From Desulfobulbus propionicus (lineage in GTDB: Bacteria > Desulfobacterota > Dissulfuribacteria > Dissulfuribacterales > DYLC01): a DNA stretch of 39,930 nucleotides. Within the stretch, counting starts at the first letter, position 1; each line of letters opens with the position of its first letter. Below, piece by piece: positions 1 through 39,930 of this stretch. Location: NCBI GenBank assembly GCA_020722285.1, contig DYLC01000003.1, positions 1 to 39,930 on the forward strand. The letters are read 5' to 3'. The position numbers and the translations under genes were made by a program. The notes beneath the pieces were generated by a model, which was given only the letters and a program-made list of their open reading frames with translations, searched no databases and was not told the origin of the DNA.

Positions 1-30
1 GCCCATTCTTAATGTTACGGAACGCTGTAT

Positions 31-60
31 GGGCACGTTGCAACGTGCCCCTACTCATTT
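31..60. terminator. Perfect palindrome GGGCACGTTGCAACGTGCCC followed by a T-rich tract
   Basis: 31-50 is a 20-nt perfect palindrome, followed by CTACTCATTTTTTTT; possible terminator of an upstream gene outside the window or an intergenic palindromic repeat. Confidence 0.5.
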
Positions 61-71
61 TTTTTCTCTGA

Positions 72-85
72 TTGACTTACATCAA
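72..85 (+). promoter_or_regulatory. FNR/HcpR-like (CRP-FNR family) operator upstream of hcp
   Basis: TTGAC-TTAC-ATCAA, 9/10 match to FNR TTGAT-N4-ATCAA, about 40 bp upstream of the hcp start. Confidence 0.6.
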
Positions 86-126
86 AGAATTAGCGGTGCT
101 ATCCTGTTAAACATAAACCATAAAAA

Positions 127-1773
127 ATGAAAAAGGAGAACTCAACCATGTTTTGCTTCCAATGTGAACAGACAGCTAAAGGCAAGGGATGCTCTGTACT
201 CGGAGTATGTGGAAAAGATGCCAGAACAGCAGCATTACAGGATTTACTTATTTATGCAGTGAAAGGGCTTTCCTTTGTTGCAGTTGAGGGCAGAAAGGCG
301 GGGGTAGTTGACAGGGCAGTAAATGTCTTTACCTGTGAGGCGGTATTCTCAACCCTTACAAACGTAAACTTTGACCCGGAGCGTCTTGCCGGTCTTGTCA
401 AAAAATGTGTGGAGCTCAGAGACAGCCTCAAGGCCAAGGTGGAAAAGGCCGGTGGAAAGGTCAACTTCTGTGAAGGACCCGCCACATTCACGCCTGCTGC
501 CTCCATCGAGGACATGGTAAAGCAGGGCGAAGAACATGGTGTCATGTCCAACGAAACTGACCCTGACATCCGAAGCCTTCAGGAAACATTGGTATATGGA
601 CTCAAGGGCGTATGCGCTTATGCTGACCACGCCCAGATACTCGGACAGGAAGATGATAAGGTCTATGCCTTTGTGCACGAAGGGCTTGCAGCTACCTTGG
701 ACAAAGGACTGAAACTGGAAGACTGGGTAGGCCTGGTCTTGAAGTGCGGCGAGATCAACCTGCGCGCCATGGAGCTTCTGGATGCAGGCAACACTTCGAC
801 ATACGGCCATCCTGTTCCGACCACTGTGCCTCTCGGGCACAAGGCAGGCAAGGCCATACTCGTTTCAGGCCATGATCTGAAAGACCTGGAGGAAATCCTG
901 AAGCAGACAGAGGGTAAGGGCATTAATGTCTATACCCACGGTGAGATGCTGCCATGCCATGGCTATCCAACCCTCAAAAAATACCCGCACTTTTATGGAC
1001 ATTACGGTACTGCATGGCAGAATCAGCACAAGGAGTTTCCGGAATTTCCAGGCCCTATTGTGATGACCACAAACTGTATCCAGAAGCCTGCTGAAAGCTA
1101 CAAGGCCAGCATCTTTACAAGCGGCATAGTAGCATGGCCAGGGGTGACTCATATCAAAAATCGTGATTTCAGCCCGGTGATCAACAAGGCCCTGGAGATG
1201 ACAGGCTTTACATCTGATGAAGACAAGGGAAGCGTCATGGTGGGTTTTGCCAGAAACACTGTCATGTCAGTGGCTGACAAGGTCATCGAGGCCGTTAAAT
1301 CAGGGGCGATCAGGCACTTTTTCTTGGTGGCTGGCTGCGATGGCGCAAAACCAGGCCGTAATTACTATACAGAACTTGTGGAAAAGATCCCCAAGGATTG
1401 TGTGGTGTTGACGCTTGCCTGTGGAAAATTCCGCTTCTTTGACAAACAGCTTGGTGATATCGGCGGCATTCCAAGGCTTCTGGACATCGGCCAGTGCAAT
1501 GACGCCTACTCGGCCATACAGATTGCCGTCGCCCTTTCGAAGGCGTTCAATTGCAGCGTGAATGACCTGCCTCTTTCCTTGATCCTTTCCTGGTACGAAC
1601 AGAAGGCAGTGGCAATTCTTCTGACATTGTTTCACCTTGGCATCAAAAACATCAGGCTTGGCCCGAGTCTTCCGGCCTTCATCACCCCTAATGTTCTGGA
1701 TGTGCTGGTGAAAACCTACAACATCAAGCCCATTTCCACGCCGGACCAGGATTTGAAAGAAATTCTTGGATAA
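127..1773 (+). CDS. hcp: Hydroxylamine reductase / hybrid-cluster protein
   Basis: 548 aa; N-terminal Cys cluster MFCFQCEQTAKGKGCSVLGVCGK; typical Hcp length and C-terminal motifs; alternative start at 148. Confidence 0.95.
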   Translation: MKKENSTMFCFQCEQTAKGKGCSVLGVCGKDARTAALQDLLIYAVKGLSFVAVEGRKAGVVDRAVNVFTCEAVFSTLTNVNFDPERLAGLVKKCVELRDSLKAKVEKAGGKVNFCEGPATFTPAASIEDMVKQGEEHGVMSNETDPDIRSLQETLVYGLKGVCAYADHAQILGQEDDKVYAFVHEGLAATLDKGLKLEDWVGLVLKCGEINLRAMELLDAGNTSTYGHPVPTTVPLGHKAGKAILVSGHDLKDLEEILKQTEGKGINVYTHGEMLPCHGYPTLKKYPHFYGHYGTAWQNQHKEFPEFPGPIVMTTNCIQKPAESYKASIFTSGIVAWPGVTHIKNRDFSPVINKALEMTGFTSDEDKGSVMVGFARNTVMSVADKVIEAVKSGAIRHFFLVAGCDGAKPGRNYYTELVEKIPKDCVVLTLACGKFRFFDKQLGDIGGIPRLLDIGQCNDAYSAIQIAVALSKAFNCSVNDLPLSLILSWYEQKAVAILLTLFHLGIKNIRLGPSLPAFITPNVLDVLVKTYNIKPISTPDQDLKEILG

Positions 1774-1806
1774 ACAATCAGTTCTTTTTTTAAAAGGAGC
1801 ATGAGA

Positions 1807-1839
1807 GAAGCTGATTGAGAAAAACTCTCAATCAGCTTC
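1807..1839. promoter_or_regulatory. Perfect 14-bp stem hairpin GAAGCTGATTGAGA-AAAAC-TCTCAATCAGCTTC
   Basis: Exact inverted repeat directly between hcp and the next ORF, without a strong T tract. Confidence 0.6.
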
Positions 1840-1855
1840 CTTGAAAATAACTGCT

Positions 1856-2110
1856 ATGAAATGCCCTGGACAGGACACAAGATACTGGGATAAAGAGGCC
1901 ATTTACGACACAACATGCCCAAATTGCGGGGCTGAACTTGAATTTTTCAAGGATGATCCATTCAGACCGTGCAAACAATGCGGCCACAGGGTAAAAAATC
2001 CAAGGCTTGACTTTGGCTGCGCCCTGCATTGCCCTTATGCAAAAGAGTGTCTTGGCAGCCTTTCCGAAGAGGCGTGGGAAGAGATGAAAAACTTAAAAAG
2101 TAAGTCTTGA
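1856..2110 (+). CDS. Small cysteine-rich zinc-ribbon-like protein
   Basis: MKCPGQDTRYW...CPNCGAELEFF...CKQCGHRV...CALHCPYAKEC; the ORF track start 1841 is TTG, ATG at 1856 is more likely. Confidence 0.75.
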   Translation: MKCPGQDTRYWDKEAIYDTTCPNCGAELEFFKDDPFRPCKQCGHRVKNPRLDFGCALHCPYAKECLGSLSEEAWEEMKNLKSKS

Positions 2111-2196
2111 TGGCTAAGCAAAAATGCGTCAACTGCTGCGCTACGGTGCATTTTTCGTCTTTGCAGCGTACAGGAACTACGCCTCATTCCTCTTTG
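2108..2196. repeat. Palindromic intergenic repeat family 3, copy 1
   Basis: TGATGGCTAAGCAAAAATGCG...GTACAGGAACTACGCCTCATTC; shares end and inner hairpin segment with 34815-34957; lies between convergent genes. Confidence 0.5.
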
Positions 2197-2200
2197 AGCT

Positions 2201-4927
2201 TTAGGCAAGCTCATCAGCGATTACCCTTAACAACTTCTTTAACTCAATCGGTTTTGTGATGATTCTGTAACCTGTATCTTCGGCAAGTTGTACTCCTGAT
2301 CTGTCTTTTGAATAACCGCTGAGTAACACCACAGCCAGATCAGGTTTTAACTTCTTGAGCCTGTTGGCAAGCATAACGCCTGTGTCCCCTGTCATGATAA
2401 CATCGCTTAAAAGCAGTTTAATCTCTTCATTTGCCTGCTCAAACACCTTGATTGCAGCCTCTGCGCTCTTGGCAGTAAGGACGCGATAACCATTTTCTGA
2501 TAAGGTATCTTCAAGGATCTCAAGCAGTTCAGGATTGTCATCCACCACTAAAAGAGTCTCGTTTTTCCCATGCAGGCTTTGGTTATCTTCAAATTCTTGC
2601 CTGTACAGTTTGTTATCAGAAATCCTGCTCGTTTGCCGCGGCAGATATATTTCAAAGCTCGTGCCATATTCATCGCTTGTGACTTCAAGCCAGCCATCAT
2701 GGCGTTGCACTATTCCATAAACCACCGAGAGCCCAAGGCCAGTCCCCTTTCCAAGAGGCTTGGTGGTAAAAAAAGGATCAAATATCCTGCAAATCACATC
2801 CTGTGGTATTCCAGTCCCTGTGTCTGAAACAACTATCTTAACAAACTCACCTGGTCTTGCCTTTATGTTGCCAGCAACTTGTGCCTCGGATATTGTTACA
2901 TTGGAAGTGCAAAAGCTCAACTGTCCACCGTCAGGCATGGCGTCACGGGCATTAATAGCCAGATTCATGATTATCTGCTCAATACCTGTAGGATCAGCAT
3001 TGATATGCCACAGATCAGGGGCAAGGTTTGTCTGTATCTTGATGTCTGCCCCGAGTATGCGTGAAAACATCTTTAAAAGATTTTCAATGGTGTCATTGAC
3101 ATTCAGATCAATATAGGTTCCAGTCTCTTTTTTTGAAAAAATCAGCAGTTGCTTTACAAGAGAGGCCGCATGGGCTACAGCGCTTTCAAGTTTGTTCAAA
3201 TTTTTGGTAATATCGACGCCTTTGGCGAGTTTCATATTGCAGAGCTCAATATTGCCCTGAATGACCATCAGAATATTATTGAAATCATGGGCCACGCCGC
3301 CAGCAAGTGTGCCTATGGCCTGCATCTTCTGGGACTGAACAAGCTGCAAGTGAAGCCTTTCACGCTCCGCCTCTGCTGTGCGCTGCTCTGTAATATCCCT
3401 GAATATCCCGATGCTGCCGAAAAATGTATCATTCTGCATGAACCCGGTTACATTTCCCTCAAGCCAGACTGTCTCCATATTTTTTGTGACAAATCTTGTA
3501 GTAACAACGCCTGGATTTACGCCCGCGAGCAATTGCTTAAATAAAGGCATGCAGTGCCCCTTTTCTTCAGGATGCAACACATCCAGAAAGGTAAGCGATG
3601 CTGCTTCATCCAGAGAGTAACCCATCACAGAACACCACCGGTTGTTGACAAAGATAAAATGACCGCTTGCGTCCACGCTCTGGATTAGATCGTTTGCCTT
3701 GTCAAGCAATAACTTGTACTGAACATTTCGTTGCTGAAGCTGGACTTCAGCTTCTTTACGGCGTGCTACCTCAGCTTCAAGGCTGGAGTTGACTGTTGCA
3801 AGTTCAGCCGTCTGGTCTCTAATAACATCAGTTAAAGCCGCAGCAAGATATTTAATGGAATAGTATGTCATACACTCAACAATGATAAAGGCAAGACAGC
3901 CCAAGAGTATGGTTACAGCCAGGATGTCATGATAAGCGTCCATTCGGCCTGTAACATCCTGCTTCACTACAACGCTCCCCGACGTACTGTTTTCCTGCAA
4001 GGCTGACGCAATGCCACTAATCGGAAAAACAGAGAGGCTGTAATAAAAATTTCCCACTTTTTTGATTAGAGGCTGTGGGCTGGCAGCCCTGACAAAATCC
4101 TGCGAGATGACATCCCTCCAATTTTGTTCTGTAGAGCTCTCCACCACATACTCGCCTATAATTTCATTGTCATGCCTGGCTGTTACAGACTTGAATGCAA
4201 CCTCATCCAGCATCTGTCTTGAGAGCAACAAGGTAAGGTCAATGCCTGCTGTCTCCTTACAGGAGTTAAGGATGCTGTCTAACGGAACACCTATCTCAAC
4301 CGTGCCAGCCAGGATGGACTCCTCGTCATTCGGCACAACAAACACAGGCTGGACAGCCCTAAGACTACATGAAACCTTCCCACACTCAAATCCTGTGATT
4401 GCGCTGGCTGTCTCGTATGTCTTTTGAATGGTGTGTCTCTTAGTAAGGAGATCGCCATGTCTTTTGTCATGCATTCTCAAGAAAGAAACTATCTCATCAC
4501 CTCTTTTTTGATGAAACTGTAACTGATTAACCTTTATATCTTTCTGGATATTCTGCCAATATGAAAGCATATAGGCCATCAGCCTGCTCCTTAACACATC
4601 CAGCATTTCGTCTCTTTCCTGTCCTGACTTTTCGACCATTGTCTGAGTTGCAAGCCCAAGTATCTCCTTGACAGTATTGTCATTTGAAAGGGAAGAGGTG
4701 GTAAGCAGAAGAGCCTTTTCAGAGGATGCGACACTTGAAAGAAAGATCTGTCTGAACCGCATAGCGTCTTCAGCAAGGTCAGCCTCAATATTCGCCCTGA
4801 ATTTCTGATTAAAAAACAACAGCGCCCCCAAAAAAGCAACGGCAATAACCACAGAAACCGTCAGAAACAGCCTTTGGATGCCCTGTTGGCAAGACATTTT
4901 TATCAGGGATTTCAAATTATATTTCAC
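2201..4927 (-). CDS. PAS-domain hybrid sensor histidine kinase with C-terminal receiver domain
   Basis: N-terminal TM and periplasmic region, PAS, HisKA (GGVAHDFNNIL), HATPase (DTGTGIPQD, GTGLGLSVVYG), receiver (LLVVDDNPELL, LLSDVIMTG). Confidence 0.9.
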   Translation of the reverse strand: MKYNLKSLIKMSCQQGIQRLFLTVSVVIAVAFLGALLFFNQKFRANIEADLAEDAMRFRQIFLSSVASSEKALLLTTSSLSNDNTVKEILGLATQTMVEKSGQERDEMLDVLRSRLMAYMLSYWQNIQKDIKVNQLQFHQKRGDEIVSFLRMHDKRHGDLLTKRHTIQKTYETASAITGFECGKVSCSLRAVQPVFVVPNDEESILAGTVEIGVPLDSILNSCKETAGIDLTLLLSRQMLDEVAFKSVTARHDNEIIGEYVVESSTEQNWRDVISQDFVRAASPQPLIKKVGNFYYSLSVFPISGIASALQENSTSGSVVVKQDVTGRMDAYHDILAVTILLGCLAFIIVECMTYYSIKYLAAALTDVIRDQTAELATVNSSLEAEVARRKEAEVQLQQRNVQYKLLLDKANDLIQSVDASGHFIFVNNRWCSVMGYSLDEAASLTFLDVLHPEEKGHCMPLFKQLLAGVNPGVVTTRFVTKNMETVWLEGNVTGFMQNDTFFGSIGIFRDITEQRTAEAERERLHLQLVQSQKMQAIGTLAGGVAHDFNNILMVIQGNIELCNMKLAKGVDITKNLNKLESAVAHAASLVKQLLIFSKKETGTYIDLNVNDTIENLLKMFSRILGADIKIQTNLAPDLWHINADPTGIEQIIMNLAINARDAMPDGGQLSFCTSNVTISEAQVAGNIKARPGEFVKIVVSDTGTGIPQDVICRIFDPFFTTKPLGKGTGLGLSVVYGIVQRHDGWLEVTSDEYGTSFEIYLPRQTSRISDNKLYRQEFEDNQSLHGKNETLLVVDDNPELLEILEDTLSENGYRVLTAKSAEAAIKVFEQANEEIKLLLSDVIMTGDTGVMLANRLKKLKPDLAVVLLSGYSKDRSGVQLAEDTGYRIITKPIELKKLLRVIADELA

Positions 4928-6809
4928 AGTATTTTTTTAATCCTTCTATTTGATGATCAGGTATGTTGAAAGAAAAAACAGTCCCACGACCGGGGGAAGA
5001 CTCCACCCATATCTGTCCTCCGTGTCTTTCAACTATCTTTTTGCAGATAGCAAGCCCGATGCCGGTGCCGGCATATTTTTCACGTCCATGCAGCCTCTGA
5101 AACACAACAAAAATGCGTTCAAAATACTTTGCTTCAATACCTATTCCATTATCACGTATAGAAAAAACCCATCCGAGCTGAGCATCTTTTCTGCATGAGA
5201 TATGTATTTCCGGTATGTTTTCTCCCCTGAACTTTATGGCGTTTCCGATTAAATTCTGAAAAAGCTGCCCAAGCTGGATATGATCCGCCATCAACACAGG
5301 CAATTCATCCCTTGTAATAACAGAGCTTGTCTCAGTTGTAATGGCCTTCAGATTGCTGAGCACTATATCAACCACAGCACCGCAGTCCACAGGATTTAAA
5401 GGCTTGGCCCTTGTTGTCACCCTGGAATACGCCAGAAGCGATTGAATCAGGTTGTGCATGCGCTGAGCTGCCTGCACAGAATATGTAATAAACTCATTGG
5501 CCTTGTGATCAAGCTGATCGCCGTAGCGTTTATCCAAGAGTCGAAGATAGCCAGCTATTGTGCGAAGAGGCTCCTGAAGGTCGTGAGAGACAACGTAAGC
5601 AAACTGCTCCAGCTCTTGATTGGATGAACTGAGGGCGCAGGCAGTCTTGCGCAGATCCTTCTCAGCAGCAGCCTTTGCCTTTTCGGTTTCAACATAGTGG
5701 ACAGAGATCTGATTCAGTTCGCCTGCCAGATGTTTTAGCTCGATTGGCCAGCTCCAGGTCAGATCAAACGGGATTTTGTCTGTCAGAAGCCTTGAAAAGG
5801 CAGATGTCAAGGTGTTCCTGATATTATCCGTATAAATAGCGATATATCTTGCAAACAAAGCAAGTGCAATCAGTATCACTAGTACAGAGATCAGGATTCT
5901 TATCCTAAATGTCGTCTGCCATTGTTCCATGCCAGCCTCATTCAGTTGATGACCTATGAAAAGGTTATGCTCAACAGGCACGTCTGACAGCAACATAAAC
6001 CATACCACGCGCCTTCCAGTCCTGTTATCCTTTAAAATAAGTGGAAGGCTGTCTGGAGCCATTTTTTTTAGCTCAGGGAAATCACTGAATAAATTATGTC
6101 CTGTTGCAGAATGCCCTGCGGCCATTCCATTTCTGAAGAGATAATGGCCATCTCCCCTGGCAAAGTAATTTTCAGAAAAGCTTGGAAGCAATTTTGTGAT
6201 CTCAACGACAATATAGAGATAGCCCTGTGGTATATCATCGGCGTCCTTGATTTCCCCTGAAAATGCAATAAATTCCTGTTCCGCCTTATTTATTGCATCA
6301 CTTCCAGTCTCATTAACATGTGGGGCAAGACAGGTGGTCACAGCATCACTGTGTTCCTTTAAATCGCTGCATACAATTACGGGGTAATCAGAAGATTCCA
6401 CGGCCGTCAGCATGGAATCAGCTCCAGTACGCTCAAAGTTTTGAACCACCCGGCCTTCCATATCAAGCACACTGATCCCCCTCACATCCTGATCATTGCC
6501 AAACACCTTGTTGATCATCGCCTGAAACTGTTCCTGCGCTGCATCCATAGACATATCAAACGGATGAAGATCAGGAGCGGAAAGCCTCACAGCACCATGA
6601 GTCATACATAAAATGCGTACAGTTTCCTTGCGTTTTTCGATCAGACGACGCAGTTCATCCGCAGTCTTTTCTATCTCGACTCTTACCTCAAGCTTGACAG
6701 ATTCCTCAAGCCTTTGCAACACATCCGGCAGGTTTATAGACATATTTGCCAGCAGAGGCATTACGCTGCAAAGAAAGCATATCAGGAAAACGAGGTTACG
6801 GAGGCGCAT
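4917..6809 (-). CDS. Sensor histidine kinase (phytochrome-like HisKA/HATPase)
   Basis: VSHDLQEPLRTIAGYL, NLIGNAIKFRG, GTGIGLAICKKIVERHGG; its 3' end overlaps the start of the downstream kinase. Confidence 0.9.
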   Translation of the reverse strand: MRLRNLVFLICFLCSVMPLLANMSINLPDVLQRLEESVKLEVRVEIEKTADELRRLIEKRKETVRILCMTHGAVRLSAPDLHPFDMSMDAAQEQFQAMINKVFGNDQDVRGISVLDMEGRVVQNFERTGADSMLTAVESSDYPVIVCSDLKEHSDAVTTCLAPHVNETGSDAINKAEQEFIAFSGEIKDADDIPQGYLYIVVEITKLLPSFSENYFARGDGHYLFRNGMAAGHSATGHNLFSDFPELKKMAPDSLPLILKDNRTGRRVVWFMLLSDVPVEHNLFIGHQLNEAGMEQWQTTFRIRILISVLVILIALALFARYIAIYTDNIRNTLTSAFSRLLTDKIPFDLTWSWPIELKHLAGELNQISVHYVETEKAKAAAEKDLRKTACALSSSNQELEQFAYVVSHDLQEPLRTIAGYLRLLDKRYGDQLDHKANEFITYSVQAAQRMHNLIQSLLAYSRVTTRAKPLNPVDCGAVVDIVLSNLKAITTETSSVITRDELPVLMADHIQLGQLFQNLIGNAIKFRGENIPEIHISCRKDAQLGWVFSIRDNGIGIEAKYFERIFVVFQRLHGREKYAGTGIGLAICKKIVERHGGQIWVESSPGRGTVFSFNIPDHQIEGLKKYCEI

Positions 6810-6826
6810 GAATATAAAAAATGTTG

Positions 6827-6979
6827 GTAACTATCCAGCAGCACTCCATCTGCTGCGTCATCGGCCTGCTCATGTGCAGGTAGCACACTTCGCAGGCCTC
6901 TTCCTTGCATCTGGGGCACTGCTGAATAGTTACAGTACGGTGGTTTTCGTTTGTTTTCGGCATTAAGCTGGATAGTTAC
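6827..6979 (+). mobile_element. 153-bp TIR element (MITE-like), copy A, complete
   Basis: GTAACTATCCAGC...GCTGGATAGTTAC; flanked by exact 8-bp direct repeats AAATGTTG (6819-6826 and 6980-6987). Confidence 0.85.
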
Positions 6980-6987
6980 AAATGTTG

Positions 6988-8391
6988 TTACTTTTTCATC
7001 TGTCCCTGGCCTGTTGACTCAAGGACGCTCATCCAGAATCTGCCGTTGATATTGACCTGCTTCCGGCTCATTATGGCTGATTTTATAGGGATATTCACAT
7101 AGTGGTCATTCCACAGACTTACGAGCATTGCGGTTTTGCCTGCCATGGCTGCATGAACCGCATTCTGACCGAGATTGGCGCAGTAAAGTCTGTCCTCTGT
7201 GTTGGCCGGGACACTGCGTACGATGTAACTGGGGTCGATGTAACGGATAAAAATCTCCTGGGAAATGGATTTGAAGTGCTCTTTTATCTTCTCCCGCAAA
7301 AAGATCCCTATATCTCCAAGCTTGATATTGCCTGAAATATCCCTTTCCACCTTTTCGCCTGAGACATACTTCTGCCCGGCGCCCTCAGCTACCACAATCA
7401 CAGCATGTCCCCGAGCCTTCACCCTTGCCTCAAGCGCCTTCAAAAACCCCTTGTCTCCGTCAAGATCAAAATCACTTTCCGGTATCAGACAAAAATTGAC
7501 CTCTCGCAAGGCATGTGTCGCTGTTGCTGCGATAAAGCCTGAGTGCCTCCCCATAACCTTAACTATGCCGACGCAGTTGGGTGCGCCAACAGCCTCCACA
7601 TGGGCGCACCTGATGGACTCACAGGCCATATCCACTGCGGTGTCAAACCCGAAGGTGCGTGAAATAAGAAAGATATCATTGTCTATGGTCTTGGGAATCG
7701 CAATTACGCTCAACTTGAGGCCTCTTTTATCAATCTCCCTGCATATCTCCATAGTCGCCCTGAAGGTGCCATCGCCACCAATCATGAATAGTATATTTAC
7801 ATTGAGCCTGACGAGTGTATCCACAATCTCGTCAACAGGCTGATTCCCACGGGAAGACCCCAGAATTGTCCCCCCGTATTCATGGATATTGGCTACCTTC
7901 TGAGGGGATAATTCTACAACAGGCAACTTGTAGGATGGTATAAAACCACGAAGGCCATAACGAATGCCTATGATTGATGTGATGCCGTAGCCATAATGCA
8001 GTGTAAGCACAAGGGAACGGATTACATCATTAATTCCAGGACAAAGACCTCCGCAGGTTACAACAGCACATCGGGTCTTGGTAGGATCAAAATATATCCG
8101 GCTTCTCGGCCCGGCAAGCTCAAAGGACAATGGCAGCTTTCCGGAATCAAGCCCAGCCTTGATTGCATTAAAAGAAGAATGGGCAAGTATCCTGTCCGAG
8201 TCCGAGACAAAACATTTATATGGTTTTTCCAGTAGAGGAGAATCAATCCGCGGCGATCCAAGAGACTGAATCTCTGTACAGATGTCATCATCAGGACCAA
8301 GATCATCTATCATGTCCATAGTTGAACAGTTATCACCATGACGGCTATTATCGGAGATCATTTGTTTGCACCTTTCTAATGGAAGTCCCAA
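6988..8391 (-). CDS. 6-phosphofructokinase family protein
   Basis: TCGGLCPGINDVIRS, GGDGTFRAT, PKTIDNDI, GRHSGFIAA motifs. Confidence 0.9.
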   Translation of the reverse strand: MGLPLERCKQMISDNSRHGDNCSTMDMIDDLGPDDDICTEIQSLGSPRIDSPLLEKPYKCFVSDSDRILAHSSFNAIKAGLDSGKLPLSFELAGPRSRIYFDPTKTRCAVVTCGGLCPGINDVIRSLVLTLHYGYGITSIIGIRYGLRGFIPSYKLPVVELSPQKVANIHEYGGTILGSSRGNQPVDEIVDTLVRLNVNILFMIGGDGTFRATMEICREIDKRGLKLSVIAIPKTIDNDIFLISRTFGFDTAVDMACESIRCAHVEAVGAPNCVGIVKVMGRHSGFIAATATHALREVNFCLIPESDFDLDGDKGFLKALEARVKARGHAVIVVAEGAGQKYVSGEKVERDISGNIKLGDIGIFLREKIKEHFKSISQEIFIRYIDPSYIVRSVPANTEDRLYCANLGQNAVHAAMAGKTAMLVSLWNDHYVNIPIKSAIMSRKQVNINGRFWMSVLESTGQGQMKK

Positions 8392-8462
8392 AAAATGCCC
8401 TTTAGTTCAATGGCTGCGTTGTTTGTCGGCGAAAAATGCTCACACATAAAAAAGGGTGAAGT

Positions 8463-8483
8463 GTGAAGGGTGAAGGGTGAAGG
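8463..8483. repeat. Short tandem repeat GTGAAGG x3
   Basis: gtgaagggtgaagggtgaagg read directly. Confidence 0.7.
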
Positions 8484-8545
8484 GTGATTGGAACATTCCT
8501 TTATTTTTCCCCCTTCGCACTGCACTTTTCACCACTTACTTTTTT

Positions 8546-8591
8546 GTGCCTTGCCCTTAAACGAAATTTCTATTTTTTTAGAACTTTCCCT
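8546..8591 (-). repeat. Intergenic repeat family 2 (AGGGNGG...CAAGGGCAAGGC), partial copy
   Basis: Reverse complement AGGGAAAGTTCTAAAAAAATAGAAATTTCGTTTAAGGGCAAGGCAC matches 13145-13194. Confidence 0.6.
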
Positions 8592-8616
8592 AATTGATTA
8601 TTATGTTATATTTTTT

Positions 8617-8652
8617 CACAAGTAGCATGTCAACACATAAAACATGCTTGTG
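8617..8652. repeat. Inverted repeat upstream of murI
   Basis: CACAAG(ta)GCATGT ... ACATGCTTGTG. Confidence 0.5.
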
Positions 8653-8762
8653 TCAACCTGTCAATTCTCTTGAAAAAAGTTTGAAGCTCTATTATACAAG
8701 ATAAATTCTGATTGAAAACCTGTTGACTGTTTAAAACAACAGGAGCTTGGAGCATATTAACA

Positions 8763-9548
8763 ATGGTAATAGGTGTATTTGATTCAGGTGTTGGCGGGCT
8801 TACTGTAGTGAGAGAGCTTCTGCGGCACATGCCAGACCAGGCCATCATTTATCTCGGGGACACTGCAAGAACCCCGTATGGAACAAAAAGCAGTGAAACA
8901 ATCATAGACTACAGCATTGAGGACACAGGGTTTCTTGTCTCAAAAGGCGCTAACCTGATTGTCATTGCCTGCCACAGCGCATCAAGCGTGGCAACTAATG
9001 CGATAAGACAACATTTTTCACTTCCTGTTTTTGAGGTTGTAAGCCCTTCCATACAACAGGCAATTGCCCTGACAAAAAAGGGCAGGATAGGAATTATAGG
9101 AACAAGGGCTACTGTGGCAAGCGGAGTCTATGAAAAAACCATCCCGGAGCTGTCTCCTGAAATCAAGGTGTTTTCCCAGGCTTGCCCGCTTCTTGTGCCT
9201 CTTGTGGAAGAAGGTTGGATCAAACGCAGTGAAACAAGACGGATAGTCAAAAAATATCTCAGACCGTTACGGGAGAGGGAAATCGACACGTTGATCCTCG
9301 GATGCACCCACTACCCACTTTTGCGGCCTGTTATTCAGGAAAAGATCGGCAAGACTGTTCAGATTGTTGACCCAGCCCAGGAGGTCGCTCTGACTGTCAG
9401 GAAGTTTATCGAGCAAAAACAGGATAAGGCAGAAAAAGCATCAAACAATGCAAACCGCTTTTTCCTTACAGACCTCACACCGACAACAGCATCTGTGGTC
9501 AGGCAATTTCTCGGGGCAAAGATCCTGCTTGAAAAAATCGAATTATGA
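8763..9548 (+). CDS. murI: Glutamate racemase
   Basis: IGVFDSGVGGLTVVRELLRHMP, ACHSASS, LGCTHYPLL. Confidence 0.95.
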   Translation: MVIGVFDSGVGGLTVVRELLRHMPDQAIIYLGDTARTPYGTKSSETIIDYSIEDTGFLVSKGANLIVIACHSASSVATNAIRQHFSLPVFEVVSPSIQQAIALTKKGRIGIIGTRATVASGVYEKTIPELSPEIKVFSQACPLLVPLVEEGWIKRSETRRIVKKYLRPLREREIDTLILGCTHYPLLRPVIQEKIGKTVQIVDPAQEVALTVRKFIEQKQDKAEKASNNANRFFLTDLTPTTASVVRQFLGAKILLEKIEL

Positions 9549-10313
9549 TGCTGATGCATTAGACGCCAACAGCCTCACATACTCAAGGTCTTCAGGCGTA
9601 TCCACCTCAACTGGAGCTGTCTCCACTACACAAACCCCGATTGACATACTGTTTTCAAGCGCCCTCAGTTGTTCAAGTTTCTCAAGCCCTTCGAGCAGAC
9701 CTGGAGGGCAGGCTACAAACTGACTCAATGTCCTCATCCTGTAGGCATAAAGCCCAATGTGTCGCAGATAGATATTGTCTGTTGCCTCGGCGACGGCATC
9801 AAGCCCATCCCTGACATACGGGATTGGTGAGCGCGAGAAATAAAGCGCCCTTCCATTCCTGTCCAGCACCACCTTGACTCTGTTGGGATTGCGGGCCTCT
9901 TCAATAGTCATGGGGCAGGCAGGTGTGGCAATCCCCAGCGCGTTGTCATTTTCAAGGAGTTCCAGCATTCTTTTTACCGGCGTAGGCTCCAAGAGAGGCT
10001 GGTCTCCTTGAATATTGATCACTATGGCATCATCTGAAAGCCCATAACCTCTCGCCACTTCAAATATCCTGTCAGTTCCTGACTGATGGGACCGGTTAGT
10101 CATGGATACCTTGCCACCATATTTTCCAACTGCGTCAGCAATCCTGTTATCATCTGTGGCCACGACAACCAGGTCAATACCTTCTATAGCCATAGCCCTG
10201 TTATAGACATGCATCACCATAGGCAAACCGCCAATATCTGCAAGAGGCTTTGCAGGAAGCCTTGAAGATGCATATCTTGCCGGGATTATGGCTACTTTTT
10301 GATACTGCTTCAT
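9543..10313 (-). CDS. kdsB: 3-deoxy-manno-octulosonate cytidylyltransferase
   Basis: MKQYQKVAIIPARYASSRLPAKPLADIGGLPMV; NIQGDQPLLEP; start trimmed from the ORF track (10430). Confidence 0.93.
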   Translation of the reverse strand: MKQYQKVAIIPARYASSRLPAKPLADIGGLPMVMHVYNRAMAIEGIDLVVVATDDNRIADAVGKYGGKVSMTNRSHQSGTDRIFEVARGYGLSDDAIVINIQGDQPLLEPTPVKRMLELLENDNALGIATPACPMTIEEARNPNRVKVVLDRNGRALYFSRSPIPYVRDGLDAVAEATDNIYLRHIGLYAYRMRTLSQFVACPPGLLEGLEKLEQLRALENSMSIGVCVVETAPVEVDTPEDLEYVRLLASNASAS

Positions 10314-10314
10314 T

Positions 10315-12009
10315 TCAGGAAAGCACCTTGCCAATCTCTTTAAGCGGTATAGCCACGATGTAGGTTTGACCATTGCCAGTGAAGAAGTTGCCATCCACCA
10401 CAACAGCATACAGTTCATCCTTATGCACAAAAACCGACTGTATCGGGCCTGTAAACTCCACGGGCAACTTCTGAAAAACCACCCTGCCGCCAGAAAAATA
10501 CAATATGCCTACAGTGCCCTTTTGAGGAGGTCCACCGATTATGTTCCACATGGTGGATTCATTGGCCACCAGGGCTGCCACTGTCCTGCCTCCTGTGTTG
10601 ATCAGGGCCGGCTGGCTCCATACTATCATGTTTCTCTGGGTAACAGCGCTTGAAGAACCCGGAGAATCATAATAAACTGCCTTGATAGAACCACCAAGGC
10701 TTTCGTTTGACGACCATATCTCGCCTTTTATATCAGAAACAACCAAATTCCTGCCTTCATTGTAAAACCCATAGATATCCTTGCCAGTCCCTTTTAAATC
10801 CCCGACCAGCGAACCATTGAGATTGAAAAGAGAAGGGGCAGTAAACTTGCCTGCTTTTTTCACCTCTTTTCCATTAAACTCAAATCTATAGATTGCAGCC
10901 CCCCAAAAACTGTCAGTGTCATAATTTTGTCCGAGAAGGGTCTCCTTATCCCCATCTGCATCCATGTCCATGAAGGACAGAAAATAATGAATATCCTTTT
11001 CAAGCGCGTCTATTGTCCCGTTTTGCGGATTATATTTTAAAAGTCTTGAAACAAATCCATCGGTCTTTGAAAAGATGTTCAAGGCAATAAGTCCATTTTG
11101 CCCTATGGAAATATTCATGACATCGCCAAAACCTGTGAAGCTGTATGTTGCGCGTTCTTTTTTACCTGCTTCCTGCACATAAACTGTATTTTTACTGAGA
11201 TATATAAAATAAAGCGCAGACGAGTCTCCCACTGGCACAATCTCCATGTGGTCGGTCAGGAAACCCAGTGAGCCAACATGACGCATGTTTTCAATGCTAA
11301 GTCTGCCGGTCCTGCTTGCAGCTACCCCTGGCACATACCCCTGCCTTGTTGGTTGCTGCTCTGTCTGCATTTTGTCAGGCGAAGGTTCTTTAGGCGCAAA
11401 TGACCCCAGAGTTTCACCTCCACTCCATACAGAGACAGCGCCTTCCCGCGCCACAAATACCACGGAATCCTTGGATTGACTCGCTATCTGAGCTGGTAAA
11501 GGCAATTCCTGGGCCTGCTGATACACCTGCCAGTTCATGTGATCAAGTCTGACCCTCAGCCACTCATAAAGCTCATAGCCCTGTCCTTTAACATCAATAA
11601 ACAAGGCAGGCGCCTCCTTAAATCTAACAGCCTCTAACCCTGTCATAAGACTACATTTACCCTGGATGCACTCATATGATATTTCAGTATAATCAGGCTC
11701 CACCTTAGTCGCCTTCGCCTTTGCCAGAACAGTCAATTCATCACCTATCACCTTGCCTTTCGCATCCTTTATGGCCTTGCCTTTTGCATAGACAGTAAAG
11801 AGATCGCCTTTTTTAATGCCTGCTGATGAACCCTTGTCCAGGAAAAAACGACTGTCCTGGCCTGACGCCAAGGTAGCTTTGACAGGAGATAGAAGACTTA
11901 AAAGCTCACTCCTGTAACCATCCACTGTCTCAGAAGAAACAGCAGACTGGACCATAAAAAGCAACATGACTACTGAAAAAACCAAGCTTCTTCTGAATAA
12001 AAAACACAT
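10315..12009 (-). CDS. Secreted FG-GAP/VCBS-like repeat protein of unknown function
   Basis: Signal peptide; beta-propeller-like motifs such as FMDMDADGDKETLLGQNYD and SLVGDLKGTGKDIYGF. Confidence 0.6.
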   Translation of the reverse strand: MCFLFRRSLVFSVVMLLFMVQSAVSSETVDGYRSELLSLLSPVKATLASGQDSRFFLDKGSSAGIKKGDLFTVYAKGKAIKDAKGKVIGDELTVLAKAKATKVEPDYTEISYECIQGKCSLMTGLEAVRFKEAPALFIDVKGQGYELYEWLRVRLDHMNWQVYQQAQELPLPAQIASQSKDSVVFVAREGAVSVWSGGETLGSFAPKEPSPDKMQTEQQPTRQGYVPGVAASRTGRLSIENMRHVGSLGFLTDHMEIVPVGDSSALYFIYLSKNTVYVQEAGKKERATYSFTGFGDVMNISIGQNGLIALNIFSKTDGFVSRLLKYNPQNGTIDALEKDIHYFLSFMDMDADGDKETLLGQNYDTDSFWGAAIYRFEFNGKEVKKAGKFTAPSLFNLNGSLVGDLKGTGKDIYGFYNEGRNLVVSDIKGEIWSSNESLGGSIKAVYYDSPGSSSAVTQRNMIVWSQPALINTGGRTVAALVANESTMWNIIGGPPQKGTVGILYFSGGRVVFQKLPVEFTGPIQSVFVHKDELYAVVVDGNFFTGNGQTYIVAIPLKEIGKVLS

Positions 12010-12041
12010 AGGCTTTATGCCCTCCTTGTCATAAAAAATTG

Positions 12042-12194
12042 GTAACTATCAAGCAGCGCCCTGTCTGCTGCATCATAGGTCTGCTCATGTGCAGGCAGCA
12101 CACTTCGCAGGCCTCTTCCTTGCATCCGGGGTACTGCTGAACAGTTACAGTACGGTGGTTTTCGTTCGTTTTCGGCATTATACTGAATAGTTAC
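12042..12194 (+). mobile_element. 153-bp TIR element, copy B, complete
   Basis: Same length and architecture as copy A; exact 8-bp direct repeats AAAAATTG (12034-12041 and 12195-12202). Confidence 0.85.
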
Positions 12195-12291
12195 AAAAAT
12201 TGTAATGGGCTTACACCAAAACCTTTTGTTTTTCAATAGCGCAGAGAAAAACCCGTTGACACCCACTTTACCTGGCGCTTAATGTGCTGCC

Positions 12292-13146
12292 ATGCTATCT
12301 GAATTGCTGCAATATTTTACAGAACCATGTCCAGAACACATCAAAAAAATGGGATATTTGCATGAACTTATCTCCATCAGCCACAAGGCGAAACGGCTGG
12401 AAAGACACTGGAGGCCTCATCTAAACCGTACAAGGCAGGCTATTTTAAGGATTGCCAACAGCACGCCAAACAAGGATACAATCATAGTGTTTGGCTCCGG
12501 TGTGCTTCTGGATGCACCCATTGAGGAATTGAGTAACATGTTTAAGAAAGTGATTCTGCTGGACATTTATCACACCAGAGACACCCTTAAAAAACTTATT
12601 CAATACAAAAACGTAACAGTTCTGCCAAGAGATCTTTCAGGTATTGCAGAGGCTCTCTGGGAACAATATAAAGATGGGAAAAAACTTCGGTATCTTCCAG
12701 AGCCTCTTTCAACTTACAACTCCTTAACAAAAAATGTCTCTCTGGCAGTCTCATTGAATCTTCTAACACAACTGTCTTTTGTCCCGACAGTCTTCTTGAG
12801 CAGATTCAAAAAAATATCCATTACACAAGAGGCAATATCCTGCTGGAAAGAATCATTTTGCACGGCACACATCAAAGCACTCAATGGGCTTGACTGCCCC
12901 AAATGCATTGTCACAGACCATGAGTCACTATGCAAAGACTTTTCCGGCAGGATAATTGCCAGAAATTCAACTGTTTTTGAAGACGCAAACCACATTTCGG
13001 AATCGGCGGATATTTTTTTGCAATTAATGGAAAAAAACGGCTGGAGAAGGTTTGACTGCTGGCAATGGGATATCAATCCAGCAGGTGAAAAATCAAAAGA
13101 CATGGCGGAGCAATTAACTGTCAGCGCGTTTTATAAGTGTGGTTAG
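12292..13146 (+). CDS. Conserved hypothetical protein with Rossmann/methyltransferase-like motif
   Basis: TIIVFGSGVLLDAPIEELSNMFKKVILLDIYH resembles a SAM-binding motif I/II region. Confidence 0.5.
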   Translation: MLSELLQYFTEPCPEHIKKMGYLHELISISHKAKRLERHWRPHLNRTRQAILRIANSTPNKDTIIVFGSGVLLDAPIEELSNMFKKVILLDIYHTRDTLKKLIQYKNVTVLPRDLSGIAEALWEQYKDGKKLRYLPEPLSTYNSLTKNVSLAVSLNLLTQLSFVPTVFLSRFKKISITQEAISCWKESFCTAHIKALNGLDCPKCIVTDHESLCKDFSGRIIARNSTVFEDANHISESADIFLQLMEKNGWRRFDCWQWDINPAGEKSKDMAEQLTVSAFYKCG

Positions 13147-13194
13147 GGAGGTTTCCCAAAAAAATAGAAACTTTGTTCAAGGGCAAGGCATTTT
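13145..13194 (+). repeat. Intergenic repeat family 2, partial copy
   Basis: AGGGAGGTTTCCCAAAAAAATAGAAACTTTGTTCAAGGGCAAGGCATTTTG. Confidence 0.6.
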
Positions 13195-13262
13195 GAGTTG
13201 AAAAGACCTTTGACTTCATTTTGATTGCACAGATTTTTTACGGTTAGATGTAACCTGTAAAA

Positions 13263-13338
13263 ATGGCGGTCCCAAGGGGACTCGAACCCCTGTTTTCGGC
13301 GTGAGAGGCCAACGTCCTAGGCCGCTAGACGATGGGAC
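13263..13338 (-). tRNA. tRNA-Glu (anticodon CUC), CCA encoded
   Basis: Reverse complement GGTCCCATCGTCTAGCGG...GGCCTCTCACGCC...GGGGTTCGAGTCCCCTTGGGACCGCCA; acceptor GGTCCCA/TGGGACC. Confidence 0.95.
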
Positions 13339-13541
13339 CGCTGAAGTCCATCTTTATTAAAGGAAGAAGGTTACGATGTCAAGTGATTTGTTATAATAAG
13401 ATGTGCCGAAAAATAAAAAAAACATGTTCCGAAATTTTTGTCTCCATCTTTCTGAAACATAGCTCATAGTCTTCAGTCTTGCAATTGGCAAGCTTGGCAT
13501 GTAAACTCACCTCTCAATTTTCGTGGTTAGCATCAGCGAAG

Positions 13542-13562
13542 GTAACTATTTAGTATAATGCC
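13542..13562 (-). repeat. Solo terminus fragment of the 153-bp element (copy F)
   Basis: GTAACTATTTAGTATAATGCC vs GTAACTATCCAGTATAATGCC at 39848. Confidence 0.5.
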
Positions 13563-13608
13563 AATAGTGATCAGGCAACATGCTGATTTTTAGATAAGGA
13601 GAGATTTG

Positions 13609-14460
13609 ATGTTTTTTCAGGATATTATCGCTACCCTTAACAATTACTGGCAGGACAAGGGGTGCCTGCTGCTTCAACCCTATGACATTGAGGTCGGAGC
13701 AGGCACATTCCATCCGGCCACTTTTCTCAAGGCAATAGGCCCTCAGCCATGGCGCGTTGCTTATGTTCAACCTTCAAGACGTCCAACTGATGGTCGTTAT
13801 GGAGAAAATCCAAACAGACTTCAGCATTATTATCAGTATCAGGTAATCCTTAAACCAACGCCTGACAATGTGCAGGAACTCTACCTGAAAAGCCTTGAGG
13901 CCTTTGGATTAAACCTTACTGAGCACGATGTCCGTTTTGTTGAGGACGACTGGGAGTCTCCGACACTTGGAGCATGGGGGCTTGGCTGGGAGGTCTGGCT
14001 TGATGGAATGGAAGTTACCCAGTTTACATATTTTCAGCAGGTTGGCGGTGTGGATGTGGAGGCGGTTTGCGCTGAGATAACCTATGGCCTTGAGCGTATT
14101 GCCATGTATCTGCAGGGAATAGACAACATCTATGATCTCAAGTGGAATAAGGACACAACCTATGGCGAGGTGCATCACAGGGATGAGGTGGAGTTTTCCC
14201 GCTACAATTTTGAGCTCGCCAATGTGGAGACATTAAAGAAGCTGTTTGCGATCCATGAAGAAGAGGCGTTGGCTCTTCTGAAAAATGGCTCAATACTGCC
14301 TGGCTACGATCAGTGCCTTAAATGTTCACATTATTTCAATCTGCTTGATGCCAGAGGAGCAATTAGTGTGGCTGAAAGAACCGCCTATATTGCGAGGGTG
14401 AGAAAGATTGCAAGAGAGACGGCTGAGGCGTACCACAGAAGCATCACAGTAGCGCCTTGA
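13609..14460 (+). CDS. glyQ: Glycyl-tRNA synthetase alpha subunit
   Basis: [48 protein letters not shown]. Confidence 0.96.
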
Positions 14461-14551
14461 TCTATTGGCGTTGTTGATGGATTGCCCCTGACTATTTTTG
14501 CGTATCCATCGCATATTACGACTTTTTACAAAAATATCCTGCTTGAGCAAC

Positions 14552-14587
14552 AAAAAAAAGTTCTGTCTTTTGGACAGAACTTTTTTT
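14552..14587 (+). terminator. Rho-independent terminator after glyQ (potentially bidirectional)
   Basis: AAAAAAAAGTTCTGTC-TTTTG-GACAGAACTTTTTTT. Confidence 0.85.
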
Positions 14588-14590
14588 AAT

Positions 14591-14712
14591 GAAAACCACC
14601 GTACTGTAACTATTCAGCAGTGCCCCAGATGCAAGGAAGAGGCCTGCGAAGTGTGCTGCCTGCACATAAGCAGGCCGATGACACAGCAGATGGGGCGCTG
14701 CTGGATAGTTAC
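14591..14712 (-). mobile_element. 153-bp TIR element, copy C, truncated (lacks outer right end)
   Basis: Inverted orientation; 122 bp from GAAAACCACCGTACTGTAAC to GCTGGATAGTTAC; abuts the glyQ terminator. Confidence 0.8.
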
Positions 14713-14719
14713 ATGATTG

Positions 14720-14986
14720 TTAGCGTCCCTTTGCAGCTCTCTTCGCAGCCTTGAGAGGGTTGATCTTTTTGCCTGTCTCTTCTTTTGGCACTTCAAGCTT
14801 GGCATGTGTTGCAAAGTTGCAGAGACCTTTTTTCCATTTTGATGCAGGTGTAGGATAGACACTGCAAAAACGTTTGTCATTCTGAGTGATTATGCGCCCG
14901 CAGCCATCGCATTTTTCGACGATCTCAGAACATGCAATACCTTTGAAAAACATATCGCTATTTCCAGTCAAATTTGTTGACTCCAT
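14720..14986 (-). CDS. PxxKW family cysteine-rich protein
   Basis: CDGCGRIITQNDKRFCSVYPTPASKWKKGLCNFATH; small Cys-rich protein with a PxxKW-like segment. Confidence 0.7.
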   Translation of the reverse strand: MESTNLTGNSDMFFKGIACSEIVEKCDGCGRIITQNDKRFCSVYPTPASKWKKGLCNFATHAKLEVPKEETGKKINPLKAAKRAAKGR

Positions 14987-15011
14987 GTGATGTCTCCTGA
15001 AAAATAAAAAA

Positions 15012-15098
15012 TGGTGCCGAAGAGGAGATTCGAACTCCTACAAGCTTGCGCTCGCTAGACCCTGAATCTAGTGCGTCTACCAATTCCGCCACTTCGGC
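15012..15098 (-). tRNA. tRNA-Leu (anticodon CAG), CCA encoded
   Basis: Reverse complement GCCGAAGTGGCGGAATTGGTAGACGCACTAGATTCAGGGTCTAG...GGTAGGAG-type variable arm...TTCGAATCTCCTCTTCGGCACCA. Confidence 0.93.
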
Positions 15099-15202
15099 CA
15101 TGAAGAAGCGATATTTAACTTACTGCTCTTGCTATTGTCAAGAGGTCATTGTAATCTTGCCCCAAAAAAAATGCAGGGCAATATTTAGGGAGACGATCTC
15201 TT

Positions 15203-16198
15203 TTGAAAATATACCGAAGTCTTGGCGAACTGCCAGGCACATTTATCAAACCCAGTCTGACCATTGGAAATTTTGACGGCATTCACAAGGGACATCAAGC
15301 GTTGTTTCAAAAGGTAGTTGAGTTGGCGGAATATGAGGCTGGAGAGGCTATTGCAGTTACATTTGAGCCTCATCCCCTTGCTGTGCTCAGGCCAGATAAC
15401 CCGCCAAAGAGAATATGCACCCTTGAACACAAGATCGAATTGATCGCCAGGGCGCATATTGACCACCTGATTGTCCTTCCATTCAATAAAGAGTTTGCCC
15501 AGACCACTGCCAACGATTTTGTCGTAAATATCCTTTGCAATGCCATCGGAATCAGGCATCTTGTAGTGGGCTATGACTATGCGTTTGGAAAGGGTAGGGG
15601 GGGGAACATCGAGTTCTTGAAAGAAATGGGAGACAGATTTGGTTTCAGCCTTCATGTCTGTAAAGCTGTTGTGGTCAACGGCATTATCTCAAGCAGCACC
15701 AGGATCAGAGAATTTGTTTCATCGGGCGACATGAGAACAGTTCAGATGCTGCTTGGCAGGTATTATCAGATACGAGGCATAGTGAGGGAAGGGAAACGCC
15801 TTGGAGGCCCGCTTGTTGGATTTCCAACAGCGAACCTTTTTCTGAAAAAGGATGAACTTAGTCCAAAAAACGGGGTTTATGTCGTGCAGGTTATCTATGC
15901 AAATAAATGTTATGGCGGTGTGATGAACATCGGGTATAACCCTACCTTTAACGAGACAGCCCTGAGTGTAGAGGTGCATATCTTTGATTTTGACAAGGAA
16001 ATTTATGGCCACCCTCTTAAAGTAAATCTTATTGAAAGACTCAGGGACGAGAGACGTTTTTCAGGGCCTGAAGAGCTTTCCCGACAGATAGCTAAAGATG
16101 CTGAAAAGGCCAGATTGATACTGGCAAGTGAACCGCACCTGAAAAGATCATGTTGCGAGGAATCAGAATTGGTCGAATGGGAGGAGGCTGTTGCCTGA
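15203..16198 (+). CDS. ribF: Bifunctional riboflavin kinase / FAD synthetase
   Basis: LTIGNFDGIHKGHQALF, TFEPHPLAVLRP, GFPTANL, YGGVMNIGYNPTF. Confidence 0.95.
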   Translation: MKIYRSLGELPGTFIKPSLTIGNFDGIHKGHQALFQKVVELAEYEAGEAIAVTFEPHPLAVLRPDNPPKRICTLEHKIELIARAHIDHLIVLPFNKEFAQTTANDFVVNILCNAIGIRHLVVGYDYAFGKGRGGNIEFLKEMGDRFGFSLHVCKAVVVNGIISSSTRIREFVSSGDMRTVQMLLGRYYQIRGIVREGKRLGGPLVGFPTANLFLKKDELSPKNGVYVVQVIYANKCYGGVMNIGYNPTFNETALSVEVHIFDFDKEIYGHPLKVNLIERLRDERRFSGPEELSRQIAKDAEKARLILASEPHLKRSCCEESELVEWEEAVA

Positions 16199-16204
16199 AA
16201 CTGT

Positions 16205-16618
16205 TTGGATACAAGCCTTGTCAAGTACCCCGCTTCTTGTGGCCGATGCGATGGTCTGAAGGTCGTGCCACCGCTGTACCTGCCAGGCTACAGGCTGCTC
16301 ACTGTCTCACACCCGCTTTATATCAATTCACAGGTACATTCGGAAATGGCGCACAAGGATACCTTTCTCTATGTATCAAAAGAGGCGGCCGCAGCGGAAA
16401 ACCTCACGGATGGACAAATTGTTCGTGTCAAGAATCATCTGGGTTTTTTCGAGGCCCCCTGTCGCGTGACCCCAGCCCTGAAGGGACCGGTGGTCATGGC
16501 CTGCAAAAACCGGCCGATGCAACGGAACTGGCCTAATTATGTGGTGGAAAGCCGTGCCACCGATGCAGGAAGCGGTCTGGATTATTATGACACCTTTGTG
16601 AAATTGGAAAAGGTCTGA
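16205..16618 (+). pseudogene. C-terminal molybdopterin-dinucleotide-binding domain fragment of a molybdopterin oxidoreductase
   Basis: LLTVSHPLYINSQVHSEMAHKDTFLYVSKEAAAAENLTDGQIVRVKNHLGFFEAPCRVTPALKGPVVMA resembles the molydop_binding domain; no catalytic N-terminus in the window; TTG start. Confidence 0.65.
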
Positions 16619-16634
16619 GACGTCAGGGGCTGTT

Positions 16635-18041
16635 CTATTCAACAGGCAGTTTTACAGTAGCTATTGTGCCTCTTGGTTTGTTTGCATGAAATTTAATGCT
16701 GCCTCCAAGCGCATCAACCAGACGCTTTACTATGGCAAGCCCAAGCCCTGTTCCTCTTGTTTTGGTCGTGATAAAAGGCTCATGTAGCTTTGACTGAATC
16801 TCTTCAGGAATGCCGCTACCATTATCTGTCACAATGATGAAGAGTGTTGCGTCCTGAAGCTCTATGCTGAGACAGACCTGCCCCTCCTCATTATTTCTGC
16901 CTTGTACTGATTGCATCTCGACTATCGCATCAAAGGCGTTTTGAATCAGATTGATGGCTATTTGAATCACCTTTTCAGCATCTATTGTAATTAAGCTGTC
17001 TGTGCATGATGATTTCAGTAAAATACCGTGGGGTGGGGTGCCAATACCCTTTGAAATAGTGGTAATAAGTCTGTTTAGGTCTGTTTCTCTGGGCATCAGC
17101 CTGTCAGGTCTTGCATAGGCGAGGAGGTCTGTTGTAAGCCGTTCCAGCCGTTCTGATTCTGTCACTATTATCTCAAGGTCTTCTGCAATTCCATGATTTT
17201 GTCCCTTTGTCTGAAGGTGGTATTGTGCAAATCCCTTGATGCTGCTCAGGGGATTTCTGATCTCATGGGCAAGAACGGCAGACATTTCTCCCAGCATGGC
17301 CATACGTTCCTGTTGCCGCAGTTTTTGTGCAAGATATTCATTCCTTCTGTAAAATACAAAGAAGGCCAGGACAAAACCCCACAGAATCGCCTGTGCTGTC
17401 ATGGTCATAACAATCTGAAATCTGGCTTTTCTGACAAGTTTTTCAGCATGGTATGTATGGACCGCCACCCTTAATACACCAAACATGTCCCTGTCTGCAC
17501 AGAAGTTGAATGGGATTGAAGCAGATGAGCTGTTTACATCCGGTGGACTGTCAAGACATTGCCCTGCCTTGATGTGAACTGGAAAGTCCACGAGAAAAAC
17601 ATTTTCGCCGGTCCCAAGATTGCTATTATACACAAGGTATCTGTTTTCACTGGCTATTTTTTGAATCAACTGGTCGGGCTGTTTACGGCCAACCAGAGAG
17701 GCGTTTGTGTGAAGAAGCACTGTGCTATCAGGGGCATACAATGTGAGAAATGCTATGTCACTGTTGTTGTGCGCCTGTACTATATCGTTAAACACACTCT
17801 GCTCAATGCCAACCTTTTCAATTGTGATGGCAAGGTTGATGGCGATATCAAGCACTCGATTTTCAAGCAGGTTTTTTGAACCTTCGATGGATATTTCATA
17901 GGTTTTAATGGCTGAGCTTGTAGTAACAATGGAAAAAAGCGCCAAGATTGATATCAGACATAAGCCATAGCCAAAGGCAATGGCTTTTTTCCTGTCTTCA
18001 GGTTTTTGCAGTATAGATAGAGGATTGTCTATGATGTGCAT
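16635..18041 (-). CDS. Sensor histidine kinase (membrane-anchored, HisKA/HATPase)
   Basis: VLAHEIRNPLSSIKGFA, NLIQNAFDAI, VTDNGSGIPEE, RGTGLGLAIVKRLVDALGG; start trimmed to MHIIDNPL. Confidence 0.88.
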   Translation of the reverse strand: MHIIDNPLSILQKPEDRKKAIAFGYGLCLISILALFSIVTTSSAIKTYEISIEGSKNLLENRVLDIAINLAITIEKVGIEQSVFNDIVQAHNNSDIAFLTLYAPDSTVLLHTNASLVGRKQPDQLIQKIASENRYLVYNSNLGTGENVFLVDFPVHIKAGQCLDSPPDVNSSSASIPFNFCADRDMFGVLRVAVHTYHAEKLVRKARFQIVMTMTAQAILWGFVLAFFVFYRRNEYLAQKLRQQERMAMLGEMSAVLAHEIRNPLSSIKGFAQYHLQTKGQNHGIAEDLEIIVTESERLERLTTDLLAYARPDRLMPRETDLNRLITTISKGIGTPPHGILLKSSCTDSLITIDAEKVIQIAINLIQNAFDAIVEMQSVQGRNNEEGQVCLSIELQDATLFIIVTDNGSGIPEEIQSKLHEPFITTKTRGTGLGLAIVKRLVDALGGSIKFHANKPRGTIATVKLPVE

Positions 18042-18080
18042 GTATTTCAATAACTTGAAACTTCCAAAAGGTAAAGAGTA

Positions 18081-18251
18081 ATGATATTGCCTGATCTGCT
18101 TAAAGGCGCCCTTGTCAGGCGTTACAAACGTTTTTTTGCGGATGTCGTCCTTGAAACAGGACAGACTGTCACTGCTCACACCCCAAACACAGGGGCCATG
18201 TTGACCTGTTCTGAGCTTGTGAATTTAACCAGAAACACCCCTAAAAAATAA
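18081..18251 (+). pseudogene. sfsA: Truncated sfsA (sugar fermentation stimulation protein) N-terminus
   Basis: Own translation: [56 protein letters not shown]; matches the SfsA N-terminal pattern and stops at 56 aa. Confidence 0.75.
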
Positions 18252-18365
18252 ATCTTGCAAAGATGTTACTTCAGTTACTTGCCAAACTTTGTGGAAGAGT
18301 TTAGATATCAGCATACATTAAAATTTATTGAGAAAAGGTTTGAGTTAGTGGATAGTTTTGAGCTT

Positions 18366-19406
18366 ATGCTGTCAAAAATAAAACCAGTCTCTCGTGTTGA
18401 GGAGGGGAGATTGCAGGCCCATCTGGATAACCTCACTAAGCCTGTTGGAAGTCTTGGACGGCTTGAAGAGTTGGCAAAAGATTATTGCCTGAAGTGTGGC
18501 GTGTCATATCCTCATATTCCTAAGAAGTGTGTTGTGGTGTTTGCAGCAGACCACGGTGTGACACAGGAAAATGTCAGCCTGTATCCAAAAGAGGTGACCT
18601 ATCAGATGGTCAGGAATTTCCTGAACGGAGGGGCTGGGATCAATGTCCTGGCGCGTCATGCCGGAGCAGACGTCAAGATAGTGGATATCGGTGTGGATCA
18701 TGTATTTGATAACGAAACTATCCAGGCCGGGCTGTATAATAAAAAAGTAATAATGGGCACCAAAAACATGGTCAATGGCCCTGCGATGACAAAGGATGAA
18801 GTTATCTCGGCTATAACGGCTGGCATTGAAATGGCGGGGGTGTGTGTTCAGGAGGGTTTTGGCCTGCTTGCCACAGGAGAGATGGGGATTGGCAATACTA
18901 CTGCTGCGAGCGCTGTCACTGCTGTTCTGTGCCATAAAACCCCGGAAGAGGTCACAGGAAGAGGCACAGGGATAAGTGAATCCGTCAGGATTAACAAGAT
19001 AAATATCATAGAAAAGTCGATCGCACTGAACAGGCCGGATCCATCTGACCCGATTGATGTGCTTGCCAAGGTGGGCGGGGCTGAAATCGCCGGTATCTGC
19101 GGTTTTATTCTTGGCGCTGCCTTGCACAAAGTACCTGTTATAACAGATGGTTTTATCTCTACTGCTGGCGCCCTTGCCGCCTGCCGGATTTCCATCCATG
19201 CAAAAGACTATATTTTTGCTTCGCATGTTTCTGTGGAAAAGGGGCATCGCATACAGCTTGAACAGATAGGGATAAAACCCCTTTTGGATATGGGGCTCAG
19301 GCTTGGGGAAGGGACAGGGGCAGCCCTTGCTATGACCCTTATTGATGCTGCAATCAAAATATTTACTGAGATGGCCACTTTTGAAAGCGCTGGTGTCTCG
19401 AACTGA
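18366..19406 (+). CDS. cobT: Nicotinate-nucleotide--dimethylbenzimidazole phosphoribosyltransferase
   Basis: LDNLTKPVGSLGRLEELA, VFAADHGVTQE, GEMGIGNTTAASA; start trimmed to MLSKIKPV. Confidence 0.95.
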   Translation: MLSKIKPVSRVEEGRLQAHLDNLTKPVGSLGRLEELAKDYCLKCGVSYPHIPKKCVVVFAADHGVTQENVSLYPKEVTYQMVRNFLNGGAGINVLARHAGADVKIVDIGVDHVFDNETIQAGLYNKKVIMGTKNMVNGPAMTKDEVISAITAGIEMAGVCVQEGFGLLATGEMGIGNTTAASAVTAVLCHKTPEEVTGRGTGISESVRINKINIIEKSIALNRPDPSDPIDVLAKVGGAEIAGICGFILGAALHKVPVITDGFISTAGALAACRISIHAKDYIFASHVSVEKGHRIQLEQIGIKPLLDMGLRLGEGTGAALAMTLIDAAIKIFTEMATFESAGVSN

Positions 19407-19414
19407 AAAAGTCC

Positions 19415-19615
19415 ATGCTCCAGCCTGTCAATAACTTTCAGTCAAAACCTTTGATACTCATAGCTGATGATGATCAGATGGGATTTGATGTAATTCTATT
19501 GTTAAAGGAAAACTTGAGCATAAATTGCATCCATGAAAATGTCGTTTCGATGGACGCTACACATTATGAAGATTTTCTTTTAGAGCGTAGAAAGTTAATG
19601 GCAAAAAAAAATTAA
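19415..19615 (+). other. Small ORF with receiver-domain-like start (ILIADDDQ), possible remnant
   Basis: 66 aa; only beta1/acidic pocket-like motif recognisable. Confidence 0.3.
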
Positions 19616-19719
19616 AGACTATTATAACTCATTATGACAAAAAAGCCGACCCCCTAACAAAGAGAATTATACTTTTACCAATTTACAACCCACAAGAGTG
19701 CGTCAGCCGCCGAGGTCAC

Positions 19720-19746
19720 AAAAAAACCCGCTATTTACATAGCGGG
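19720..19746 (-). terminator. Rho-independent terminator of the cytochrome gene
   Basis: Minus strand CCCGCTAT-GTAA-ATAGCGGGTTTTTT. Confidence 0.85.
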
Positions 19747-19776
19747 CTTCTGACTTGTAATACTCAAAGAGTCAGG

Positions 19777-20139
19777 TTACTTATGGCACTCAGCACACTT
19801 GGTTGGGCCAGCCTTCTTCTGTTCATGGCAACCTTTGCAGTTCTTGTGCATATTGTCAGCGGGCTTTCCAAGCTCATGACAGGTAGCACATTTCTCGATC
19901 TTCTGGCCAGCAACATAGGCTACCTGCTTGCCATCAGCACCCTTGCTGTGATGGCACTCTCCACATGTTGTCTTTCCCTGGTGAGCCTTGTGATTAAAGG
20001 CTACAGGGGCCTTTTTGCCGGCTGGTCCAGCAAGGCTGATGGTATCAGGACCTTCTGCTGACACGAGAGATGCAGCCCCAACAAGACCAAATGCACATGC
20101 AGCTACAAGAGAAACTTTAATTGACTTCTTCATTGACAA
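19777..20139 (-). CDS. Tetraheme cytochrome c3-family protein
   Basis: Signal peptide; four CxxCH motifs: CGECH, CATCH, CKGCH, CAECH. Confidence 0.88.
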   Translation of the reverse strand: MSMKKSIKVSLVAACAFGLVGAASLVSAEGPDTISLAGPAGKKAPVAFNHKAHQGKTTCGECHHSKGADGKQVAYVAGQKIEKCATCHELGKPADNMHKNCKGCHEQKKAGPTKCAECHK

Positions 20140-20227
20140 ACCTCCCTTTTACGGATTTTTTTAATGCACGTCTCTTTTTAATGAGACTTGTATTATTTGT
20201 CAACAAGTATTTGATGCGCAAATGAAG

Positions 20228-21091
20228 TTATTGTTTTACACGCAGACTCAAATCAATTGCCTTAGCAGAATGAGTAAGCGCACCTGAGGAGATAATGTCC
20301 ACCCCGCTAAGCGCAATTTCTCTGACGTTTGCCAGTGTCACACCTCCAGATGCCTCCAAAAGCACCTCCGGCCTTCTGGCTCTGGCAAACATCACTGCCT
20401 TTGAAAGCTCTGTGACATCCATATTATCAAGAAGAACAGCATCAGCCCCTTCATCCAGCGCCTCGCGAAGCTGTTCAAAATCAGACACCTCAATCTGTAT
20501 CTTCAGCGGATGAGGGGCTCTCAGTCTGGCATTTCTGATTGCCTCCCTCACAGAGCCACAAGAGGCTATGTGGTTATCCTTGATAAGGATACCGTCTGAA
20601 AGACCAAATCTGTGGTTAAAACCTCCACCTACCCTGACCGCATACTTTTCCAGATGCCGGAGCCCCGGAGTAGTCTTCCTTGTATCCACAATACGGCAGG
20701 AAATCCCTTTTATTTCATTTGCAAATCTGCGGGTAAGCGTTGCAACTGCGCTCATCCTCTGCATAAAATTCAAAGCCACTCGTTCAGCCTGGAGTATGGA
20801 TGTTAACATCCCCTCGATTTCCAGCACTTGTGCGCCTTTTGACACAAAACTGCCATCCGGAAAATGCACATAAAATGACAACCCTTGGTTCATCTGCCTG
20901 AATGCCTCCATAGCTATCTCCACACCACAGATGATGCAGTCCTCTTTAGCTACAATACAGGCAGAGCCTTTTTTTTCTGCAGGCACAGTCAAAAAGGTTG
21001 TAATATCTCCTCCACCCAGATCTTCCCTGAGGGCATTGATAACTGCTTCAAGGTAAAGCAATTTATGTGGATGTCCTGCATGAGAAAACAC
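20228..21091 (-). CDS. nadC: Nicotinate-nucleotide pyrophosphorylase (carboxylating)
   Basis: EDLGGGDITT, RIVDTRKTTPGLRHLEKYAVRVGGGFNHRFGLSDGILIKDNHI. Confidence 0.96.
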   Translation of the reverse strand: MFSHAGHPHKLLYLEAVINALREDLGGGDITTFLTVPAEKKGSACIVAKEDCIICGVEIAMEAFRQMNQGLSFYVHFPDGSFVSKGAQVLEIEGMLTSILQAERVALNFMQRMSAVATLTRRFANEIKGISCRIVDTRKTTPGLRHLEKYAVRVGGGFNHRFGLSDGILIKDNHIASCGSVREAIRNARLRAPHPLKIQIEVSDFEQLREALDEGADAVLLDNMDVTELSKAVMFARARRPEVLLEASGGVTLANVREIALSGVDIISSGALTHSAKAIDLSLRVKQ

Positions 21092-21094
21092 CTC

Positions 21095-23752
21095 TTACCC
21101 CCCTACTTCTTGAAGGATGCGCATGCCTTCCTCTATGCGTTTAAGTCTCATCATCAGACCATCTGCCTTTTCCCGTTCCTTCTGAACCACTTCTTCCTTT
21201 GCCTTTTGAAGAAAACCGGGGTTGGCAAGCTTGGCATTCAGCTTTTCAAGCTCAGGGATCAATTTAGACTGCTCTTTTTTCAACTTTCCAAGCTCAGCCT
21301 CTACATTTATTATCCCTGCAAGCGGAACATGCACATCTATCTGATCCAGTACCACAGACATCACGCCAGAAGGTCGTTTGGCTGTGGCGTCAAGAAACTC
21401 CACTTGCTCTACCCTCGCAAGGTTTTGAAGGGCTTTCAGCTCATCCTCCACAATCCTGCGGGCAAATTCCGTATGAGCCACGACAATAATCTGTATGCCG
21501 ACAGCAGGATGCACATTCATCTCAGCCCTGATATTTCTGATGCCAGTGATGATCTCGATAAGAAGCCCTACAGATGTCTCTGCATCGTCATCCTGCCAGT
21601 CCTTGCAGGGCTTTGGATAGTCCTGCACACAGATAAAACCCTGTCTGCCAGGAAGATGATGCCACAACTCCTCTGTAACAAAAGGCATAAAGGGATGCAG
21701 AAGCCGTAAACTGTAATCCAGCACAAGAAGACTTACTGCCTGGGTCACAGTTTTTTCCGCAGAATCCTTGCTGTAAAAACCCTGTTTGGCAAACTCAAGA
21801 TACCAATCGCAGAACTCGCGCCAGAAAAACCCGTAAAGCTCACGGGCAGCCACGTCAAAATCAAACCTGTCCAAGGCAGATCGAATCTCTGAAACAGCCC
21901 TGTCAAGCCTTGCAAGTATCCACCTGTCTCGAAGGGTCAGACGACTGTAATCAATCTCTGGCGCAGCGCCATCAAGATTCATCAGAACAAGCCTTGAGGC
22001 ATTCCAGATCTTGTTCACGAAGTGCCTGTATCCATCAATCCTGTCCTCTGCAAGTTTTATATCTCTTCCATGGGCTGCAAGAGCTGCCAGGGTAAAACGC
22101 ACGGCATCAGTGCCATATTTTTCCATTACCACCAAGGGGTCAATAACATTTCCCTTGGACTTGCTCATTTTATGACCCTGGGCATCCCTTACAAGGGCAT
22201 GAAGATATACATACCTAAATGGCACATCCTTCATGAAGTGAATACCCATCATCATCATGCGCGCTACCCAGAAGAACAAAATATCAAAACTGGTGATCAG
22301 TACAGAGGTAGGATAAAAACGCTTCAGATCATCAGTCTGCTCCGGCCATCCAAGGGTTGAAAACGGCCAAAGCGCTGAACTGAACCATGTATCCAGCACG
22401 TCATGTTCCTGTTCGAGCCTGCTCCCTGCGCATTTACTGCAAACCTTTGGCTCTTCACGGGCAACCATCACCTCTCCACAATCAAGACAGTTCCATGCAG
22501 GAATTCTATGTCCCCACCATATCTGTCTGGAAATACACCAGTCCCGTATGTTGGTAAGCCACTCCTCATAGGTTCTGAACCAGGAATCAGGAAGAATATT
22601 AGTGCGTCCGTCCCTGACTGCCTCAAGGGCCTTTTTCGCCAGAGGGGCAGTGTGTACAAACCATTGTTTTGACACCCTTGGCTCAACAACTGTTCTGCAC
22701 CTGTAGCAACATCCCATTGCCAGACTGTGAGGGTCTTCCGCCTCAAGAAGACCAAGCGTCTGCAGGTCTTCAAGCACAGCCTTTCTCGCCTCATATCTGT
22801 CAAGCCCGGCATATTTGCCGCCATTTTCGTTTACCCTGGCATTAACATCAAAAATGTTGACAGATGCCAGATTATGACGTCTTGCAATCTCGAAGTCATT
22901 GAAATCATGGGCAGGAGTAACCTTTACAGCGCCAGTTCCAAACTCAACATCAACCGCATCATCCGCCACAACCGGTATCTCTCTGTTTACCAAAGGCAGA
23001 ATGAGATTTCTGCCAATCAGATGTCTGTAACGCTCGTCTGAAGGATTGACAGCAACACCAGTATCACCAAGCATGGTTTCTGGCCTGGTAGTTGCCACAA
23101 CCACATAAGAACTGTCTCCAGAAACAGGATACTTGATTCTCCAGATACTTCCAGTTACAGGCTCATGTTCCACCTCAATATCGGCAAGGGCTGTGTGGCA
23201 CCGCGGACACCAGTTGATGATATAGTCGCCCTTGTAAATAAGCCCTTCCTCATACAACCTGACAAAAACCTCTCTGACTGCCTTTGAAAGCCCTTCGTCC
23301 ATGGTGAAACGCTCGCGTGACCAGTCGCATGACGCCCCAAGCCTTTTAAGCTGATGAATTATCCTGCCGCCGGACTCCTTTTTCCACTGCCACACCCTTT
23401 CAATAAATGCATCCCGCCCAAGTGCATCCCGATGTGTGCCTTCGGCCTTTAACTGTCTTTCCACCACATTCTGGGTGGCAATGCCGGCATGGTCTGTACC
23501 AGGCATCCAGAGGGTATTGTAGCCATCCATTCTTTTGTATCTTACAAGCACATCCTGAAGCGTATTGTTCAGGGCATGGCCTATGTGCAAAACGCCTGTG
23601 ACATTAGGCGGTGGAATCACAACGGAAAAATCAGGGCTATTCTCTCTGTGGGTTGCCTTAAAAACCTCTGCATCAAGCCATGCCTTATACCAGCGAGTTT
23701 CCACATCCGAAAACTCATAGGCCTTGGCAATCTGACTGCCTGTCTCATTCAT
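21095..23752 (-). CDS. valS: Valyl-tRNA synthetase
   Basis: PPPNVTGVLHIGHALNNTLQD (HIGH), KMSKSKGNVIDP (KMSKS), C-terminal coiled coil. Confidence 0.97.
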   Translation of the reverse strand: MNETGSQIAKAYEFSDVETRWYKAWLDAEVFKATHRENSPDFSVVIPPPNVTGVLHIGHALNNTLQDVLVRYKRMDGYNTLWMPGTDHAGIATQNVVERQLKAEGTHRDALGRDAFIERVWQWKKESGGRIIHQLKRLGASCDWSRERFTMDEGLSKAVREVFVRLYEEGLIYKGDYIINWCPRCHTALADIEVEHEPVTGSIWRIKYPVSGDSSYVVVATTRPETMLGDTGVAVNPSDERYRHLIGRNLILPLVNREIPVVADDAVDVEFGTGAVKVTPAHDFNDFEIARRHNLASVNIFDVNARVNENGGKYAGLDRYEARKAVLEDLQTLGLLEAEDPHSLAMGCCYRCRTVVEPRVSKQWFVHTAPLAKKALEAVRDGRTNILPDSWFRTYEEWLTNIRDWCISRQIWWGHRIPAWNCLDCGEVMVAREEPKVCSKCAGSRLEQEHDVLDTWFSSALWPFSTLGWPEQTDDLKRFYPTSVLITSFDILFFWVARMMMMGIHFMKDVPFRYVYLHALVRDAQGHKMSKSKGNVIDPLVVMEKYGTDAVRFTLAALAAHGRDIKLAEDRIDGYRHFVNKIWNASRLVLMNLDGAAPEIDYSRLTLRDRWILARLDRAVSEIRSALDRFDFDVAARELYGFFWREFCDWYLEFAKQGFYSKDSAEKTVTQAVSLLVLDYSLRLLHPFMPFVTEELWHHLPGRQGFICVQDYPKPCKDWQDDDAETSVGLLIEIITGIRNIRAEMNVHPAVGIQIIVVAHTEFARRIVEDELKALQNLARVEQVEFLDATAKRPSGVMSVVLDQIDVHVPLAGIINVEAELGKLKKEQSKLIPELEKLNAKLANPGFLQKAKEEVVQKEREKADGLMMRLKRIEEGMRILQEVGG

Positions 23753-25164
23753 GCAATACTCCTTTCACCTTTCCCTATTTCCCTGGAGACGATCAACTTT
23801 ATTTCATTCACATCTGCCTGGCTTACAACCAGCTTCTGCGGCATCCCTTCAAGCTTTTTGATACTCACTGGAACAGGAGGCAAAGCGCTGATAGCATCCT
23901 GAACAGTCTCAGGGAACTTGGCAGGATGGGCAGTTGCAAGACATATGATCTCACCCCCCGTCAACCTTTCATAAAGCTTTTGTGCGGCGGCAAATCCTAC
24001 AGCAGTATGCGGATCCAGCAAATAACCATATTTTATATATGTGCTTTTAATTGTTTCAGAGGTAAGCCCCCTGTCCACGGAAACAGATTCAAACTCCTCC
24101 CGCGTCTTTCTGAGTTGCTCAGGAGTCACCTCAATATCAACCCCTCTATCAAATGCCTCCATTTTTTCCCTGACCTTCTGGCTGTCCTTATCAAAAAGAT
24201 AATAGAGATATCTCTCGAAATTGCTCGCTACCTGAATATCCATTGATGGGCTTGTCGTGGACTTTACTGACCTGCTCCTGACATATCGGCCTTCCTGTAT
24301 AAAACGTGTCAGAATATCGTTTTCATTGGTTGCAAGAACCAGCCTGCCAATACGGCTGCCTATCATGTTACGGGCTATAAAACCTGCAAAAATATCACCG
24401 AAGTTACCTGTTGGCACGGAAAAATACACTTTTTCTGTATGATCCATCAACTTCAAAAATGCATATACATAATAAACCACCTGCGCCAGCACACGAGCCC
24501 AGTTGATGGAATTTACGGCTGCAAGGTTATGACTTTTTCTGAACTCAAGATCATTGAAGATCGTCTTTACAATAGCCTGACAATCATCAAATGTGCCCTC
24601 AACAGCTATGTTAACCACATTCTCATCTGTAACTGTTGTCATTTGCAGTTCTTGCACATGACTCACCCGTTTGTGAGGATGCAGGATAAAAATCGAGATA
24701 TTCGGTCTGCCCCTGACACCATGAATAGCAGCGCTTCCAGTATCTCCGGACGTAGCGCCGATGATCTTAATACGCTCCCCTCTTTCCTTCAAAATATATG
24801 CAAAAAAATTACCCAGAAGCTGAAGTGCAATGTCTTTGAATGCAAGAGTAGGCCCATGAAACAGCTCAAGCACCCACATATCTCCTACCCTCACAAGTGG
24901 TGTTATGTCCGGATGAGTGAAGCGGCTGTAAGCATCATCAATCATAACCTTGAGTTCCTGGCGGGAAATGTCATCTATAAAAAGAGACATGACTTCAAGG
25001 GCAACTTGCTGATAAGTCATTTTTTTCCAGCCAAGCAAAGTGTCTTCAGAAAGACTGGGGATACTCTCAGACACCAGAAGGCCGCCATCTGTGGCAAGCC
25101 CCATCAAAACTGCTTCCTTAAACGATATGGGAGAAATACCTCCCCTTGTGCTTATGTATTGCAT
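23749..25164 (-). CDS. thrC: Threonine synthase
   Basis: MQYISTRGG...LFHGPTLAFKDIALQLLGN, GATSGDTGSAAIHG. Confidence 0.96.
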   Translation of the reverse strand: MQYISTRGGISPISFKEAVLMGLATDGGLLVSESIPSLSEDTLLGWKKMTYQQVALEVMSLFIDDISRQELKVMIDDAYSRFTHPDITPLVRVGDMWVLELFHGPTLAFKDIALQLLGNFFAYILKERGERIKIIGATSGDTGSAAIHGVRGRPNISIFILHPHKRVSHVQELQMTTVTDENVVNIAVEGTFDDCQAIVKTIFNDLEFRKSHNLAAVNSINWARVLAQVVYYVYAFLKLMDHTEKVYFSVPTGNFGDIFAGFIARNMIGSRIGRLVLATNENDILTRFIQEGRYVRSRSVKSTTSPSMDIQVASNFERYLYYLFDKDSQKVREKMEAFDRGVDIEVTPEQLRKTREEFESVSVDRGLTSETIKSTYIKYGYLLDPHTAVGFAAAQKLYERLTGGEIICLATAHPAKFPETVQDAISALPPVPVSIKKLEGMPQKLVVSQADVNEIKLIVSREIGKGERSIA

Positions 25165-25165
25165 A

Positions 25166-26374
25166 CTAAAACAATGTCCCGTTTTTAAGTGATATTATGA
25201 TTCCAAGCCCTGCCACAAGTACAAACCAGAGGACAGGAAGCGCCGCAGCAAGACGCCCTAAGCCATGAGGATGATTTTTGTCAGAACCGTTTCGCGCAAG
25301 ATTCACAGCAACCAAAACCGGATAGGCCATAACAACAAGCCCTCCTATAAATGTCCCGAAGAAAAGAACAGCGCTGCCCCAATCAACGGCAAGCTTATAG
25401 TCAAAAATACTGTAACCAACCTTTGCAACATAGACCATTCTTAATGCTTCACGTGCATAAGACATCAAAAATACCGTAACCAAGACGCCAATGGCACATT
25501 TTATGGCATTTTCTGATGGATCCTTCTGGCTTGTCATCAAAAGTCCCAAAAGACCAAGCCCTGCGCCTGCCCCAAGCAACAGAAATGGATTGGACAAAAA
25601 GAATAAGTCATGAGGCAATGTTAAAAGCCACCAGAAACCGACCACCACCTGAGCAACAGTGAAATAAAGGGCAAGTTTTGCCCCCAGTTCACCCACAAAT
25701 CTGAGATACGAAGGCTGGTAATCCTTTCTTTCCTTAAAAAACCAGGCATACAGCATAAGATAGACACCTGTCACAGCAAAAGAAGGGACAATAAAATGCA
25801 GTAACCTGGCAGGTTCAATGAGATACAGCCCTTTGCCATGAGTAATGACTGAATCGCCAGCTACAATCCAATCCTTCCATTTTTGCGGATAAAGCTGCTC
25901 CACAGACAGGCCATGAATGATGAAGGCCGAAACCAGAAGTCCAGCCAGAGAAAGCGCTGCCCAGACTGGATTTGAGCCCTTCTCCTTGTCCTTTTTAAGG
26001 TAAAAAATATAGGCGCATGTAAATGCCACGGCAATAGCCAGCAAAAAACCAAGCGCCCAATAGGCTGACATGGTATTGGCAGTGTACCAGAATGGATCAT
26101 AAATCACCTGAACAAAGAGAAGCGGGGCAACCCCAAGCACCATTGCCACAGATACGCCAACAGTATTTGAACGGGCCAGCGCAGCGCTCAACCTCAAAGA
26201 CTCCGCAGTTCCCTTAAGCCTCATCCAGAGAGCCAAGAAGGACCCACCAACAACGATGTTAACCACAAGGATATGAAGACAAAAGGTCAACACCATTAAC
26301 ACCTGAAAAACAATGGGATAAAAAGGCACACCTGCAGGGTCCCGCATCATGCTGAGATATTGACTAAGTTCCAT
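25166..26374 (-). CDS. Cytochrome bd-superfamily-like membrane subunit (II)
   Basis: Multi-TM; LHILVVNIVVGGSFLALWMRL and LLHFIVPSFAVTGVYLMLY resemble CydA helices; adjacent to the heme-c-fused subunit. Confidence 0.7.
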   Translation of the reverse strand: MELSQYLSMMRDPAGVPFYPIVFQVLMVLTFCLHILVVNIVVGGSFLALWMRLKGTAESLRLSAALARSNTVGVSVAMVLGVAPLLFVQVIYDPFWYTANTMSAYWALGFLLAIAVAFTCAYIFYLKKDKEKGSNPVWAALSLAGLLVSAFIIHGLSVEQLYPQKWKDWIVAGDSVITHGKGLYLIEPARLLHFIVPSFAVTGVYLMLYAWFFKERKDYQPSYLRFVGELGAKLALYFTVAQVVVGFWWLLTLPHDLFFLSNPFLLLGAGAGLGLLGLLMTSQKDPSENAIKCAIGVLVTVFLMSYAREALRMVYVAKVGYSIFDYKLAVDWGSAVLFFGTFIGGLVVMAYPVLVAVNLARNGSDKNHPHGLGRLAAALPVLWFVLVAGLGIIISLKNGTLF

Positions 26375-26388
26375 TTAGCACCTCCTCG

Positions 26389-27711
26389 CTACTTGCAAAT
26401 TGAAGCAAGCCAGGCCGCGGCTGCCTGCTTGTCATCGTCTGTGCCTGCAAATGGTGGCATATAGGCATAGCCTTCAAGCGCATCCAGAAACACTGCAATA
26501 TCTTCCTCTGCTGTCATGCCAATTCGATCCAAAAACACAGGCAAAGAACGAAGCCTTGCATTTTTCTCAAAGGAATGACAATTGCCACACTGATGCAGGG
26601 CTATCATCCTGCCTGCTGCCAGCCTGCCTGCATCTGAAGATTTTTTTGCCTCATCCGGCAAAAAATACAGACTTGAGAGAAATCCGTTTTCTTTCATTGA
26701 AGCCAGCTCCGCCTTTATCCCCTTACCAGGAACATCAGAGGCGACAATCTGGTTTCCATACATATATCCATTTATTATATAGGGCCTCCTGACTCCCTCC
26801 CTGAACCCTTCTGTTGCAAAAATACCTGCAAAAAGCACTGCTATCATCAAAATGCCGCTGTATGTGCCAGGCACCTTTGGAACGCTGATGCCAAGCAGAA
26901 AATACAGAAAAACTGCCCCAAAACCACCGGCAGCCACATACAACAGATGTTTCAAGTAAGGAAGTCCAGCGCCTAAACCAAGGTCTTTTGCAGCTTGAGG
27001 CATCTTTACCACAAACCATACAGACATCAGAACAGTAAGCAACGTCCCTATAGCGCCCCACACAGAGGCAAGCCTGACTATGGCCTCGCGAGTCTCCGGT
27101 TTTTCCAGCCTGCCGGCAGCGATTATTGCATACATACCTGCAATCCCGCACATCAGAGCCGTGCGTAAAAAAAGCTGAGGCCAGTATGTATCATTAAAAA
27201 AACCGTCAAAAAAGCCGCCTGTCACAAGCCACTTGCCACCTGAAAGCATGAACGCCAGGATACCGGTGATAATAATCATACTTATCCATGCCGCCCATGC
27301 ATATATCCAGCCTATGCGCAAATGCGCTTTAACATCAATTTTTCCAAGCGTATAATAGTAGACATAAATCGCCACTATTTCGATGACAAAAAAGACCCAC
27401 TCAGTGGCCCAGCCCCAGACATAATTATGTATGAGGGAAGAAAGAGAACGGGGGCTTGCAATGGTAGCGGAAAACCATATTCCAACCCCGGTAATTGAGC
27501 CATAAACAAAGCAGAAAATCAGGATAAGCAGTGTATATTTTCGGATAAACTCCAGAAAATCAGGACGATTTTCCTTCAACGCCTTTTGCTCAATGAATAC
27601 ATTGAACCAGAATGCCCCTGTGGCAAGATGGCTTGGCAAAATGTGAAAACTTGCAATCAGCGCGATAAAAAGGGCTGAAGTAAACCCTGGCACTTCCCAA
27701 AAAGGATACAT
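26389..27711 (-). CDS. Cytochrome bd-superfamily-like subunit I with fused C-terminal cytochrome c domain
   Basis: [21 protein letters not shown] and [10 protein letters not shown] resemble CydA helices; C-terminal CGNCH and a single-heme domain. Confidence 0.75.
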
Positions 27712-27790
27712 AATGCTTCCTCCCTTTAAATTAAATTAAAAGCAACAAAAAAATCCCATAAATATCTTACAACCCAAAAATCCAAAGACG

Positions 27791-27982
27791 TCAAGGCAGC
27801 GGCTCCAGGATAATCTTTCTGGCTATCATGTCTATTTTAATAATCCTGGCTGAAAGCCTCTTATGCTCACCAAAAAATCCTTTGACTGACACCCCGTTGT
27901 CATCTGGCTCCACAGAAATCACATCCTTGAGGATTTCAACCTCATCACTGCCGCTCTTTATCACCACACTGGTTTGACACAT
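27791..27982 (-). CDS. CooT family nickel-binding-like small protein
   Basis: MCQTSVVIKSGSDEVEILKDVISVEPDDNGVSVKGFFGEHKRLSARIIKIDMIARKIILEPL; CooT family pattern. Confidence 0.75.
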   Translation of the reverse strand: MCQTSVVIKSGSDEVEILKDVISVEPDDNGVSVKGFFGEHKRLSARIIKIDMIARKIILEPLP

Positions 27983-28131
27983 ACCACCTCCTCAGTCAGC
28001 TTTAATCTTCATTTTTTCTCTTTACTATCATAACATTTTTTTATAGACTGAAACAATATAAAACATGCCTCTGAATAATTCCCGGTTTACGATGATTGCT
28101 GGGAATGTTGAAGGCTCATTATATAATATAA

Positions 28132-28212
28132 AGGGTGGTTCCAAAAATTGTTCTTTTGCCCAAGAGCTGCGTTTTGCCCTTGAACAAAATTTATATTTTT
28201 TGGCGCCACCCT
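28132..28212 (-). repeat. Intergenic repeat family 2, full palindromic copy (81 bp)
   Basis: AGGGTGGTTCCAAAAATTGTTC...GAACAAAATTTATATTTTTTGGCGCCACCCT; terminal inverted repeats. Confidence 0.7.
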
Positions 28213-28241
28213 AAAATCATACTGTTTGTAGGAGAGATGAT

Positions 28242-28733
28242 ATGCCAAGATTCATAGAGGTTGACCTGCCTTGCGGAAAATTTTACAACATTACAACCCT
28301 GATACTTGACCTCAATGGCACACTTACAGTGGATGGAAAATGGTCAGAGGGGGTAGAGCAAAGGCTTTTGGAGTTGACAGAGATACTCGACATACACATC
28401 CTGAGCGCAGATACTAATCAGACAATGGACACACTACTTGCGCCTTTCAGGGGCAACAAAGGCATTACAATAAAACATCTCGAATCAGGCAAAGGCGACA
28501 TACAAAAACTCACCTATTTGAACAAACTCGGGTGTGAGAATACAGCTGCAATAGGAAATGGCTGTAATGATGCATTCATGCTTAAGGATGCTGCTATCGG
28601 CATATGTATTGTTGGAAAGGAAGGGGCATCAACAAAGACTCTGCTCGCAAGCGATGTAGTATTTCATAACGTGTGCGATGCGCTTGACATCTTCCTGAAA
28701 CCAAACCGCATGATTGCAACCTTGAGAAAATAA
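28242..28733 (+). CDS. HAD-family hydrolase (soluble P-type-ATPase-like)
   Basis: LILDLNGTLTVDG, GNGCNDAFMLKDAAIGI. Confidence 0.85.
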   Translation: MPRFIEVDLPCGKFYNITTLILDLNGTLTVDGKWSEGVEQRLLELTEILDIHILSADTNQTMDTLLAPFRGNKGITIKHLESGKGDIQKLTYLNKLGCENTAAIGNGCNDAFMLKDAAIGICIVGKEGASTKTLLASDVVFHNVCDALDIFLKPNRMIATLRK

Positions 28734-28749
28734 CCTGAAAGCAGCTTTA

Positions 28750-29256
28750 TTAACTGCCAAGATGTTTCTGAACAATATGCTCAAGTTCGTCAGGTTCAAC
28801 CATCCCCATAATCTTTGATACAATCTTCCTGTCTTTTCCAATCACAAATGTCACAGGAAGACCGTAAACATCTCCATAATCTCTGATTACCTTTGAGGTC
28901 GCAAGCAACACAGGAAAATTGATATTCATTCTTTTTATAAAGGATGGCAGCACCTCATTCCAGTTAGAATCAGCAGAAATCGCAAGCACCTGAAGCCCCT
29001 TGTCGCCATATTTTTGCTGTAACTTCACAAAATCAGGTATCTCCGCCCTGCATGGAGGGCAATAAGTGGCAAAAAAATTCAAAACAATCATCTTTCCTTT
29101 AAAATCTGACAACGAATAGGTTTTCTGAGTGACATCCAGCAAGGTGAATTCTGGTGCGACAGTCAGGTCAGCGCTGCTTGTGCAGGCATTGATTGAAAAA
29201 AATATACACCAGCAAAACAAAATAGAACTCAAAAACTTCACAGCATTTTTTTTCAT
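28750..29256 (-). CDS. TlpA-like thiol:disulfide oxidoreductase, exported or lipoprotein
   Basis: LNFFATYCPPCRAEIPDF; N-terminal signal with INAC. Confidence 0.88.
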   Translation of the reverse strand: MKKNAVKFLSSILFCWCIFFSINACTSSADLTVAPEFTLLDVTQKTYSLSDFKGKMIVLNFFATYCPPCRAEIPDFVKLQQKYGDKGLQVLAISADSNWNEVLPSFIKRMNINFPVLLATSKVIRDYGDVYGLPVTFVIGKDRKIVSKIMGMVEPDELEHIVQKHLGS

Positions 29257-29292
29257 AAACGTTAACCTTTATCTCTCATTAAATTAATCTGT

Positions 29293-29316
29293 AGGGAGGT
29301 TACCCAGAAATGTAAC
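29293..29316 (+). repeat. Possible family 2 repeat fragment
   Basis: AGGGAGGTTACCCAGAAATGTAAC. Confidence 0.3.
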
Positions 29317-29317
29317 A

Positions 29318-30043
29318 TCAACCCTCAAACTGCTCCAGTTTTCTAATTAAGACCACAAGAGCTTCTGCTTCTTTTTGCAATATCTGGTTGCCTTTCTCAA
29401 TACTTGCCTTTTCAGGGTCTCCCCAGACGCCGCCTGGCCAATAGCGCAGTTTGTTCCGGGTCAGAATATGTTTTGGAAAAGAAGGAAACTCCTTTACGCC
29501 GCCTTTTCTAACAAAATCAGGACGTAAATACAACATAAGCGAGGTCTCGACCTCTCCGGCATGGGAATCCCCATCAGTTTCAACAAGACCATCGGCAATC
29601 TTCGCCACCAGATCCAACACAGTCAGCACAGCGATTTTTACATCAGAGAAGCGTTGCAGCAGCTCCTCTCCTGCATCAGCTACAAAAGCCATGTGCGTAC
29701 CTCCAGCATGGCCTGAAATCAATACAAAATTTCTAAACCCCTGTGAGTAAGCAGCGACCACAATGTCAATTACCAGCGCCCTTAACGTGCTGCCTTTTAT
29801 GCCAAGAGTACCGGCATGCTGACTGGTGCTTCTGCATAGCCCGTACCACACAGGTGGTGCGACAAAAACAGGATAAAGCCTGCTGGCAAGCATTGCAAGC
29901 TCATATACATGGATCGTGTCGGTCCCAATGGGCAGATGTGTGCCATGCTCTTCAACTGAGCCAAAAGGAAGTATCAATGTCCTGCTTTTGTCAAGACAAT
30001 CAGTAAATGACGAAATATTCAGATTTTCTATAATCATGACCAA
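29318..30043 (-). CDS. Creatininase family protein
   Basis: LPFGSVEEHGTHLPIGTDTIH, ISGHAGGTH, GDSHAGEVETSLML. Confidence 0.9.
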   Translation of the reverse strand: MVMIIENLNISSFTDCLDKSRTLILPFGSVEEHGTHLPIGTDTIHVYELAMLASRLYPVFVAPPVWYGLCRSTSQHAGTLGIKGSTLRALVIDIVVAAYSQGFRNFVLISGHAGGTHMAFVADAGEELLQRFSDVKIAVLTVLDLVAKIADGLVETDGDSHAGEVETSLMLYLRPDFVRKGGVKEFPSFPKHILTRNKLRYWPGGVWGDPEKASIEKGNQILQKEAEALVVLIRKLEQFEG

Positions 30044-30053
30044 TGGCTATAAA

Positions 30054-31253
30054 TCAACGGGTTCTGTAAACACCTTCAGCATCTGCGCCTGGCAAAAGTT
30101 CCTGCGGCTCTCCAAGCAAAAATTGACCGTTACTTATTTTTTCCTTTAAAATTTGCGATATCTCCCTTGCCCGAGGCAGGCTTGAAACAGGGGCTGTCGG
30201 CACATCCTTGCCATCCACTTTTATCATGCCATTTTTTAGCTGACTATAGGTGACCTCAGCCAGAACATCTGCCTTCCCTGCTGGATAATCTATGCCATAA
30301 TCCAGAACAGGCAGTGTAATATCAGAGTCTGAAACCCCGGTATAAAAGGCAATCTCTTCATTCAGAACAGGGATAGGTATGCCAATACCTACTGCCAGAG
30401 AACAGCCATAACCCAGAATGCTGACCCCTACAAGCCACCTGGAAGACATCTGTTTCATATCCCCCATTACCATCAGAGAACCAGCAGGACGCCTTGGAAG
30501 CCCGCGGGCGTTTCTTTCGTCAAGACGCGGGTTGTGCTGGGTCCCCTCTGAAATCACATAACCTGTTCCACCGCCCAGAAAAATCCTTGTTCCAACTCCG
30601 ATTGTTCTATAATAGGGGTCATTAAACAAGGGGCTTAGCTGGCCTGATGTGGCATAATTGGCATTTCCAAGATTTGGCTTGATAGCTCCCATGTAGGTAT
30701 AAACCATTTTCTTTGCCCTGCTTACTGCACAACTGTAGTTCTGATATGCATTTCGTGGGTTAACGAGCTTGGCAAAAGGCAGATCAGCAAGTTTTACCTT
30801 TTTCTCATGATTCTGATTCGGATAGCAATGAGTGCCATAGGCCTCTGCCCTGAGACTTACCGGCTTTCCGGCTACAAGTTCCTGTATCACATGGCCGCCA
30901 CCATACAGAAACTCTCCTGGATAAACCTTGTTAAGCGGATCATCCTCTTTAGGTTCAGTAGCGCCAAGGTATAAATCCACTGCAGCAAGCCCTGCATGAG
31001 CAGGGACATCATTCAGCCAGACCTTTGATGCCCTGATAGGTGGGGTGCTATGACCGAAATTAATCAAAACACCTGAGGAACACATGGGAGAAAACGTACC
31101 AGTGGTTACGACATCCACCTCCCTTGCTGCCTCGACCTCACCTTTTTTCCCAACTATCTCTGTCATTTCGTCGGCGGTCACGACAACCGCCTTGCCTGCC
31201 TTGATCTTTCTGTTTATCTCTTCAAATGTCTTTTCAACCTTAAAATTTGCCAT
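30054..31253 (-). CDS. Homocysteine biosynthesis protein (DUF39/HcyBio family)
   Basis: TVVTADEMTEIVGKKGEVEAAREVDVVTTGTFSPMCSSGVLINFGHSTPPIR; FLGGGTGYVISEGTQHNP. Confidence 0.88.
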   Translation of the reverse strand: MANFKVEKTFEEINRKIKAGKAVVVTADEMTEIVGKKGEVEAAREVDVVTTGTFSPMCSSGVLINFGHSTPPIRASKVWLNDVPAHAGLAAVDLYLGATEPKEDDPLNKVYPGEFLYGGGHVIQELVAGKPVSLRAEAYGTHCYPNQNHEKKVKLADLPFAKLVNPRNAYQNYSCAVSRAKKMVYTYMGAIKPNLGNANYATSGQLSPLFNDPYYRTIGVGTRIFLGGGTGYVISEGTQHNPRLDERNARGLPRRPAGSLMVMGDMKQMSSRWLVGVSILGYGCSLAVGIGIPIPVLNEEIAFYTGVSDSDITLPVLDYGIDYPAGKADVLAEVTYSQLKNGMIKVDGKDVPTAPVSSLPRAREISQILKEKISNGQFLLGEPQELLPGADAEGVYRTR

Positions 31254-31258
31254 ATTAC

Positions 31259-31861
31259 CTACTCTAAAACAGAAATTACCTTAAAATTTGACAGCTCCAG
31301 CCTCTCAATAAGAGGCCCTAATTCCATCCTTTCAAGCCTTACAGAGTGTACCTTACGACGGGATGGCTCCGCATCCATGAGCACACTTATAATTTTTCCC
31401 CCGCATTCCCGGATAATCTTCAAGGCATCTTCAATAGAATACTGCCTGTCTGTTACTATGATGTCTATCCTGGCATAATCCTCAAGCATACCCATAAATT
31501 CTATAAAGGCTGCAACTATGTCTGACGCTGTAAGAATGCCGACAAGCTGCCTTTTCTCCATCACAGGCAACCCGCCGATCTTGTAATTATAAATCAGCCT
31601 CGCTGCTGCATCTAATGTGGAATTAGAGACAATAGTAATCGGATTCAAAATCATTACATCAGAGGCTTTGATGCCATTCGGACAAGGCTGAACCAGATAT
31701 TGTCTGAGGTTTGATTCAGTGATAAATCCAAGCATTTCCCCTTCCCTGACAACTGGTATATGCCTGATCGACTTCTGGTGCATAAGACTTACAACATCCA
31801 TCAGACTTGCATCAGGAGAAATAACCACCGGATTCTTAGTCATCCAATTTTTTACCTTCAT
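31259..31861 (-). CDS. Tandem CBS-domain protein with C-terminal ACT-like region
   Basis: MKVKNWMTKNPVVISPDASLMDVVSLMHQKSIRHIPVVREGEMLGFIT; second CBS LTASDIVAAF. Confidence 0.88.
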   Translation of the reverse strand: MKVKNWMTKNPVVISPDASLMDVVSLMHQKSIRHIPVVREGEMLGFITESNLRQYLVQPCPNGIKASDVMILNPITIVSNSTLDAAARLIYNYKIGGLPVMEKRQLVGILTASDIVAAFIEFMGMLEDYARIDIIVTDRQYSIEDALKIIRECGGKIISVLMDAEPSRRKVHSVRLERMELGPLIERLELSNFKVISVLE

Positions 31862-31923
31862 AATCTCACCCTAAAATCACACATCGAAAAACAAACTGAA
31901 TACAGCAAGAGTAATCTATAAAT

Positions 31924-33327
31924 CTAAAGGCCATATTTCGCAAGCCGATATCTGAACGACCGGAAATTGAGCTTCAGCAGTTTTGCCGCCTCTGTCTTGG
32001 AATTATTTGCCATATCAAGGGCTTGTATAATAAACTTTTTTTCTATATTCTCAAGATATCCTTCAAGATCAAACCCGTCAGGAGTAATCTCAGGGATGGC
32101 GGTTAAATCTTTTGACTCCCCCTGTTTATGGCGGGACAGCACAAGACTATCAGGCAAAATCAGATTGGAACTTGCAAGAGTGACGCTTCTCTCTATTATA
32201 TTTTCAAGCTCTCTGACATTTCCTGGAAAAATATAGTTCATCAATGCATCCATTGCATAACTTGAGATTCCTGCCACATCTTTTCCCGTAGTTGAGGAAT
32301 ACTTGTCAAGAAAATATTTTACAAGGATCGGGATATCTTCCCTGCGCTCTCTAAGCGGAGGTACATGAATATTGATAACATTTATCCTGTAATAAAGATC
32401 CTCCCTGAAACGACCGGACATGACCTCATTTTCAAGATTTCTGTTGGTTGCAGCCACAATCCTGACATCTACCCGAATTTCTTTTGTTGACCCAAGAGGC
32501 AAAAAACTCTTTTGCTGCACAACCCTCAAAAGTTTTGCCTGAAGAGGCATAGGCAGCTCTCCAACTTCATCCAGAAAAAGCGTGCCTTTGTCTGCCTGAA
32601 GAAACAGGCCTGGTTTATCCCTGTCAGCGCCTGTAAATGCCCCTTTGCAAAAGCCAAAGAGTTCGCTTTCAAGCAGATTTTCCGGAATTCCGCCACAATT
32701 GACCACGACAAAAGGATTTTGCTTACGGACACCAAGGTTGTGGATGGCACAGGCTACAAGTTCTTTTCCTGTGCCACTTTCACCAGTAATCAAAACGCTT
32801 GACGGGCTATTGGCAACCCTTGGAATGAGCTGAAATATCTTGAGCATTGCAGGGCTGTTGGCAATCATGCGATCAAGCCGATGCATCTGGTCCTTAGCTC
32901 TGGACACCTTTTTTGATAACCCTGAATCATTATCCGATGTGACATCTATACCGGACAATGCATTGGCAATGGTGGCCCTAAGCTCATCTATATTAAAAGG
33001 CTTTGTGACATAGTCCCATGCTCCTTCTTTCATGGCAGTCACAGCAGTATCAAGGGAGCCGAAGGCTGTTATGAGAATAACTGGCAGGGCAGGGTGTGTC
33101 TGTTTGAGATGATGCAGAAAAGATACGCCATCCATGCCAGGCATACGAATATCAGAAAGCACCAGGGAAACCTGGGCTGAACTCATAAGCTCAAGAGCGT
33201 CCCTGGCGTTTTTGGCGACAGAGACCTGATAACCCTCTTTTTTAAAAAGTATCTCCAGAAACTCCCTGAGGCTTTGGTCGTCGTCCACAATCAAAATATG
33301 CTGATTGGATTTTCTGAGGTCCGTCAC
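31924..33327 (-). CDS. Sigma-54-dependent NtrC-family response regulator
   Basis: Receiver ILIVDDDQSLREFL; AAA+ GESGTGKELVA, GAFTGA; C-terminal Fis-like helix. Confidence 0.95.
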   Translation of the reverse strand: MTDLRKSNQHILIVDDDQSLREFLEILFKKEGYQVSVAKNARDALELMSSAQVSLVLSDIRMPGMDGVSFLHHLKQTHPALPVILITAFGSLDTAVTAMKEGAWDYVTKPFNIDELRATIANALSGIDVTSDNDSGLSKKVSRAKDQMHRLDRMIANSPAMLKIFQLIPRVANSPSSVLITGESGTGKELVACAIHNLGVRKQNPFVVVNCGGIPENLLESELFGFCKGAFTGADRDKPGLFLQADKGTLFLDEVGELPMPLQAKLLRVVQQKSFLPLGSTKEIRVDVRIVAATNRNLENEVMSGRFREDLYYRINVINIHVPPLRERREDIPILVKYFLDKYSSTTGKDVAGISSYAMDALMNYIFPGNVRELENIIERSVTLASSNLILPDSLVLSRHKQGESKDLTAIPEITPDGFDLEGYLENIEKKFIIQALDMANNSKTEAAKLLKLNFRSFRYRLAKYGL

Positions 33328-33435
33328 AATTTTTACTCACTCCTTCGCTGATAGCTGCATTATGCACAGTGTTATATGAAACCTCCCATAGATTCACACT
33401 GCCTTAGTTAGTTACAGCAACTGTTTACCTCTTCT

Positions 33436-34722
33436 TCACCCCGATTTTTTGTGCGTAAAACAGCCTTTTTTAATAGTCATGACAGCCCTGCCCTTCAATT
33501 TCTGACCAAGCCAGGGTGAATTATAGCTTTTGGAAAAAAGATCCCCTTTTTTAAACGTAAAAGTCACATTGGGATCAATGATGCAAAGGTCGGCAGGCAT
33601 ACCTTTTTTCAACATCCCCCCGCCAATTCCAAGTATATGCGATGGATTGTAACTCATTTTGAAGGCAAGCTCCAAAGGTGTCAGATAACCCTGCCTGACG
33701 AGTTCAATGGATAGAGGAAGAGCTGTCTCAAGGCCGATAATACCGTTTGCAGCAGCCTCAAATTCCTTTTCTTTTTCAAGCACAGAGTGTGGGGCATGGT
33801 CAGTGGCTATTGCGTCAAGCGTGCCATCCTTCAACCCTTCTATTATGGCAATACGGTCTTCTTCTGTGCGAAGCGGGGGATTCATCTTGGCAAATGTATT
33901 GTAGCCTGTGACTGCCTCTTCAGTAAGGGTGAAATAGTGTGGAGCAGTCTCGGCCGTCACATGCACTCCTCGCCTTTTAGCTAAGCGTATGATCTCCACT
34001 GCGCCTTTTGTACTCACATGGGCTATGTGCAGCCTTGCACCTGTCAGTTCAGCAAGGCATGTGTCACGAAAAACTGCTATATCCTCACATGCATTTGGAA
34101 TACCCTTAAGACCAAGAAGGGTTGACACAACCCCCTCGTTCATAGAACCAGTTGCCAGGGATGGCTCCTCTGCATGGGTGATGATTAGCGCATTAAAACT
34201 ACTGGCATATTCAAGGGCGTGGCGCATGACACTGGCATCTGCCACAGGTACGCCATCATCAGAAAAAGCTACTGCCCCGACGGCAAGCAACTCTCCAAAC
34301 TCTGTCAACTCTCTGCCCTTCTGGCCTTTTGTAATTGCTGCGACAGGATACACGCGGGCATAGCCAGCCTCAGTGGCCTTTGAGATAATAAAATTTGTGA
34401 CCGCTGCATTGTCATTGCAAGGGTTGGTATTGGGCATGCAGGCAATGGAGGTAAAACCGCCTGCTGCAGCCGCCCTCGTTCCTGTCTCAATGGTTTCCTT
34501 GTATTCCTGACCAGGCTCCCTGAGATGAACATGCATGTCCACAAGCCCAGGCATAATCCAGCAGCCTTGCAGGTCATGCACCTCAACGCCTGAAACATCA
34601 GGATGTCCCTCCTGACTCGTTCCAACAAGGGCTATATTCATATCTTCAACAAGCAGCCAGCCCTCAATATCAGTCTTATTGCCCGGATCAAGAAGCCTTG
34701 CATTTTTCAATAAAAATCTCAT
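33436..34722 (-). CDS. pyrC: Dihydroorotase
   Basis: MPGLVDMHVHLREPGQEYKETIETGTRAAAAGGFTSIACMPNTNP; ATDHAPHS. Confidence 0.95.
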   Translation of the reverse strand: MRFLLKNARLLDPGNKTDIEGWLLVEDMNIALVGTSQEGHPDVSGVEVHDLQGCWIMPGLVDMHVHLREPGQEYKETIETGTRAAAAGGFTSIACMPNTNPCNDNAAVTNFIISKATEAGYARVYPVAAITKGQKGRELTEFGELLAVGAVAFSDDGVPVADASVMRHALEYASSFNALIITHAEEPSLATGSMNEGVVSTLLGLKGIPNACEDIAVFRDTCLAELTGARLHIAHVSTKGAVEIIRLAKRRGVHVTAETAPHYFTLTEEAVTGYNTFAKMNPPLRTEEDRIAIIEGLKDGTLDAIATDHAPHSVLEKEKEFEAAANGIIGLETALPLSIELVRQGYLTPLELAFKMSYNPSHILGIGGGMLKKGMPADLCIIDPNVTFTFKKGDLFSKSYNSPWLGQKLKGRAVMTIKKGCFTHKKSG

Positions 34723-34753
34723 GTTAATTCACCATATTCCCACTTGCTAATCC

Positions 34754-34802
34754 TACAGTACAGTGGTTTTCGTTCGTTTTTGGCATTAGACTGGATAGTT
34801 AC
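34754..34802 (+). mobile_element. 153-bp TIR element, copy D, right-end fragment
   Basis: TACAGTACAGTGGTTTTCGTTCGTTTTTGGCATTAGACTGGATAGTTAC matches the right portion of copies A and B. Confidence 0.75.
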
Positions 34803-34814
34803 AAAGGTATAATA

Positions 34815-34957
34815 CGCGATGGCTAAGTAAAAAGCTCCAGATGCAAGGCGCGCAAATCCTGATGAATGAGGCATACTTCCTGTACGCCTCAAATACAAAG
34901 GATACAGCGCAAGATAGCAGTAGCTGGGCAGTTGGCGACTTTTTGCGACATCATCAA
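34815..34957. repeat. Palindromic intergenic repeat family 3, copy 2
   Basis: CGATGGCTAAGTAAAAAG...GATGAATGAGGCATACTTCCTGTACGCCTC...CTTTTTGCGACATCATCA. Confidence 0.6.
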
Positions 34958-35892
34958 GCCTGACTTTCACTTCCAGCAAGCAGCAGTGACAAGACCGCCA
35001 TGCGCACAGCAACACCATTAGTAACCTGCTCTAAAACAACTGACTGTTCACTGTCAGCAGTTTCAGGTGACATTTCAACACCTCTGTTTATAGGCCCCGG
35101 ATGCATAATCAGAGCACTTTTTTTTGCATAGGCCATCACGTTGGATGTTATTCCAAAAAATCTGGCATATTCCCGTTCAGATGAAATCAGCGCCTTTTCC
35201 TGCCGTTCTTTCTGTATGCGAAGAGACATGATTACATCAGCGCCTTCCACTGCATCCTCAAGGCTTTTTGAAACAGTAACCCCCAGTACCTCAGGCTTGG
35301 GAGGCATCAGCGAAACAGGGCCGCAGACAGATACATCAGCCCCCATCATTGAAAACAACCGTGCGCCTGAGTGTGCAACCCTGCTATGGAGGATATCCCC
35401 TACAATGGCAATTTTCAGCCCATTCAGCCTGCCGAAGTGTTCCCTTATTGTAAAAGCATCCAGAAGCGCCTGGGTCGGATGTTCATTAATACCATCGCCA
35501 GCATTTATGATGCTGCACTCCACATGCTTTGCCAAAAGCCACGGCACGCCAGAGGAACTATGACGGATCACAACAGCAGACGGCCTCATTGCCTCAATAT
35601 TTTTCACAGTGTCAATAATCGTCTCACCCTTTAAAACACTACTCGTAGATGCAGACACCGAAACTGTGTCAGCGCTCAGACGCTTTGCAGCCAGCTCAAA
35701 AGAAAGTTTTGTCCTTGTGCTTGGCTCAAAAAAAAGATTTACTATAGTGCAACCGCGAAGCGTGGGCACCTTCTTGATAGGTCTGGATAGGATCTCTTTA
35801 AAGGATTCTGCTGTATCCAAAATATGGGTTATTTCATCAGCTAAAAGGTGCTGGATGCCCAGAAGATGTTTGTGTCGGATATTGCTTGTCAT
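34954..35892 (-). CDS. pyrB: Aspartate carbamoyltransferase catalytic subunit
   Basis: NLFFEPSTRTKLSFELAAKRLSAD; DGINEHPTQALLD. Confidence 0.96.
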   Translation of the reverse strand: MTSNIRHKHLLGIQHLLADEITHILDTAESFKEILSRPIKKVPTLRGCTIVNLFFEPSTRTKLSFELAAKRLSADTVSVSASTSSVLKGETIIDTVKNIEAMRPSAVVIRHSSSGVPWLLAKHVECSIINAGDGINEHPTQALLDAFTIREHFGRLNGLKIAIVGDILHSRVAHSGARLFSMMGADVSVCGPVSLMPPKPEVLGVTVSKSLEDAVEGADVIMSLRIQKERQEKALISSEREYARFFGITSNVMAYAKKSALIMHPGPINRGVEMSPETADSEQSVVLEQVTNGVAVRMAVLSLLLAGSESQA

Positions 35893-35917
35893 AAATTTTA
35901 CAACGTCTTTATCAACC

Positions 35918-35953
35918 CAAAAAAAAGCCTCCTTGTTTCAGGAGGCTTTTTTT
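35918..35953. terminator. Bidirectional rho-independent terminator
   Basis: AAAAAAAAGCCTCC-TTGTTTCA-GGAGGCTTTTTTT. Confidence 0.9.
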
Positions 35954-36017
35954 AGTTTAAAAAAATAAAAAAGTCTTTTTTGTCAGATTCTGTTTGAATC
36001 TTTCAATCATCACTTAG

Positions 36018-36956
36018 TTAGTCCATCTCAGACAACTTGACAATGCGATCATACTCCTCATCAACACGCTTCTGGATATAGGCTAATTGCTCTTCCTTAA
36101 GGTGTTTGAAACGACGCTGGGTTTTTAAATAATCTGTAACAGGCTTTGGCTTGTTGATCTTGCGGCTAAGGATGTACTTGCCTTCAATAACTTCATAAAG
36201 AGGCACCACCCTTGTCTCCACCACAAGCCTTGCAATCTCAATAGACTTCTCACCAGGGCTTCCCCAGCCTGTAGGACATGGAGAATAGATGTGGACATAG
36301 GCAGGACCTTTTACAAGGGCAGCCTTTTTGACCTTGTTCATAAGATCAACATAATAGGCAGGAGAAGCTGTGGCGACATAAGGAATGCCGTGAGCAGCCA
36401 TGATAGCAGGAACATTCTTTTTCCAGGTTACCTGGCCGAAACTCTCCTTGCCTGGAGGAGTTGTAGTGGTCATTGCGCCGTAAGGCGTACATCCTGACCT
36501 CTGCACACCGGTGTTCATATACGCCTCATTGTCAAGGCAGATATAAACCATATCATGGCCTCTTTCAAAAGCGCCTGATATCCACTGAATGCCGATATCA
36601 CCTGTTGCGCCATCGCCTCCTACTGCTACAATATCTATATGCTTTTTGGGTATTTTACCCTTTCTGGCCAACACCTTTCTGGCAGCCTCGATACCTGATG
36701 CGACAGTCGCGGCATTTTCAAAAGCAACGTGCAACCAAGGCACTGTCCACGCTGTCTGTGGAAATGGTGATGTTACAATCTCCATACAGCCTGTGGCGTT
36801 GGCTACTATGATATCCTTGCCAAGGGCCTTCATTGCCATGCGAAGGGCAAGCATCTCTCCACACCCCTGACAGGCCCTGTGACCTGGGGCAACTATCTCA
36901 TCTTTTGGCAAGGTTTTTGCTGAAAAACCTTTAAATTTTTCGAATTCTGGTATCAT
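36018..36956 (-). CDS. porB: 2-oxoacid (pyruvate):ferredoxin oxidoreductase beta subunit
   Basis: [48 protein letters not shown]. Confidence 0.93.
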
Positions 36957-38137
36957 TTCTCGCGCACTCCTATGACTTCATAGAGATCTGTCGGCCTTTT
37001 CTTGGCGTACAGGTTGGCTTTATCAACTATTTCCCTGAAGGTATCCACAGTCACATCTCTTCCACCAAGGCCAGCCACAAAACCAAATATCTTTGGCGCT
37101 CTCCCCGGCATCTTGTAAAGAATGGATCTAAGCTCAGCGCTAACAGGACCGCAACTCGCACCGGTTGATATTGTTCTGTCAATCACAGCCAGTGTTTTGA
37201 CTGTCTTTCCGATGGCCTTCCTAAACTCAGGCCCAGGGAAAGGCCTCCAAAGCCTGATGCGGAGCAGCCCAACCTTCTGCCCTTCATCCCTCATGGCGTC
37301 TATGGCTGTCATGGCTGTCTCTGAGATACTGCCCATTGTCACAAGCACGGTCTCCGCATCATCCATCCTGTATGTCTCGATTGGATTATACTGACGGCCA
37401 AATTTGCCGGCAAACTCCTTCCAACCCTGAATGATCACCTTTTTTGATGCCCTGAGAGCCATCTCGTGCGCAACCTTTGCCTCAGTATAAACTTCTGGTA
37501 TGCCAACAGGGCCCATGGTGACAGGCTTTTTAGGATCCAGCTTTACATGTGGCTTGAAAGAAGGGATATAGGCATCCACATCCTCCTGATCTGGCAGGAT
37601 AATCGGCTCAATAACATGGCTTAATGTAAAACCGTCTATATTAACAATAAAAGGCAGGGAGACCTTTGGATCTTCAGCGACTCGGTAGGCATGAAGAAGC
37701 AGGTCCACCGCCTCCTGGCCATTCTCCGCAAAGGTCTGTATCCAGCCGATATCGCGCTGAACCATGATATCATTATGATCATTCCAGATGCTGATCGGGG
37801 CTGCAAGCGCCCTGTTAGCCACAACCATCACCACAGGCAGCCTCATAGGTCCAGGATGATATAAAATCTCACTCATCAGAGAAAGACCCTGTGAACTTGA
37901 AGATGTAAACGTCCTTGCCCCTGCCGCAGATGCGCCTAAACAACAGCTCATAGCTGCGTGCTCTGACTCCACGGGCACATACTCTGCATCCAACTCACCA
38001 TTTGCAACGACATCAGAAAGATGCTCTACGATGTGAGTCTGAGGGGTGATCGGGTAGGCTGATATAACCTCAGCCCTTGCAAGTTTCACAGCATCAGCTA
38101 CTGCTATTGAAACCTCTACTCCAACGCGTTTAGACAT
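36953..38137 (-). CDS. porA: 2-oxoacid (pyruvate):ferredoxin oxidoreductase alpha subunit
   Basis: [65 protein letters not shown]. Confidence 0.94.
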
Positions 38138-38139
38138 TG

Positions 38140-38433
38140 TTACACCTCCTCCTCAACCATTTGGATAGCGCCTTTGGGACACTCATTGGCGCAAATCCCG
38201 CAGCCCTTGCAGTACTCCATGTTCGCCTCGTAATAACCTTCTTTTGTCTGGCTATAAGCCATATCAGGGCAGAAAATCCAACACATTCCACACTTTATAC
38301 ATTTTTCCTTGTCAAGAACAGGACGCTGGGAACGCCAGTCTCCTGTCCTGAACTTAGCGCTACTACCAGGCTCTGTAATATGACAGCCGAATGGTAGCGT
38401 CTTCCAGCCAATAATGGCGTCAGATGTTGCCAT
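38140..38433 (-). CDS. porD: 2-oxoacid:ferredoxin oxidoreductase delta (ferredoxin) subunit
   Basis: CIKCGMCWIFCPD...CKGCGICANECP: two 4Fe-4S motifs. Confidence 0.93.
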   Translation of the reverse strand: MATSDAIIGWKTLPFGCHITEPGSSAKFRTGDWRSQRPVLDKEKCIKCGMCWIFCPDMAYSQTKEGYYEANMEYCKGCGICANECPKGAIQMVEEEV

Positions 38434-38461
38434 ATTTTGCTCCTTTAATGAACTCTTTGAT

Positions 38462-39031
38462 TTAATTGTAAATTACCGTTTCTTCCATTGCCCTGCGAAA
38501 CGCAGCCTTGTTCTTCTCAGACAACTTGCCAAATCTTCTGTCAAGGGCTGCTGACAATGCATCCACGCCGATAATGCCGGTAGCCTTCAAAAGCGCTCCA
38601 AGCATGGTGGTATTCGTTATCGGAAGGCCAAGCACTTCTTTGGCAATCTTGGTTGCGTCCACAAGGGCAACCTTGCCATTCAACCCAAAACGCTTACGCA
38701 CCTCGTCAATAGAAAAGGCTGTGTTCAGCACCACTATCCCATCTTCTTTCATACCCTGCGAAACTTTCACAAGCCCTGGCAGAGAAGGATCAAGAACAAC
38801 AACGATATCAGGCGCATAAACCTTCTCCCTTGTTCTGATCTGCGCGTCGCTTACCCTGATGAATGCTGCTACAGGCGCTCCACGTCTTTCAGGCCCAAAA
38901 CTTGGAAATGCCTGAGCAAACTTTCCTTCTTCAATAGCTGCGCTTGCCACCAGCTCCGAAGAAGTTACAGCGCCCTGGCCACCGCGACCATGTAGTCGTA
39001 CTTCTTTCATACAAAGCTCTCCTAATTTCAA
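38462..39031 (-). CDS. porC: 2-oxoacid:ferredoxin oxidoreductase gamma subunit
   Basis: MKEVRLHGRGGQGAVTSSELVASAAIEEGKFAQAFPSFGPERRGAPVAAFIRVSD; alternative start at MKEVRLHG. Confidence 0.94.
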   Translation of the reverse strand: MKLGELCMKEVRLHGRGGQGAVTSSELVASAAIEEGKFAQAFPSFGPERRGAPVAAFIRVSDAQIRTREKVYAPDIVVVLDPSLPGLVKVSQGMKEDGIVVLNTAFSIDEVRKRFGLNGKVALVDATKIAKEVLGLPITNTTMLGALLKATGIIGVDALSAALDRRFGKLSEKNKAAFRRAMEETVIYN

Positions 39032-39142
39032 TTTATAGACTGTTTTTTTGACCTAAAACAACATATTTTCAAAAAACACATGTTGTGTAACATGCCTTTT
39101 TCAGCTTTGCAAGCATCAAACTGTTTTTTTATGCGGCAAGCC

Positions 39143-39724
39143 TTAAAGGCATTTAAGTTGTTCTTTAGCCTGGTCAAGCTGAGTGCGAAAATGTGTGTCT
39201 ATTTCAGACGCTATCTTTGTCCACTCATTTTGAAACTCCGGCAGCATCTCTACATCCAGATTTGCCGCCATCCCCATGCCGTACTGCTTTGCCACTGCCT
39301 GCTGCATGCCCGATAGTTTGGCTTGAAACTGCGCTTTAACCTGCTGAAGATACTGGCTTTTAGTATTTTCATAAGACTTCAGATGTTCCCTGATATAGTC
39401 CAAAAGCCCTTTGGCAGGGCTTCCTTTTAACTGAAATACCCCGTGCATGGCCCTGTCAATGGCATCCCACTGCATCTTGTCCCTTGGAAGTGTCAGGTTT
39501 CTCGTGAGTACCTCCATCGCTCCCTCTATTACAACCTGGAGCGTTTGAGGGGAAAACCCCTTGAAGGCATCTGCAAGGCTTGTTTCCTTATTGCCAAGAT
39601 AAGATGCGGCGATGCGCCTGCCTATATCCAGATTCTTTTCTCTTTCCACCTCCGTCTTGTCAATCGAACCAAGACGGCTCGCCTTTTCAAGGGCTATCTC
39701 CAGAGAACTTTTTATTTCCGCCAT
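39143..39724 (-). CDS. Conserved hypothetical protein (helical)
   Basis: MAEIKSSLEIALEKASRLGSIDKTEVEREKN...; start trimmed to MAEIKSS. Confidence 0.6.
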   Translation of the reverse strand: MAEIKSSLEIALEKASRLGSIDKTEVEREKNLDIGRRIAASYLGNKETSLADAFKGFSPQTLQVVIEGAMEVLTRNLTLPRDKMQWDAIDRAMHGVFQLKGSPAKGLLDYIREHLKSYENTKSQYLQQVKAQFQAKLSGMQQAVAKQYGMGMAANLDVEMLPEFQNEWTKIASEIDTHFRTQLDQAKEQLKCL

Positions 39725-39748
39725 AAATACTGCTCCTTTATTTTTGAA

Positions 39749-39787
39749 AGGAAGGTTCCAAAAACTGCTGTTTTTTAGAATCTCCCT
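39749..39787. repeat. Miniature family 2 palindrome (39 bp)
   Basis: AGGAAGGTTCCAAAAACTGCTGTTTTTTAGAATCTCCCT. Confidence 0.45.
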
Positions 39788-39847
39788 AATATTTATCACA
39801 AAAACAACAGGCTGTGACTATGAAAGTTCCAGAAATTAAAAATCTTG

Positions 39848-39930
39848 GTAACTATCCAGTATAATGCCTAAAACAAACGAAAACCACCGTACTGTAACTA
39901 TTCAGCAGCGCCCCAGATGCAAGGAAGAGG
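39848..39930 (-). mobile_element. 153-bp TIR element, copy E, cut by window end
   Basis: GTAACTATCCAGTATAATGCC...GAAAACCACCGTACTGTAACTATTCAGCAGCGCCCCAGATGCAAGGAAGAGG; 5' flank AAATCTTG is the expected 8-bp duplication. Confidence 0.8.

Follow-up and report, generated by a model that had tools for sequence, protein, structure and literature searches.

What lies in the space between the phosphofructokinase gene (pfk) and the histidine kinase gene, how did it arrive there, and what does it do to the two genes? In the window, i.e., the whole stretch of 39,930 nucleotides that was analysed, direct reading of positions 6819-6987 gives AAATGTTG, then GTAACTATCCAGC ... GCTGGATAGTTAC, then AAATGTTG again. 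This bears out the initial annotation, which had claimed a 153-bp inverted-repeat element with a perfect 8-bp duplication: the ends are inverted over 13 bp, and AAATGTTG stands on either side. A third copy of the end, absent from that annotation, lies inverted inside the element, so that three ends (A, B, and C) can be distinguished (Table 1). The element is shorter than 300 bp and gene-less, as is characteristic of miniature transposons (MITEs); the open frames tried gave no match above cut-off in Pfam. The possibility that a small open frame with CxxC motifs spanning the hairpin (VTIQQCPRCKEEACEVC...) encodes a protein was rejected, because its conservation tracks base pairing and it has no Pfam hit.

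Table 1. Coordinates of the element, its parts, its copies in the window, and the flanking genes
Feature	Position	Strand	Basis and remarks
Left 8-bp target-site duplication, AAATGTTG	6819..6826	none	sequence reading
Full 153-bp element, oriented by ends A to C	6827..6979	+	sequence reading and copy comparison
End A (13 bp), GTAACTATCCAGC	6827..6839	+	end-motif search
Hairpin unit of 107 nt, A to B	6827..6933	-	folding and compensatory changes conserved in relatives
Inner end B, GTAACTATTCAGC	6921..6933	-	end-motif search; with the next base, 14 bp shared exactly with either terminus of the L318 IS66 element
Linker B-C (33 bp)	6934..6966	-	by eye like the linker of family f2 elements
Outer end C, GTAACTATCCAGC	6967..6979	-	end-motif search
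Right 8-bp target-site duplication, AAATGTTG	6980..6987	none	sequence reading
Second full-length copy, 90% identical, duplication AAAAATTG	12042..12194	+	copy search of the window
Copy with A, hairpin, and B; C side truncated	14588..14712	-	copy search of the window
Right-end fragment of a copy (linker and C)	34754..34802	+	copy search of the window
Copy interrupted by the contig end	39848..39930	-	copy search of the window
Histidine kinase gene (HisKA, HATPase_c), adjoining the insertion	4917..6809	-	domain search
Phosphofructokinase gene (pfk), stop codon abutting the right duplication	6988..8391	-	domain search and sequence reading

The insertion is not a solitary one. The 13-mer end (with two mismatches or fewer) occurs 13 times in the window, compared with 1.19 expected, a number reached in none of 100 shuffles, and the window contains four more copies or fragments, on which the initial annotation was silent. 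That annotation had proposed that the element be sought elsewhere in the host genome; the draft (1.69 Mb in 100 contigs, approx. 90% complete, 0.08% contamination) holds roughly 120-147 copies (147 candidates at first look). It has 248 near-exact ends (one mismatch or fewer) vs. none for a reversed control pattern, and several of its contig ends fall inside a copy. A detailed set, drawn from 622 kb of host sequence partly selected for containing copies, comprises 72 non-overlapping matches, 38 of which are full-length. Copies lacking consistent 8-bp duplications had been named in advance as an argument against the element; instead, such duplications are perfect at 20 of the 38 full-length copies and have one mismatch at 4 more, while randomly re-paired flanks, which served as a control, matched in 0 of 20,000 cases. 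Terminal inverted repeats and target duplications, a further mark of MITEs, are therefore present at many copies. One copy (G000:C31:18176-18328) is identical at 153/153 positions and has its own duplication, AAACAAAA; as an identical copy at a different target, it indicates recent movement. With the element removed, 31 of the 38 sites fall in none of the ORFs of 90 aa or more, although these ORFs cover 82% of the sequence (P approx. 1e-17).

What moves is the 153-bp stretch from A to C; its insertion duplicates 8 bp of the target, and more than 100 copies of it exist, mostly intergenic. A simple A-B mobile unit was also considered and rejected as a general rule: among the elements of family f2, one copy (L143) has a 7-of-8 duplication around its 109-bp A-B unit. 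Because of this copy, occasional transposition via B is conceivable, although it would not be the rule. Searches of plasmid and phage collections matched neither the window element nor its relatives. It should be noted that the host draft also contains another intergenic repeat of high copy number, which appears palindromic and has the motifs GGGAGGTTCCAAAAATT / GGGAAGTTCCAGAAATT (e.g., L118:12722, L216:17344, and L224:11088), and that some MITE copies lie inside or beside it, e.g., at L113:16883 and on contig C31 (in L122).

Which transposase could have moved these copies? The inference of a non-autonomous IS66-like MITE, made in the initial annotation, is supported by a complete 1757-bp insertion sequence (IS) in a relative from the same phylum (genome G251, L318:1320-3076), which carries GTAACTATTCAGCA at both ends and is flanked by the duplication AAAACGCC. 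Its 471-aa transposase belongs to IS66 (NF033517, 295 bits vs. a cut-off of 180; PF03050) and is encoded by a single transposase ORF without accessory ORFs, as in the ISBst12 group; the other ORFs listed at this locus are two shorter opposite-strand frames and a neighbouring gene that overlaps the end. The likeness between L318 and the MITE is confined to the terminal 14 bp, which are identical, so the MITE shares its ends with an autonomous element, albeit one from a different phylum genome. Across 1.19 Mb of further non-host sequence, L318 itself and the MITEs L300 and L304 are the sole places where the 14-mer GTAACTATTCAGCA occurs, and the genome of L300 contains an IS66 remnant (L323) that is 64% identical to the L318 transposase. 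A second end type of the MITE superfamily also points to IS66, but to a different subgroup: the IS66 elements of f2 genomes end in GTAACCGTTCACTCC, which equals the C end of the f2 MITEs over 12 bp. Like IS66 elements, the MITE has ends that start with GTAA (GTAACTATYCAGC) and an 8-bp duplication; in relatives, IS66 ends mostly start with GTAA, and that of L184 starts with GTATCC. ISDge4, an IS66 element of the ISBst12 group that has been seen to transpose, has the ends GTGACTACTCAGCA / GTAACTGCTCAGCA and makes an 8-bp duplication (PMC12898284). Because two end types match IS66-family ISs, the 153-bp element is very probably a non-autonomous IS66-type MITE.

An autonomous partner in the same genome, which is usual but not obligatory for a MITE, was not found. 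The host draft (approx. 90% complete) contains no IS66 transposase detectable with PF03050 or NF033517, and tblastn of the L318 transposase against the 622 kb of host sequence returned nothing significant. The missing IS66 gene speaks for mobilization by an unrelated DDE family that likewise makes 8-bp duplications; nevertheless, the ends agree exactly with those of an IS66 element over 14 bp, and the second end type agrees over 12 bp, which renders such an origin very unlikely. Even less credible is a RAYT (IS200/IS605-type) transposase spreading a REP/BIME-like palindrome, a scenario that would fit an intergenic, hairpin-forming, high-copy repeat and the hairpins without transposon ends in some relatives. 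However, IS200/IS605-type elements move without target duplication, whereas the present copies have consistent 8-bp duplications, and the inverted ends are common to the element and IS66. For the IS66-type MITE, it is reasonable to assume that a single-ORF transposase of the IS66 family (ISBst12-like) that recognises GTAACTATYCAGC ends acted in trans by cutting or copying. Its gene, missing from the draft, may have been lost or may reside in the absent tenth of the genome or in a collapsed short contig.

Further IS66-related sequences were observed in relatives. L184:987-3280 is a divergent IS66-related IS with a 555-aa transposase (weak NF033517 match), the ends GTATCCTATTCAAA, and the duplication GAATAATT; its assembly has an N gap just within one end, after which that end is repeated. 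L325:1311-3226 is an IS66-related IS with the ends GTAACTTCTCAAAAAGTC and the duplication TCAAAAGA. In the f2 genome G032, seven places (L190, L193, L198, L202, L204, L205, and L207) contain no more of an IS66 transposase than its last 26 codons, together with its end; since five of the seven remnants are at contig starts, a collapsed multi-copy IS is likely.

The element has relatives far beyond its host. The hairpin unit of a relative has matches in 32 of the 49 class genomes, which represent 13 of 22 genera, vs. 12 of the 49 with PF03050 hits; thus, the presence of the transposase does not track that of the MITE, a point against the IS66 reading. A covariance model of the hairpin has matches in 54 of 396 phylum genomes (43 genera); the genomes searched were all from outside the host's own genus, and G001, the sole member of the host family among them, gave no hairpin match. 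Three other families repeat the A-B-C plan and its 8-bp duplications around the A-C unit, with lengths of mostly 158-159 bp in f2, mostly 165-190 bp in f9, and 157-159 bp in f5; read directly from the sequences, so do further families of the phylum, namely, L304 (AAAAAACA), L294 (AAGCCCGG), and L289 (GTAATTTT). The end sequence varies by lineage: the host shares GTAACTATYCAGC with L300 and L304, which belong to other families, f2 has GTAAGCGTTCAC (outer end GTAACCGTTCAC), and f9 has GTATCTGCTCA (outer ends GTAACTGCTCA). The three ends within one element nonetheless resemble each other, which is expected if all must suit one transposase. Judging from these sequences, the superfamily spans the phylum, and its members combine a covarying hairpin with duplication of the inner end. 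In other phylum genera, hairpins recognised by the MITE core model (CATCTGCTGCGTTG ... GCCTTGCATCTGC) occur within unrelated flanks without transposon ends (L296, L297, L303, L307, and L313).

Ends A and B close the 107-nt hairpin on the minus strand, and the outer C closes the element. The inner end may have arisen by end duplication and would now pair with A to give this stable structure. The 153-nt RNA folds with -66 kcal/mol (z = -8.1). In an order-wide alignment of 20 units, with the ends left out, both partners have changed in 15 of the 28 inner stem pairs, and pairing holds in 95.7% of cells; none of 500 shuffles equalled this, a figure that is not a probability because the aligned copies are related, and slid controls drop to 27-48%. 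Such pairing could be explained by selection on an RNA or else by palindrome repair. The hairpin might be a functional RNA under selection (or a DNA hairpin bound by protein), a real cargo that spreads by borrowing IS66 ends, the three ends serving as interchangeable modules. The paired changes, the several internal positions that stay unpaired throughout the consensus structure, and the occurrence of the hairpin in the 54 genomes, in some of them with flanks that lack a transposon end (L296, L297, L303, and L313), are consistent with this possibility. However, no Rfam covariance model matches (E up to 5 for the window and up to 1 for the relatives), template switching can keep palindromes paired without selection, and the kinship of the copies inflates the shuffle statistics, so a functional RNA is regarded as possible rather than probable. 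Slightly more speculative still is the broader proposal of a phylum-wide family of mobile RNA hairpins under selection, which would ride on IS66 transposases by means of three end copies, change ends in concert on adopting a new IS66 subgroup, and act as portable intergenic mRNA regulators at 100 or more sites per genome.

What, then, does the insertion do between pfk and the kinase gene? The initial annotation suggested that the kinase promoter may be provided or disrupted by the element. The element does fill the space between the two genes and ends 17 bp from the kinase start, where the base of the hairpin lies; however, no promoter-like (sigma-70-like) site was found in or at the element, and both flanking genes, which are encoded on the minus strand, are intact. 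Furthermore, once the insert and one duplication are subtracted, just 17 nt remain between the stop codon of pfk and the start codon of the kinase gene. Given so short a gap between co-directional genes, the insertion most likely took place within a transcription unit rather than in a promoter region; pfk and the kinase gene were probably one transcription unit before the insertion, and a promoter effect is improbable. Among the relatives sampled, no close kinase homologue lies beside pfk, i.e., this adjacency is not conserved among them; as the locus is unusable for empty-site comparison, the argument for insertion rests on the duplications. No terminator-like site was found in the element. 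Because many copies are situated between co-directional genes, the hairpin is probably transcribed by read-through. Within the pfk-kinase unit, it would most likely uncouple the two genes, lowering kinase expression at translation and/or shielding the 3' end of the upstream pfk mRNA. Taken together, the most likely reading is that of a transposase-dependent MITE whose read-through-transcribed hairpin is tolerated or may be used as an mRNA stability or attenuation element.

Comparison with known systems helps to place the element. It resembles the ISBst12 group of the IS66 family (e.g., ISDge4, and also L318) in its GTAACT..TCAGCA-type ends and 8-bp duplication; however, the autonomous members have a single transposase ORF, whereas the gene-less element measures 153 bp and has, in addition, an internal end and a conserved hairpin. 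ERIC and Correia elements are imperfect palindromes of 100-200 bp, intergenic and transcribed by read-through, and are thus similar in size, location, and high copy number, but their ends are different, and they have TA target duplications instead of 8 bp. The high copy numbers of ERIC and Correia elements have been documented (PMC10969869), as has the Chunjie MITE of Geobacter uraniireducens (235 bp, 38 full and 57 partial copies; PMC10969869), which, by description rather than by sequence, is also a bacterial, intergenic element that has inserted into an operon. MITECca01 of Cardinium (240 bp, 169 copies, IS982-derived; PMC9769881) is likewise a single MITE with well over 100 mostly intergenic copies; however, its IS982 parent is still in its genome and it is confined to one strain, whereas the present superfamily spans a phylum. 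A partial search of the open literature found no description of this element or superfamily.

The insertion is therefore larger in scope than the initial annotation had it, being one of well over 100 copies in a phylum-wide superfamily, i.e., a widespread, apparently undescribed intergenic hairpin repeat tied to IS66-type transposition. For genome annotation, the element accounts for contig breaks and many repeats in these genomes. The superfamily also constitutes a natural experiment, in which one hairpin is combined with differing end sequences, two of which match the ends of IS66 subgroups. Comparison of old with young copies, together with expression data, makes it testable if selection on an RNA or mere palindrome repair maintains the hairpin.
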